Origin: Bettongia penicillata ogilbyi
Taxonomy: Eukaryota > Chordata > Mammalia > Diprotodontia > Potoroidae
Length of the DNA: 64,000 nucleotides
Direction: 5' to 3'
NCBI GenBank assembly: GCA_023548195.1
Contig: JAJHZJ010000496.1
Coordinates: forward strand, 8,883,644 to 8,947,643
Numbering within the stretch: position 1 is the first letter of the stretch; every line of letters starts with the position of its first letter. The translations under genes were made by a program, and so were the position numbers. Positions 1 through 64,000 of the stretch are shown one piece after another. The notes beneath the pieces were generated by a model. That model was not told the origin of the DNA and did no database searches. It saw only the letters and a program-made list of their open reading frames with translations.

Positions 1-1747
1 TAGAACTGAAAATTTGGAAATTCCTTGTAATTCTTGCAACTTTTAGCCTTAGAGAATTGTCTTAGGCCCTGAGTGCCCAGGGCATATGATGAGAGACTTG
101 TTCCAGGTCACATAGGCCATATGTGTCAATATTTTCAGCTCATCTATGTTCTTCCTAAATGGTGGTATCCAGAATTGACCATACTCCAACTAAGGTCTGA
201 TGAAGGTCAAAGGCACTGGGACAGTTGCTTTCTGCTTCCTACTTGCCACACCGCCGTCCATACATCCTTCTATCACTTTAGCTTTCTTGCCTGACATATC
301 CCAGATTCATGAGTCACCAGACTAATTACACTACCCAACCTACACTCGGGTGCATGTATCTACATGTAATTCTGGTCTTTGATGATACTTCTGCATTCTA
401 TTCAGCAGATCCTGGTGCTGACCAGGGAGGAGGCGGGAGTCACTATTGTCCCTGGATACACAGATGTCCAAAATGTGACTTGGTTCCATGGAATCAGAGT
501 AAGCCTTAACTTTGCTCAATTTGTAAAGACTTGAGGTGTATTTCAGCAGATTATGGATGTCTGTGAAATAGCACGGAGCTCTACAGATGCAGCAAATGGT
601 GCCACAGTTGTTAATGTCTCAAGGATTCTAAATCTCTTTAAGGAGTGTCTGGGTGCTGCTTCATCCTCCTTTCTATTTTTTCCTAGATGTTACAGGAAGG
701 AACTCCAGGTTATTTGAATAATCTGGTGCAGCTATAATGGAGAGCTTGGTGAGCTTGGAGAGAATAGGGAGGTGCCTAGAAATGGAATGACAGGAAAGAA
801 TGAGATATTCCTCCTAAAGTCCTAGACCTGGATCTTCCAGAAAGTGCTGATGCAAACAGTAGACATAACCCTTGAGCCCTGGGGTAGAGGGGAGGTGAAT
901 AGTAATAAGACACCAGGAACATACAGAAAGGGAAAGAAACCACTTGTGAAGTGTAAGTAGAGGTTCTCTCTATGGTGTCTAAGAGATACTTGTGAGGGAA
1001 GTCTGGGATTTAAAAAAGGCATAATGATGATGACGGTGGTGACGATGATGATGATGTTTCTGAGCTATAAAGAGACTGTTTCTGCTCATATAAGTGAGTT
1101 GATAGAAGCACCTGCTCCCTGGGGAAAAGGACCAAACACCATTTATGAGGCTGAGAAGAACAAAGCAACTCTGTAGAACAGGGTATGGGGCCAATAATGA
1201 CATTGCAAGCTGATGGGACCTAAAGAGAGCTTAAGGAGGAACCACGGAAGTGGAAGGAGCAGCGATGGGGGTAGTGGCTTGGGATCATTTCGGGAGGGAG
1301 ACAAAGGACATGATAATTGCTAGAAATCAGTAACACTACGTAGGCATACTATAGAAGGACCCCACTGTGGAGCAGCAAACCTTCTACCAGAGCCCTGCCC
1401 AGTGTTTTATGCCACTGAGGCTGTAAAAGTCTTCAGGAAGCTTTGAATTTTGGTTAGTATTTTTACCATCTGTGGGCTTGGAGGTGAGTGTTACTTGTTT
1501 TCATTAATTTATAAGTAAAGCACTTTCTGTTTGAGCCTTAAGACTCTGGGAACTCTCAAGGGAAGTTGGTTACTCCCCTTAAGGGAGTGTCAGATACTGG
1601 AAGGCCAAGATCATCCAGATAGGGCAAGGAGCCAGAGAAATGAGAAAGAGCCAGAGTGTAACTGGGCCTAGCATGTCAGGAGTATGCCACTAACATAAGG
1701 GTTGCATTGGTTATGATCTTAGGTAATAATACTTAAAATCATACTTC
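1..1747. other. Unassigned stretch, no gene seen
   Basis: I see no recognisable gene or clear repeat family here. Short open frames of 66-74 codons occur on both strands but have no domain-like composition and look fortuitous. Only a short GAT/GAC-rich simple repeat near 1,021 stands out. Confidence 0.5.
1021..1057. repeat. GAT/GAC-rich trinucleotide repeat
   Basis: A short imperfect run of ATG/ACG-type triplets (GATGATGACGGTGGTGACGA and onward). On the minus strand it gives a His-rich peptide, which is a repeat artefact. Confidence 0.7.
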
Positions 1748-1930
1748 TGGAGCAGCTAAGTGGTGCAGGGGATAGAGAACTAGCCCTAGAGTCAGGAGCA
1801 CCTGAGTTTAAATCCAGTCTCAGAAACTTACACTTACTAGCTGCATGACCCTGTGCAAGTCACTTAACCCCAATTGCCTCTCAAAAACACACAAACCAAC
1901 AAAAAACCCCAAACCCCAAACCAACCCATT
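1748..1930 (+). mobile_element. Marsupial WSINE/WALLSI-like CORE-SINE
   Basis: The head reads GCAGCTAAGTGGTGCAGGGG, then the tRNA-like GAGTTTAAATCCAG box B area, then the core TGACCCTGTGCAAGTCACTT and an A/C-rich tail (AAAAACACACAAACC). This is the marsupial tRNA-derived SINE layout, in sense orientation and nearly full length. The internal boxes resemble a pol III promoter, but this is not a tRNA gene. Confidence 0.8.
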
Positions 1931-2052
1931 CTTATGCCACTCAAGGATCAAGTTTCTTCCTTTATAGACTCAGTATAAGCCACTGGGGTTTCAGAACTGG
2001 ATTAATAATCAGACTCAAAGAGTATTCATTAATGACTTCCAGTTAGAAAGGA

Positions 2053-2978
2053 AGTCTTCAGTGGCATGGTCCCAGAAACCTGTGTTTGTCCTTGTGTTAT
2101 TTCACATTTTTGTCATTGAGTTGGATAAAGTCATAGCATATGAAATTAGCAGATGACACAGATATGGAAGGAAGAGCTAAAATATTGACAGTCAGTCTAA
2201 AAGAACCTTGGCAGGCTAGAGTACGTGCTAAATCTAATAAGATGAAATCCAATAGAAAGAGATGTAAAGTCTTAGATTTAGGTTCAACAAATTAGCTTCA
2301 AAAGTACAATGGGAGGGAAAAGTGATTAGATAGAATTGCCTATCTAATGCTGGGGGTTCTTGTGGATTGCACCCCAAAATGAGTAAATGGTAGGATATGA
2401 TTGACAAGAAAAGCTAATGCGATCTTGGGATGCATTAAGAGATGTGAACTTTCTAGGCATAAAGAAGCGATCTTCCTTTCTCCTACCTTGGACAGATCAC
2501 ATCTAGAATATTCTGTTCACTTGCAGGCACCATATTTTAGAATGGAGATGGATCAGATGGTGAAAACTATTAAGTGTGTGGGACATGAAAACTGGTTAAA
2601 AGAAGAAGGGATGTTTGGTCTAAACAAGAGAAGGCTGAAGGATGGTAGGGATTTGGGAAGAACCATGACCATTTCCCTCAGTGTTGAAGAAGTATGAATC
2701 TTTTTCTGTTTGTACCCAGGAAATAAAAGTAAGAGTAATGAGTAGAAGCTACAAAGAGACAAATTTAGGTTTAATGTTGGGAAAATCTCCCAACATTTGG
2801 GGCTTTTTTCTTCAATTTTATTGAATTTAGTCCAAAAGTAGAATGGGCTGCCTAAAAGGAGAGTGTATTCCCCCTCAGTGGAGGTTTTGAAGGAGAAGTC
2901 TTAGGGATACTTGTCCAGTATGTTGTCGGGGCAATTCTTCTTGGGGTGTGGGTTGAACTAGATGGGTGGCAGGAAACA
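2053..2978 (+). mobile_element. L3/CR1-type LINE, 3' part of reverse transcriptase region
   Basis: The segment follows the ancient L3/CR1 order. A GGATAAAGT stretch leads into a codon series reading L-A-D-D-T at 2,146-2,160, the reverse transcriptase catalytic box. It is followed by AAAGCTAATGCGATCTTGGG (the conserved KANA(I)LG(C)IK block), and by a block translating as RRLKDGRDLG near 2,630, equivalent to the KRRLRGDLI motif. The frame has many stops, so it is an inactive fossil. Its end is split from the terminal bases at 3,316-3,355 by a MIR-like SINE. Confidence 0.75.
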
Positions 2979-3240
2979 AGTCTTTAGTGTGCACCTATTA
3001 TGTATCAGGTACTATGCAAAGCACTTAACAAATACGTCATTTTGTCTTCTCAACAATCCTGGAAGGTAGATGCTATTATTATCATCATTTTACAGTTGAG
3101 TAAACTGAGGCAGAGCAAGTTGAAGTGACTTGTTCATGGTCACACAAATAGTATGTGTTTGAGGCTAGATCTGGACTCAGGTCTTCCTGACTCTAGACCC
3201 TTACCCTCTAAACCCTGTGCCACCTACCTGCCTTTAAGCA
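2979..3240 (+). mobile_element. MIR-type CORE-SINE
   Basis: Typical MIR order: CACCTATTATGTATCAGGTACTATG-like start, an ATTATTATCATCATTTTACA middle, AAACTGAGGCAGAGC, a GTCACACAAATAGT core, then a GGTCTTCCTGACTCTAGA end. It sits inside the 3' end of the L3/CR1 copy. Confidence 0.75.
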
Positions 3241-3357
3241 GAAGAGATATGAAGAGGGGGGAACCTGTGGAAGATATTAATAGGAGCCAGTGGTAAGGAA
3301 GCAGTGAGTACCAGTGGGGTCCTTTCCAACCCTGAGATTCTGCGATCCTTTGATCCT
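3241..3357 (+). mobile_element. Terminal part of the same L3/CR1 copy
   Basis: GGGGTCCTTTCCAACCCTGA at 3,315-3,334 and the GATTCTGCGATCCTTTGA that follows match the usual L3/CR1 3' terminus (GTCCCTTCCAACTCTGAGATTCTGTGATTC in general form). This resumes the LINE after the MIR insertion. Confidence 0.65.
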
Positions 3358-4171
3358 GTCTCCTACACCCAAGTGCATCCTCACTCTTGTAAGCAGACAT
3401 ATTTCCTCACCCTCAGATCACCCAATTCATGGTCACACTACCTACCCTCTCACTCTCTGACTCATGCTGCTCACCTCTACAGCCACTCAGTCATTCCAAT
3501 TACAACCTCTTCCTCTCCACCCATACTCCTTTCTTGACCTATTCACTACCCCACTCTCACCACCCTCAGTCAACAAACATCTGGGAACTCAGTCTCCTTC
3601 CACAGCCATGTCCAACCCAATCACCAGGCTCAAAGGAACGTGGACATGACCAAAATAACCCAGGAAAAAGAGGTGTTGGACACTGCATACCTAAAACTAA
3701 AGACTTACAGACTGACTGTTAATTGACTGACCCCTACTGACTTCCCTGTTTCGCTATGGCATCCTTGGCTCATGGCCTGAAACTTGCAGTTCTGATATTC
3801 ATCAAGTTCAGTCTTGAAGGCTTCTCAGTAATAACTCTAGAGAGTGCTCCTCTAGTCAAGGTATCCCTGGGAATATCAGAATTAGAGTGTTAGGACTTTT
3901 TAAGGGCCTTGAGCTCCCATGTAACCTGTCAGGCTAACAAAATTATCCAAAAAAGCCAATTTTTATTTCCCCCCCAAATTAAAAATAACAGTCAAGACAA
4001 TTTCCCTTAGCTTTTCTAAGTTTCAGACTTAGAGTATTACCCAAGGTGCCCATCCAAGGGGAAAGGATTCCAGTTTGCTAGAGCCTCAAGTTACCTCCTT
4101 CTCTGATTGTACTTTACTCATTTAGTCTTCTTGCCTTATGCCTTAAAAACCAAGGCGTCATGGCAGACCAT
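3358..4171. other. Unassigned, pyrimidine-rich then mixed
   Basis: 3,370-3,640 is C/T-rich and reads like degraded L2 sense sequence, but I could not fix it to a family. 3,640-4,171 shows nothing recognisable. Confidence 0.35.
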
Positions 4172-4335
4172 GCATCATAGCCAGAGACAGAAGAACTGGA
4201 TTTAAACTCTGCCCTTATATATTTTTTAACTGAGTGATCCCTTTTCTCAACTGTGAAATGAGAGGATTGTACTCTATGGCTCCCATGATCCTTTCTACTT
4301 CTGAATCAATTATCTTATGATTCTATGGCTGGGGA
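4172..4335 (+). mobile_element. Degraded MIR-like SINE
   Basis: An ACTGGATTTAAACTCTGCCC box B-like start, a CTCAACTGTGAAATGAGAGG element and a GATTGTACTCTATGGCTCCC end follow the usual MIR/THER order. No clear ends. Confidence 0.45.
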
Positions 4336-4412
4336 ATCTCCTGAAGGGGAAATAAACTTGAAGTCACTAGAATTAACAAAGTTCTTTTTTGCAGGTTCTA
4401 CCTTCTCTAGTG

Positions 4413-4463
<51 letters not shown>

Positions 4464-4610
4464 AAGGCACACAAACATACATATACATATGCATATACAA
4501 CAAACACATAAACATATATACAAACACATATATAACATTTACATGTGCATAAATATATAGCTATACACACATACATATATGTACACACACACATATACGT
4601 GAATAATCTG
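4413..4610. repeat. (AT)n microsatellite with ACAT-rich flank
   Basis: About 20 uninterrupted AT units at 4,420-4,460, followed by ACATAT/CACACA-rich sequence to about 4,600. The overlapping frames on both strands (Ile/Tyr runs) are artefacts of the repeat. Confidence 0.95.
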
Positions 4611-5639
4611 TGCAACTCATAATGTCACCAAAGGGATGATGGGACCTGCTGATTTCCAGCTGGGCTGACCCTTCTTTCTTTGTCTCCTATCTAGTCCATA
4701 TTCCCATCTGACCTCAGTTCTTCCTTTCCTGGGGTGCCTCACATTTCAGGGAAGGGCCCATACATCCACGTGCAGGACTGTCCCTTCAAGTGTATTCAGT
4801 CTGTGCTTGGCATAGCTCTTCTACATTTTCCCACCTGACTTCTGTCTTTCTTTCTCTACGTTAGTGTGTATCACCTTACAAAGACCAAAGTCCTCTGGCA
4901 CTGCTCAGTTGTGTGAACTAACTGAGGGCCAAGACAAGGGCCACATCAAGAGTAGGAGAGAAGGATTCAGAACCCAGAGTCCACACCTTGTCTAGGACAC
5001 ATGGGAGGGGCGAGCAGGCTTAATTAAGTCCTTCTTCGGGGAGTGATGCTAAGGGTGGGGCCACTCCTGAGCATGCCCACTATAGCTGTCCAACAAAGCC
5101 TGAGTCAATGTGGGAGAGATGGAGCAGTGGATGGTAGAGAATAGGCCACATGGGCTAGGCATTTCAACCTGAATGGGGAGCCTTGTTCAGGGGGGTTGGG
5201 TGGGAAATCTTAAGTCTTGTTCTACTTGTAGTTGCATAGAGCTAGCCCCACCCTTTGCAAATGCTGCATAGCATCTTGTCAGAAAGAGATTCTAATCCAG
5301 AGAAATTGATGATTTCCCTTAAGACACATTTTTTTTTTAAAAAGGATTCATTCCTGTTTAAAGTCTTGCTAAATTAAAGTATTGCTAAATGCCATTGCCA
5401 CACCTGCTTTCACTACTTAGAGATTCCAAAGCTTGTCATTATGTCATGTTAGTATAGAAAAGTACATATCTTAGGGCTCACCTCATAGTTCCTGAGGATA
5501 ACATGCTCTTCCAGTGAGCGAGAGGTTTTATTTATTTTTTCAAGTAATCTTTTATTAATAGGCACCTGCTTGGTTAGTGATCATGTTGTGGTTTTACTCT
5601 GGGGGATGAGAGTGGGTGAAGAGCTGGTTGTACAGCCTC
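4611..5639. other. Unassigned stretch
   Basis: No gene, SINE or LINE signature recognised. Moderately GC-rich around 4,960-5,110. A short T9/A-rich tract lies at 5,330-5,343. Confidence 0.4.
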
Positions 5640-5905
5640 CCAAATGTTCTATTTGGTATTTAAAGTACTTCACAATAGGTTCTAGTTTACTTCTCTGGGC
5701 TTATATGCCCTCCATGGTCTAACTAGTCTGATCTCCTTGGGATTCTTGTATATGATGCTCCATCTCCTGATTCCATACCTTTCCGTATGCCTAAGTACCC
5801 CTAGTTTTCTTTAAGGTTCAGCTAAATTATCATCTCCCACCCTTAGAGCCTGTCTCCTCTCCCCTCCAGTAGTCAATATCCCGTGAAATTACTTTGGATA
5901 TTTTT
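5640..5905 (+). mobile_element. L2 LINE 3' fragment, sense
   Basis: TTTAAGGTTCAGCTAAATTA followed by CTCCCACCC and a CCTGTCTCCTC run matches the L2 region just before its 3'UTR. Degraded, with no open frame. Confidence 0.55.
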
Positions 5906-5934
5906 ATTTACTTATCTGTCTGTTAGCCAGTCAG

Positions 5935-6417
5935 TCAAAAAACATTCATTAAGCACCTACTATGTGCCAAGCACTATGTTTTTTGGGGATACAAAAAGAG
6001 ACAAAAGACAGTCCCCACCCTTAATGAGCTCATTATCTAATGGGTGAGACAAAAAGCAAACAAATGTATAACCAAGCTATATATGGGATAAATAGGAAGT
6101 AATTAAGAGGGAAAACGCTAGAATTAAGAGGGGTTGGGAAAGGCTTCCTGTGAAGGTGGGATTTTAGCTGGGACTTAAACCATGGAAGCCACAAGGCAGA
6201 GAAGAAGAAAGAGAACATTCCAGGTATGAGAGATAGCCAGGAAAATGTCTGAAGCTGAGAGATGGAGTGTCTTGTTCTTGGAATAGCTGGAAGGCCAATA
6301 TTCCAGGATTGAAGAGTATGTGTTAGAGGATCAGGTGTAAGAAGAATGAAAAGGGAGAGAAGACTGGGTTAGAGAGGGCTTTGGATGCCAAAGGATTTTG
6401 TATTTGATTTTAGAGGG
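5935..6417 (-). mobile_element. L2 LINE 3' end, antisense
   Basis: ATTAAGCACCTACTATGTGC at 5,948 is the reverse complement of the L2 terminal block. It is followed by the antisense of GGGACTGTCTT (AAAAGACAGTCCCCACCC) and by GAGGGCTTTGGATGCCAAAG, the complement of the CFGIQSL-like 3' ORF2 block. The copy continues after an RTE insertion at 6,418-6,693. Confidence 0.75.
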
Positions 6418-6693
6418 GATAAAGAAGCACAGAGGGAAAGTGTTGACAAATGCTTTCAATGAGGATGAACAAGGCATCAAGGTCAACTACCGTACTGATG
6501 GTAAATTCTTCAATTTGAAAATGCTACAAGCCAAGACCAAAGTGGAGGGAGTGTTGGGGCATGATTTTCTGTTTGCAGATGATTGTGCACTCAGTGCAGC
6601 CTCTGAAGCTGAGATGCAGCAAAGTGTGGATCAATTCTCTGCTGCTTGTGCTAATTTTGACCTAACTTTCAATACCAAGACAACACAGGAGTG
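6418..6693 (+). pseudogene. RTE/BovB-type reverse transcriptase fragment
   Basis: A plus-strand open frame of 98 codons (6,398-6,694) carries an RTE-clade reverse transcriptase core. NYRTDGKFFNLKMLQAKTKV is the block before the active site. FLFADDCALSA holds the catalytic F-A-D-D box at about residues 57-60, and the following QQSVDQFSAAC and FDLTFNTKTTQ are the next conserved blocks. Only about 90 residues of a protein of roughly 1,000 remain, with no endonuclease or C-terminus. It lies in sense orientation inside an antisense L2, so it was inserted into or recombined with that copy. RTE elements mobilise marsupial SINEs whose 3' tails match theirs. The catalytic aspartates are intact, but the fragment cannot be functional alone. 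Confidence 0.8.
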
Positions 6694-7010
6694 ATCACAT
6701 AGGTCAGAAGAAAACCGAAAGACAAATAATGTTCCAAAAACTTAGAGAGAAGAGAATATCAAAGAGGGTGGTCAGCAACGTCAAAGTCTGCAGACAGGTC
6801 AAGGAGAATGAGAATTGAGAAAACTGGCCAATGAATTTGACAACTGAGAGATCATTAGCAACTTTGCAGAGAACAGTTTCAGTGGAATGATAAGGTCAGG
6901 AGCCATTCTATAAGGGGTTAAGAAAAGAGTGAGAGGAGATAAAGAGAATGCACCTGTTGTAGACAGCCTTTTCAAGGTGTAGTCATGAAGGGGCAGGAGA
7001 GATGTTGGAT
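6694..7010 (-). mobile_element. L2 LINE, antisense continuation
   Basis: GTCAAGGAGAATGAGAATTG, AGAGATCATTAGCAACTTTG and GGAATGATAAGGTCAGGAGC are reverse complements of consecutive L2 ORF2 blocks. This resumes the copy interrupted by the RTE fragment. Confidence 0.7.
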
Positions 7011-7029
7011 GGTCATACTGGTTCCCACT

Positions 7030-7140
7030 TCTAGGATGAAAGCTTATTGGGAGAAGAGACTGGTTCAGGTTTTTGTCTTTGTCTCTTCAGTGAATGACTG
7101 AAGGCATTTTATCAATACTCAGTGAATGAATGAATGAGTC
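7030..7140 (+). mobile_element. L2 3' terminal fragment, sense
   Basis: AAAGCTTATTGGGAGAAGAG then TTTTTGTCTTTGTCTCTTCA and a GAATGAATGAATGA end follow the L2 3' terminal order with its short repeated tail. Confidence 0.5.
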
Positions 7141-7184
7141 ATTTTCTGTCCCAATTAGTTAGCTTCATTCATCTAATCGTAGAC

Positions 7185-7400
7185 TACAGGATTTGAGGAT
7201 TTGTAGGAGCATTGACTTAGAGTAGGAAGGAGCCTCAGAGGTTCTTGAATCCAACTCCCTTATTTTACAGGTGAAGAAACTGATGCCTGAAGAGGTTGGG
7301 TGACTTGCTCAAAGTCACTTAAATGGTAGGTGCTAAATTCAAACCCAAGTCCTCTGACTCTAGCCCCAAGGTTCTTTCCAGTGGATCACAGTGCATCCCA
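7185..7400 (+). mobile_element. MIR-related SINE
   Basis: AAGGAGCCTCAGAGGTTCTT, CCAACTCCCTTATTTTACAG, GTGAAGAAACTGATGCCTGA and TGACTTGCTCAAAGTCACTT follow the MIR-like series and end in GTCCTCTGACTCTAGCCCC. Confidence 0.6.
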
Positions 7401-7589
7401 ATTATTCATAACTTGGGAGGATTTTCAAATTACCTTTTTTAATATTCCAACTAGAGAATAAATCTTGGAGATTTCTTTTTGAAAATTACATAAGGTGTGG
7501 GCAAAGCATACTCAGTTGATCTTCTGTCAGTTTGGTTGAATTATGGTGTTGAGCTCTCTATAGTGTTAACTGATGATTTTCCATATTGA

Positions 7590-7740
7590 ATGAATTAATG
7601 ACAAAAGCCTTTTATTAATCATTTATTATATGCCAAATATTGTGCTAAGTACCCAGGATACAAATAGGAAATGGAGACAGTCCCCTCTTTTACAGAGTTC
7701 TGATTGGGGAGGAAACACACATAATTAATAATGAATTAAT
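7590..7740 (-). mobile_element. L2 3' end, antisense
   Basis: TTTATTATATGCCAAATATT, GTGCTAAGTACCCAGGATAC and ACAGTCCCCTCTTTTACAGA are the reverse complement of the L2 terminal blocks. Confidence 0.6.
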
Positions 7741-8125
7741 GGTGAGCTTTATCACTCTGGAAGATCACTCCATCCTCCTCCCACTGGAAGATTCCTCTGT
7801 TCTGTAGTCTATCCCCTTAATTAGTCAATTCTTTTTGGAACCTCTATTTTATATAAGTTGCCCATGCCAATCATGCCCTCTCCTTCATTCCCCTCTGGGC
7901 TCTACTCCTGGCACTTCAGATTTCTTTCTCTACTTTTTGTGGGCACCTTCTCTCCCCTCCCCTCCTTTTCATCTTCCCTTTATATGATGTCTTCACCTAT
8001 TATAATTACAATATAACTATATTATAATTAAGGGCAGGGATTGACATTCTCTCTGCTTGCATTTATATTCCTCGTACGTAGCAGAGAGCCCAATACATGG
8101 TAATGCTTGACTTGACTACTGAAGA
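7741..8125 (+). mobile_element. L2 3' region, sense
   Basis: AAGGGCAGGGATTGACATTC at 8,030 and GTAGCAGAGAGCCCAATACA are L2 terminal blocks. The upstream C/T-rich part fits the preceding L2 3' region. It lies head to head with the antisense L2 at 7,590-7,740. Confidence 0.5.
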
Positions 8126-8279
8126 GCACCAAAGGTCAGACAGAAGGGGTCAGTTAGAAGCAAAGTTGACATGAAATTTGAAGTAGTGATACTTTGAGTA
8201 CAGTCATTAAATACTTAATATTAACATTATTTTTATAGGACACATGATTCTAAAAAAGATAAAGCTAATGTAATCACAA

Positions 8280-8860
8280 ACCCAGAGTATCAGAACATCT
8301 CCAGGTTGGAAGAGGTATTAGAAGCCATTTAGTCTAGGCTAATGGTAATAATGACTGACAACTTTACTCCTAATTGATCATCCAGTCTCCATTTCAAGAC
8401 TTTGAGGGAGGCGCACATACTATCTTCCAAGTCAGGTTATTCCCTTTCTGGGTAGTGCTGAGTATGAGACATTTTTCCTTGTACTGATTTCACTAGATCT
8501 GTGTCTCTCCAGTTTCCATGTGTTGATCTTAGTTCGCTCCTCTGAGACCTACTAGAACAAATCTACTCCATCTTCCCCATCGCAGGTCTTCAAGGAAGCT
8601 CTCTTATCCCCATTAAGTCTTCTCTTTTCCGGTCAAGATATCCTTATTTTTTTCAACTGATCCTTGAATGACATGCCATCCTGGTCACCCTCTTATGCAT
8701 ATGCTCCACTTTGCCAATGTCTTCCCTCAGTTGTGGAATTGAGAACTGATCATAGTTCTCCAGATCAAGTTATGCAATCATCACTTGACAGATATAATCT
8801 TCTCATTTGGGCACTCAACGGTAGGACTAGACTCTCTTGTCTTATATCATAGTATAACAC
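8280..8860 (-). mobile_element. L3/CR1 LINE fragment, antisense
   Basis: The series AGAACATCTCCAGGTTGGAA, CATCCAGTCTCCATTTCAAG, CTTCTCTTTTCCGGTCAAGA, CTGATCCTTGAATGACATGC and CATCCTGGTCACCCTCTTAT reads as the reverse complement of the L3/CR1 3' ORF2 order. No open frame remains. Confidence 0.7.
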
Positions 8861-9020
8861 AATTTAAGACAATTCACTTCTCAGCCTCAGTTACCTCATT
8901 TACAAAATGGGTATATTAATAGCACTTACCTCAATGGATTGTTGTGAAGATAAAATGAAATCATGTATGGAAAGCCCTTGGAATATCTTAAAGCACTATG
9001 TAAATACATTTTTTTCTCAT
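8861..9020 (+). mobile_element. MIR/THER-like SINE end
   Basis: CCTCAGTTACCTCATTTACA, AAATGGGTATATTAATAGCA, GGATTGTTGTGAAGATAAAA and AAGCACTATGTAAATAC are the 3' half of the MIR/THER1 order. Confidence 0.6.
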
Positions 9021-10345
9021 TTTCCTCATCTTTTTATTTAGTGAGATTCAGATAAAAACAATCCAGGGACACGACTATAGCCTATTAAGATTTCTTTATT
9101 TGTAGTGTTCTGTGTACTGTTTGCACAGGTAAATAAAATAACTGGTTTTTTGTGGTTGAATAAAAGTATTACTTTGTAAGTTATCTCTTATATTTTACAG
9201 TGTAGAGATGTAAGATCTTATGAAGGACGAACACACACGCACACAATGTTAGATCTTATACTCTACCATTGTAGATTCACTACAGTAAAAACATCCTTGA
9301 TACAACTCTAAGACTGGACAATATATAATTTAGGTTTCCCCTGCTTGCTCTGTGTCATTTGAAAGCTTTTGTTCCATAGAGCTCAGAGAAGCTGATTATT
9401 TGGGATGGTAACATCTATTAAAAATGTTGTTCTTAAGGTAATTGATGTTATGTCCAGGTAGTTTTGGGAAACAATTTGGTCTGGGATATTGGTCTGGCTC
9501 TAGCACAATTTATTGAGTGAATTGTCCGGGAGATTTTGAGATCTTTGTTTGTATCCTGGGAATTTGTTGCTAGTCTATTCATGAAAGATAGGGAATCACT
9601 GATGTGTTCATTTTGGTTATCAAGCCATGTCTTGTTAGGTATTCAGCAGGCACTAAAATTTTATAACCTGCAGTGATGGGTTGCACAGTTTTCACTATTT
9701 CCTTGAATTATCTACACTCCTCACTAGGTCTGGGCTACTAAATCATAATTTCTCTATAAATTCTGGTGGCAGTAACCTGGTCCCTGCCACATAAATCCTC
9801 CTTTTCCATGAACAAATCCACGACTTCCCTTCTTTGTTCAACACTTCTTTGTTGACATATTAGCTGAGTTTATACAGATAGTAGCCATGGAGAACCTTTT
9901 GAGTATCCACTTGGTTCTTAGTCTTGTCTTGGACTCCATTATGAGGCATCATTTTTAGTTATATTCAATAAATCCAGTGGCCTGTACCTGCTATCAACAT
10001 TTGCTATTGCTTGGCAAAGTAATATCTGCTTATTTCAAAACTATTTATGTTTATCCTGTTTTCAATGAATTTTATCCAATGTCTTTCTCTTCTATGGTAT
10101 AGAAATGTAGATTTTTCAATAGTTGACTTAGAATGATGGGTCTTCTATCTTGTTAATATTGCACTTTTAAAAAATTAAGATGCTCTCCTAACAATAACAT
10201 GATAATACCAAAAATAATGCTAATGATAATAATGATACTACCACTATTTTCCATTTTTATTTGATTTTAAAACAATTGGAAACATTGCATATTTCTTTAG
10301 ACTGTCATGTAAATGAGAATGGTAAAACCTCCCACTCAACCCAGC
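9021..10345. other. Unassigned 1.3-kb stretch
   Basis: No recognised gene or repeat. AT-rich with many stops in all frames. 9,450-10,000 has even composition and could be a very old LINE or unique sequence. I cannot say which. Confidence 0.35.
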
Positions 10346-10349
10346 TATT

Positions 10350-10515
10350 CAGTATACTTTATTAGTCACTTAACCTGTTTGACTCAGTTTCCTCATCTGT
10401 AAAATGAACTGGAGAAGGAAATGACAAACTACTCCAGTATCTTGGCCAAGGAAACCCTAAATAGAATCACAGAGAGTCAGACATGATTGAAGTAACCGAA
10501 CAACTGCAACAAATT
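10350..10515 (+). mobile_element. MAR1-like SINE, 3' part
   Basis: CCTCATCTGTAAAATGAACT, GGAGAAGGAAATGACAAACT, ACTCCAGTATCTTGGCCAAG and GTCAGACATGATTGAAGTAA, with a CAACTGCAACAAA tail, are the marsupial MAR1 3' half. That half resembles the RTE/BovB 3' end. The tRNA-like head is missing. Confidence 0.75.
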
Positions 10516-11204
10516 GAATCTAACTGCTATGTTTGATGGATCCGTTTGTAGTTAGGATGTGGTTTTTTGCGGGGTCTGATGGGGCTGTTATGAGTTCGGT
10601 AATATTTCTCCATTGCCCCAAGGTAGTCTAAGTCTACCAGGCATGTGCAAAGGGGATAAAAATCTCAGCAACTACCCTGGGATTTAGGAAGGAAGGTGGA
10701 GATCATAATATGCACTTAGACAAGTTTTATAGGATGAACTTTTAAGAATAACAGATCATTGAGGGATGAAAATGGATGCTTTACCACCACTGGTCACTTT
10801 CCCAAGCTTCTCTTCTGTGGTTATTAGGACCATTGAAAGTTCCACTGGCAAATAAGAAGATGAGGAATTACACTTTACCAGATGTCCTTGGCATGTTATC
10901 TAGGACAGGATGAAAAAACTTAAATGAAAATGTCTCAAGGTGGTAAAGTAGGTCCATATTATTTGTTGCCAGGAACATTCCTACATGTTGGAAAGACCCT
11001 CTCAGCAAATGGCCACTCCAGTGGGCTCATGCTGAATGTCTCCTTCTTGTTTACTAAAGTTCTATTTCCATCTGATAAGAGAGTGTTGAAAAATTAAAGC
11101 TGCATCAGACAAGTCTAGGGTCTGTCACTGGGTAACGAAGAGCATGCATTGAATTTTACCAGAAGTTTCTTAAGACTGAGTGAAGTGACAAAGTTTTCTT
11201 ATGG
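10516..11204. other. Unassigned stretch
   Basis: No recognised gene or repeat family. Composition is ordinary for the window. Confidence 0.35.
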
Positions 11205-11650
11205 TCAAAAAGTGAGAAAGAAACCCCCATTTCATATACAAGGAGATAATATTTGTAAATTGCTTCGTACAATGCTTGGCAAATAGTAGGTACTTAATAA
11301 ATAATTGTTCCATTTCCCCCTTTTCCCTTTCCTTATATCTTACTTGGGGACAGCAACATACTAAGGTTTCTCTTGAGTACATAATATGAAAAGCTTCATA
11401 TTCTACAACAAATTGTAGCATAAGGAGCTGATAAACCATGTACAGTATGAAATTCCTAAGTTAACTTATGCCATACATGATAATGGGAAGCAGGGTGGTA
11501 GAGACCTGGATTCACCGTCCACCTATGCCACATTCTGGCTGTATAGCCTTAGGCAAATCATTGTATCTCTCAGTGGTCTGAGCAACTTTTTTAAAGTATG
11601 ATTTGGAGAGAAGGCCATAATCTACATTCTTAAAGGGGGTTTCCTATATC
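11205..11650 (+). mobile_element. Two degraded MIR/L2-like pieces
   Basis: 11,245-11,310 (TTGTAAATTGCTTCGTACAA, GCAAATAGTAGGTACTTAAT) is a MIR/L2 terminal block. 11,485-11,640 (CAGGGTGGTAGAGACCTGGA, GGCTGTATAGCCTTAGGCAA) is a decayed SINE head and core. Boundaries are approximate. Confidence 0.45.
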
Positions 11651-11899
11651 AACTGAATCATAGGTCCTACCCTCAGTCCTTTCCTCTAAACAATAGGTTG
11701 TGTTGCTTTTTAACATTTTACATTCTTCTTTTAAAAAAATTAGTATTTTATTTTCTCCCAATTACATGTAAAAACAATTTTTAATATCTGTTTTTAAAAC
11801 TTTGAGTTTCAAATTCTTTCCTTTCTTCCCTTCTCACCTCCATCATTTAGAAGGCAAGCAATTTGATATAAGCTATACACGTGCAGTCGTGCAAAACGT

Positions 11900-12842
11900 A
11901 CTTCTATACTAGTTATTTTGTGAAAGAAAACAGACCAAAAAATCCCCTCAAGAAAAATAAAGAAAATTTTAATAAGTATGCTCCAATCCGCATTCAGACA
12001 CCATCATTTCTTTCTCTGGGGATGTATAGCACTTTTCATTACAAGTCCTTCAGAGTTGTCTTAGATCATCGTATTGCTGAGAAGAGCTAAGTCATTCATG
12101 ATATCTTACAATATTGCTATGCTTTCTGCCTATATATACTTATAACTGCCTTAGTATTTCACTTTGCATCAGCTCATGGAAGTCTTTCCAAGTTTTTCTG
12201 AGAGAATCCTGCTCCTCATTTCTTAAAGTACAATTATATTCCATCACAACCACACCGCATAATTTGTTCAGACATTCCCCAACTGATAGACAACCTCCCA
12301 ATTTCCAACTCCTTGCCACCAAAAAAGAACTACTATAAATATTTCTGTACATATAGGTTCTTCTGCACATATAAATTCTTTTTTCCTTTTTTTAAACTCT
12401 CTTTTTGGTTACAGACCTAGTAGTAGCACTGCTAGGTCAAAGGGTATGCATGGTTTTATAACCCTTTGGACATAGTTCCAAATTGCTCTACAGAATGGTT
12501 GAGTCAGTTCACAACTCCCCCAACAATACTTTAATATCTCATTTTCCCCACATCCCCTCCAGGATTTTTAATTTTTCTTTTTTGTCCTATTAGTCAATCA
12601 AATACATATGAGGTAATACCTCAGAATTGTTTCAATTTGCAATTCTCTAAATCAATAGTGATTTAGAGCATCTTCTCATATGGTTATAGGCAGCTTTCAT
12701 TACTTCATCTGAAAAGTATTCATATATCTTGGTCATTTATCAATTTAGGAATGGCTCCTATTTTTATGAATTTGACTGAGTTCTTTATATAGTTGAAAAA
12801 AATGAAGCCTTTTTCAGAGAAACTTGCTTCAAAATTTCTTTC
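11900..12842 (-). pseudogene. L1 ORF2 C-terminal remnant
   Basis: On the minus strand this is the ORF2 C-terminal region. GGGAGGTTGTCTATCAGTTG, then blocks for the IFIAALF-like segment and the CWR..G..G..HCWW zinc-knuckle-like area near 12,540, all frameshifted. The 76-codon minus frame at 12,140-12,370 contains FLVARSWKLGGCLSVGECLN, the counterpart of the usual L1 ALF-AK-WK block. No catalytic domain is present. Confidence 0.65.
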
Positions 12843-12974
12843 ACAGTTACAGTTACTAAATATATTTACCTTCATCCCATTCCCACCCCCCTGTTTATTT
12901 TATTCTCTCTCTCCTTTCACTCTGTCCTTTTTCAGAAATGTTTTGCTTCGAGTTACTACCTCCCCCAATCTGCC

Positions 12975-13400
12975 CTGCATTTATTTTCAATGTCAGTATT
13001 TTTCCCCAATGAGATATTTCACATTGTCTTCCATTTTTTTCATTCTTTTGTTTTTTTATTGTTTTTTGATTTCTCATAATGATATTACCATCTAATTGTT
13101 CAAATCTAATTTTTAAGAATTTGGCCAATTCTCTTTTTCTTCTCCTCATTGGGTTTTTATGCCTCTTTTATAACTTAACCTATTCTGTTTTTTAAGGTAT
13201 CATTTTATTTAGTATTTTTTGTGCTACCTTTACCAAACTGTTGACCCTTTTTTCTTGATTTTCTTGCATCACTTCATTTCTCTTCCCAATTTTTCTTCTA
13301 TTTCTCTTAATTTTCAAAATTCTCCTTGAGCTCTTCCAAGGATTGAAACCAATTCATATTTTTCTTGGAGGCTTTGGATGTCGGAGTTTGGCTCTGCTTC
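12975..13400 (-). pseudogene. L1 ORF1 remnant (coiled-coil region)
   Basis: Aligns base by base with the ORF1 of the L1 at 17,533-18,594. 13,020-13,110 pairs with 18,080-18,170 (shared TCATTCTTTTG and GATTTCTCATAA blocks). 13,270-13,340 pairs with 18,365-18,440 (shared CTCTTCCCAATTTTTCTTC). The usual start region (MPKKGKK in the other copy) is missing, and the RNA-binding and C-terminal domains are lost at the internal junction. Many stops, so a pseudogene. Confidence 0.65.
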
Positions 13401-14047
13401 CAAGGTAGAGAACACACTGTCCCAAACTTCAGGGGTTTTGTGCATTTGTTTTTTAAAAGTACTTCTAGGGATCTGTAAGTTTTCAGTTCTTTCAAGGTGG
13501 TATGATCTAAAGGAGAGGAGTGTTTACTACCCTCCTGGCTGTGAGTGACATCAATCACTCTTTTCTTCCCTAGAACTGTGATGAGGGTCCCTGATCCACT
13601 GCCATTGCAGTGTAGCACCGTGGTGTGCTGGTGCTCCTCATCACCCTGGGGCTGTCCCCCAGGCCTGGCATCCAGATCTGAATATGGGCAAAGCAACAGA
13701 GTCCTGCCCCCAGTGCCAACAAAGTGAACTTTGTAATCTCTTTCTGATCAGTTCAGCCCCCTTACCATCTGTGGCCTTAGGACTCTGGAAGCAGCCACTG
13801 ACACTGCTAATTCAGTGACTCCCAAGGCCAGCTCCTTATTTGCTGGAGCTAGGGCTTTGCTGGCACAGTCTTCACTGGACTGTACTCCACTCTCACTGTG
13901 TGTGACAGATCTTTCTTGCCAAACTTACCTCGACTTTTTGTGGCTTCTGCTGCTTTAGGAATTGCATTATTTAAAGGTATTTGGAGGGGTTTGGGGGAGT
14001 GCTCAGGTGAATCACTGCCTTTTCTATGCCATCCTGACTCTGCCTCC
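13400..14047 (-). promoter_or_regulatory. L1 5'UTR (decayed)
   Basis: Region between the L1 5' start and ORF1. It contains GC-rich tracts with CTGGGGCTGTCCCCCAGGCC and related blocks. 13,460-13,510 aligns with 18,640-18,690 of the other L1 (GGGAATCTGTAAG and TCAAGGTGG-type blocks), so this is 5'UTR sequence. L1 5'UTRs act as internal promoters. Activity of this decayed copy is unlikely. Confidence 0.55.
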
Positions 14048-14059
14048 TCCTAGGTTGCA

Positions 14060-14330
14060 TTGGCAACCATTGTTTATCAACAATGAATTGTATAAAAGGA
14101 ACATTGGGAAAGATATCATTAAAGAGCCTCTAGATCAAAACAGGTGGGTGGATTGGTCATGTGTTCAGACTGAGGGAAGGCTGATGAAGCCCACATGAAA
14201 CATTGTGGAGAATTTACAGGAAGACATAGACAAGAGCTCCATAGGAAGAGAAGTTATGGATTTGTATTTATGCTTCTGAGGGAGTGCCCACACTGATGAA
14301 ATCACTGGTTTCTTAAAACATATCAGATTA
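14060..14330 (+). mobile_element. Possible RTE LINE 3' fragment
   Basis: AGGTGGGTGGATTGGTCATG resembles the RW.GHV.R block near the C-terminus of RTE ORFs, and a GGTCATGTGTTCAGACTGAG frame continues it. Only a short match, with frameshift. It could be another LINE. Confidence 0.3.
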
Positions 14331-14349
14331 GAAAGGAATTGGAGATTGA

Positions 14350-14795
14350 ATTCAATAAACAGGCTTCTTTGGTTTGAACACTTATCAATGTTATGGTCCA
14401 AAATTCCTTTAAGTGCTAAGAACTGAGGATACAAAAAAAAAACCAAACCAAAAACCAGTCCTTGTCCTCAAGGAGCTTATACTCTAATGATAGAGATAAC
14501 ATGCAAACAAATCTATACAAAGATAAATAGAAAATAATTAAAAAAATAATAAAGAAGAAAACAATATAAAAGAGAAAGTACTGGAATTAAAAGGTGTTAG
14601 AGAAGACTTCTCATAGAAGGTAGGATTTTTGTCAGGACTTAAAGGAAGACAGGGAGGCCAGTATTTGGAAATAATGAAAAATATTCCGGGCATGGGGCAC
14701 AGTCAAAGAAAATACCTGAAGCCAGAGAAGGAGTATCATGTTCGTGGAACAGCCAGGAGACTTTTGTCATTGGATTAAAGAGTACATGTTGGAGA
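14350..14795 (-). mobile_element. L2 3' region, antisense
   Basis: AACACTTATCAATGTTATGG, AAGTGCTAAGAACTGAGGAT, CAAGGAGCTTATACTCTAAT, GCAAACAAATCTATACAAAG and ACTTCTCATAGAAGGTAGGA follow the antisense L2 terminal order into the distal ORF2. A purine-rich A-tract lies at 14,430-14,455. Confidence 0.65.
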
Positions 14796-14999
14796 GTAAG
14801 AGATCTTCATGCAGCACGTTGTTTTTAAGAAATGTCTCTGGCTGCTTCTTTTGTCATTCAGGAGGTGGCATTTCCTTTTTTATGGAGGATATCCATTTCC
14901 ACCAGTTCCATTTCATGGGTTCATGTCTTCCTACAGTGATGGCAATCAAACTAGGATCTTTTTCTATTTTTATTTTACTAAAAATGACTCTGATTGAAT

Positions 15000-15482
15000 A
15001 ATATGGTTAAGGAGGATCTTTCCCACCCATTGAGGGACCTGCCCATTGTGAGAAGCTTGATTAGGGGAGCTGTTTTGTAGGAGGGTCCCAAGTACCTTTG
15101 GCTTTTTCAATTGAGGCACTGGGTCAGAGTGATATGCCCTCTGGTTCTAAAAAGTGTATAAAGACTCTGAGGTGTGGTTTTACTTTGGGATTTACTGGAA
15201 GTTTTTGTTTGGCCAGATGAGGACTCTGGGAAGCCACTAAGGAGGCCCCTGGCTTTGAAAACCCAGATATTGGTGTTTCCAGTTGGAAGTATTTTCTTTG
15301 AAGTTCAAGGTGCTGACTTCCCTGAACTAGGTGAATGATATATGTGCTTCGTTAAAGAAATGATCCATGTGATTGATTAAAGTGATTGTTAACTCCTCAA
15401 AAGTTGCCTTTCCTTTTATGAATGAAGAAAGAACCTGTGATAGCAGGCTCCCTGGTATATGTCAGGGTGCTTATTGTTACAT
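15000..15482 (+). mobile_element. Solo ERV-like LTR
   Basis: Defined by comparison with 57,410-57,995 on the other strand. Shared blocks in order are GAGGCACTGGGTCAGAG, CCCTCTGGTTCTAAAAAGTG, TATAAAGACTCTGAGGTG, GTTTTACTTTGG, GTGATATATGTGCTT-type, and AGAACCTGTGATAGCAGG. A TATAAA box lies at 15,157-15,162 and an ATTAAA at 15,376-15,381, placed as U3 promoter and polyadenylation signal would be. No gag, pol or env frame adjoins it, so it looks like a solo LTR. The two copies differ widely and are old. Confidence 0.6.
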
Positions 15483-16600
15483 CTACTAATGTTGACTAAA
15501 GCCATTGGGGATGAGGATGGGGAAAGAATCTTCTCACACCATTTCTGCTCATCTCCGTTATAGTTGTAGAATGTATGTAAGAGTAGTATCCATATAAGAG
15601 TAAGATGATTTGAAAGGACCCAAGGTAGTTCCTTGAGGATATTATAGGAATTAAAAGGAATTTTGAATCATAACATAGATATGACAAAGGAACCTGAGTG
15701 GCAACAACAGAGAAGGAGTTCAAAGGATTGTAAAATGCCTAATAACATCTTTTATTAGATGGCTACATGTGGTTGATTTGGGAATTTCATTAACAAAAAT
15801 ACCCCAAAAAACAAAAACACTTCACCCAAATACAACTGAAGATAGCACCTGGGGCTACCAGACTAAAGAGCTGTCAGATCCGTTCCCCTAAGAAGAAGAA
15901 GAAATATAACAACTGAAGAATATCTGGTGGCAGTTGAGGGCTGGAACAGATAAGGAAGAATTTCTACCAATTGCTGTGACTGGCAGAAAATAGTAGCAGC
16001 TCTGAAGAGATGCCCCAGAGAAGATAAAGATTCCCAGCTGAGAGAAACATGCTGAAAACACTGACGGAGACCACCAGCTCTGCTAGATCAGAGGAATTAT
16101 TTCTCCTGAACACATATATATTCCCTGACCTTACATGTTCTTTCCATACGAGCTTTCCATATGTATCTTCTGGTCAATATGGACTCCATGTGAATTAGTC
16201 TTCTAAAGCTGGTGATCTGGCAGCTCATGGGAGTATACCCTATTTGTGTTTAGGAGATATCCCTTGTCATTTATTCACTATGCTATTTGATTAAATGTCT
16301 TTTGCCTTGAATTAATATTTCTTTTTAATCTTGTAAAAGGAAACACACCTGTAGCGGCTCATGAGCTAGGGTTCTTGCATGGGTGATGACCTACAAGATG
16401 CCTTAAATCTGCAGGGTTTTTTTTTATATGGGATGTTTGGTGCTATACTTTAAATGCTTCATTAATTAATCAGCTTCTTCTGTGAATAGAATATTATAAT
16501 TCAAGTTTTAACCTCAAAGAATGTCTTAAAAGGAGAAAAGGTAGGGAGAAAATCCATTTACCCATGGACATAGAAATAATTCCCATGAGCACCATATTTG
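15483..16600. other. Unassigned; possible second LTR around 15,820-16,430
   Basis: No gene recognised. 16,270-16,390 (a TTGATTAAATGTCTTTTGCC block, then AAAGGAAACACACCTGTAGC and GGCTCATGAGCTAGGGTTCT) has the feel of an LTR R-U5 end with ATTAAA. I have no second copy in the window to confirm it. Confidence 0.3.
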
Positions 16601-16780
16601 TGTTTAGGACAGATCACAAGATTTTGAAGATAATTTAGTCCACCCTCTTTGTGTTAGAGTTGATGAAACTTAGGCCTAGAGAAAGAGATTGACTTTCCCA
16701 AGGTCATACAGGCAGAAAGTAACAGAATTCACACTCACAATCTCTGATTCCAAATCTAACACTTTTTCTATCAATTAATG
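16600..16780 (+). mobile_element. MIR-related SINE
   Basis: TTAGTCCACCCTCTTTGTGT, GATGAAACTTAGGCCTAGAG, GACTTTCCCAAGGTCATACA and TCTCTGATTCCAAATCTAAC follow the MIR-like order. Confidence 0.55.
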
Positions 16781-16787
16781 TTTGTCT

Positions 16788-16945
16788 CCAATATTGTTTC
16801 CATATTATTTATTTTCAATGGAATTTCCAACATTCCCTCCCCACATGATCTATTTCCAGGGGTATTTCCAACATTGTATCCATGCTGTTTATTTTCAGTG
16901 GTATTTCTATGTTGTTTGCTCCCAAAGTTGTTTCCAAGATTAATG
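16788..16945. repeat. Degenerate ~40-bp minisatellite
   Basis: Three to four imperfect units of 39-41 bp start at 16,789, 16,828 and 16,869. Each has the form CCAACATTGT..CCATG...TTTATTTTCAGTGG.ATTT, and a fourth truncated unit ends near 16,945. The minus-strand 70-codon frame over it (Asn/Glu-rich) is a by-product. Confidence 0.75.
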
Positions 16946-17006
16946 TTTGTGTAATTTAATTGAACTGAATTGATTTCTACCATGCCTTGCTGCTTTGAAA
17001 ATAAAA

Positions 17007-17022
17007 CTGCCTTTTATTTCTT
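17007..17022. repeat. Target-site duplication, left copy
   Basis: CTGCCTTTTATTTCTT next to the poly(T) (minus-strand poly(A)). It matches 19,397-19,412 except for one base. The duplicate begins at an AAGAAATAAA on the minus strand, consistent with L1 endonuclease preference for T/A-rich nick sites. Confidence 0.75.
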
Positions 17023-17052
17023 TTTTTTTTAGTCATAAATGTGTTTTTTATT
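17021..17052 (-). other. Polyadenylation signal and poly(A) tail of the chimeric retrocopy
   Basis: On the minus strand AATAAA (17,052-17,047) is followed 16 bases later by about ten A residues (17,030-17,021). That spacing is normal for a mature mRNA 3' end and marks the retrocopy boundary. Confidence 0.75.
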
Positions 17053-17503
17053 ACCCTTCCCCAATAAGGGTTGGGGGGATCCTTTCTTACAGAGTAATGT
17101 CCAAACTTTTTAGCTTGTCATTCCATGTTTTCCAGAACTGGTCACTACCTACTCTTCCAGTTTTAGTGACTGCTACTTCCCATCTGCAACCCATGGTTCC
17201 AGCTAGACCTTGTGTCCTTTTTATCCCTTGAACATATACAGTTCAAGTGAGGTCATCCTTTGGACCTAGACAGATCCTTCCCCATAATTCCAGATCCAAA
17301 TCAAGAGCTACTTCCTCCAGGTTGGGATCCCTGAGATGCCCCACTGTACTGGTCCATTGGGAGAGAATGCTCCACATAGCAGTTCACTAATTCTGGGGTG
17401 TGATATCTAGCCAGCATGGTGATGGACTTCAAAACTTTTTTCTTGACAATCATTGAGTCAGTGGAGATCAGGAGGCCATAGAGGCTCTGGCAGGTGTCTG
17501 AAA
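17031..17503 (-). pseudogene. 3' end of a host mRNA retrocopy, MROH-like coding tail
   Basis: Minus strand from about 17,503: an open frame of 67 codons ending in TGA at 17,301-17,303, then about 270 bases of 3'UTR, AATAAA at 17,047-17,052, and poly(A) 17 bases later. The peptide has SLYGLLISTDSMIVKKKVLK followed by SITMLARYHTPELVNCYVEH and SLPMDQYSG. The pattern of an alpha-helical repeat, then PELV and LPMD, resembles maestro heat-like repeat (MROH) proteins, which are HEAT-repeat scaffolds. This is my recollection of the family, not a search result. The first 13 codons of the longer frame (MTFEHKNQEKHEK) are L1 sequence, not host. The copy lacks an intron signature, is 5'-truncated and follows L1 ORF1 directly, so it is a processed fragment. 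Confidence 0.5.
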
Positions 17504-17532
17504 CCTTTTCATGCTTCTCTTGATTCTTGTGT

Positions 17533-18594
17533 TCAAAAGTCAAATTTTCTTTTCAGCTCTGGTCTTTTCATCAAGAATGCTTGAAAGTCCTCTCTTTCAT
17601 TGAAAGACCATTTTTCCCCCTGAAATATTATACTCAGTTTGGCTGGGTAGGTGATTCTTGGTTTGAGTCCTAGTTCCTTTGACTTCTGGAATATCCTATT
17701 CCACACCCTTCGATCCCTTAATGTAGAAGCTGCTAGATCTTGTGTTATCCTGATTATATTTCCACAATACTGGAATTGTTTCTTTCTAGCTGCTTGCAAT
17801 ATTTTCTCCTTGACCTGGGGACTCTGGAATTTGACCACAATGTTCCTAGGAGTTTCTCTTTTTGGATCTCTTTCAGGTGGTGATCGATGGATTCCTTCAA
17901 TACTTATTTTGCCCTCTGGTTCTAGAATATCAAGGCAGTTTTCCTTGATAATTTCATGAAAGATGATGTCTAGGTTCTTTTTTTGATCATGGCTTTCAGG
18001 TAGTCTCATAATTTTTATATTGTCTCTCCTGGATCTATTTTCCAGGTCAGTTATTTTTCCAATGAGATATCTCACCTTATCTTCCATTTTTTCATTCTTT
18101 TGGTTTTATTTTATGATTTCTTGGTTTCTCATAAAGTCATTAGCCTCCATTTGTTCCATTCTAATTTTTAAAAAACTATTTTCTTCAGTGTGAGCTTTTG
18201 AACTTCCTTTTCCATTTAGCTAATTCTGCTTTTGAAAGCATTCTTCTCCTCATTGGCTTTTTGAACCTCTTTTGCCAATTGAGTGAGCCTATTTTTCAAG
18301 GTGTTATTTTCTTCAGCACTTTTTTTGGGTCTCCTTTAGCAAGATGTGGACCTGCATTTCATGCATCATGCATTCTCTTCCCAATTTTTCTTCCACCTCT
18401 CTTACTTGATTTTCAAAATCCTTTTTGAGCTCTTCCATATTTATTTTGGATGTTTGGGATACAGAAGCCTTAACTTTTATGTCTTTCCCTGATGGTAAGC
18501 ATTGTCCTTCCTCATCTGAAAGGATGGGAGAAGATATCTCTTCACCAAGAAAGTAACCTTCTATAGTCTCACATTTTTTCCCTTTTTTGGGCAT
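17533..18594 (-). pseudogene. L1 ORF1 (RNA-binding chaperone), disrupted
   Basis: ORF1 encodes the trimeric RNA-binding protein that coats L1 RNA in the ribonucleoprotein particle. The minus-strand ATG at 18,594 opens 93 codons (MPKKGKKCETIEGYFLGEEI at the start), ending in coiled-coil sequence (MEELKKDFENQVREVEEKLG) and a stop at 18,313-18,315. The middle of the coiled coil (18,312-18,088) is readable only in shifted frames. The last 184 codons (18,087-17,533), in the first frame again, hold the RRM and C-terminal domains. Marks include RRDNIKIMRLPES, ETPRNIVVKFQSP, KEKILQAARKKQ and LKPRITYPAKLSIIFQGEKW. Total span is 354 codons, near the usual ORF1 length of 330-370. The stop and frameshifts make it a pseudogene. 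Its 3' neighbour should be ORF2 but is a foreign transcript. Confidence 0.85.
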
Positions 18595-19396
18595 TTTCCC
18601 AACCAGTTACTTGACTTTTGGGTCCTTTGTCAAGAGTAGAGTATACTCTGGGAATCTGTAAGATCTCAGTTCCTCCAAGGTGGCACAGTCAAGTGTACAC
18701 ACTGGTCTGGGAACAGTAAGAGATTTTTGTTCCCAGAATCCTAGCAGTTACCTCTCCAGAGTCACCTGGTCTCCAGTTCCACCAAGTCAGCACTGGGGGC
18801 TGGTTTTCAGATAAGCTGTGGGGGCAGGGATGCCATTCAGTGTGAGACAAAGACTAGCTCCCCCAGGGCCTTTACACAGGGCTGAGGTAATATTCAGCTT
18901 CTCAGTGCCCCCAGGGGTTTTTACGCTCCAACAATGGATGTAGGCAGCTGTACAGGCTGCTGTGTGGCCTCTGTGGCTGCTGCCTGCTGCTGGAGCTATG
19001 GAAAGGCCCTTCTCCCTTCCCAGCCAGTTGAAAAACCCCAGTCACTGACCTTTGGTGCCTGTGGGTTGAGGGATCTGTGAACCTGCTGCTGCTGCTGCAG
19101 CGACTGGGGATTCGCTGCTACTTGCCTGGAGATTCTGCCCCCAATGCATCCCCCTCCCAGAGTCGCACCTCATAGTGTGCCCAAGGCTGGGCTGGGCTCC
19201 ACTCTGGGTCCCATGCAACCGACATTTCCTGTGGGCCTTTCAGGTCACCCTGGGCTGGAAATCTCCTCCACTCCATTGTTCTCCACTTCTACTGCTGCAA
19301 AATTTGTTGAGAGTCCCTCTCTACAGGTATTTTATGGGCTGTGTGGGGAGACTGTGTGTATGTGTGTCTTTCTACTCTGCTATCTTAGCTCTGCCC
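18595..19396 (-). promoter_or_regulatory. L1 5'UTR, apparently full length
   Basis: On the minus strand it starts with GGCAGAGCTAAGATAGCAGA, the counterpart of the start of the L1 at 14,044. It runs about 800 bp to the ORF1 ATG and is GC-richer than its surroundings, with a CTG/CAG run at 19,084-19,101. In this family the 5'UTR is an internal RNA polymerase II promoter. A complete 5' end is unusual because most L1 copies are 5'-truncated. Confidence 0.65.
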
Positions 19397-19412
19397 CTGC
19401 CCTTTATTTCTT
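19397..19412. repeat. Target-site duplication, right copy
   Basis: CTGCCCTTTATTTCTT, directly abutting the L1 5' start at 19,396. Partner of 17,007-17,022. Confidence 0.75.
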
Positions 19413-20440
19413 ATAACAAAGGAAGTAAAAGTGGGGGAAGGGAGCTGGCTTGGATATCTTTTCTATTTAGATTTATGTTTAGAGGTTATTGCTTTTAATA
19501 ACAAATCATGGCCCATAAATTCATTAATAAGTTGAAATAACCACTAAGTGTTTAGAAACTGGGATGCATCTCTGTTTACTGGCATAAATGGTATTGATAA
19601 AAACAGTTGCGAATGTTTCTTTTCCATTCAAGACATCTGTCACGTTCTGCTCTTTAGTACAGTCTATAAAAATATGGGGTGAGTGCTCTCACTTCCCTTG
19701 CAGGCCTTGTCACTAATGAGATCTTTGGTTGGGCTGAAGACAGGGAAAAATGAGAGACAGCAGAGAAAAGAAAACATCAGACATAGAGTTCAAATGGAGA
19801 TGGTCTCCACTGGATGTGACATCTCTAGCATTTGACCTCTGCTTTTGAATTCTGCAGTTTGGGATGTTTGCCACCAGAAAGGGAAAAGGGCTGCAAAGAC
19901 GAGCTCCTAATTTTTAGATGCTAGCCCTGTGACATTTATTCTTCATGCTAAATGTGGCATTATTTAATGTCCAATGGATTGAAGCTATGAGTCTGCAACA
20001 GATAGGGTTTCAACTGAATTAGTGAATGAAAAACAATCCTTTTGTCAGAGTATTTGCCTGGTTATCACCTTCACCTCTGACAGACATTGGCCAGCTGTGA
20101 CAGAAGCAAGGCACCTTAGGACCACCAAGCTCAGAATGAAGGATCCAGCTAAAACCAGGAGGGTTTCTTGGTCTTTGGAACCTGGAGAAACCCAGAGTTC
20201 AAGAGAAAAGGCCATGTAGCCTAATGGATGGTACACAGGTCATGGAATCAAGATCAACATTTGAATTCTGCCTCCAATTCTTAGGATCAAAAATGTAGGG
20301 CTGAAAGACACCCCAGAAATCATGTGAATCAGCTCCCTCATGAAGGATTTAGGCAACTGTAATAGTAATAAAAATGGAAAGATCTTTCTCATTAATTAAT
20401 AGGCCCATATGATCTGCTTAAATTGCCTGGAAGCCTGGGG
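19413..20440. other. Unassigned, with SINE traces at 20,215-20,370
   Basis: 19,413-20,210 shows no recognisable gene or repeat and may be unique DNA. 20,215-20,290 (GCCTAATGGATGGTACACAG, CATTTGAATTCTGCCTCC) is a degraded SINE head. 20,290-20,370 resembles a MIR-related end. Confidence 0.4.
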
Positions 20441-20935
20441 TCACATGAGGTGGGAGGAGCTTACTGAAGAGGTGGAACAGGAAGGGTATAGTGGAACGAG
20501 GAGAAAGTGAGTGAGTGGGGTCAGGTCAGAGGGGATAGACACATTGTGACAGTTGATAGTGAGAAGACCCTGGCTGAGGGAGGGGAGGTTTGAGAATGGC
20601 TTTGCCCCATGCTGTGATCATGTTTATTAACCTCTTGGTCACCATGATGGAGTTTGCTTTCTGGTTCTGGGATTTGGCTTTCTGGTGTTTAAATAAGTGT
20701 TTTTCCTCTGCCTTCTATATGGAGAGTCTTTTATACTTGGTGATTGAGAACCATGCTGGCATATTTGTAGTCACCACCAGTGCTGTGAATATTGCCTTGG
20801 TGATACAGCCACTAGGGCCCAGAGTTTGTGACTTGCCAGATCATAAACCTATTAAACAGTTTATAGTTTTAAACTGTATTACTTGTGTACTTATCCATAT
20901 AAAAATATGTATAATAGTTAAAATTATATAGGTAA
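20441..20935 (+). other. Possible LTR-like repeat with a 113-codon frame
   Basis: A plus-strand frame (20,590-20,931) of 113 codons is hydrophobic at the start (FINLLVTMMEFAFWFWDLAF), as a membrane segment would be. I recognise no family. The DNA (TGCTGTGATCATGTTTATTA then TCTGGTGTTTAAATAAGTGT and TCTTTTATACTTGGTGATTG) recalls a dispersed marsupial LTR-type repeat with AATAA(A/G), so the frame is probably fortuitous. Confidence 0.3.
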
Positions 20936-20939
20936 TAAG

Positions 20940-21190
20940 CATCAGAAGTGAAATTTGAATCTTGGTCTTCTGATTGCAGAGACTGTGTTCTTTCTGCTGA
21001 ACCATGCGGTCCAACTACTTACTTATTTGCCATCTGACCCTGAGTCAGTCACTTCATGCCTCAGAGCCTCAATTTCCCTACTGTGTAAAATGAGGATAAT
21101 AGCATCTATTTCACTGAGTGATTGTGAGGGGTAAGTCAGATGTTGCTTATATAATGCTACATAAAATACTACTTTATTACTATTAAGAGA
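20940..21190 (+). mobile_element. MIR pieces
   Basis: 20,950-21,010 (AATTTGAATCTTGGTCTTCT, then GACTGTGTTCTTTCTGCT) is a MIR 3' end. 21,030-21,190 (CATCTGACCCTGAGTCAGTC, CTCAATTTCCCTACTGTGTA, AAATGAGGATAATAGCATCT) is a second one of the THER/MIR order. Confidence 0.6.
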
Positions 21191-21689
21191 GTTGGAAATT
21201 TCTAATAAACTAGGAGGTTTCAGGATATCTCTATCTGAATGACTTTCTGGAAATGAGATTCTTTCAGTGTGATGTATCCCTCCCCAGTCCTTAGTTCTCC
21301 CACTCCCATAATGTGTAGTAAGTGCAGTAGAAGTCCTTTTGCATGTGGGTCCTTTTGCCCTGACTTGAAGGAAAATGACTATTTCTTTTCATGCATCCTA
21401 ACTTTTTCCTTAACTCAGATCATAAGCGGTCCTGTCGACCTAGTACAGTGTGCTAGCTGACCTGCCAGCTCAGAAAATCAAAGCAACTAGACAAGAGAAA
21501 GGTTCATTCGTTCAGCTGGCCTATTAAGTATCCTCTTGGCGTGGGCTTATCTTATTTAATTCACTGAGGAGACTCATTTCTCTCTTTTCAGGAAGGAGAG
21601 CACTGATGAGCTGCATTGTGGCTCAGGAAAGAAGGGGACCATGGAGAGTGTTCCAGAGTCCTCAATTTTTATCCTTTTCTGATCATTCC
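21191..21689. other. Unassigned stretch
   Basis: No gene or repeat recognised. Confidence 0.35.
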
Positions 21690-22240
21690 AACACTATTCA
21701 GGCTTCCCCGCTCCCCATTACTCCCTATAGTCCAATCAAATTGGCCTCCCTGTTGTCCTCCATACTCCCCAGTCCATCCCCCCCATCTCTGTCCCTTTGC
21801 CCAGGCTGACCCCTGTGCCTGGAGTTTTCTCATTCTTCCCCTCCCCATTTTAGAATTCCTGGCTCTACCCCAGGCTCCAGTTCAGATGCTGTCAGAAGGC
21901 CATCCTTTATCCCCCTAGTTCCATGGTCCAGAACTAATGGTTATTGACCACATTCACCATATTTCATACAATTATAAATCTGAATACTGTGAATTTGAAT
22001 ACATGTGACTACTTCAAAGGATTCATTATTCATATTAATCAGGACCTATCGGCATTCTCTGTCTTGCCCCAAATTATTCATTATTCACTGCGTATATACT
22101 TTATGTTTGCTTTGTCTGTATACTTGTTATATCATCCCAGCTGAAGGGAAGTTCTTTGAAGACAGAGACTTCTTGTTTTTGCCTTTGTATACACAGCACC
22201 CAGGAAAGGCACCCTGGCAATACTGAATGAGTCTACTAGA
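21690..22240 (+). mobile_element. L2 3' region, sense, with an internal non-L2 patch
   Basis: C/T-rich blocks CCCTTTGCCCAGGCTGACCC and GGCCATCCTTTATCCCCC, then the terminal GAAGGGAAGTTCTTTGAAGA and TTGCCTTTGTATACACAGCA, follow the L2 3' order. About 21,940-22,040 does not fit and may be an insertion or decay. Confidence 0.6.
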
Positions 22241-22669
22241 TGGTAGGTACAGGGCACAATGGGTGATAGAGATAAATTGGGAAGGCTGTCATTTGCTCTA
22301 AAGGAAATGACCACATATTGGGAGGAAGCCAGACTTCTTGGGATGATTTTGCCAGAAGTAACTTCTCTTTTGAGTCCCTTCCCCCATTCTGCTCCCATTC
22401 CTACCTCCATTTTATCAAGCCAAGTTTTTTTTTCTCTTACACCTGTGACTTCACTGGTGTGTGGATCTCCCAGTGTAGAGAACAACTCCTACTCTTGAAG
22501 ATCAGTAATTTGTATAAATTTTTTAAAAAAGAATTTTCTAAGAAATGATGTTTAGCATTTATTACTTTAAAAGATTTTATATGAATACCTTTGGTTTTTA
22601 CATCTCTCATTCTCCAACATAGCGTTTCCTGTCTAGAGAATTATCTCTTCTATAATTTGTAGTTTTAAA

Positions 22670-22795
22670 AAACTATCTGGTTCCTTGAGGGGTCAAGTGG
22701 CTTGCCCACGGGCACAGAGTCCTTATGTAACAGGGATAGGATTTGAAACTAGGTCTTTAAGACTTTTAAAGTCAATACTGTCTCTCAGGGGGAAG
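22670..22795 (+). mobile_element. MIR 3' half
   Basis: GGTCAAGTGGCTTGCCCACG, GGCACAGAGTCCTTATGTAA and GGATTTGAAACTAGGTCTTT form the MIR core and 3' order. The 22,241-22,660 sequence before it shows nothing recognised. Confidence 0.5.
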
Positions 22796-22829
22796 GTTAC
22801 TGACATATAAATTAGGCAAACCAGGAAAA

Positions 22830-23090
22830 TTTGGGGCAGCAAAGTTGCACAGTTGCTAGAACGCTGGGCCTGGAGTCAGGAAAACTCATCTTCATGAGTT
22901 CAAATCTGACCTCAGATATTTCTTAGCTGTGTGACCCTGGGCAAGTCAGTAACCCTGTTTGCCTCCATTCCTCATTTGTAGGATGGACTGAAGAAGAAAT
23001 GGTAAAACACTCCACTACCTTTGCCAAGAAAACCCCAAATGGGGTTAGGAAGTGAAATGACTGAAAAACAAGAAGGAAACAAAGGAAAAT
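22830..23090 (+). mobile_element. MAR1 SINE, near full length
   Basis: GGCAGCAAAGTTGCACAGTT head, GGGCCTGGAGTCAGGAAAAC, AGTTCAAATCTGACCTCAGA, TGACCCTGGGCAAGTCAGTA core, and an RTE/BovB-like tail CCTTTGCCAAGAAAACCCCA with ATGACTGAAAAACAAGAAGG. Sense orientation. Confidence 0.85.
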
Positions 23091-25010
23091 CTGTGTGAAC
23101 AGAGGCACCAATGGAGTAAAAAATTTAGGCTCATGAGAAAACCCATTTGAATGAGGCCAAACATTCACACAGTAGATTATTTATTTTGACACAACCACAC
23201 GAAACATTTCCAATGAAGAGCGTTTCAGAACCAAGTTTACAAGTACTTACTCGGGATTATTTCTCTGTATCAGGAAGAATTCAAGACACTAAAGACCCTA
23301 AGCCTGGGTAAAGTCATCCTTTTAACTCAAGTGATAAAAAGTACCATTCGTTTATATGTCATTGAGTTTGCGAAAATATGAACCTCTTGCTTTGAGGTTT
23401 CAAAAAAAAATTAGCTATGATATTATAGCCAAACAAATCCATCAATTGGCTTTAGTGGTGGGTGGTTTGTCCACCAGCTGCTTCTCTCCCTTTCTTTCCT
23501 GACTTGAGACAGCTGTAATTTCAAATGTGGATTAGCCCTGAAATCCATGTAGTTGGAACGATGGAAGCTGGCTTAATTTCTGGGAAAGGTTCTTGTGTAA
23601 TTGCCTGAATCATGGAGCACTGCAACTAACGTTGCCAAAAGAAATGGTACACATTGAGAACAAGTGACAGCTGATCTACAAATAGATGGCCTAGGAATGT
23701 AAACATCAGTAGGGGGAATTCATTAAGTGCCTGCTGAAGGCTTTTGATTTAACTCTGTCAATCTTTTTTATAAAATCAGATTTCCTTTTCAAATAAACTC
23801 GAATGACAAATGATAATTATCTGCAAGGAAAGTGGTATGATAAATACGAAGGCACACTATGCTGTTCCTCTGTTTTAAAATATAATCTGCTCAGACTTCA
23901 GATGACTTGTTGTTTCATAAAATCCTCATCATTTTCCCATCAATATTTCATCTCCTGGGAACTGCTGTAATGAAGAGGTTAGCAACTCAGGAAGATGACA
24001 CAGCCATGACGTACAATGATGGGTGTCTTGGAGCTGGGGCAGCTACAAATAACCCTGCTAAGTACTGGTGTGGGAAAGGCATCATCTGTTTAAAAATGAA
24101 ATCATAACTGTTGCTATTGCTGTTGTTTTAAAATTCATTATTATTAAAGTCTAAAACTCAGCTCAGTTGATAAAGGACTTCCTGCAAGCTCATCTAGCAA
24201 ATATTCTAGGACTTTTAATATTCTGGATCATTTGATAATTATTACCATAAAAATCTTCTTGACTTTAGTGGTTTTATGTATTGAGATGGTTATTTCATAT
24301 GTTATTGCTTCATTTTTTATGAGATAGTTTCTTAAAGTAAGTTGGAGGCTGGAGAAAGAGAGGGAAAATTGCAGTCCTATTTTTACTTAACATAATCTCT
24401 AAACTCAGTTGTCTGCTCCTAGTTCTTTGACTGCCTCATAGCACCCCAAGCCATGGAAACTTCTCTCATTCAGAGCTTCTCCATCTAGGAAATAACTATG
24501 CTAGGTCAGATGAACCCTAAGAGGCCCCTTTCTGGTAGGATAGTCTATGATTCTAGACAAAGTAAAGATATAATTTTGTAAAAATTAACTTTAAATCAAT
24601 AAAATTAGCAGTACACTGTGGAGAGTGTTCAATACATTCTTTGAACTTTTGTGGGGAAAAAATCTTGTCCCAGCCCAATGGTGAATGCAATATAATTTAC
24701 AATGGTTTATTAAGAAAATGCCATAGAATTAACATGTCTACATTCTTAAATGTTTAACTTCCAAAAGCAGTTTTAAATTTATATGTAAAAATTAAACTGT
24801 GAACTTCCTTGCTTGTCTTTGACCCCTTCTAAATTTGCTTCTGTTCTTTCTTGGGTATTTTTAAAATGTTTCATTGATATTCTTTTATTTCTTTTTGCTT
24901 GACTATCATGACCATTGAACTTTCTCTAGGTCACTGAAGATGTGCCTGGTAATAAAGTACAGTCAAGTAAAGCAAACTCACATTTCTAAAGCAGAGAAGG
25001 TGGAGGGGGA
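23091..25010. other. Repeat-poor 1.9-kb stretch, possible conserved non-coding DNA
   Basis: No SINE or LINE signature, no coding frame above 66 codons, and even base composition across 23,160-24,120. Many TAAT/ATTA-type motifs are present. It is one of the longest repeat-free stretches in the window, so a non-coding regulatory element is possible. Conservation cannot be judged from one sequence. Confidence 0.3.
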
Positions 25011-25017
25011 AGAGAAA

Positions 25018-25064
25018 AGAAGAAGAAGGAGGAGGAGGAGGAGGAGGAGGAGGAAGGAGAAGGT
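25018..25064. repeat. GGA/GAA purine repeat
   Basis: Runs of GAAGAAGAAGGAGGAGGAGG type, about 45 bp. The minus-strand poly-Leu frame over it is an artefact. Confidence 0.95.
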
Positions 25065-25069
25065 CCTGA

Positions 25070-25240
25070 ATAAGTTCTTGTTGACGCATGGATAACAACT
25101 CCACAAGACAGGCAGTTTAAGTATCATTATTCCTATTTTCTCAGAAAGGCTTAACAACTTGCCCAGGCTCATAGACTAAGTGCCAGAGCTGGAATTGAAA
25201 CCCAGATTTCCTGATCCCAGGTCTACCTCCTGTGTCTCCA
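25070..25240 (+). mobile_element. MIR SINE, 3' two-thirds
   Basis: AAGTATCATTATTCCTATTT, AAAGGCTTAACAACTTGCCC, AAGTGCCAGAGCTGGAATTG and AAACCCAGATTTCCTGATCC are the MIR order. Confidence 0.65.
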
Positions 25241-25814
25241 AGATGAATCTAGCTGAACCTTACATTTGCGATATCTAAAGAAAAGAGACAGAGGCCAGGG
25301 GCATTTAAGTTGGTTTATCATGGTATGGGAAATGGCAAGTCCCTAGTGATAAGATGGCTGCAGCTGTATACTTCAAAGTTAGGAGAAAGTTTGCCAGGGA
25401 TTTAGCTCTTTTGATGTTCATAGTCACCTGTTCTTCTTACATTCCTGAATCCAGATTCCCTAAGGCTATAAGACTTGTTTCTTTTTTTCTAGAATTATCT
25501 GGTTTGGTTGTGTTCATTGATCACGTTAATCTCCACTACAACTCTCCCTCCATAACCCCTCACATTGGAAGGAAACTGTTTTCAGAGAAATAAAGTTTAA
25601 CTTTTTATCTCTACTTCAATCATTCAAGGACCTGTGATACAGACAGTATTGGTCCCTGTCCTCTGACTGGAGCAGAGCCCCTATATGACTTGGCAGAAAG
25701 TCTTTATGAGTTCCTATGGATTAAGAACTCACTAATCATAAGCCAATATAATGGTGAACCTCTCTGAGCGTAGCTATTTAGGCCCTCAGACAATAGAAAA
25801 GTCATTATCACTGT
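25241..25814. other. Unassigned stretch
   Basis: No gene or repeat recognised. A 79-codon plus frame at 25,354-25,593 has no domain-like features. Confidence 0.35.
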
Positions 25815-25960
25815 ATGTATTGTCCCCTATATTAGATTGTAAAGTAGATCTTGAAAGCAGGGACTCTTTTATTTGCCATTCTTTGGATCCCAAGTATTTC
25901 CATAGTATGAACTTAAATTCTGGTTGACTGATTGACTGAGCATGATGTTTTTTCAATTGA
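25815..25960 (+). mobile_element. L2 3' terminal fragment, sense
   Basis: TATTAGATTGTAAAGTAGAT, GAAAGCAGGGACTCTTTTAT and CCATTCTTTGGATCCCAAGT, ending in GGTTGACTGATTGACTG, match the L2 terminus and its short tandem tail. Confidence 0.7.
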
Positions 25961-26539
25961 CCTTATTTTATTCTTAAAAACATCTGTGATATTTTCCAAG
26001 CATTTGATATTCTCTCCTCCTTCAAATATCTTGGTAACTCATCAACTCATCTCTCAACACCATAAAAAATTGGTTGTTTTCAGTAAGGACTTCCTGTGTA
26101 TATAATTGTTTCTGGTAAAACTGCTTTTTACATCTTTGTCCTATTATGTGTCATTGATATGTGTTCAAACAGACATTCAAGACTGCGATGTTATAATCCA
26201 AATATATTGGTTCTGCTGTCATGGAAGGAGAAATAGTTTGTTACAACAATCTTGAAAGTCTTTTTCATTTTTTACCTTTCAGAAGTCCTTCTTCCAAATT
26301 CATCCTTAAATGTTCTCAGATGATCCAACTTTATGGAATCTTTTGCCAAACTTTTGGGAGCTTTCTCCCCCTACCCCTGGCAGCTTACCATTTATGAAGT
26401 GATGCTACTCATAATCTTCAACCATTCTTCTCCCTTTTTTGGTCCCAAACTGATTTTTATTAGTACAGAGAACTTCTAGTATGAAAACTCCATGTCTTTT
26501 ATACCGTTTTCCCTACTATAGATCAACCACTGCTGTACA
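25961..26539. other. Unassigned stretch
   Basis: No gene or repeat recognised. AT-rich. Confidence 0.35.
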
Positions 26540-26700
26540 ATTTATTTTAGAGAATTTTTTGGGAGCACTAAGAAATTAAGTGACTTATCTAAAAATAAAC
26601 ATCTGCTGTGTATCAGAGCTGTGACTTGAACTCTGTTTTGCTGTCTCCACATCATGACTCCACCCACTACACAACACTATCTCTTTTGTCCTCTTCCATA
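26540..26700 (+). mobile_element. MIR core and 3' half
   Basis: AGAAATTAAGTGACTTATCT, CTGCTGTGTATCAGAGCTGT and CTTGAACTCTGTTTTGCTGT follow the MIR order. Confidence 0.5.
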
Positions 26701-26959
26701 CAATTTTAAAAATGAGTTTATATTATACCCTGACATTATTCTTAGCTGGTATACCTCTCCCTTTGGCAGGAAGAGAAGTATTAGCTAACCAAGGGATTTT
26801 TTTTTACCCTCTTGGCCTCTTTATTTTAATGGTTGGTTTGCACTGGTTACACTTCCCTAAGGAATGTCGATGGACTTTTCCATATTTGTTCTTTTATGTG
26901 TGGCCCATGTTTTCACTCTCAAGGGCCTCCTCAAGTAATGAGAATAAGTCTTTATAAAA

Positions 26960-27165
26960 CACTCTGAAGATTATAAAACATTTAAAATGTTATTTCAGTT
27001 AAGGTTTACAATGCCTTATGAGATAGGTACCATAGATATATCATCCTGATTTTACACATAAGAAGTCTTAGGCTGATTTGCTCACATATCTAGTAAATGT
27101 TACAGATAGGATTCAAACTCTGGTCTTCCTGAACCTAAGACCCTCCATCTATTTTGCTTCACTGA
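26960..27165 (+). mobile_element. MIR SINE
   Basis: GGTTTACAATGCCTTATGAG, ATCATCCTGATTTTACACAT, TTTGCTCACATATCTAGTAA and ACTCTGGTCTTCCTGAACCT follow the MIR order. Confidence 0.6.
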
Positions 27166-27339
27166 CTTTAAATAGTTTAGGTTGGAGCTATTTTAATTAC
27201 ATGGCATATCATATATTCTCATTTTTATTCTTAGTTCTAATATGATTTTGATATTTGCTTTGACAGATTGATGGCTTAATTGTACATAGAAAGGTCATCT
27301 GAAAATGGTTCCCACAGCAATAATGAGTAATTTCCTTTT

Positions 27340-27475
27340 ATGAATGAATGGCAAAGAATCTATCAAGTGTTAATTATATGCCAAGCATTAAGCTAGGTGC
27401 TGAGGATACAGACAAAAATATGAGAAAGTCCTTCCTCTTAAGGAACTCACATTCTAATTTGGGACGGCAACAGTT
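27340..27475 (-). mobile_element. L2 3' end, antisense
   Basis: TGTTAATTATATGCCAAGCA, AGCTAGGTGCTGAGGATACA and AAGGAACTCACATTCTAATT are the reverse complement of L2 terminal blocks. Confidence 0.7.
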
Positions 27476-27488
27476 TGATGTGTGTATG

Positions 27489-27508
27489 TGGGGTGGGGTG
27501 GGGTGGGG
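27489..27508. repeat. (GGGGT)n pentanucleotide repeat
   Basis: Four tandem GGGGT units. G-runs of four at this spacing could form a G-quadruplex. Confidence 0.85.
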
Positions 27509-27589
27509 TTCAGTAACAAAAGTCCTACATGCTTTTTATTTATGTTGTCTTTGCTGTTCATGCTCTCCTGGTCCTGCTTACTTACTCTC

Positions 27590-28060
27590 TACCTCTTCAT
27601 ACAAGTCTTCTCATGTTTCTCTGAATTTGTCATAACTGTCACTTCTTGTGATGAACATATTTCATTACCTTCACATAATACCATTTGTTTGGCTATTCTC
27701 CAATTAATGGTCCCATTTTGTTTTAGGTTTTGGCGCTTAAAATAAGTGCCTCTAAGTATACACACACATATATACATATAAACCATATATATGTATGTAT
27801 GCATCTATATATCTATTTGTACATAATTATGTACTTATACACATTCAAACAATTATTTAATTCTTCCTATGTGTCATGTGCTGTACCAAGAAACCTTCCA
27901 TTCTATCTTTTATCTGTTTGAGGTATATGCCTAATTGAATCTCTGGGTCAAGCATGGTGGTCTTTTTTGTAAACACATTATGAGCATTGCATTGTGAATG
28001 ACAAAGTTTCCAGGGAAATGATGTTTCTTCCTGTCTTTTGCTAACGATAAGATCCATGCT
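27590..28060 (-). mobile_element. Old L1 ORF2 C-terminal fragment, antisense
   Basis: CAAGTCTTCTCATGTTTCTC, a CATAATACCATTTGTTTGGC block, CCAATTAATGGTCCCATTTT and GGTATATGCCTAATTGAATC follow the antisense L1 ORF2 C-terminal order seen at 46,520-46,790. An ATAC-rich expansion (27,760-27,850) interrupts it. Confidence 0.6.
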
Positions 28061-28560
28061 GCCAGTTCCTTTATTGGCTTCCCCAAGGAGGGTGTTTGGG
28101 ACATCTTTATGTTTACCATCAGTTTCCTTTTGTCTTCTCATTTCATTTTTAGGGAGAACGTCAACTGATATGGTCAAGTGCCTGTGGTAGTATTGTAACT
28201 CAACAGTCTTTAGAGTAGAATCGCAAATTTAGGGTGCCAACATTTAAGTTTCTGTTTATTGAGGGATTCTTAGCCTCATATTCCTCCTTAAACTTTCAAT
28301 CTGCCTCCATCAATCCAATCTTTATTGATTTATAGTGAGGTTCAAATAGGAGGTTCAGAAATACATTTTAAATGATATTAAAATATCCACTTTTGTTGCT
28401 ATTTTTGCTTTTACCTTCCATAACTCCCTCCCTGGACCAGTGTAGAAAGGTATAGATTTAAGTGTAGATATAAGAGGTATAGGGGCTTTTGGTCATGGCA
28501 GAAGCTACTGGGGAAAAAACCATTCTTTCCCTCTTCCCCAACTCTCCTTAGCCTTGATTT

Positions 28561-28562
<2 letters not shown>
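28061..28562. other. Unassigned stretch
   Basis: 28,061-28,180 could continue the antisense L1 but I could not confirm it. The rest shows nothing recognised. Confidence 0.35.

Positions 28563-28614
<52 letters not shown>
28563..28614. repeat. (AC)26 microsatellite
   Basis: 26 uninterrupted AC units, followed by AT-rich ATATGCATG-type sequence to about 28,800. Confidence 0.97.
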
Positions 28615-28616
<2 letters not shown>

Positions 28617-29149
28617 GTACATATGCATGTATAAATAGACATATAATTATTAGTATGGTTATATATTTGGGAGTGAATAAGTGTGCCTACACATCTACCT
28701 CTTTCTATATCTATCCATCTAAGAATCTACATATCTTTACTCACATATATTTATGCTTATTGATATAGATATGTATATATGTTTTTATTAGTATATAAAT
28801 GCCCACATTCATATAAACAAACCTACATTTATATTGGGAACACTTATGATTTAGTCAGTGTATTTCCTCCAACAATGTAGAGTACAACCCTTCTATAAAC
28901 TCGTAGTCATCCTTCAAGAATTTCTGTAGCCAAAACATTTGCCATCTGTTACCCAGCTGGTAATGAGCCTCTCCAAACTGCTAGCCGGCCCTTGGATGAC
29001 AGACCTACAGACCGCCATCAGATCCACAGCCAGAACCTTTCTGCCTTGGTCATCATAGCCCAGGCTTCCATTTTCAGTGAATCTTTGTACCAGGGAGGAG
29101 CTATGGGGATGGTGTCTGAAGTCTTTGTAGTTTGATATAGGGTTATAGT
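28615..29149. other. AT-rich then unassigned
   Basis: 28,615-28,830 is low-complexity ATATAT/ACATAT. 28,830-29,149 is ordinary sequence with no recognised repeat or gene. Confidence 0.4.
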
Positions 29150-29455
29150 TTTGGAACTAGAAAGGTCCCTAGAGGCATTCTAGTCAGCTCCTTCATTTTA
29201 CATTTGAGGAAATTCAGTCACAGAGAGAGTGAGCGACTGAGGCATAGAGAAATCTCTAGAGCTTAGGATCTATAGCCAAAAAACTTGAGTTTGAATTCTG
29301 GCTCTACCATTTATAACCTATATGAGACCTGGAGAAACCACTTTGCTCTTTGGCCCTCAGTTTCCTCATCTGTAAAATGTTAGGATTGGACTAGATAACC
29401 TCTAATGTCCCATTAAATTCTAAATTTTGCTCCTATAATCCTACACCCAATGTGG
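29150..29455 (+). mobile_element. Two adjacent MIR-related SINE pieces
   Basis: 29,150-29,255 (GGAACTAGAAAGGTCCCTAG, CATTTTACATTTGAGGAAAT) and 29,262-29,450 (TTGAGTTTGAATTCTGGCTC, CCTCAGTTTCCTCATCTGTA, GATAACCTCTAATGTCCC). Each is partial. Confidence 0.6.
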
Positions 29456-30049
29456 TCTTGAGGAAAAGAGGGATTTGCCTGGTGGGGGAGCTTTATGGAA
29501 ATTGGATCCTAAGGGATGAGGTAAGACTGAATGAAAGAGCAGAGCCACAGATGGAGGACTATGAGGCACAGAATTGAAAATGCTGGCCATGGAATCGCTG
29601 TGGGTTGAAAATATGCATCTCCTCCACCCTGAGTTTCATGATCTAGGGAAGATATCCATTGACTCTACCCTGGCTATGGTTTTGTTTCTATGGTCTCCAT
29701 TATTACCAATGATAGCATGAGATTAGAGATTATTAAATTGACCATTAGATTAGACAGGAAGAAGAGAGAAAGGGTGTTGGGAAAGAGGAGCATGAAGAAA
29801 GCTTTTCCCTCAGTTACCATTGATCATAGATTTGGAGTTTTATTGATAGAAGCAGTCCTGCCTTGGGAGAAGTGCCTAAAGTGATGACAGGCTTATTTTA
29901 ACCTTCCGACATAACTAGGGTTCCATCAAGGAGATCTTTTTTTTTTTTTTTGAGTTGGACTTCGGGGCAAGAAGGAAGAGGAATGTTAAATATCGAGAAG
30001 GCTTTGTTGAATATGAAACAGTGTCATGAATTAGAGATTTAAGTTACTT
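29456..30049. other. Unassigned stretch
   Basis: No gene or repeat recognised. A T14 tract lies at 29,938-29,951. Confidence 0.35.
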
Positions 30050-30165
30050 GCTTCTCTCGCTCTCTCTCTGTCTTTCTTTGTCTCTCCGTCTTTCTCTGTC
30101 TCTCTCCATAACTCTATCTCTGTCTCTCTGTCTCTGTCTGTCTGTCTTTATGTCTCTGTCTCTCA
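30050..30165. repeat. CT/TCTG-rich low-complexity tract
   Basis: Imperfect TCTC, TCTG and TTTC units on the plus strand, strongly pyrimidine-biased for about 115 bp. Confidence 0.9.
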
Positions 30166-30267
30166 CCATCCCCTTCCCCTCTCTTGGATATAGCAAGCAC
30201 TCATTGTTTTAGTTTGGTGAGGGTGACAATAGGAAGAAAAATCAGAGAGGTATGTATTTGAAAATCA

Positions 30268-30490
30268 GTTTGGAAGACCTAGGGATATTTAGCTTGGGGA
30301 AAGACTACAGAGGTGGGGATGTGGTAGATTTCTTCCTGTATATGAAAGACTGACATGTGAAGAGGGGTTAGACTTTCTCTTCTTGTTCTCAGATGACAAA
30401 AATTACAAGTTGTGGGACAATTGGAAAGTGGGGGATTTTGTACTTTCTGGGTGATGCCAAAACCAAGGATTGGAAAGTAAACATTTCAAT
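30268..30490 (+). mobile_element. L3/CR1 fragment, sense
   Basis: GACCTAGGGATATTTAGCTT, GGGGAAAGACTACAGAGGTG, GACTGACATGTGAAGAGGGG and GTTAGACTTTCTCTTCTTGT match the block after the reverse transcriptase in L3/CR1. Confidence 0.6.
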
Positions 30491-30895
30491 CAATCATCTA
30501 AATATTTTTGTTTATGTGTACAGGATGTCAAACATCTGGATATTTGGAAATGCCTGGATGGCTGTTTGGAAAAGTCCAGATGTTGGGTGTCGTATAGAAA
30601 GAACATCATGATGATTGACTGAAATTTTTGGTTTTCACCTGGATGCTCAGGCATCAGGGTCTTCCAAGACCAACATTTTATGTCTGTGAAAATTGGTTGA
30701 AGAATTCCCAAAGTCCCATATAAATTTTACTACATGCTATCATTGTGAAATCAGATTTATGTTTTGGAGGCATTGCATGATTGGGTGAGTGTTTTTTGGA
30801 GATACAGGTATCTTGGCAGCTATCTGGGATGTTTCACATAACTATAGCATCTCAGAAGTCAACTATTCCAGTTCTAACTGGATAAGAATTCAATC
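30491..30895. other. Unassigned stretch
   Basis: No gene or repeat recognised beyond a possible decayed L3 remainder. Confidence 0.35.
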
Positions 30896-31112
30896 TATAT
30901 CATATCTTACAAATGATCCAGTCTTTGATTGAAGGACTCCTACAAGGAGGATGTCGCTATGTCGCTATGCCCCACAGCAGCTTACTTCCTTCTAATCATA
31001 GGGAAATTTTCCTGATATTAAGCCTAGGTCTGCTTTTCTGCAACCTCTGTAACTTCAAATTCTTCCATTTGGAGAAAGAGACCAAGTCCACATGGCATCC
31101 CTTCAAATACTT
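30896..31112 (-). mobile_element. L3/CR1 fragment, antisense, first part
   Basis: TTTTCCTGATATTAAGCCTA, GGTCTGCTTTTCTGCAACCT and CATGGCATCCCTTCAAATAC are the reverse complement of L3/CR1 3' ORF2 blocks. It is interrupted by a SINE and resumes at 31,300. A small tandem TGTCGCTA pair lies at 30,953-30,968. Confidence 0.7.
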
Positions 31113-31290
31113 ATGTACTTATTAACTGTGTGGCCTTGTGCAAATCCCCTAACCACTCTGTTTCCATTCCATCATCTGTAAAATTGGGATAATAATATTA
31201 TTTATTTTTCAGGGTTGTTGAGCAGATAAAATGAGATAATATTTGTAAGCCTTAAAATGTTATATAAATGCTCTCTGTTATTCCTTGAAA
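31113..31290 (+). mobile_element. MIR/THER-like SINE inserted in the L3 copy
   Basis: AACTGTGTGGCCTTGTGCAA, CATCATCTGTAAAATTGGGA and AGATAAAATGAGATAATATT, then TATATAAATG, follow the THER/MIR order. It splits the antisense L3. Confidence 0.65.
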
Positions 31291-31299
31291 AGATGTTTC

Positions 31300-31660
31300 T
31301 TCGTTTTTATTCTTTTTTAGTCTTTTAACCTCCTTATCCCTTGATGCTTCAACTGATCCTTGTATGGTTTGAACTAAAGGCCTTTTGCCAATCTAATCAC
31401 TCTATTCTGGATTATCTGGATTACTCCAGAATTATCAATGTCTTCCCTAAAATACAGCACCCAAATTCAACAGCATACCTTAGAGACAGTGTGCAGAGTG
31501 TAGGGTTCAGCAGAAATCTCACCTCCCTAGCAGGTGACCTTCCACCTCTCTTAAGGTAGCCCAAGATCTCATTAGTTTTCTAGGCTGCCTCCTTGTACTT
31601 CTGACTTATTTCGAGATTTTTAGTTCACTAAATTCCTTAGGTATTTTTCACTTAAAAAGT
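31300..31660 (-). mobile_element. L3/CR1 fragment, antisense, second part
   Basis: CTTCAACTGATCCTTGTATG, AATCTAATCACTCTATTCTG, CAATGTCTTCCCTAAAATAC and AGCCCAAGATCTCATTAGTT, then GGCTGCCTCCTTGTACTTCT, continue the same L3/CR1 order. Confidence 0.75.
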
Positions 31661-32114
31661 GGATCCGAGTTCATATCACAATGCAGGAAATTTCAAATTT
31701 GTGCAATGGGTTATTATTGAAAATGAATTTCAATGTGTGTATTTCAAGAGAGTGTATTTATATTTGGAAAACTTCTGATTATCAGAGGACTGGGGAGTAG
31801 GAAAAGAAAATGAATCTCTATTAGGATCTTGATCTCTATCAGATGGAAAAAAATTCTAAAGAACAAATCATTGCTGTCCTATAAACACACTGATGAAATA
31901 AATGTGAATTTAATGTTATTATATCATTGACCTTGAAGTGAAACTTGGAAAGATGGTAGTATTTGCTTTGGGCACAGTGATATTATGGGGCCAGGAAATT
32001 CTGTTTCACATGTTCCAAACTCATTCCTCAAATATTCCATTATGGTGAGAGAAGGTCATTGCCTTTTCCTACACTCTCAGCATTGAGGACAGTCTGTAGA
32101 CCATCCCATGACAT
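31661..32114. other. Unassigned stretch
   Basis: No gene or repeat recognised. Confidence 0.35.
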
Positions 32115-32345
32115 GACTGTAGTCCAAATCAATCAATTAGTTAATCCATCAACATGGATTTATCAAACTATGTACCAGGTACTATGCTGTATAGTAGATG
32201 TTGTGGATACGAAGATGAAAGTGAAAGGAACTCCTGTCCTTAAAGTACTTATACTCTATATGTCCCAATATATTGGAAATATTGATGATTTTATCAAATA
32301 CAAGATTTCCCAAGTTCATGATGGAATTTATTAGGATTAATGAAG
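32115..32345 (-). mobile_element. L2 3' end, antisense
   Basis: CAACATGGATTTATCAAACT, TGTACCAGGTACTATGCTGT and CTTAAAGTACTTATACTCTA are the reverse complement of L2 terminal blocks. Confidence 0.6.
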
Positions 32346-32544
32346 TTAGACATAGAGAATCATTGGCCACTTGGAAGATCCAAGCCTTCCTGACTTCATA
32401 TCTTGTCTCTTACACTTAGTGGCCATATGATCCAGGACAGCTCTCTAAGATGATGTAATCCTTGCAAAGAAAGTGCCCAACTGCTTTAGTAGGGGAAGTT
32501 TCCTAACCCAGGAGTTCTCTTTATCAATGTCTCTAACTCCAAAA

Positions 32545-32650
32545 TTGAACAACAGAATCACAGAATATGATAGCTGGATGGGACCTTGGAGATCATCTCA
32601 CCCACCCCATTTATTTTATGTAAACATGTCCCTACGTTGCTACTCCTAGA
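32545..32650 (-). mobile_element. L3/CR1 or MIR-like 3' end
   Basis: CAGAATCACAGAATATGATA, then GGATGGGACCTTGGAGATCA, resembles the extreme L3/CR1 end in antisense. The 32,346-32,544 and 32,651-32,880 flanks are unassigned. Confidence 0.45.
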
Positions 32651-32880
32651 AACTACCTGGCTTTGAGTTAGAAACTACTCACAGTTAATGCTTACCCTTC
32701 TCCCCACTAAATCTCCTCATTTAAGACCAGTTAGATGTATCATACTACCTCACAGTGTAAGAACAAGAAACAATTTTTGTAAAATAGAAAACATTGTGGT
32801 ATTAAGAGGTAACAATGACAGAGTACAGATATACATCAAAAACCATCACTTCTATATTACCCCCTCCCTTGGTTCCGACT

Positions 32881-33048
32881 GGTGACTATGACTGTGAGAG
32901 CTGAGCTTTCAGAAGAGAGGAGTCCACTATGGCCAGTCTTGGTTTTCAGAGGCAGTGGCAGTTAGGTGACTATGACTGTGAGAGCTGAGCTTTCAGAAGA
33001 GAGGAGTCCACTATGGCCAGTCTTGGTTTTCAGAGGCAGTGGCAGTTA
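32881..33048. repeat. Perfect 84-bp tandem duplication
   Basis: Unit one 32,881-32,964 and unit two 32,965-33,048 are identical at all 84 positions, starting GGTGACTATGACTGTGAGAG and ending GGCAGTGGCAGTTA. The following GG extends the match two bases. Identity is complete while nearby repeats are heavily decayed, so the event is recent or is an assembly artefact. Confidence 0.95.
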
Positions 33049-33574
33049 GGAAAATACCTAACACAGATGAATGTGGAAAGTGTTGCATCTTGATGTTTCT
33101 GCTGCCATCACTGGTAATACCAGAATGCTAAGAAATCTGTCCATTTTGTGACCCTGAGGAAATGTGTGATCTCCAAGGGTGGAAAAACAACCTAATCGAG
33201 TCCTGAAACTACATGTGTGTAGCTACTTAAATTCCTGAAGCAGGAGGGGATCTCCAAGTTCCCCAAACTCTTTCTGGGATGCAGTGGGTCATACCATTTT
33301 TCTTTCCCTTGCATCTGTCTTTTTCTCAGTGCTTTTGAAAAAATAATTTTTAAAAGTTCTGTTGACAAGTTTTGCTTTTACAAAAACATTTTTATTAAAA
33401 TGCCTTTATTTTATTTGACATTTTATTAAAGTGTTTATTAAAAACATTTCCAGATTACTGTCCCTCCCCCAAGTACTGGAGAGATCTCAATAGAACTAAG
33501 TAAATTATTCACACAAGACTAATAGTACAGTGACCTCATCTGAAAGTGCATGTGACATTCCACATTTGTAGCAC
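33049..33574. other. Unassigned stretch
   Basis: No gene or repeat recognised. A short TTTATTAAA-rich patch lies at 33,385-33,445. Confidence 0.35.
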
Positions 33575-34195
33575 CCTTGACCTCTCTATTTTTTTAAATT
33601 AATAGAAATTTTCTCTTTCTCTGACCTCCTCCCCACTCCATGGGGGAAAGAAAAAGGAAAACACATTGCTTGTAACAAATATGTATGGTCAAGCAAAATA
33701 TTTCTCACTGCCTGTGTACACATATATGTGGATTTATACATAAACACATACATACATGTCTTATTCTGTACCCCCAATCTATCCAGGTTCCATCAGGATA
33801 CATAGAGTATGTTTTATCATTAGTATTCTGTAATTATGGATGGTCATTGTATTGAATTGTTACTGCTTTGGGCATTGCTATCATACCAATTGTTTTCCTG
33901 GCTCTACCTATTTTGTCCTTCAGAAGTTTATAAAAATCTTCAATTTTTTTTATAATATTGATGTTACCATATAAATTATTCTTCTAGTTTTGGTCAATTC
34001 ACTTTGCACCAGTTCATATAAATTTTCCAATATTTCTTTGAAATCATGCATTTCACCATTATTCACATTACATATATAGGTACACACATACGTGTATATG
34101 CTTGTATTACATATGTGCATATGTATAATAGAATATTGTGTCATTACATTTATATACCACAACTTGACAAGACAACTCTTCCTCAATCATCCTGT
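33575..34195 (-). mobile_element. Old L1 3' end, antisense
   Basis: AATTTTCTCTTTCTCTGACC, AGGAAAACACATTGCTTGTA, ATGGATGGTCATTGTATTGA and CACTTTGCACCAGTTCATAT, then AATAGAATATTGTGTCATTA, follow the antisense 3'UTR to ORF2 C-terminus order of the better L1 copies (compare 49,970-50,390). Confidence 0.65.
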
Positions 34196-34847
34196 TTTCT
34201 GTAGCTACCTCACTTCGATGTGATGTGTTGGGAACATCAGTAATTCCTGCTGGTGGGGAGGGAGCAGGCTTGAGACTGAAGCCTGAGCTCTGGTGTTCTG
34301 AGGTGCTTTGGGCTAAGCTGATTACACTAAATCCAGCATTAATATGGAACTGAGAATGGGGAAGTCATCAGTTTACTTAAGGGGGGGTGCAACCTAGTAC
34401 AAATGAAGCAGGCCAAAGTCTCTGTTCTAACTAGCAGTAAGATAGGTCTGTGAGTATCCCCCATTGTTCCAGACTGGATGAAATAGGGAGACTGAGGCTT
34501 TAATGAGGATCTGGGAATGTCCAGATTACCAAAGATGGAGGCATCCATGTAAGACACAGCAGGATCCTATTTGTAGGAGAAAATATTTTGCATTTCCCTA
34601 CCAAATGGGTAGGAATGACTTCTTTCCATTGGCTGGTGTATCTTTAAAATCACCAGAATGGGATCTCTCTCTCTTCTCTTTCTAGTGGGGAAGATCTTGT
34701 TCACCCATACCATCTGCACCATGCATAAAGCTGGGTTGAGGAAGGGGGATACTAGTAGCTGGAGGGGAGACAAGGGAAAACTTCACTTAGAAGGTGGTAC
34801 TTGAGATGAGTCTTGCATAAGCTCTTTGAGGAGCACTGGCTAATGTC
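34196..34847. other. Unassigned stretch
   Basis: No gene or repeat recognised. Short frames on both strands are unremarkable. Confidence 0.35.
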
Positions 34848-35560
34848 TCCCTGTTGCTCAAAAAGCTTTCACTACATCTCCATTGTCTATTAAATTAATA
34901 AAAATCTTCCAAGTCTGGAATCCAAGCCCTTGTACAACCTGCCACCCATCTACCTTTCCAAATTCCACCACATCTTTCCACTGCTCTTACTCTATACTTT
35001 AGCCAAACGAGACCACTTGCTATCCCATATAGTCTCCTTTTGCTATTTCCAAGCCCATGTTTTAGCAATCTCCCTCCTCACCACTGCCTCTTAGAATACC
35101 TTGTTTCCTTTAGCACTTTGCTCAGATGACAGAGCCTATGGGAAGCTTTTCCTAATCTTAAATGCTAGTTCTTTCCTCCCCAAATTTTTATTTTTTATTT
35201 TATTTTATTTTGTTTTGTTTTTTATTTTATTTTATTTGCATTATGTTTTATTTCAGTGGCTAAAGAGCTAGCCTCAAAACTAGGAAGTTCTGGGTTCAAA
35301 TCTCACTTCTTATACATATGGTCTGTGTCTCAGTATCCAAAGACTTTAAATGGTGGGAAGGGTAAGAATCTGCTTGACAGAGAGAATTCCCTACAACATT
35401 GAAATCATAGGTCCAGTTCTTAACTTTAATATGTAGACCTGTTGTCTCCCCTGCTAATGTAAGCATCTTGAGTACAGGGATTGGTTTCATTTTTGTCTTT
35501 TTAATACTACTGCCCAGCATTGTGTCTGGCATACTATGGATGCCTTCTTGTGAAGTCATC
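34848..35560 (+). mobile_element. L2 3' region, sense, interrupted
   Basis: 34,900-35,190 carries CCAAGCCCTTGTACAACCTG, CTATACTTTAGCCAAACGAG and TTTAGCACTTTGCTCAGATG, then AAGCTTTTCCTAATCTTAAA. The L2 terminus resumes at 35,440 (TTGTCTCCCCTGCTAATGTA, GTACAGGGATTGGTTTCATT). Between them are a TTTTATT-rich tract (35,185-35,240), a SINE scrap (35,245-35,310, GCTAAAGAGCTAGCCTCAAA) and unassigned bases. Confidence 0.7.
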
Positions 35561-35589
35561 AATTCAAGTCAGTAATTACTATGCCCTTA

Positions 35590-35830
35590 TTATAGGAAAG
35601 TCTCCGTGACCAGAGCTGACTAATTAATTTTCTGCCTCAGGTCTTTGCTCAGTTTGCTCACTGCAATAAGAATGCCCTCTCTACCCCATCTTATGTATTA
35701 GAATTCTACCCATTCTTCAAGCATCAGCACACACGTTTTCTGTGAAGTCCACCTTGATCTGTTCTCATTAGTAGCAATTTTTCTTCCACATCTGATCTCA
35801 GAGAATTTATGCCCTTTGATTATGGCTTGT
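35590..35830 (+). mobile_element. Second L2-like fragment, sense
   Basis: CAGGTCTTTGCTCAGTTTGC, AGAATTCTACCCATTCTTCA and GTGAAGTCCACCTTGATCTG fit the L2 block after the reverse transcriptase. Confidence 0.5.
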
Positions 35831-36049
35831 ATTCCAAGTTGTGTAGCCTCTTCCTACCTAATGTCTCATCATCCCATAGGGTAGTTGAGTGGGGAGGAGT
35901 ACTTGGCATGCATCAGGTGCTCTGGCTGGTCCAAGTTACACAGGATTTGATTTCAGGCTGATGGTACACATGTTCATCATGCCAGAGGAGAAGTAGGGGG
36001 AAGCTTAGTACTGAGGGATTGGGTGAGGGTATAGGAATCATGGGGTTTT

Positions 36050-36250
36050 TGCATCACAGGTCTAAATCTGGAAGGGATCCCAGATGAAAGGTCATCTTGT
36101 CTCATTCCCTTATTTTACATATGAGAAAACTGAGACCCATAAGGAGGAAGTGGTTTGTTCAAGGTCATGCAGCTAGTAAGTGACCAAACCAGGATTTGAA
36201 TCCAGACTCTAACTCCCAACCTAGCAGCCCATGCAGTGTGCCAAAGCTTT
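36050..36250 (+). mobile_element. MIR-related SINE
   Basis: CTAAATCTGGAAGGGATCCC, CATTCCCTTATTTTACATAT, GAGAAAACTGAGACCCATAA, CAAGGTCATGCAGCTAGTAA and AGGATTTGAATCCAGACTCT are in MIR order and well preserved. Confidence 0.7.
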
Positions 36251-36544
36251 ACTTATCTGAACAATCATCTCAGTTCTCTCTTTCACTTTCTCTGTTGGAC
36301 AAAACCCTCTCTCATATGTGTAAATATCACATCCCATTGACTTTATAATTGGAAATTTTTAGTGGTTTAGATTTTAATATCTAAACCATTCTGGAAAGCA
36401 GTGACTACAAGTATCTAAGAAATCATCAACTAATCAATCTTCACAACTTTTATTTACCTATGCATTTTGTCAGAAAATTCATTTTTAAACCTAAGGTAAT
36501 CTGGTAGCAAGTGCCATCTCTTATGCCCCACCCCCCACATAGAT

Positions 36545-36549
<5 letters not shown>

Positions 36550-36620
<71 letters not shown>
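36550..36620. repeat. (GA)35 microsatellite
   Basis: About 71 bp of uninterrupted GA, a purine tract. Minus-strand Ser/Leu-repeat frames over it are artefacts. Confidence 0.97.
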
Positions 36621-36623
<3 letters not shown>

Positions 36624-37938
36624 GCCCAAGGGAAAATGAGAGTTGTCTGAGGTCACAGAATAACATCAAGTAAGTCAAAAATAACCTACCCATCTCCTAT
36701 ATCCATCTAGTACTATAGTAAAGTGGGACAGAAAATAATTTCTTTGAGTCATTTTCTCCACCAAAAATATTTTTAAAAAGATCTTGTCCACACTAACCAA
36801 TCAATTTCTTATTCCTTCATTCAACATATTATGGAGTTCTCACTGTGTGCAAGTATTATCAAAAGTTGAATTTGTTTCTGTGTTTTGTGAAGATTCCAAG
36901 GAAGCCAAGGGAAGGGGGATGTTCTAGCTCCAGTAATGAGATCCATAGCCATCAATGTCTGTTACCTGACAGCAGCATCCTATATAGATCAGAGAAGAGC
37001 TTAATAAATAATTTTTAGTAATTCATTCATTTATTCATCTGACAGTGTGACTTTGAAATATTGGAAGGAATTCATAAGCCTTGGTCTGTGGACTCTGGGG
37101 AGACAGAATATCCCTGAGATAAGAGGCGTCTCATGGAAATTTGGAGCAAAATGAAGGAAAAGAAACTTGAAAAAATTGTTGAACATAATAACCATTTTGA
37201 TGCATCTTTGATGCCATATTTAATTATTCAAATGGAAATGGGTAGCATTAATATTTTCTTATGGATCCCTCAGTGACATCATGAGGAATGCCCAGGTGTC
37301 ATGGAATCTAGTTTTGGAAATGCTAGTTTCTGTACTTCAAAAACCAGACTACACCCACTTAAAAGAGCAGAGTCACAGATTCTCTGAATTGGGAAGACCC
37401 TCATTAGCATCTTATCCAAACTGTATTAAAAAAAAATCTCTACATATTAAGGTTTACAAAGAGGGGAGTGCATGACTCACATTTTTCAGGGAAGAGCTTG
37501 AGATTGGGAAGGGTTGGGAGAGACCATGGTTGATAATATGAATAAACAGTGGTCTATCAGGTATGATTTGGATGATCTTAGGAAAAATCCCAAATATCTC
37601 CCTCTCTCCCCCCATAGTCTAAATTTAGATGAGAAGGAAAAATTGCTCTCAGGATGAAATTTCTGTATGCGAGACTTGATTTGGAAGAGATTTAGAAAAA
37701 TGTGGTCATGTATTATTAATAAACTGGTAGAAATCAATCAACAGTTTAACCTGGGAACCAGTAGATTGCCTAAGATGTTCAATAAACATGAAATAGACAA
37801 GATATCTGTTCTGTCCTTGGACAACCCAATGTTTCCTAAATAAAATAAAATAAAAGCACAAGCAGAGGTGCAGGACATTAGGGATGAGGGAGTTAGAGAA
37901 AGCTCAATTCAATTGGGAAAAGGAGATAAAACCTATTT

Positions 37939-37940
<2 letters not shown>
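36621..37940. other. Mostly unassigned, with weak LINE traces
   Basis: 36,800-36,860 resembles an L2 antisense end and 37,365-37,420 (AGAGTCACAGATTCTCTGAA) an L3 antisense end. The rest shows no recognised gene or repeat. Confidence 0.35.

Positions 37941-37986
<46 letters not shown>
37941..37986. repeat. (GT)23 microsatellite
   Basis: 46 bp of uninterrupted GT. Confidence 0.97.
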
Positions 37987-37990
<4 letters not shown>

Positions 37991-38039
37991 CAATGTACAT
38001 ACAGGAACAAGAAGCAGAAATAAACTAGTTATCCTGTCC

Positions 38040-38195
38040 TTTCAAGAGGCAGCCTGATGTGGAGAGAAAGCCAGCCTTGGATAGGCAGATCTGGCTGTAA
38101 GTCTTGGCCCTGCACATATTGGCTTGGTGAGCTGTTTAATGTTTCAGGGCACTTGGCACCTCTGTGTGTCTCACATTTACAGATAAGTTGCTGAC
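38040..38195 (+). mobile_element. MIR-like SINE, decayed
   Basis: AAGAGGCAGCCTGATGTGGA head, GCAGATCTGGCTGTAAGTCT and TGGTGAGCTGTTTAATGTTT follow the MIR 5' order. Confidence 0.5.
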
Positions 38196-39454
38196 TGCGT
38201 TGGTGGAAGGTTTCTAGTCAGTCATTCATTCAATCAGTCAGTCAACAAGCTAGGAGTTTCATGTACCAGTAAAATTATAAGTCTGGATAAAGAAAGTCCT
38301 TTTTGAAACTAATCAATTGTACAAAGCCTATATACAAGCCTCATTAGAGACTGAGGAGCACAACTGATTCGTTTCCAAAAGACATGTATGTACATGCATA
38401 CACATGCACACACATGTTTATATAACACACATGTATATATGTATAATGCACAAGACATGTATACATCCATGTGCTTATATGTATTATATAATATATGTAT
38501 ACCTGTGTATTTGTTTTTCTAACTTGACATATCTTTGGCATCAAGATTGGTTTACTAACTTTGGTATTCTAGGACCTGTGACTTCTTTGGTGTGGGTATG
38601 TCCTCCCCGCTTCAGATTGCCATCACTCTGCTCCTCAGTTGATGGTCCTAAAAAGTTTCTGGGACTCAGAAATAAAACATCAGTAACTGCCATCCAACCC
38701 TTGGGCTTCTTTACAGATGAGAAGAAAATGCACAAAACTGTCATCTGGTTAGCACGTTTTCATTATATTTTTCTTTTCTGATGTAAAACAAAATGAAATA
38801 ACTGAGTTGGGTGTTCTTTTCTAAGACCAATAGCAGTTTTGAAAAACGATGAAAAAAATGGTAGCAAGAGGGCACCGTTAATCTCCATTTTCTTTCTGTA
38901 TGATTTCCCTGCTCAGTGTAATTCTGTCTTACTATTTTCATTTGCATTTCTAAAAAAATTATCTGGGGGCCTGGTTATTTAGAAGAAAGAACTGCATCAT
39001 TTCAGTCAAAGCCTTCTTAGCCACAGATATGAAGGGCCAGATAATTGCATTTGGAGTCAAGCAGGTTTCAATGATCTGGCCCTTTTGTAAAGGTCTTCAG
39101 GTTCTCTTGTCAATGGCTGATGCTTTGCATTGTGTGATATTTTGGACAAAGCCATTTCAGAATACTGTATTTTTGCTAGATGTTGCCTGTGGCACAAATG
39201 ATATTGTGTATAGAGGGATGATTGTGTTCCTGGCAATTCCTTTAAGAGCAGGGTGCCATTTTGGGAGTGAAACTGACAGTCAGAGCTCTATGTTCTGTTC
39301 CATTGTGAGTTTAATAAAATAATTGAGATATCCAATTGTTTGCTTGTTGAGATTCAGAAGGATTCTGTGTTAGGTTATTTCTATTATCTGTTCACTGGGA
39401 CATATTATCCGATACACTGTGCCTGGCCTAATGCTACTGGTCAAAATATACAGT
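38196..39454. other. Unassigned, AT/AC-rich patch at 38,390-38,500
   Basis: ACAT/ATGT-rich low-complexity DNA near 38,390-38,500. The rest shows no recognised gene or repeat. Confidence 0.35.
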
Positions 39455-39481
39455 CTGTGTGTGTGTGAGTGTGTGAGTATG

Positions 39482-39551
<70 letters not shown>
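39455..39551. repeat. Compound (GT)n(GA)n microsatellite
   Basis: GT-rich from 39,455, pure GT through 39,520, then switching directly to GA for about 30 bp to 39,551. Confidence 0.95.
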
Positions 39552-39554
<3 letters not shown>

Positions 39555-39684
39555 TATTCAGGTACTGAACTATAGTTACATTAGAAACAACCAAGATGAG
39601 CTATAATATAACCTTGGTCATTCTAGCCCTAATATCTAAGACTATAATGGAGACCATGGAAAATGTGTCTAGAGAACGTTTATG

Positions 39685-39800
39685 CAGTGCATCACAATTA
39701 ATTAATTAATGAGCATTTGTTAAGTGCTAACAGTATGCTGGGCACTGTGCCAGTCCATGGGGAAACAACAACAAAGAATGAAAATGCCAATGGATGTAGG
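39685..39800 (-). mobile_element. L2 3' end, antisense
   Basis: GAGCATTTGTTAAGTGCTAA, CAGTATGCTGGGCACTGTGC are the reverse complement of the L2 terminus. A short ATTA tandem precedes it. Confidence 0.6.
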
Positions 39801-40054
39801 AGGAAAGAAGAGAATGCCCAAGAATGCCAATTTATACAATGACCATAACTGTAATTGACAAGATCACCAAAAGGAAGCTAAACTCTGAGAAACTAAAACA
39901 TCACTAGTGATTTCAGGGAACAAATAGTCAAATATAGATCCCTCCTCACTGCAGAAAGGAAGTGGCATATTGAGACAGAATGTTGTATACTTGGTGTGAT
40001 GAGATCACTGTCCTGATTATTTTTGCTGAACAGTCTTTCTTTGTAAAAATAATA

Positions 40055-40250
40055 AGCATCATGAGCTCCTGGAGGGGAGAGATTGTTTTTTGCCTTTCTT
40101 TGTATACTCAGCATTTAGCATAGTGCCTGGAACTACATAGTACAAGTTTAATAAATGTTTATTTACTGACTATCCAAAATGCTGGAGATACAAAACCAAA
40201 TCTTGACAGTACTTTGCTTGGAGGAACCTATATTCTAAATGAGAAGACAA
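40055..40250. mobile_element. L2 3' ends, sense then antisense
   Basis: 40,060-40,170 is sense (AGCTCCTGGAGGGGAGAGAT, GCCTTTCTTTGTATACTCAG, TTTAATAAATGTTTATTTAC). 40,175-40,250 (AATGCTGGAGATACAAAACC, GGAACCTATATTCTAAATGA) reads as antisense L2. Two fragments lie tail to tail. Confidence 0.6.
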
Positions 40251-40508
40251 CAGCTACAGGGCAGTGGTGACCTGGGAAAGGTGTTTTGTTCTGACAAGTC
40301 ACATGGATGGTGTGAGAAATAACTGGGGAGTCTCGACAGTCTCTTTGTAGAGGCAATGGAAGTGTTGTTTTTATTATAGTTCTCAAAGAAAGAGATAAAG
40401 GAGGGGAAGAAGTAAACCTTGGTAGCTTAGTTTTTCCTATCATGGTCTTTGATGGTTTCTTACTTAACGAATTGCTTCATCAGTTTGGCATTCTATACTA
40501 ATTTCACT

Positions 40509-40815
40509 TGGGCAGCTAGGTGGTGAAGTGGATAGAGCACCAGTGCAGGAGTCAGGAGAACCTGAGTTCAAATCTCACCCCAGACACTTGACACTCACTA
40601 GGTGTGTGATCTTCGGCAAGTCATTTAACCCCAATTGCCTCATCCTGGGTCATCTCCAGTCATCTTGATGAATATCTAATCACTGGATTCAGATGGCTTT
40701 GGAGGGGAAGTGAGGTTGGTGACCTGCACAGCCCTCCCTCACTCAAAACAAAATCCAGTGTAAGTCATGTCATCATTTCTCTGATGGCATGGTCTTCTTT
40801 GGCAACAAAGGGCGA
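40509..40815 (+). mobile_element. WSINE/WALLSI-like SINE with RTE-like tail, full length
   Basis: GGGCAGCTAGGTGGTGAAGT head, GAGTTCAAATCTCACCCCAG box B, TGATCTTCGGCAAGTCATTT core and CCCCAATTGCCTCATCCTGG. A long unique body includes GATTCAGATGGCTTTGGAGG, and the terminal CTGATGGCATGGTCTTCTTT then GGCAACAAAGGGCGAACACA resembles the RTE LINE 3' end. This is the best-preserved SINE of its kind here. Confidence 0.85.
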
Positions 40816-41139
40816 ACACATGCACAGTCTTTGGTGGTTCTACCTTCGTTTGGAGGGTGGAATAGAAACAGTGGTAGAAAACAAATGGAAAGATAAGTTC
40901 TGTGGTGAGAAAGGGAGGAATCAATGACTGTGATAAAATGAAAAATGTGTCACTAGAGCAAAATGAAGTAGAGTCAAAGTCATAATCTATAACTCAATCT
41001 ACTAGTTAATTTATGGTTTATGGGCTGAATGTGACCCATTTTAGAGTTTGAAAGGCTTTAAGCTGATTCAGAGGTAAAACCCATTCTGGTTCTGTTTAAC
41101 TTAGAGTCTTCAATCCTACCCCAAGAGTTTCTTTACTTC
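40816..41139. other. Unassigned stretch
   Basis: No gene or repeat recognised. Confidence 0.35.
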
Positions 41140-41850
41140 TTTTAAAATAAATTTTTATTGCTATATTTTGTTTTCATATCACCTACATTTCCCAATTCAT
41201 TCTACCTTCCCAGGAAGCCATCACCTACAATTGTTCAGTTGTTTCAGTCATGTCTGACCTTTTGTGACTCCATTTGGGGTTTTCTTGGTAAAGATACTGC
41301 AGTGGACATTTTGCCCTTTCCTTCTGCTCATTTTACGGATGAGGAAACTGAAGTAAACAGGTTTAAGTGACTTGTCCAGGGTCACAAAGCTAGTAATTAT
41401 CTGAGACCAGATTTGAACTCAGGAAGATGAGTCTTCCTGACTTCAGGACTGGCCCCTTGTGGATGAAGATGAAGGAAAGAAGGAAGAAGCCACGTTGCTT
41501 CATCTATAACAAAGAACAAAAAAAAGAGAAAAAATAATGCAGCAAAACCAACACTTTAAAAAAGTCTGTCTTTAAATGTAGTGTTCCATACCTCTGTGTC
41601 TGCAAAGAAGTAGGTGGAAAGTGATGCTTTCTTATATATCTTCTCTGGAGTCAAGCTTAGTCATTAAAATTTTGCAGCATTCAGACTTGTTCATTTTGTT
41701 GTTTTCCACTTTCCAATTATATTGTTGTAGCTATTGTTTAAATTGTTTCGCTCCTGCTTGAGTCTCTTTGCATCAGTTCACATAAGTCTTCCCCATGATT
41801 CTCTATATTTGTCATGTTCATTGATCAGCTATCTTTCTGCATTTCTCTTC
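41140..41850 (-). mobile_element. Old L1 3' end, antisense, split by a MAR1
   Basis: AATAAATTTTTATTGCTATA and CATTCTACCTTCCCAGGAAG are the antisense L1 end. After the SINE, ATAACAAAGAACAAAAAAAA, AATAATGCAGCAAAACCAAC and TTTGCATCAGTTCACATAAG continue into the ORF2 C-terminus. Confidence 0.6.
41231..41460 (-). mobile_element. MAR1 SINE, antisense, inserted in L1
   Basis: TTGTTCAGTTGTTTCAGTCA, TGTCTGACCTTTTGTGACTC, CATTTGGGGTTTTCTTGGTA, AGATACTGCAGTGGACATTT and CTCATTTTACGGATGAGGAA are the exact antisense MAR1 order. The insertion lies in the antisense L1 3' end. Confidence 0.85.
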
Positions 41851-41854
41851 CTTC

Positions 41855-42790
41855 TAGCTAAATTCTTTGAACAGGCCACTTATATTCAGTATCTCCACTT
41901 CCTCTCTTCCTTTTTTTAAATTCTCTACAATATGGCTTCCAAACTCAACATTCAAATGAAACTGTGTCCAAGTTACCAGTATTCTCTTACTTACCAAATG
42001 TGACAGTCATTTCTCATTCCTCATCTTTCTTGATCTCTCTGTAATCTTTCATATTTTGATCACTTTGTCCTGCACAACTTTACTCTTTGAGTGTTTGGGA
42101 CACATCTCTCTTTCTTGATTCTCCTCTTACCTATTTGACTACTCATTTTCAGTTCCTTTGCAGGATCTTCAACCATTCCTGGTCTAATAATTGAATGTCT
42201 ACAGAAGTTCTGTCTTGGACCTTCTCTTTTTTCTCTCTAGTCTTTCACTTGGTGATCTCATCAGCTCTCCTGGGTCAATTATCATTTTTATGCATATGAT
42301 TCCCAGGCAAAATATCCAGCCTTAGTTTCTCTCCTGATTTCTAGTCTCACATTTTTTGTTTTGGTGTTTGAGCTATATCTGACTCTTTGTGACTCCTTTT
42401 GGGATTTCCTTGGCAAAGATACTGGAGTGGTTTGCCATTTCCTTCTCCTACTCATTTTACAGATGAGGAATCTCAGGCAAACAGGGTTAAGTAGCTCACC
42501 CAAGGTCAAGGAAGCTATGAAATGTCAACCTTTTTGATTTTCAGCCCAGTGCTCTATCCATTGCATCATGCAACTGCTTCAGTCCCACGTTACCAACCAC
42601 CTTCATTGTACATCTTGAAGAGGATGTCCAATAGGCATCTCAAATTGAATGTATCTAAACAAAAACTCATCATCTTTCTTCTCCAAATCCTCTATTCTTC
42701 CAAACCTCTATATTGATGGCAGGGGTATTATTATTTTCCCATCACCTAGGTTCAGTCTCAATCATTCCACATACCCAATATGTTAGCATC
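41855..42790 (+). mobile_element. L2 reverse transcriptase region, sense, split by MAR1
   Basis: The sequence follows the L2 ORF2 order: CTTCTAGCTAAATTCTTTGA, AATATGGCTTCCAAACTCAA, CATTCAAATGAAACTGTGTC, CTTGATCTCTCTGTAATCTT (the DLSAAFDT-type block), GTCTTGGACCTTCTCTTTTT (PQGSVLGPLLF-type) and TTCACTTGGTGATCTCATCA. The catalytic box reads F-Y-A-Y-D at 42,286-42,300, so the first catalytic aspartate is replaced and a functional enzyme is excluded. After the SINE, AATAGGCATCTCAAATTGAA (HRHLKLN) continues the frame. Confidence 0.75.
42351..42580 (-). mobile_element. MAR1 SINE, antisense, nested in L2
   Basis: TGTTTGAGCTATATCTGACT, CTTTGTGACTCCTTTTGGGA, TGCCATTTCCTTCTCCTACT, CATTTTACAGATGAGGAATC and CAGTGCTCTATCCATTGCAT read as antisense MAR1. 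The flanks AGTCTCACA (42,343-42,351) and AGTCCCACG (42,581-42,589) look like its target duplication. A copy of that L2 block on each side supports one insertion event. Confidence 0.8.
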
Positions 42791-42985
42791 TATGTTCACA
42801 ACAACATTTATCATATATGACCTACTGGGATCCAGGCATTGTGCCAAGCTCTGGGAATACAAAGAAAGACAAAGAATTGCTCTCAAGTTGCTCACAATGT
42901 CTGCTGATCAGAACCCAGGTCTTTCAGACTCCAAGTCTAGTTGCCCTCTATCCATTATACTACATTGCTCCTAATGTGTTATAAT
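42790..42985 (-). mobile_element. L2 3' end with MIR-like end
   Basis: ACAACATTTATCATATATGA, GGATCCAGGCATTGTGCCAA and GAATACAAAGAAAGACAAAG are the antisense L2 terminus. 42,905-42,975 (GAACCCAGGTCTTTCAGACT) resembles a MIR 3' end. Confidence 0.5.
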
Positions 42986-43427
42986 TTTGGATCACATGGT
43001 CATGAGCAATTTGGTCCCAGAGAATTAATTTTTCTTTTATAAAAATAGGAAAAACAAACCCAATAGGAGAAAAATTTAAGGAAATTTGGCCAGGTTTGTC
43101 TAATACCCTTGGAGGATTTTGTTTGAGCATATAGGTGTTGATCTCATGAAGAGATTGTCTTACATGTTGATGTTTCTGTTAGAAGGAAGCTGTTTAGTTT
43201 TTTTTGTTTTGAGATGAATAGCTGTGGAGAGTCTGAAAAGGTGAGTGTAAAAAACAGTCATAATCACATAGTAACTGTGTACCAACAGGAAGTGGAGTGC
43301 ATGAACAGGAAGCGGAGATAAATACCATGGTTGGTTGAAGGCTATTTAAAAACTACAACAAAGAAACCTGGTTGTTTTTGAAAAAGTGCTTTTAGCCCTT
43401 CATCACATCTGCTTTGCTTAATGATAG
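42986..43427. other. Unassigned stretch
   Basis: No gene or repeat recognised. Confidence 0.35.
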
Positions 43428-43640
43428 AATCTCAGATTTTGAGAGTTAGAAGAGACCTCAGAGACCGTACCCCCAAATATCTCCCACTATAACACCCTCA
43501 ACAAGTGACTGTCCTGTCTCTCCTTGAAGACCCCTGAGGTCTTTGTCCTTCCTCCCTTCCAACTAATCCTTCTGTTCCTAGGAGAAGACCATTCCATAGA
43601 GAAATTCTTTTCTCCAACTCAAGAAATAGTGGAAATTAGA
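43428..43640 (-). mobile_element. L3/CR1 3' end, antisense
   Basis: AGAATCTCAGATTTTGAGAG, AGAAGAGACCTCAGAGACCG, CAACAAGTGACTGTCCTGTC and CTTGAAGACCCCTGAGGTCT, then ACCATTCCATAGAGAAATTC, follow the L3/CR1 antisense order from its extreme 3' end. Confidence 0.7.
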
Positions 43641-43774
43641 GAGAAAATGATATAACATGGATGTCATTTCAAAAGCAGAGTTGCTTCCAATGGCTTAGTT
43701 CCCAATGCCTAGAACTATGTCCTGTCTATGGCAGTACATGAAAAATATGTGCTAAACAAAAGGATACATGAATC

Positions 43775-43840
43775 CAATCTCATCTGATCCCATCTCATTC
43801 CATCCCATCCTATTCCATAGAGTGCCACCCAATCCAGTCC
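43775..43840. repeat. CATCC/CATTC-rich low-complexity patch
   Basis: Imperfect pentamer-like units around CATCTCATTC and CATCCCATCC, about 60 bp. Confidence 0.7.
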
Positions 43841-43864
43841 TCTGCTCCATGCTAATTAAATCCA

Positions 43865-44285
43865 AATTCAACCAACATTTATTAAGCAACTATTTTGTTT
43901 TCGGTGTTAGAGGTGGTCCTGATCTGTTATTTTTATCAAGATAGAGAACTCCCCATATAGAATCCTTCTCAATTGATGAAAATCAGCAACTTAATTTGCA
44001 ATCTATCCTCTTAGAGCACTTGCTGGGGACACTGAAAGGTTGTTACTTGCCTATGGTCGCTCAGCTAGAATGTGGCAGAAGTAAAAACTCAGATATGCCT
44101 GACTCCAAAGTTTACATTATATCTTCTCTTACAACATGTTATCCCTCAGATACAGGTGCTCAGAAAAACAAAAATGAAAACAACCAACCAAACACTCCCT
44201 CCCCAAATCCCTGACCTCAATGAGCTTTCATTCTACTAGGAATTACAAACAAGTAAACAAATAACTAAATAAATGATGATTTGAG
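43865..44285 (-). mobile_element. L2 3' end, antisense, split by a MIR piece
   Basis: 43,868-43,915 (CAACCAACATTTATTAAGCA) is the L2 terminus in antisense. 44,205-44,285 (CCCTGACCTCAATGAGCTTT, CATTCTACTAGGAATTACAA) continues it. Between lies 43,945-44,150 with a MIR-like AATGTGGCAGAAGTAAAAAC core. Confidence 0.55.
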
Positions 44286-44779
44286 GGAAGAGAGAATTCC
44301 TCAAGGACTCAATCTACTTAATCAAAATATAATCCAAGACCACCCTGGTTATTGCTGCTTCTGGCTTTTCTGTTAAGCTCACTGTTCTCATTACTTATTA
44401 GCAATATTATCTCAGTTATACTTCTGTACTCCTAAGTATGACAGTCCTGCTCTTCTTTGGGACTGAATTATGATTCTGAATATTCTATACTCTCCAGTAA
44501 CGATTTTTTAAAATTTAGCTCTTTCTGCTGTCACTATTTGGTCTCTCAATTTCTGTGAACAGGTTTTTTTTTAATTTTCTTCTGAATTTGTCAATTAATA
44601 CTGTCAGGATAATAATGTGCTTCTTATGGAGTTGAGGGTGGAAAAGAAAGACTAAAAAATTGTGCTCTCAGTTGGAGATGCAGTCTGGGTGTGCATGCTG
44701 GTACTGGCATTCATGAAGATCCTGTATGGATGTTCTCCATGTAAGTCCTACTCCTTTCTCAAGGGACTCACAATCCTTA
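44286..44779. other. Unassigned stretch
   Basis: No gene or repeat recognised. Confidence 0.35.
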
Positions 44780-45215
44780 TAGAGCATAGATTCAGAGACA
44801 GAAGGAAGAGATGGAAGTAGAGGTTATCTACTTCAACATCTTCATTTTAAAAATGAGGAAACTGAGGCCAGAGTATTTAAATGATTTGCCCAGGTTCACA
44901 AAACTAATAAAGGTCAGAGGGAAGTTTTAAAGCTAGTTCTTGCTGATTCTAAACCCAGCACTCTATATATTATACCCTACTGCCCTCTCAATCATTCCAA
45001 TCCCTATGCTTATTCTCAGGGATTTTAATATGCACCATAAGGTTCAAATAAGAGTTTCTTTCAAACTCTGATCTCTCAGTATAAACAGATCTGAGTTCAA
45101 ATCTAGTCTCAGACACTTACCAGCTGTGTGACTCTCAGCAAGTCACTTAACTTCTGTTTGTCTCAGTTCCCTCAACTGTAAAATGGTCATATTAATAACA
45201 CTTCTTCCCCACCCC
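44780..45215 (+). mobile_element. Two MIR-type SINE pieces
   Basis: 44,785-44,995 (AGAGACAGAAGGAAGAGATG, AAATGAGGAAACTGAGGCCA, GATTTGCCCAGGTTCACAAA) is MIR-like. 45,080-45,215 (GATCTGAGTTCAAATCTAGT, CAGCTGTGTGACTCTCAGCA, CTCAACTGTAAAATGGTCAT) is a CORE-SINE 5' part. Confidence 0.65.
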
Positions 45216-45587
45216 CTGCCATTTCCCCCACCCTGGGTTGTGAAGATCTACTTTCTTGATGTCTCCTATCCAATGTCTCTTTTCTTTCCATTTACAAACA
45301 CATACAGGGATCTCTCCCCATCTTAAAAAACGTCAAACAAAGTCCCCCTCAAAAGAAAACAATGACACTCCTGTTTTTTATTTTTAACTGTGGTTGTCTC
45401 CCTTAACTTTTCTGTTTTCTTCCGACTCTTGACCCTTTAATGAACTCATCACCTACCAAGAGTACATAAAAAAATTTTGTGTAGATAATTCCCCGCATCT
45501 CCATATTTCATCCTAATGTCCCCTGAACTTCATTCTGGCGTCACCAGCTAACTGTTGAGCATCTTCATATGTGTATTTATTTTTTCA
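45216..45587. other. Unassigned stretch
   Basis: No gene or repeat recognised. C/T-rich, possibly an old LINE. Confidence 0.35.
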
Positions 45588-46078
45588 TTTTTATTTTATT
45601 ATTTTTTAATTATTATTTTATTTATTTTCAGTGTTCTACAACCACTTCCACATATCTTAGATTTTTCCCCTCCATTTCCCCCTTCCCTCCTGCTTCCCCA
45701 TTCCCTCCCTGACATAGCATACAGATTTATATAAGTTCTACATATACATTCCCATTACATACATTTTACCTTAGTCATGTTGCATAGAAGAATTAAAGTG
45801 AATGGGAGAAATCATAAAACAAACCAAAGCATAATACAAAAGAAAATGATCTGCTTCATTCTGCGATTGAATTTTTCCTGGATGTGGAAGGCATTTTTTT
45901 CTTAGGAAATGGCTGGGAATTAGGAGATGGCTGCGTTGCAATGAAGTACTAAGTCTACCAGAAAAATTCCTCATATACTGTGGTTATAGCTGTGTACAAA
46001 GTTCTCTTGATTCTGTTCCTTTTACTCAGCATCAGTTCATATAAGTCTTTCCAGGCCTCTCTGAAGTCTTCCTGTTCA
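45588..46078 (-). mobile_element. 5'-truncated L1 3' end, antisense
   Basis: A T/A-rich end, then TCAGTGTTCTACAACCACTT, GCATACAGATTTATATAAGT, GAGAAATCATAAAACAAACC and CAGCATCAGTTCATATAAGT follow the 3'UTR and last ORF2 codons. It stops at about 46,078, directly before the poly(T) of the next L1, and aligns with 46,100-46,570 throughout. Confidence 0.8.
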
Positions 46079-46084
46079 TCATTT

Positions 46085-47305
46085 TTTAAAACTTTTTTTT
46101 AAATTAATTTTTTTTATTTTCAGTGTTTCACAATCACTACCATATAAATTAGATTTTTCCCCCTCGCTCCCCACTTGCTCCCTGATATGGCATACAATTT
46201 TATATAGGTTCTACACATACATTCCTATTAAATACATTTTCACTATAGTCATGCTGTATAGAAGAATTAAAATGAATGGGAGAAATAACATAACAAACCA
46301 AAACGTAATACACACACAAAAAAGATGATCTGCTACATTCTGTGATTGAATTCTGTAGTTCTTTCTCTGAATGTAGAAGGAATTTTGCCTTAAAAGAACA
46401 TTGGGAATTTTTTTAAGTCCTTGCATTACAATGAAGTTCCAAGTCTACCAGAAAAAACTCTTGCACCCTGTGGTTGTTGTTGTACATGAAGTTCTCCTGG
46501 TTCTGCTCATTTTGCTCAGCATCAGATCATGTAAGTCTTTCCAGGACTCTCTGAAATCTTCCTGTTCACCATTTCTTATGGAACAATAGTATTCCATTGC
46601 ATTCATAAATCATAATTTATTCAGCCATTCCCCAATTGATGAATATCCCCTTAATTTCCAGTTTTTGGTCACCACAAAGAGGGCTGCTATAAATATTTTT
46701 GTACATGTGGGATCCTTTCCCATTTTTATGATCTCTTGGGGATACAGTCCTAGAAGTGGTTTTGCTGGGTCAAAGGGTATGCACATTTTTGTAGCCCTTT
46801 GGGCATAGTTCCAAATTTCTCTCCAGAATGGTTGGATCAGCTCACAGTTCCACCAACAATGAATTAGCATTCCAACTCTCCCACATCTTCTCCAACATTT
46901 ATCATCTTGGTGTTTTGTCATGTTAGCCAATCTGATAGGTGTGATATGTTATCTCAGAGTTGTTTTGATTTGCACCTCTCTAATCAATAATGATTTAGAG
47001 CATTTTTTCATATAATTATAGATAGCTTTAATTTCTTCCTCTGAAAACTGCCTGTTTATATCCTTTGACTATTTATCAGTTGGGGAATGACTTGTGTTCT
47101 TGTACATTTGACCCAGTTCTCTACATATTTTAGAAATGAGACCTTTATCCCCAAACACTGGCTGCAAAAATTCTTTCCCAGTTTTCTGCTTCCCTCCTAA
47201 TCTTGTTGTCATTGGGTTTGGTTGCACAAAAAAAACCCCCAAAACTCTTCAGTCTAATGTAATCAAAATTATCCATTTTGTACTTCATAATGCTGTGTAT
47301 TTATT
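46085..47305 (-). mobile_element. L1 3' 1.2 kb, antisense
   Basis: Starts with poly(T)/A-rich sequence, then a 3'UTR (TCAGTGTTTCACAATCACTA, GAAATAACATAACAAACC), then the ORF2 C-terminal region to about 47,180. 47,240-47,300 carries CAGTCTAATGTAATCAAAAT, the next upstream ORF2 block. 5'-truncated near 47,305, where L2 begins. Confidence 0.85.
46510..47180 (-). pseudogene. L1 ORF2 C-terminal domain, decayed
   Basis: A 106-codon minus frame (46,610-46,930) carries the Cys/His-rich C-terminal block: CWRRCGRVGMLIHCWWNCEL, then IPFDPAKPLLGLYPQEI, CTKIFIAALFVVTKNWK and SIGEWLNKL. In L1 this domain follows the reverse transcriptase and helps bind RNA. It sits on the minus strand, with no catalytic domain in this copy. 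The C..C...HCWW layout is kept, but the frame is broken before and after. Confidence 0.8.
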
Positions 47306-47309
47306 TGGT

Positions 47310-48005
47310 ATCTAAAACTGAACATGTCCAGAACAGAGCTTACTCCTACAAATCTCCTACAAATTTATCCCTTTCTATGAACTTAGTTTTTTTTTTCTTC
47401 AAGATGTCAGTTTCCTTCCCTTTACACAGTTTTACAACCTCAGAGTCATCCTTAGCTTTTCACATAACCAGTTGCCAAGTCTTTTTTATCCTGTCTTTCT
47501 TTCCCAGATCTCTTTTATCTTTCCTCTTCTTTCCATGCACACAGTTGGCTATATTAATTGAGTCCCTGATCAGCTCTTGCATGGTCTATTGTAATAATAG
47601 CTTTCTAACTGACCTCTCTCCTTTTTTTCTTTTTTAGAGTTGAATACTAAAACTTAAAATACATAATAATAAAAGAAAAAGAATATATTGTAAACTTAAA
47701 TATTAAGACAAATATAAAATAAGAATAAAAAAGTTATGTGCACAGACAAACGTAAGAGAGGATTCAAAATATATAGCAATAAATTTCCATTTCAAGAAAG
47801 CCTATATATTACATACTACATGTTGTGTGTTGAAAACTCTCCATCTTTTCTTTGCTTCCTTATAGGTTTTCTTTTGTTCTTTGTCTTTCTTCTTCTAGTT
47901 TTTCTAATCTCTGACATTTTCTATATAACTGCCAAAATTACCTGCTTAAGAAAAGTCTGACCATGTTATTCACTTGTCCAAAAGTCTCCACTGATGAAAT
48001 ATAAA
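47310..48005 (+). mobile_element. L2 ORF2 distal region, sense, with a foreign insert
   Basis: 47,318-47,630 has TCTAAAACTGAACATGTCCA (SKTE), CAACCTCAGAGTCATCCTTA, CCAGTTGCCAAGTCTTTTTT and GGTCTATTGTAATAATAGCT (the DYCN block). L2 resumes at 47,950 (AAAGTCTGACCATGTTATTC). Between is an unrelated 315-bp segment. Confidence 0.65.
47632..47945. other. Unknown insert inside L2
   Basis: Starts A/T-rich (GTTGAATACTAAAACTTAAA) and ends C/T-rich (TTCTTCTAGTTTTTCTAATC). It matches no family I recognise and contains AGTTATGTGCACAGACAAAC near 47,730. It may be a short insertion, an old L1 piece or a decayed SINE. Confidence 0.35.
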
Positions 48006-48009
48006 GTAT

Positions 48010-48360
48010 CAACAACAGTATGAAAATACCCTCCAAATTACTACTAATAAGAGATATGTAAATTAAAAGTAACTCAGAGATTTCTTTTCATGTTCACCAG
48101 ATTGGCAAATCTGATAACAAATGAAGATGATAAATGCTAGAGGGGCTGTGAGAAGTCAGGCACACTCATGTGTGTTCTTAAAGGAGTGAACTGATCCAGA
48201 CATTCTGGATAACAATTTGGAATGATATTAGAAATATTGTTAAATTATGCATGTTTTCTGACATAGCAAACCCATCATTGGGCATATATCCCAGGAAATC
48301 AAAGACAGATGAAAAGATTTGATATCTACAAAAACATTTATATTTTATGAATCTGAAATT
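48010..48360 (+). mobile_element. L1 ORF2 C-terminal fragment, sense
   Basis: ATAAGAGATATGTAAATTAA, ATTGGCAAATCTGATAACAA, GAAGATGATAAATGCTAGAG, GAGTGAACTGATCCAGACAT and CATCATTGGGCATATATCCC give the sense L1 ORF2 order, mirror of 46,720-47,000. It is the only sense L1 segment in the window. Confidence 0.7.
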
Positions 48361-49374
48361 GTTGCAAATCCATTGATTTACTTTTTCTGTTAACAAAGTA
48401 CTGGAAATAAAGTGACCATGGTACCTTCTAGCAGAGCTATTCACTCAGTAGGACATATAAGGTTCTGCAGGAAGCAGAGGGAGGAATACATTCATGGCAA
48501 GTTGGGGAAGGAAACAACTTCTAGGAACATGATCTTTGGTAACAGAAAAGGGAACCAATTGTGAATTGAAGAGAGGACCCAGCCTGGCAATGTTGAGAGT
48601 TAAGCTGTGGAGTATACCCAGGGAGACCAGCTGAGCAGCTAAGGACAATACGTCAAGTAGGAAGACAGTATGGAGACATTGTGAAGAAAGCAAAGGGGAC
48701 CCCCACAGTACTGGAAGTGTGAGTGGACTTGACCACAGGTGTTCCCTACATATCTGCCTCACTACTGAGTACACTCAAAGTTGGATTGACTCTTCATATA
48801 GATGATTTGTGTATTTGTGGGGGAGTGTGTCAGTTTTATGGGGAAGCAGCACAACATTTAGCTATTTTCTTACTATGTCATTTCACCTTTTACCTTGAGC
48901 TAAGTGTGTCTGTTGGCTGACTGTTAAAGACAAATCTCCAGGAAAGTTCACTCCTGAGCTAATGGCTTAGGGTACCCTTTGAACCTGCTCTAGGTAGCCA
49001 ACTTACATAACCACCAGTACCTCAGAGGGGGGTGCCACATAAAATAGACAAACATAGTTAAAACACATATAAAGCAGGTGGTAGTAAAAAAAAACAACTT
49101 ACAGTATATGAATGTCGTATATTCCATAAGATAGGAAAAATATAAAGAAATCAGTGAAACTTGGAAGGATTGTAGGAACTATTTCCAAATGAAAAGCCCA
49201 TTTCCAAGAGAGCAATTTACACATTAATCACAATAATGTAAAGGACAATATCATTAAACAGTACCAAAATTCTAATTAATTCAGTGATTTTTTGGTGACA
49301 GCAAATCAGGTTAATACTACCATTGTTTCTGAAGAGGTTGTAAAAAATATACGGCATCCAAATCCCCTTTGCCA
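48361..49374. other. Unassigned 1-kb stretch
   Basis: No gene or repeat recognised. 48,440-49,040 has even composition and a 109-codon minus frame (48,445-48,774) that is hydrophobic but without a recognised motif. It may be an old LTR or unique DNA. Confidence 0.35.
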
Positions 49375-49525
49375 TCCATAACTCCTTGTATGTCTTTGTC
49401 TTCTCCTCTTAGAATGTAAGATCCTTGAGGGCAGAGTTTATTTTATTTTTATATTCCTAGCACTTACCTCACTGCTTTGCACATAGTAGGCCTTTGAAAA
49501 TGTTATTGGATTGCTCAATTAAGTG
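49375..49525 (+). mobile_element. L2 3' terminal fragment, sense
   Basis: TTGTATGTCTTTGTCTTCTC, TTAGAATGTAAGATCCTTGA, GGGCAGAGTTTATTTTATTT, GCACTTACCTCACTGCTTTG and CACATAGTAGGCCTTTGAAA are L2 terminal blocks in sequence. Confidence 0.75.
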
Positions 49526-49919
49526 TAGAAGGTAGAAAGAATATTAAATAATTCTAAGATTAAAGGGAGCTCATTACCAGTAGAGGTGGTTTCTAGAGAG
49601 CAACATGGAAGGGAAAGGCAGGCAAAGATTGGAACTGTGGAAGGGTGAGGAAGACTAAGATATGGAGGACACCTAGCAGGGATAGGGAGCTCTCACCTTC
49701 AGAGAGAGTGATATTAAATAATAGGGTTTGAAGGAAGGGAGTAAGATTTTGTCAGCTAAAGGATAAGGCTTGTACCTTTTGATTGAAACATGTAATTTCC
49801 TGGGTGCCATAATGATAGAAAATAACATCAATCTGTTCTCTTTTCAAATACTCAGGAGGAAAGGATTGTTCTAGCAGGTCAATTAAGTTAGGCACCTGGG
49901 TTAATACTAATATTAGTAG
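49526..49919. other. Unassigned stretch
   Basis: No gene or repeat recognised. Confidence 0.35.
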
Positions 49920-50458
49920 CTAGCATTTTTTAAAAATAAATTTATCTATTTAAAATATTCTTTAAAAATTTTTTGAGTTCCAAAATCTTTCTCTTCCACC
50001 TCGCCCCCATTCACTAATAAGGCAAGTAACATATCAATTATACATGTGAAATCGTGTGAAACATATTTCCATGTTAGCCATATCACAAAAAAGTAAGAAA
50101 AGTGAAGTGAAAAATTATACTCCAGTTTGCATTGAGTTCATTAGTTCTCTCTCTGGAAGTTGATAGCATTTTTTCATCATGAATTTCCTGGATCATTGTA
50201 TTGATCAGAGTAGCTAAGTCTTTCACAGTAGTTCTTCATTACAGTATTTCTGTTACCATATACAATGATCTCCTGTGAGTCTGCTCATTTCACTTTGTAT
50301 CAGTTCATATAGGGCTTCCCATGTTTTTCTGAAGCCACCCTCCTTATCATTTCTTATAGCACAATAGTACTCCATCACAATCATATGCTCCATCTTGTTC
50401 AACCATTTTCCCATTTCTTTGCCACCATCAAGAGAGCTGCTATAAATATTTTTGTGTA

Positions 50459-50493
<35 letters not shown>

Positions 50494-51260
50494 TCAAAGG
50501 GCAGCACTGTGATATAGCCCTTTAAACATAGCTCCAAATTGTTCTTTAGAATCATTGAGCCAGTTCACAATTACACTAACAATTCATTAATCTACCTATT
50601 TTCCTTCATCTCCTCCAGCACTTGTCTTATAATTTCTAACAGGTGTGAGGTAGTACCTTGAGGTTTTTTTCGTTTGCATTTCTCTAACCATTAGAGATTT
50701 AGAGCATTTTTTCACATGTCTATAGATAGCTTTGATTTCTTCTTCTGAAAACTACCTGATCATATCCTTTGACCATTTATCAATTATGGTTGTTATTTTT
50801 ATAAATTTGACTGTTCTCTACCTATTTGAGAGAAGAGGTCTTTATCAGAGAAACTTGCTGCAAAAATTTTTGATATTACTTCATTATCTATCATAACTCT
50901 TAGCAAAATATAGTTTCCTTGATTATGTCTTTTAATTAGGTCTTTGCTTTTGTTTTATTTGAGATCATGATGGCTTCTCCTGCCTTTGTATTTTTTACTT
51001 TAGCTGAAGCATAGTAGATTCTGTTCTAGTCCCTTATTTTAACTCTATATGTGTCTTTATGTTTGAAGTATGTCTCTTTTAAACAGTATATTCTTGGATT
51101 CTTATTCCTAATATTTCTGCTATCCACTTCAATCTTGTGGGTGAGCTCATCTCATTTGCATTCACAGTTATGATTACTATTTATTGCCCTCCATCCCACT
51201 TTCCTCTGGTTTATCCTTCTCTTTTTTATTCCATCTCTCCTCAAAAGTCTGAATAATAAT
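49920..51260 (-). mobile_element. L1, antisense, reverse transcriptase deleted
   Basis: On the minus strand the endonuclease N-terminal region (51,180-50,930; ATCATAACTGTGAATGCAAA encodes I-T-V-N-A-N, ATTCTACTATGCTTCAGCTA lies downstream) is joined at about 50,870 to the ORF2 C-terminus and 3'UTR (50,860-49,930). The reverse transcriptase between them is missing. The C-terminal side breaks next to AGAGAAACTTGCTGCAAAAA, the same point as in the L1 at 11,710-14,050. Confidence 0.7.
50462..50492. repeat. (GT)n inside L1 ORF2 remnant
   Basis: About 15 GT units interrupting the L1 C-terminal sequence, so they expanded after insertion. Confidence 0.95.
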
Positions 51261-51261
51261 A

Positions 51262-51315
51262 GTAGTTGATATATATATATATATGTATGTATGTATATAT
51301 ATGTATGTATATGAC
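51262..51315. repeat. TA/TGTA low-complexity repeat
   Basis: ATATATATAT then ATGTATGTATATATATGTAT units, about 50 bp, at the edge of the L1. Confidence 0.9.
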
Positions 51316-51500
51316 AATTTACAAGTGTTGCCTCACAACAGCCTTGTCAAGGGGCCAGAGACAAATTCTCATCTTGGTTTTACAGTGAAGAAAACTGAGG
51401 CTCTCGTTAAATGACTTGCCCATGGTCACTCAGTTAGCAAGTGGAAGCAAGATCTTACAATCTCTAAGACCTCTTGTCTGATATTGTCTACTTGAACCTC
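51316..51500 (+). mobile_element. MIR SINE
   Basis: ACAATTTACAAGTGTTGCCT, CATCTTGGTTTTACAGTGAA, GAAAACTGAGGCTCTCGTTA and GACTTGCCCATGGTCACTCA follow MIR order. Confidence 0.65.
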
Positions 51501-52690
51501 TTTCACATTGGGAGGGCAGTCATGGGCTGTGCTGCAGGCTTTGAAGGTCATTAGGAGTGAAGATTGCTTCTGCACATTCAGCTGCCTATCATCACTAGGA
51601 AATTAATGCCAGGGCAACATGGCACACATGGAAGTGATTTTTAGGAATATGAATAGGATCTCTTTAAATCTCTAGTACCCTGTTTGTGTGCAGAGGCTAT
51701 TGCAATAGACAAAGCTATCACTGGTACATTTTCATGTAGGATCAAAACAGTGGAGTTGGTAGACTGGGCACGGAGGAAAAGTCTTCTGACTTACGAGTAT
51801 AATCCTGTTAGAAGCTGGGGTAGTCTTTGTCAGAGTTGCAAGAGAAGGCAGACCTTGGGTTGGCAAGGTGACATAAGGTAGGACTATGGTCACCACAAGG
51901 AAGACATGCACCCCACCCCTATGCTGGCACCCTAGGATAGTGACCTACTTGCTGATTAACAGCTCTGGGGCCTTGCTTTAGTGATGCATACTGGCATTTT
52001 GGCAGTAATTATTGAGCCATTTTAAGTGAAGATTTCTACTAATTTATGTCATGATTTTTGTCTCTGCCTGGCACATGACACACAGTTATAAAACTCTAGA
52101 TTCAATCCAGGAATGGTACCCTCCTTCTCACAGACTCACAAGTGTGAGGAATTTGTCTTGTCTTCTAATGATGTTTCAAAGCCTTGGCATGGTGACCTCT
52201 GACCCTGGAGTCTGCCACTAGGATTACCAAGAAGGGAAGCTGCTTTATTCAGAAGTTGCTACAGGCCTAGATTTTTTCTTTTATATTTAAAGAAAAAACA
52301 TATTATAATGGTAAACACCAAGGAGTGAGTGGTACCAGACATTAAGGCAATTATAGGATCCTTGGTGAAATCACCACAGGACTCAGGAATACTTCCAAGG
52401 CTGTGGGCACAAGTGCCTTGTGGAAAGTTTATGGTTTGTTATTTGTAGTTTCCAACAAAAAGTAATCATAAAGATGGGCACAAAAAATGGGCAGATTTCT
52501 CCCTGCAAAAAATTACTTATGATAGTTTCTGAGCTGTAAATTCAGAAGTCTGTCAAGACCAGGGTCTGATTGGCTTCGTTACTCAGAGAATTTGGCCGGC
52601 TCATACTTCTCTGCCTGAATTTTCTCCATTGCAGTCTGGGCTGAAATGTCTTCCCTTTATTTTCAACCATAATCTCGATTCAACTCAATT
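51501..52690. other. Unassigned 1.2-kb stretch
   Basis: No gene or repeat recognised. A 65-codon plus frame (51,684-51,881) has no domain signature. Possibly unique DNA. Confidence 0.35.
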
Positions 52691-52694
52691 TATT

Positions 52695-52965
52695 TCAACA
52701 TACAGGATCCCAAGTTCAGAGTCAGAAGGACTCGGAATGGCCTTCCTGAAGAACCTCCTCCTTTGGCAGATTTGGAAACTGAGTCTCAGAAGGGTTGGGT
52801 GGCTTTCCAAGGACATCCAGGTAGCAAGTAACAGAGTCAGGATGTTTGCATCTAGATTCCATGGCTTTATGTTCATTGCCCTTTCCAGGAGTGCAATACT
52901 AAGCTCGGAACTACAAGGTATACACAAATATTTTTAAAAATGCACCCTGCCTTCAAAGAACTTGC
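52695..52965 (+). mobile_element. MIR-related SINE
   Basis: AAGTTCAGAGTCAGAAGGAC, GGCAGATTTGGAAACTGAGT, AGGGTTGGGTGGCTTTCCAA and GACATCCAGGTAGCAAGTAA, then TTTGCATCTAGATTCCATGG, follow the order. Confidence 0.6.
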
Positions 52966-52989
52966 ACATTTGAGGACTGTGCTCAATGA

Positions 52990-55560
52990 ACCCATCAATC
53001 AGCAAGCACATGTTAAGCCTACTATGTGTCACACATTGGAGATACAAGGAAAGGCAAAAAACAATCCCTTATTTTGAGGAGCTTACAATCTGAAGGGGAA
53101 AATGCCATGTAAATAAGTAGGTACAAACAAGATAAAAAAAGATTATATGGAAGGTAAATAGGGGAAGGGTCTAGAGGTGGGGAGGTGAGGTAGGGTATGG
53201 CAGAGAACTGAGAAAATCCTTATGTGGAAGGTCTCACTTGAGCTGAGCCTTGAAGGAAACCAAAGATTCTAAGAGGCAGAGGAGGAGACAACATTCCATA
53301 CATGGGAGAAGGCGAGTACGAAACATGGAGAAAGGAGAGCATCTTGTGCAAAAAACAGCATGTAAGACCATAAAGTTGATAGAGAGGAGTAGGGTATGAG
53401 GAGATTGGAGAGGTAGTAACGGATCAGATTGCTATAGGCTTTAAATGCTAAAAAAATAATTTTCTATTTGATCTTGGAGGACATAGTGAGTCACATAAAT
53501 GTGTTGAATTTTAAGAAAATCATTTTGGCAACTGGAAGGATGGATTGGAGTAGAGGAGATAATTGAAGGAGGGAGACCAATTAAGAGAACATTGCAATAG
53601 TCTAAGGGACATGTAATGTGGACATGAAGTACTGGTGGCCTTTGGAGTGGAGAGAAGGGGACACATGCAAGTATTGGTACTATGGGATCGCATGTGTGGC
53701 ATAAGCGCAAGTAAGAAGTTGAGAATGACACTAAGGTTGTTAGCTGAGGTGTCTGGGAGGATAGTGGTACTCCTAAGAGTAATAATGACATTTGGAAGAG
53801 GGGAGGGTTTTTTGAGAAAGACAATGAGCTCTGTTTTGTACATGACTGGAGCTCAGGAAAGAGATTAGTACTAGGGGACAAAGAGAAAGGGGTCAAGGAC
53901 GGAGTCTTGGGAAATTGCCACAATAAGACTGTTGTGCCATGGATGAAGAACTAGCAAAGGAAACTGAGAAAGAATAGTTGGTCAGGTAGAAGAAGAACCA
54001 AATAGAACAGTTAAAAAAAAAAACTAAAAAAACCAAACCGAGAGACAACAGTACATAGGACAAGGTGATCAATGATGTCAAAGCCTAGGAGAGGTAAAGA
54101 AAGATGAAGCTTGGCCAAAGGTCATTAGATGTTTCAGTTAAGATATAATTTGGTTGTAATTAAGATAACTTCAGTTAGGTAGCTTTAGAGTGAGTGGTTT
54201 CAGTTAAGTGATAAGAGTCCGATTGTAAAGGATTTAGAAAAGACTGAGAAGGAGGCTAGTGGAGGCACAAAGATTTAAACAGTCTTCAAGAAGTTTAACT
54301 GAGAATGGAAGGAAAGATATAGAACAACTGTAGCCAATTAGGGAGGTAGGATCAGATGAGAGGGTTTTAAGGATGGGGAGATAGTGGGTATCAGAGAAGA
54401 AGCTAGTAGATAGATTGAAGGTCAGAGAGTTGGCATCACAGTGGGAGTGGTTTGCTGGAGAAAATGGGAGGGAATGGAACCATGGGTGCATGTAGAAGGG
54501 AGCTGTAGAGACGAGGGTCACCTCATTGTCAGAGAGTAGAGTGAAGGGAGATGGTGTTAGATGTAAAATGAGAAGGAAAGAAGCAAAGAGTTTGTGTTCG
54601 ATTGTCTGTTTTTTAATTTAAGCATGAAGTGAGTTTTCCTCCTAAGAACGTAGAGGGGGGGGTTGCTCTGAATGCTTAAGAAGGAATTAAAAGTTTTAGA
54701 ATGACACAATAATGAGTAGGATAGAGACTTCATTAGAGAGAAATAGAAGAATTGCCTTGCTACACTGAGGACCCAGATGAGAGAAGGGATGACAAAATGG
54801 CAAGGCCAATCGGTGCAGTGCTGTGACTTCTTACAGTTCTTTTCAGTAGGAAGTGTATAAGAGCAAAGCAAGTTAGCCACAGGACAAGGTGGGAAGGGTT
54901 TAAAATGAAAGGATGTTGCAGAGTTGTAGTGGTTTACCAAATAGTTGAGACTGGAAAGGGAAGAGAGTGAAGGACAGGCTTCGAGCTCATAAGACTTAGA
55001 GAAAAATGGAATGATAAAAGAGAATGATCAGATAAAGGAATTGTAGCATCCATGAATGGGAAAATGGAAAATTTGTTGGTAATGGCAAGATTGAGGATTT
55101 GGTTTTTTTGTGTGTACTTTAGGTGAGAGAAGAGCTGGCCATTGTCTTTGAGTTGATTGAAGACTTGGGAGATTAGGACATTTGAGGGAGCATCATTTTG
55201 CATGTTAAAGTTACACACACACATATACACTAATATACTAACACATATATGTTAAAATTATAGTGGTATGTGTGTATGCATGAAGGCCAGAGTTATGGAG
55301 GGGAGCAAGACTGTGAGCCAATCACTGAATTGAGGAAGGAGGGAGACTATTCTAGGGTTCAATAGATGACAGCAATCAGGGTCTGGGTGGGGTGGTGAAT
55401 TCAGAAAACATGAACCTCAAAGAAGGAGAAGTTGATGAGTGATGGTAGTAGAGGGAGAGCCTGAAAGGGGTAGTGGGAAACAAGGAATATTTTGATTCCC
55501 ACACTATGATGAGTGAGCTCAAATATGATGGTGTAGAAAGAGGTGTTATACTTGCAGTCC
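52990..55560 (-). mobile_element. L2 LINE, 2.5-kb antisense copy
   Basis: The longest L2 here. From the 3' end: AAGCCTACTATGTGTCACAC, GGAGCTTACAATCTGAAGGG, TATAGGCTTTAAATGCTAAA, then the ORF2 (53,440-53,930), then a G/A-rich distal stretch (antisense of the C/T-rich upstream ORF2) to about 55,560. The blocks TTGCCTTGCTACACTGAGGA (54,752) and GTGGAGAGAAGGGGACACAT (53,647) keep the L2 order. Confidence 0.75.
53441..53923 (-). pseudogene. L2 ORF2 distal part, catalytic block deleted
   Basis: L2 ORF2 encodes endonuclease and reverse transcriptase. Two overlapping minus frames carry its distal end. MYKTELIVFLKKPSPLPNV (53,843 down) corresponds to the SKTELIIF block, and CPLDYCNVLLIGLPPSI (near 53,600) to the L2 LDYCN..L.GLP block. 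Between the PRLRP remnant of PQGS..GP (53,890-53,920) and LFPELQSC (about 53,850) about 100 bases with the Y-A-D-D box are missing. The protein is frameshifted twice. Non-functional. Confidence 0.75.
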
Positions 55561-55825
55561 AAGAATGTAAGCAGAGGACTCCTCAGAGCTGCCCAAACTA
55601 GATTCAAATGTGATTGTGAAATGTTTAACAAAATAAACAAAGATACAGTACAACATAGATAATGTTAATTTAGTATTCTCTAAGTCAATACGCAGCAGCA
55701 GGTATCCATTTCTATTTGATTCTGATGCCATACATAGAATTTTACTTTAATTTTAACCTTGAAATTCTGGAAGGGCAGGTTAACTAAAGGCAGAGGAAAG
55801 AAAGCCAAGGTACAAGTCCTAATGT

Positions 55826-56190
55826 GCCCACAGGTGATATATTTATGTGTGTGTATATATACATATGTGTGTGGATATATGTATATATATATGCATACAT
55901 ACACAAATATATCAACTGTGAGCATGACAGGAAGTGTATTATATATTTATATGTGTATACATATGCATGTATGTGTATACATATACATGTGTGAATATAT
56001 ACATACATACACACAAATATATCAACTGTGGGCATAGTAGGAAGTCTATCATATATCTATACATGCATATATGCATTTTTGTATGTACCTATACATATGT
56101 GTATATTCTTTATATATACATACACACAAATATATCAATTGTGGGCATGGTAGGAAGTCTGCTATATATTTGTATGTTTATATATATGCA
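55826..56190. repeat. ~110-bp direct repeat array with one inverted copy
   Basis: CAAATATATCAACTGTG occurs at 55,904, 56,014 and, with one change, 56,127, at periods of 110 and 113 bp. Each is followed by AG/GG, GCAT, and AGGAAGT.T. An inverted form (CCCACAGGTGATATAT) lies at about 55,828-55,843, so the first two halves form a hairpin of about 95 bp. The spacers are TATA/TGTA low complexity. Confidence 0.85.
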
Positions 56191-56208
56191 TGTGCATATA
56201 TCTCTAAC

Positions 56209-56210
<2 letters not shown>

Positions 56211-56289
<79 letters not shown>
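56211..56289. repeat. (TCTA)n microsatellite
   Basis: About 20 tetranucleotide units. The plus-strand Ile-Tyr-Leu-Ser frame over it is an artefact. Confidence 0.97.
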
Positions 56290-56360
56290 GTAGTACTTAG
56301 CACAGTGCCTGGCACACAGGAAGCATTTAAATGCTTCCTGTAAGTGATTGAGTGTACAAC
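56290..56360 (+). mobile_element. L2 terminal scrap containing a palindrome
   Basis: GTACTTAGCACAGTGCCTGG is the L2/MIR terminal block. The sequence after CACA is a 26-bp perfect palindrome (56,316-56,341). Confidence 0.65.
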
Positions 56361-57409
56361 AGGCTGCTTGGTCCTTTAAAATTATTAGGTGTCCAGGTGT
56401 ATTTTGGCTGTCAATTACCCACTGACCCCTCTCCCTTCATTGATGCTTGTCTCTCATGTCATTTTGAGGTATTTGTGTCAATCAGTTTTGGCTCATGTCT
56501 CCATCCACAGACCATGCACTTCCTTCTTTTCATGTTGTCAATCAACAGCCTCTTTCTATTCATTTTATTACTATTCATTTAGTAGGCAGTTTAAGGGGAT
56601 TTTTGAAAGGGTAACGAAAAGAAAGAAACAGACATAAATATCTCAGAAGCATCAACCAGCTCCCTATTGTCTGACTCCACTGGAAGGAACCACCATTTTG
56701 ATGACTTTTGCTTCAGGGTAAAAGAAACAGGAATTTCAGGTACTAAATACAAAACTCCTGCTTCCTGTGGGTTCAGTGAAATCCCTGAACAACGTCAGTA
56801 CTGCCTGGAAGTTAGACTTCTCCAAAATTGCTCATAGGATGGAATGAACCTCAGACCTTAACCATTTGCTTCATCCTGTCCTAGCTGCATTCTCCTCAGC
56901 TGTTCTAGGTGCCTTTCCTCTCATTTCTTAATACCCACGCCCAGGAGCTGTCCACCTCTGTGCTGTTCATTCACAACCTTAAGGAGGAAGGAAAAGATTC
57001 TGCTCCTGTGTTCACTTTTTCTCTGCTTTTCTTTGTCCCTCACTTTCACTTTGAAAGTTCACATGTCAATCAATTGAGTAATCAACACACATTTGCCAAG
57101 TCCCTAGTACATCCCAAGTATTATCTCTTATTGGAGATTTCTTTCATGTTGTCAAGGTCCATGAAGTCTTCTAGGAGATGGAGTTGAGCGGAGAAAAGTT
57201 TCCAGTCACAATGTGACCACATTTTCATTCATTAATTTTGCATTCATTCATTTTTTGCTATACATATTACAGCTGGTCCTTCATTAAATGAAGTCCCTGG
57301 GAAAAAAGGAAGCATCATTTCCTCAATTATCTTCCTGGGTAATTTCAGATAAACAAAAATTGGATCTGCTTAGAGTAGAAACCCACCTGAACTATTGTGG
57401 AGGTGCACT
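56361..57409. other. Unassigned stretch
   Basis: No gene or repeat recognised. A 92-codon plus frame at 56,909-57,187 has no recognised motif. Confidence 0.35.
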
Positions 57410-57995
57410 CTGGTGTGTGGGTGTGTAGGAATGAATCTTTTAACAGCAAAGCCCCTGGCATACACAGGAGGGCCTGCTATACAGGTTCTTAGATCTGCTT
57501 TTCTGAATAGAAAACAACTTCTGAAAGTTCAACAATCTACTTTAATCAAGCACATATATCACTCACTTCGCTCAGGGGAAATACTCAGCACCCTGAAATT
57601 CAGGGAAAATACAAACAGAGAAATAAACATCAACAGACAGGGCTTCTAACTGTCTGACCATAAGCAATACATACATCACAGGTTAACAGACAGATCCAGC
57701 TGTCTGACTATTACATACATACATAATTATCAGAGAGAAGCACCAACATCTGAATTTTCAAAACTGGGGGCTCCTTAGCAGCTTCGCAGTCTCTTTTGGC
57801 ACACAAACCTTCTTTCAAAAACTAAGCTCCAAAGTAAAACCTCACCTCACAGCATTTATACACTTTTCAGAGCCAGAGGGAAGGACCCTCTGACCCAGTG
57901 CCTCAGTAGAAATAAACAAAAGATATTGAGCCCTATTAATGGGCAGGGAAGATCATTAACTCTCCTCACCCCTATGAACCTTAAATTATCATTAC
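57410..57995 (-). mobile_element. Solo ERV-like LTR, antisense
   Basis: Minus-strand counterpart of the LTR at 15,000-15,482. Shared on the minus strand are GAGGCACTGGGTCAGAGGGT, AAAAGTGTATAAATGCTGTG, GGTTTTACTTTGGAG, GTGATATATGTGCTTGATTA and AAGAACCTGTATAGCAGGCC. A TATAAA lies at 57,855-57,860 (complement TTTATA). It carries an internal duplication of about 54 bp (57,633 and 57,687; ACAGACAG..CTGTCTGAC..ATACAT). No retroviral genes adjoin. Confidence 0.6.
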
Positions 57996-58467
57996 AAATC
58001 TATATATACATTCTTAAGGAATATGATTATTAAAGATTCATCTTACAGTTCTGAATGGTTTTATTAACATTTTGATTAGGAGCTTGGTAAGCCTGGAGCC
58101 CTATCATAAAGAAAAGAGTGTGTGGGAAGAAATGCAGAGGTGGTTTCTGTCTACACACACTTGACCTGCCTTGGAATGCAAAGGAAATTCAGAACCTACC
58201 ATTCCATGAGCTAGCTCTCAGAATAAAAATAATTACAGAGAACACAGGAAACAACAAGGATGTGGTGCAGTGAGGCTCAGATGCCATCTTCCCATCTGAA
58301 AACAACTCTATAGCCAGGTGTTTGGCCACAACTGTGGTTTCCTTTCAAGCAACAATTTAATCAGAGGTGCACACAAGACCCTAGGCCTACAATTGTAAAC
58401 TGTTGAATTATGTTTGTTTTGTTTTTATAATATTGAAATTAAAACAATGGCTAAGATTTTTATGATT
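57996..58467. other. Unassigned, possibly upstream LTR U3
   Basis: No gene recognised. It could be the rest of the LTR's U3, but I see no matching second copy near 14,800-15,000. Confidence 0.35.
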
Positions 58468-58640
58468 CCTTCAAATTTTTAATCCTGTGAGATAGGTATT
58501 AATACAATTCCCATTTTAAAGGTAAGGAAACTGAGACCGGGAGATTGACTTGCCTAAAGTCACACAGCTAGTAAGTATACTATTTAAACTCAAGGTTTCT
58601 TAACTCCAAATCCAACACTAACCTTTGTGTCTCTGGATGC
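58468..58640 (+). mobile_element. MIR SINE
   Basis: CCTGTGAGATAGGTATTAAT, CCCATTTTAAAGGTAAGGAA, ACTGAGACCGGGAGATTGAC and AAAGTCACACAGCTAGTAAG follow MIR order closely. Confidence 0.75.
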
Positions 58641-58929
58641 AAGTTTGGATCAGGGAAAAAAAATCTTTATTTTAATTCTGACTCTTTCTGGGCTTTTGGG
58701 TGGAGAAAAGCAGAGAGATTTGTCTATTTAATTTCACTGATATAAAGCTCACTCAGGGAATGGCTCATCTTTTCTACATCCATGTCAGCCTTGTGGATAC
58801 TTGCAAGGACCATCCAAATATTCAGCATCTCCCTTAGGGACATCCATGTTTTCATCTTAATTTTTTTTCTAGTCTGTCTCTTTTTTTCCAGGCCAGGTCC
58901 AATTTGCAGTCAATCACATATAATATTTA

Positions 58930-59110
58930 TGTCAGAACTGTAGAATCTCAAGTTGGAGGACACCAGAGGTTGGACGGTTTAACCCATATGTGTACACTAT
59001 TACTTTCTACATCGTAACTGACAAGTGGTCATCCAACCTTTGCTTGAAGACCTTCAGTGATGACAAGTCAAACCTTTGAAAGCTGGAAAAGTAGTTCATT
59101 ATACTCAGTA
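58930..59110 (-). mobile_element. L3/CR1 3' end, antisense
   Basis: GTAGAATCTCAAGTTGGAGG, AACTGACAAGTGGTCATCCA and ACCTTTGCTTGAAGACCTTC are reverse complements of the L3/CR1 3' end. Confidence 0.7.
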
Positions 59111-59129
59111 TAGCTGAAATTATCATGGA

Positions 59130-59560
59130 ATTGTTCATAATATTAAATTCAGAAGGGAGCTCAGAGCTAATCTAGTCCAATGATTCTTAAACTCATTGGT
59201 CTCAGGGCACCTTTACATTCTCAAAAATTATTGAGATGCCCAAAGAACTTCTGTTTGTATGGGTTATATCTATTAATATTTACTGTGTTATAAATTTAAG
59301 TGTCTTGGTATTATTATGAAAATAATTTTGATCTCATAAATACACTGAAAAAGTCTTAGGGACCCACAAGATCATACTTAGAGAACTATTGATCTAGTAG
59401 TCTAATTCTCTCATTTTACAGAAAAGTAAACTGACACTCAAAGAAGTGAGATGATTTTCCCAACAATTAGAAGGTCTTCTACACAGCAACTATAGGTCTT
59501 CTGCTTCCAAATTCAGCACACTTTCTATGACTCATTCTTTTGTCTAAAAAGCATTCCCTT
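59130..59560 (+). mobile_element. MIR-like SINE split by a hAT element
   Basis: AAATTCAGAAGGGAGCTCAG, then GCTAATCTAGT, is the upstream half. After the hAT, CATTTTACAGAAAAGTAAAC, ACTGACACTCAAAGAAGTGA and CAAATTCAGCACACTTTCTA continue the series. Confidence 0.65.
59178..59391. mobile_element. Non-autonomous hAT (Charlie-like) element
   Basis: Ends are near-inverted: left CAATGATTCTTAAACT and, complemented, right CAATAGTTCTCTAAGT. Both are of the CAGTGGTTCTCAAAC hAT type. The flanks ATCTAGTC (59,170-59,177) and ATCTAGTA (59,392-59,399) are an 8-bp target duplication with one mismatch, as hAT transposases make. The interior TTGGTCTCAGGGCACCTTTA, CTCAAAAATTATTGAGATGC and CAAAGAACTTCTGTTTGTAT belongs to a recognised old hAT repeat type, with no transposase frame. 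It has been immobile since insertion into the MIR. Confidence 0.75.
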
Positions 59561-59619
59561 AGGCCTATGATGTGCAGACCTTAGTAACAATCTCTGGGAA
59601 AATGCAAAGATAAGTTAGC

Positions 59620-60290
59620 AATCAACAAGCATTTATAAAGTGCTTACTATGAGTCAAGTACTACATCAAGTGCTGGAGAGGTGGAGAAAATAAGTGAAAT
59701 AGGTCTAGACCTCAAGGAACTTACATTCCCTAGAAATGTATCACTCCTCCATGTGTATGTATGCATATATAGTCAGTTTGACAGCATATATATATATGAT
59801 ATAAAAATGAAAAATAAGATAAATTTTGAGGTGGAATCTACTAGTAAACTGGGGGATGTGTGAAAGAGAAGAGAGCCCATAGAGCATTGGGGCACATCCA
59901 CAGTTAGATGCATAATGTGAACGGTGGGTTAATGAAGAAGCCAGAGAAGGAACAGTCAGATAAGTAAAGGAATCAGGAAAAGACCCATGTCCCAAAAACT
60001 CAGAAAAGAGAGAGTATTCAGGATGAGAGAATGGTCAAGAGGCTCAAAGGCTGCAGAGAGCTCCAGAAGGATGAAGACAGAGAAAAGGCCATGACATTTA
60101 ACCATAAAGAGATCCCTGTTACCTGTGAAGAGAGAAGTTTTAGTTGAGTAATAGGGTCAAATTGCAGAAGATTTAGAAGAGAGGGAGAGGAGAAATGAAG
60201 GCATTTTTTAAAGGAGTGTAGCGGGAAGAAAGTAAAATTCAGAGGCGTGACAAAAGCAACTGGCAAAAGTACAATTTACAATAAATGAGA
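59620..60290 (-). mobile_element. L2 3' region, antisense
   Basis: CAACAAGCATTTATAAAGTG, CTTACTATGAGTCAAGTACT, CTCAAGGAACTTACATTCCC and ATTGGGGCACATCCACAGTT, then AGGAACAGTCAGATAAGTAA and AGCTCCAGAAGGATGAAGAC, follow the antisense L2 order, with AT-rich interruptions near 59,790. Confidence 0.65.
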
Positions 60291-60824
60291 ATTCTGGAAT
60301 TGTTACACCAAGTTATGCCAACACTGTTTAAAGAGCAAGTCACAGCAGATCAGATAATTGACTTGAAATTAACATTGGAAAAAGAAGGAATTCTCCTGGG
60401 GTGTCTTCCATCTCATTTGTGCCCCGATGGGTTGCCCTGGCTGATGAACCCTCTGGAAGCCAGAGAGGGAGCAGAGGGGAGAGGATGAAGAGGGAGGCGT
60501 TGCATTGTACAGTTATAAAGAATGAGAGGCAGCAGTTTGGGGTCTTAGCTTCTGTTATGTCTCTCAGGACTGCAGGCAGATTCAAAGCCTGTGGGCTTGG
60601 AGGTCCTTGGCTGACTTCAGATGAAACTAAGTCATTCAGTAAAGTGCCTTAGGATATCTAGGGACTTTATACCAGAGGCTTTTCCTGACATCTCCCTTGT
60701 AGGAGGGAAGCAGAGTCTAGGACTCTGGTAAGGACGTTGCCAGGATCTGGCACACTTCCTTACCAACTTTTACCAGTTACTTGGACCTTTCCCAATCGCT
60801 CCTTCCCCACCACTAGTATCTTGC
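60291..60824. other. Unassigned stretch
   Basis: No gene or repeat recognised. Confidence 0.35.
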
Positions 60825-60995
60825 TATTGAAATTACTGTCCATTCACACGCCATATGTACATAGTTATATATATCTTGTCTCCCCCCATTACCTTACGAG
60901 GTCCTTGAGGGCAGGGTGCGTGTTTTTCCCTTTCTTGATATCTTCAGAGCTTAGCACAATGCCAGGCACGTAGTAAATACCTGTTGCCTGCTTTA
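60825..60995 (+). mobile_element. L2 3' terminal fragment, sense
   Basis: GCCATATGTACATAGTTATA, TTGTCTCCCCCCATTACCTT, GTCCTTGAGGGCAGGGTGCG, AGCTTAGCACAATGCCAGGC and ACGTAGTAAATACCTGTTGC form a well-preserved L2 terminus. Confidence 0.8.
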
Positions 60996-61099
60996 CATTT
61001 TTAGGAACCCCATGATTAGTTCAAGGTCCCCATTAATATACATTTTACCCAAGGCCCTGGGAGAATTCCATCTGGAAAATTGCTCCTGATAAAAGAAAA

Positions 61100-61265
61100 A
61101 TAATATCTGACATTGACATTGTATTTTAAAGTTTGCAAAGCATTTCACACAATAACTATAAAATAGGGACTGCTGATATTCTTATCCAACTTTTCACAGA
61201 TGAAGTTCAGAGAAATCAAGTGACTCACCCATGGTCCCACAGTCAATAAGGGCCAGGGGGTGGAG
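61100..61265 (+). mobile_element. MIR SINE
   Basis: TTTTAAAGTTTGCAAAGCAT, AACTTTTCACAGATGAAGTT, CAGAGAAATCAAGTGACTCA and CCCATGGTCCCACAGTCAAT follow MIR order. Confidence 0.65.
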
Positions 61266-61439
61266 GAGTATTGGAAAGATCTTCCAGATGCCAAGCCCAA
61301 CAAGCTGACCCTCTGGGTCATGGGACTGCTTGTGAAATTCTGAGGCTCAAACACTTCAATAATACTGCTGATGATCTGAGCACCTCCCCCACCCCCAGAC
61401 TGAATTTGGAGCACCAGAGGTCAAATAATTTAGTTCATA

Positions 61440-61785
61440 TATTAATTGTATACAAATATTAATTTTATGAGGCACTGTGTTTGGCTCTGGAGATAGAAAA
61501 AAACAAAACAAAACAAACTCTGTCATCCAGGAACTTACATTCTATTAGGGGATAAACATGTAAACAGATGCATAAACAGAACATCATGTAGGAGAAAACT
61601 TGGGTTTGGAAGGTCACATGGTAGTGTGGAAAGGTTATTGTCTTTTATATCAGAAGACTGTGTTCAAATCTCACTTCTGTAAGCACCTGTCAAACTGTGG
61701 GCAAGGCATGGAAACTTTCTGAGCATCAGATTTTTCACATGTATAATGTGGGAACTGGATTAGATATCTATAGAGGCTTCTTCCA
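61440..61785. mobile_element. L2 3' end (antisense) and a MIR-like SINE
   Basis: 61,470-61,605 (CACTGTGTTTGGCTCTGGAG, GGAACTTACATTCTATTAGG) is antisense L2. 61,620-61,780 (GTAGTGTGGAAAGGTTATTG, GTTCAAATCTCACTTCTGTA, AACTGTGGGCAAGGCATGGA) is a sense MIR-like SINE. Confidence 0.55.
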
Positions 61786-61789
61786 GCAG

Positions 61790-62240
61790 CAAACCTGTCT
61801 TCCATCCATCATCAAGAGCCCCACCTCCCTCAGGTCCTGTTTCTGTTCTCTCCCCTGGGACCAAGTCTTCTCTGACTCCACTCTGTCTCTCTCCTTTCTT
61901 CTCAGTCATAGCTCAGCCCTGTGGCTTTGATCTAGACCAGGAGCCAGAGTGTTTCCCGAGAGTGAGGCTCTGCCTTGGGCCCTCATCTTTTCTCTGACAA
62001 GATTCCCCATATGACCTCATTCCCTCCCACGGCTGGCTTCAATGATCACATCCATGAAGATAACTCCCAGAGCTGGATCTTGAGTTTCATCATCTCCCTG
62101 ATTATGTTCTTACCCACTGGATGCCTCCAGGGATGGAGGTTGTTGGCTCCTCAAACTCAATTTAAACTCATTATCTCCCCTCTAAGTCTTGCCTTTCATT
62201 TTAAGATTCCAAATTTCTATTGAGAAGACGGCAGCCCTTT
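61790..62240 (+). mobile_element. L2 reverse transcriptase region, sense, decayed
   Basis: GAGGCTCTGCCTTGGGCCCT (PQGSVLGP-type), CATCCATGAAGATAACTCCC at the catalytic-box position, and CTCAAACTCAATTTAAACTC (LKLN) then ATTATCTCCC follow the L2 order. The catalytic box itself is gone. Confidence 0.55.
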
Positions 62241-62559
62241 GAGGCACCCAGTCTCAAATACTGTCATCCCTCATTCCTCTCCCTTGATCATCCCCCATAT
62301 CCAATCATTTGCCAAGAGAAACTGTTGATTCTAAGCAGGAATGTGCTGGAGCAAGCTCAAATTAACTCAGGAGAGCTAATTGCCATATTTTCAGTGCAAA
62401 TATTTATACCTCAGGAATTGGCAAATGAGAAAAATTGGGACTTGATTTTACTGTTTTGTGGATTGTCTGGATTTAAGAAACTGATGAAGAAGATGTTAAT
62501 AATATGCAGTAAGAGTGGTCATGAACACATTCCTCATCCCCACCCCCAGCCAACTGTTA
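62241..62559. other. Unassigned stretch
   Basis: A 126-codon plus frame (62,220-62,600) crosses it but has no recognised motif. Confidence 0.35.
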
Positions 62560-62760
62560 AACGTTTACTATTTAAAATTTTATTTATTTTTAATTTATGA
62601 AATAAAAAATCATTTCTATGACATAGCATAATAAAAAGATGTTTGTGCATGAAACTACAAATCTATTGTGTACAATTTATTTTCTTCAAAAATATATAAT
62701 GAAGTTATCATGTAAATTTCTTTTTCCTTTTTTTTTCTACCCTCCACCCCACTTCCTGCT
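62560..62760 (-). mobile_element. Probable L1-type 3' end, antisense
   Basis: AAATTTTATTTATTTTTAAT, AAAAATCATTTCTATGACAT, GCATGAAACTACAAATCTAT and AATGAAGTTATCATGTAAAT follow a dispersed marsupial repeat that I remember as an antisense L1 3'UTR. Family assignment is tentative. Confidence 0.4.
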
Positions 62761-62934
62761 TTAAAGAATTACTACTGATTGTGAAATTGTTGAGTCTGTC
62801 CTTTTACTACACTCTCTATTTTTGTTCTCCTAGGTCAAGCTCTCAATACCTTTCACTGGCTCTGGGTAGTTTCTGAGGTCTTGTCTAATTGCCCCCCATT
62901 CCTGGCAATTCTGTCTCTCTTAATGAAGCATTAG

Positions 62935-63060
62935 GTTTACATTAGGTTTTTGGGCTATTGTGTCTCACTGCCAACTCACATTGAGCTTGCAGTACACTTA
63001 GACCTTCCAATCTTTTTCAAACAGTTGTCTATGCAAACCTTCATCATTCTCCCTATGAAA
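62935..63060 (-). mobile_element. L3/CR1 fragment, antisense
   Basis: GTTTTTGGGCTATTGTGTCT, CACTGCCAACTCACATTGAG and CTTGCAGTACACTTAGACCT match the antisense L3/CR1 block (compare AGTTTTCTAGGCTGCCTCCT at 31,577). Confidence 0.65.
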
Positions 63061-63414
63061 CTGATTTTTTTTTACGTTCTTTCTATGATTTTATTTGCCA
63101 AAAATCTCTAGAAACAAAATTGTATCTTTTTCCCCAGGAAACAGAACTCTCATTTAAAAGAAAAATGTCAATTTAAATCTTTTTCAACTTTGCATATTCA
63201 GTTCACATCTCCCCCTACCTCTAACCTCCCTTTTTTTGATAAAGTATTCAGAAACTTTCCTATAATACTTAAAGAGAGTTGTAATGATAACCTCATAGGT
63301 AACCAAGATGGAAAACTACAATATGGTTGCCCTTCAATCTTCTTCCTGAGGGTGATATTACCGGAATCTTGTATATGTTTTTTCCCTCTAATTAGTGTTT
63401 TAATCAAATACTGT

Positions 63415-64000
63415 TTTTTTTTAAATTTATTTTTTATTTTTTTAGTATTCTACAATCACTTCTTTCAGATTAAGATTTTTATCCCCCCCACACTTTCCCT
63501 TCACTACCCCGCTCCCTCCCCATGACAGCATACAATTCTGTATAGGTTCTACATATACTTTCCTATTGAGTATGTTTTCACTATAGTCATGCTATGTAGT
63601 CGAATTGATTTCCAATTTTTGGCAACTACAAAAAGTGCTGCTATAAATATTTTTGTACATGTGGGACCCTTTCCCATTTTTATGATCTCTTGGGGATATA
63701 GTCTTAGAAGTGATATTGCTGGGTCAAAGGGGTTACATTTTTGTAGCCCTTTGGGCATAGTTTCAAATCATTCTCCAGAATGGTTGGATGAGCTCACAGC
63801 TCCACCAACAATGAATTAGTGTTCCAACTCTCCCACATCCTCTCCAGCATTTATCATTTTCTTGTTCTGTCATGTTTGCCAATCTTATAGGTGTGATGTG
63901 GTACCTCAGAGTTGTTTTGATTTGCATCTCTCTAATCAATAGTGATTTACAGCACTTTTTCATATGATTATAGATATCTTCAATTTCTTCCTCTGAAAAT
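63415..64000 (-). mobile_element. L1 3' end, antisense, runs off the window
   Basis: Starts with a T-rich tail, then ACTTTCCCTTCACTACCCCG and CAATTCTGTATAGGTTCTAC 3'UTR. A short deletion near 63,600 leads straight into the ORF2 C-terminus. The minus frame 63,549-63,758 has FDPAISLLRLYPQEI and CTKIFIAALFVVAKNWK, and 63,763-63,963 has CWRGCGRVGTLIHCWWSCEL. The 5' part lies beyond the window. Confidence 0.8.

Follow-up and report, generated by a model that had tools for sequence, protein, structure and literature searches.

How an L1 5' end and the 3' end of a host transcript came to share one insertion is the question raised by a locus of Bettongia penicillata ogilbyi. The window, by which the whole analysed stretch of 64,000 nucleotides is meant, corresponds to C557:8883644-8947643, and the assembly scanned comprises 3.39 Gb. 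A single insertion within a target-site duplication occupies 19396-17023 of the window on the minus strand and reads, 5' to 3', as a full L1 5' end, a broken ORF1, the 3' end of an MROH-family gene, AATAAA and a short poly(A) tail of 8 A (Table 1).

Table 1. Features of the insertion and its target site, in window coordinates (a slash within a sequence marks the exon-intron boundary or break).
Feature	Positions	Strand	Basis
Target-site duplication, 5'-end copy	19397..19412		15/16 identical to 17007-17022
L1 5'UTR, apparently complete	18595..19396	-	5/39 other scored L1 copies align from start
L1 ORF1, frameshift and stops in middle	17533..18594	-	RBD-like and dsRBD-like domains readable
L1 spacer past ORF1 to splice donor AAAAG/GTAAAC	17505..17532	-	Related L1 continuations
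Junction AGGT, assignable to either side	17503..17506	-	L1 matches end and exon matches start within it
MROH-family penultimate exon, 185 nt	17320..17504	-	14 differences vs gene A C480:11246140-11246324; PF21047
MROH transcript 3' end: short coding tail, stop 17303-17301, 3'UTR	17031..17319	-	89% to C480:11247273-11247556
AATAAA polyadenylation signal	17047..17052	-	Sequence; present in gene A too
Poly(A) remnant, 8 A	17023..17030	-	Sequence; directly before duplication
Target-site duplication, 3'-end copy	17007..17022		15/16; flank score above random

The first-pass annotation had proposed one retrotransposed unit within a 16-bp duplication, and this was borne out. The two copies agree at 15 of 16 positions, one CTGCC(C/T)TTTATTTCTT being predicted for an empty target site. 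Their flank-match score of 13 exceeded the highest value, 9, obtained with up to 300 random flank pairs, so that a duplication by chance was rejected. Two independent insertions lying side by side might be entertained in a window with several other L1 pieces, but the single duplication encloses both parts and no poly(A) is visible at the inner boundary, and the probability of this reading is regarded as negligible.

The 5' partner was found to be L1 5'UTR and ORF1, as had been annotated; the ORF1 region carries the L1 domains PF02994 and PF17490, a PDB search with it matched LINE-1 ORF1p chains, and on the minus strand it runs from an ATG at 18594 to a TGA at 17535-17533. Among 17,191 candidate L1 relatives, 40 were scored, the nearest being 85-87% identical when the complete L1 part is compared and reaching 91% in ORF1. 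Five of the 39 other scored copies align from element position 1-25 to the junction with 85-87% identity, in agreement with the claim of a complete L1 5' end. Since no more than 28 nt of L1 spacer separate the ORF1 stop from the host exon, there is no room for ORF2, whose absence had also been recorded. Judging from its sequence, the copy is old and broken. An L1 with the same 5'UTR (one of the five such copies among those scored) was observed at C557:8880126-8881994, 19 kb away, just outside the window and in the opposite orientation. Within the window, a second, degraded L1 on the minus strand (11780-13747) passes from the 5' part of ORF1 soon into ORF2 C-terminal-like sequence and a 3' region, with an internal deletion that is not located at the donor described below, and a perfect head-to-tail duplication of about 86 nt lies at 32881-33050. 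The spacer pattern of the element's L1 gave 0 matches in the window, and the junction-side L1 sequence gave 0 in the viral contigs scanned.

The downstream partner had been read as the 3' end of a host transcript with AATAAA and poly(A), which held. It is not solely untranslated, the first 185 nt being a coding exon. The frame following the junction matches HEAT_Maestro PF21047 (Maestro HEAT repeats; 7.2e-11), and a PDB search with the host exon returned nothing significant. A comparison of the host stretch with the genome, which the annotation had recommended, gave five matches (all five candidates scored), namely the element itself, two stretches of gene A, an exon of paralog B and a fragment on C448; neither an L1 family nor another chimera was found among them. 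Gene A lies on the plus strand of C480, with its exon at 11246140-11246324 and its 3' end with AATAAA at 11247273-11247556, and paralog B lies on the minus strand of the same contig, with one exon matched. The C448 fragment, several exons of which are joined without introns, is taken as a processed copy; this intronless multi-exon MROH fragment (C448:115001-125000) breaks off within the penultimate exon. A comparison across the 185-nt exon gave 14 differences between the element and gene A, 12 between the element and paralog B, and 12 between A and B; from these similar divergences, the element may be about as old as the duplication that gave rise to A and B.

Half-L1 elements, termed HAL1, were reportedly described by Bao and Jurka in 2010, and membership of such a repeat family with this kind of 3' end was also considered. 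HAL1 elements have ORF1p as their sole product and originated repeatedly in mammals, according to the available text of the source (PMC5753468), but with only five genome matches to the host part and no other copy of the same junction, there is hardly any probability that the element belongs to a family of this kind.

Gene A carries 948 nt between the exon and the 3' end that are missing from the element, at 17319/17320. Paralog B shares the initial 52 nt of this stretch with A, and by eye these continue an open frame. GT-AG ends are absent from the gap (CAGCC/ACCCCC...GTTGA/CTGGAG), and therefore not every break in the element corresponds to GT-AG splicing; the loss could go back to a jump of the reverse transcriptase or to a deletion that the true source gene had undergone.

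The break between the partners had been placed at 17503/17504, which was correct within a 4-nt ambiguity, since AGGT (17506-17503) is shared by both sides and is also a 4-nt microhomology. An L1 naturally containing the host sequence was looked for; past 17505, the related L1s continue instead with GTAAAC, GTTAAC or GTTATC. Across the break, AAAAG/GTAAACAG was read in L053-L055 (GTAAAC), GTTAAC in L007 and L008, and GTTATC in L006. On the host side, the exon start is ccctcctcccAG/GTTT in gene A as well as in paralog B, the longer reading for gene A being tttttccctcctcccAG/GTTTCAG. The preceding exon of gene A lies 11.7 kb upstream, with an end read by eye as GTGGAGGAG/GTATGA, and none of its sequence was found in the element. 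The junction is characterized by a GT donor on the 5' partner and an AG acceptor on the 3' partner. Taken together, the donor of the related L1s and the acceptor of gene A indicate that a 5' splice site marks the point where the element exits L1, and a 3' splice site the point where its MROH part begins.

Further copies of the junction, which the annotation had suggested seeking, were searched for with a pattern made up of the 17 nt preceding the donor and four further positions at which the L1 continuation was disallowed. Of random continuations, roughly one in three would be detected by this design (0.75 to the fourth power), and the element itself escapes it. Genome-wide, it returned 49 places, against 0 for the reversed pattern, the 17-mer itself being present in 13,780 copies. 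Forty of the 49 were examined; the other nine lie on C138, C208 (twice), C294, C356:21947068, C557:1982374, C607, C820 and C880, and the strings of several of these resemble L1 with small changes. Classification was performed by blastn against L1 loci (some with flanking DNA) and four L1 pieces of the window, together with inspection by eye. After the donor, non-L1 sequence was found at 19 of the 40 places, downstream L1 at four and inverted L1 at two, and the rest were L1 with small changes or lay inside ORF1 (13) or had no L1 upstream (2). The 19 places correspond to 17 distinct ones, with L033/L069 and L034/L048 forming pairs. The members of each pair lie on different contigs, an arrangement pointing either to duplicated DNA or to repeat insertion of the same spliced RNA. 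The number 19 is an upper count, because host transcripts may not be involved in L070, the start of which we take to be SINE-like sequence, or in L059, which looks like a piece of a reverse-transcriptase element. Downstream L1 sequence follows the donor in L049, L072, L035 and L037, the L1 match beginning only 56 and 39 nt past it in L035 and L037, respectively.

A control of the same design was placed 12 nt upstream of the donor, and another one downstream. The upstream control returned nine places, two of them L1 indels by their strings; the other seven comprised two further L1 indels, two L1 5' ends, one downstream L1, one non-L1 and one without L1 upstream. In L088 and L091, two unrelated places, an L1 5' end follows directly after the same L1 point, as if one L1 had inserted into another. 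The downstream control returned 67 places, of which 54 were L1 with small changes by eye and 13 were ambiguous; eight of the latter were examined and proved to be L1 (six) or non-L1 (two), the remaining five lying on C308, C330, C485, C607 and C672. Non-L1 sequence was thus present at 19/40 places for the donor, 1/9 upstream and 2 (at most 7)/67 downstream, as raw counts with no common copy-number denominator. Non-L1 breaks are commoner at the donor than at either control, and the junction is not a one-off, the same donor being joined to other non-L1 sequences.

The acceptors of these chimeras were evaluated for seven host segments, with L038, L039, L043, L046, L048, L065 and L069 lying outside the search. 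Fourteen matches were obtained, consisting of the seven chimeras, six presumed parents and a second ORC4-like place. AG was found exactly at the junction in the parents of L036 (ccaatacacag/ATGTC), L042 (ctctcctgttag/GCATTTG), L045 (cttttccag/CATCAAG; 79% identity only), L050 (cattttctag/GGAGATTC) and L051 (cacacatcag/CCATGG), and one base off in that of L047 (ctctaagg/AGTGG); no parent was found for L073 in this search. Five of the six presumed parents, or six of seven including MROH, therefore carry AG at the junction, with a chance probability of 1.1e-6 for six of seven at the local AG frequency of 7.4%, or 6.6e-5 when this frequency is doubled for the ambiguity. For L042, the ORC4 C-terminus (PF14629) was matched at 2.4e-5, slightly under the cut-off, and for L050 Trypsin (PF00089) at 1.7e-11. 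In the genome search, the hit of this trypsin-like segment extends 11 nt into the neighbouring segment. The second ORC4-like place (C995, 78%), which also has AG there, was set aside as a non-parent.

When longer stretches were retrieved for five chimeras, L076, L077 and L080 were found to extend to the L1 5' end; the ORC4-like chimera (L078) is not full length, its L1 part beginning inside ORF1. Flank repeats were scored in L076, L077 and L080, with L078 and L079 outside the scoring. The L047 chimera (L080) has a full L1 5' end, a poly(A) and AAAAAGAGTTG directly on both flanks (11/11); its score of 11 compares with a random maximum of 10, the repeat being partly A with an edge blurred by the poly(A). 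No flank repeat above chance was obtained for L076 or L077. At L049 (C540:6300464-6301164), the same donor is joined at a point that corresponds to cttctcag/ in an L1 copy of the window with 75% identity, and this acceptor-like sequence suggests that spliced half-L1 elements may exist.

The mechanism favoured by the first-pass annotation was template switching, in which the L1 reverse transcriptase copied a host mRNA, here that of MROH, from its poly(A) and then jumped to an L1 RNA. Such a jump yields the same order of parts and a single duplication, the shared AGGT is compatible with it, and so is the second, non-canonical jump of 948 nt in the host part. It offers no reason, however, to pick an L1 donor together with the first base of a host exon, as happened here and at five of the six other located parents, in unrelated genes, nor does it lead one to expect non-L1 breaks to be commoner at the donor than at both controls. 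Template switching is accordingly disfavoured and considered quite improbable, contrary to what had been annotated. An origin at the DNA level, by which an L1 in an MROH gene had its 3' part deleted before the resulting fused transcription unit was retrotransposed, would likewise place L1 upstream of host sequence. The first host base, however, is the first of the exon after AG, the intron is absent exactly as splicing would remove it, and the same precision at exon starts was observed in other genes; a fusion of this type is deemed highly improbable.

It is concluded, with strong confidence, that a spliced L1-MROH RNA was retrotransposed as one unit. The locus itself presents a single unit with duplication and poly(A), an L1 donor motif and a canonical host acceptor, from which we infer the splicing event itself and the retrotransposition in trans. 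Transcription would have begun at the L1's own 5' end, and splicing from the donor 28 nt past the ORF1 stop to the MROH penultimate exon would have skipped ORF2. The chimeric RNA would then have received its poly(A) at the MROH gene's own signal, and L1 proteins, working in trans, would have reverse-transcribed it and integrated the copy as a single unit.

Splicing could have taken place in cis, from an L1 within the gene's intron on an allele since lost, or in trans, between two RNAs. The 170 kb surrounding gene A contain matches to the L1 part of the element in antisense orientation only. In the 11.7-kb intron before the gene A exon, the L1 matches are all antisense as well, and a single short sense match corresponds to non-L1 flanking sequence of a reference. 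A cis source is therefore missing near the gene A exon. Sense L1s are present at paralog B, but upstream of exon n-2, and none was found within 1,500 nt upstream of the ORC4-like exon, a stretch that is maybe not the whole intron. The cis route is nevertheless, in our judgement, somewhat the better favoured, and trans-splicing remains as the other route.

The recurrence of the donor leads to a broader proposal, towards which we lean slightly, that in L1s of this lineage a standing donor past ORF1 acts as an exon trap, by which L1 5'UTR-ORF1 is joined to host 3' exons genome-wide. With the 19 non-L1 places corrected for a detection rate of roughly one third, such events would plausibly number about 50-60, with L1-internal acceptors used too. 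Retrocopies normally lack a promoter. By the route described here, host 3' exons can acquire an L1 5'UTR together with the ORF1 gene in a single step, an exon capture in the opposite orientation to the chimeras catalogued in human. If the exon trap is real, full-length cases would bring promoter, ORF1 and host sequence at once, and L1-internal splices could be the origin of half-L1 elements, which would give elements with ORF1 and no ORF2 a testable origin from one donor and many acceptors. Should the donor be conserved in marsupial L1s, the chimeras would become countable, datable and searchable in RNA.

Among known systems, small-RNA/L1 chimeras such as U6-L1, for which ligation or template switching has been proposed, have L1 as the 3' partner. 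The element resembles them in uniting two RNAs in one insertion and differs in that L1 is the 5' partner. In the literature consulted, no class of splice chimeras with L1 5' and host 3' was found, the nearest being SpIREs and the mRNA-L1 chimeras of Law and Burns (2026). With HAL1, as far as described in the available text (PMC5753468), the element shares a retained ORF1 and a missing ORF2; HAL1, however, forms amplified families, whereas the element occurs once and carries the 3' terminus of a gene. SpIREs, in the part of the source available (PMC5860796), likewise arise by retrotransposition of an RNA spliced from a donor within L1, and L049 also looks L1-internal. In human, however, their donor is nt 98 in the 5'UTR and their acceptors lie in the 5'UTR or ORF1, all within L1, whereas in the element the donor follows ORF1 and the acceptor belongs to an MROH-family gene, so that the two sites are not both in L1. 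The available text of Law and Burns (2026; PMC13174262) reports 17 human mRNA/LINE-1 chimeric insertions. They unite host exons with L1 and carry a duplication and a poly(A), and in several of them the join coincides with splice sites. Fifteen of the 17 genes are without an intronic L1, cis or trans splicing is proposed, and for a case that mirrors the present one template switching is disfavoured given the splice junction (PMC13174262). On that description, these insertions and the element are alike in the joining of host exon to L1, the duplication, the poly(A) and the missing intronic source; they differ in that host sequence, mostly first exons, lies there 5' of a near full-length L1, whereas in the element L1 is 5', the host exons are 3' and ORF2 is lost.
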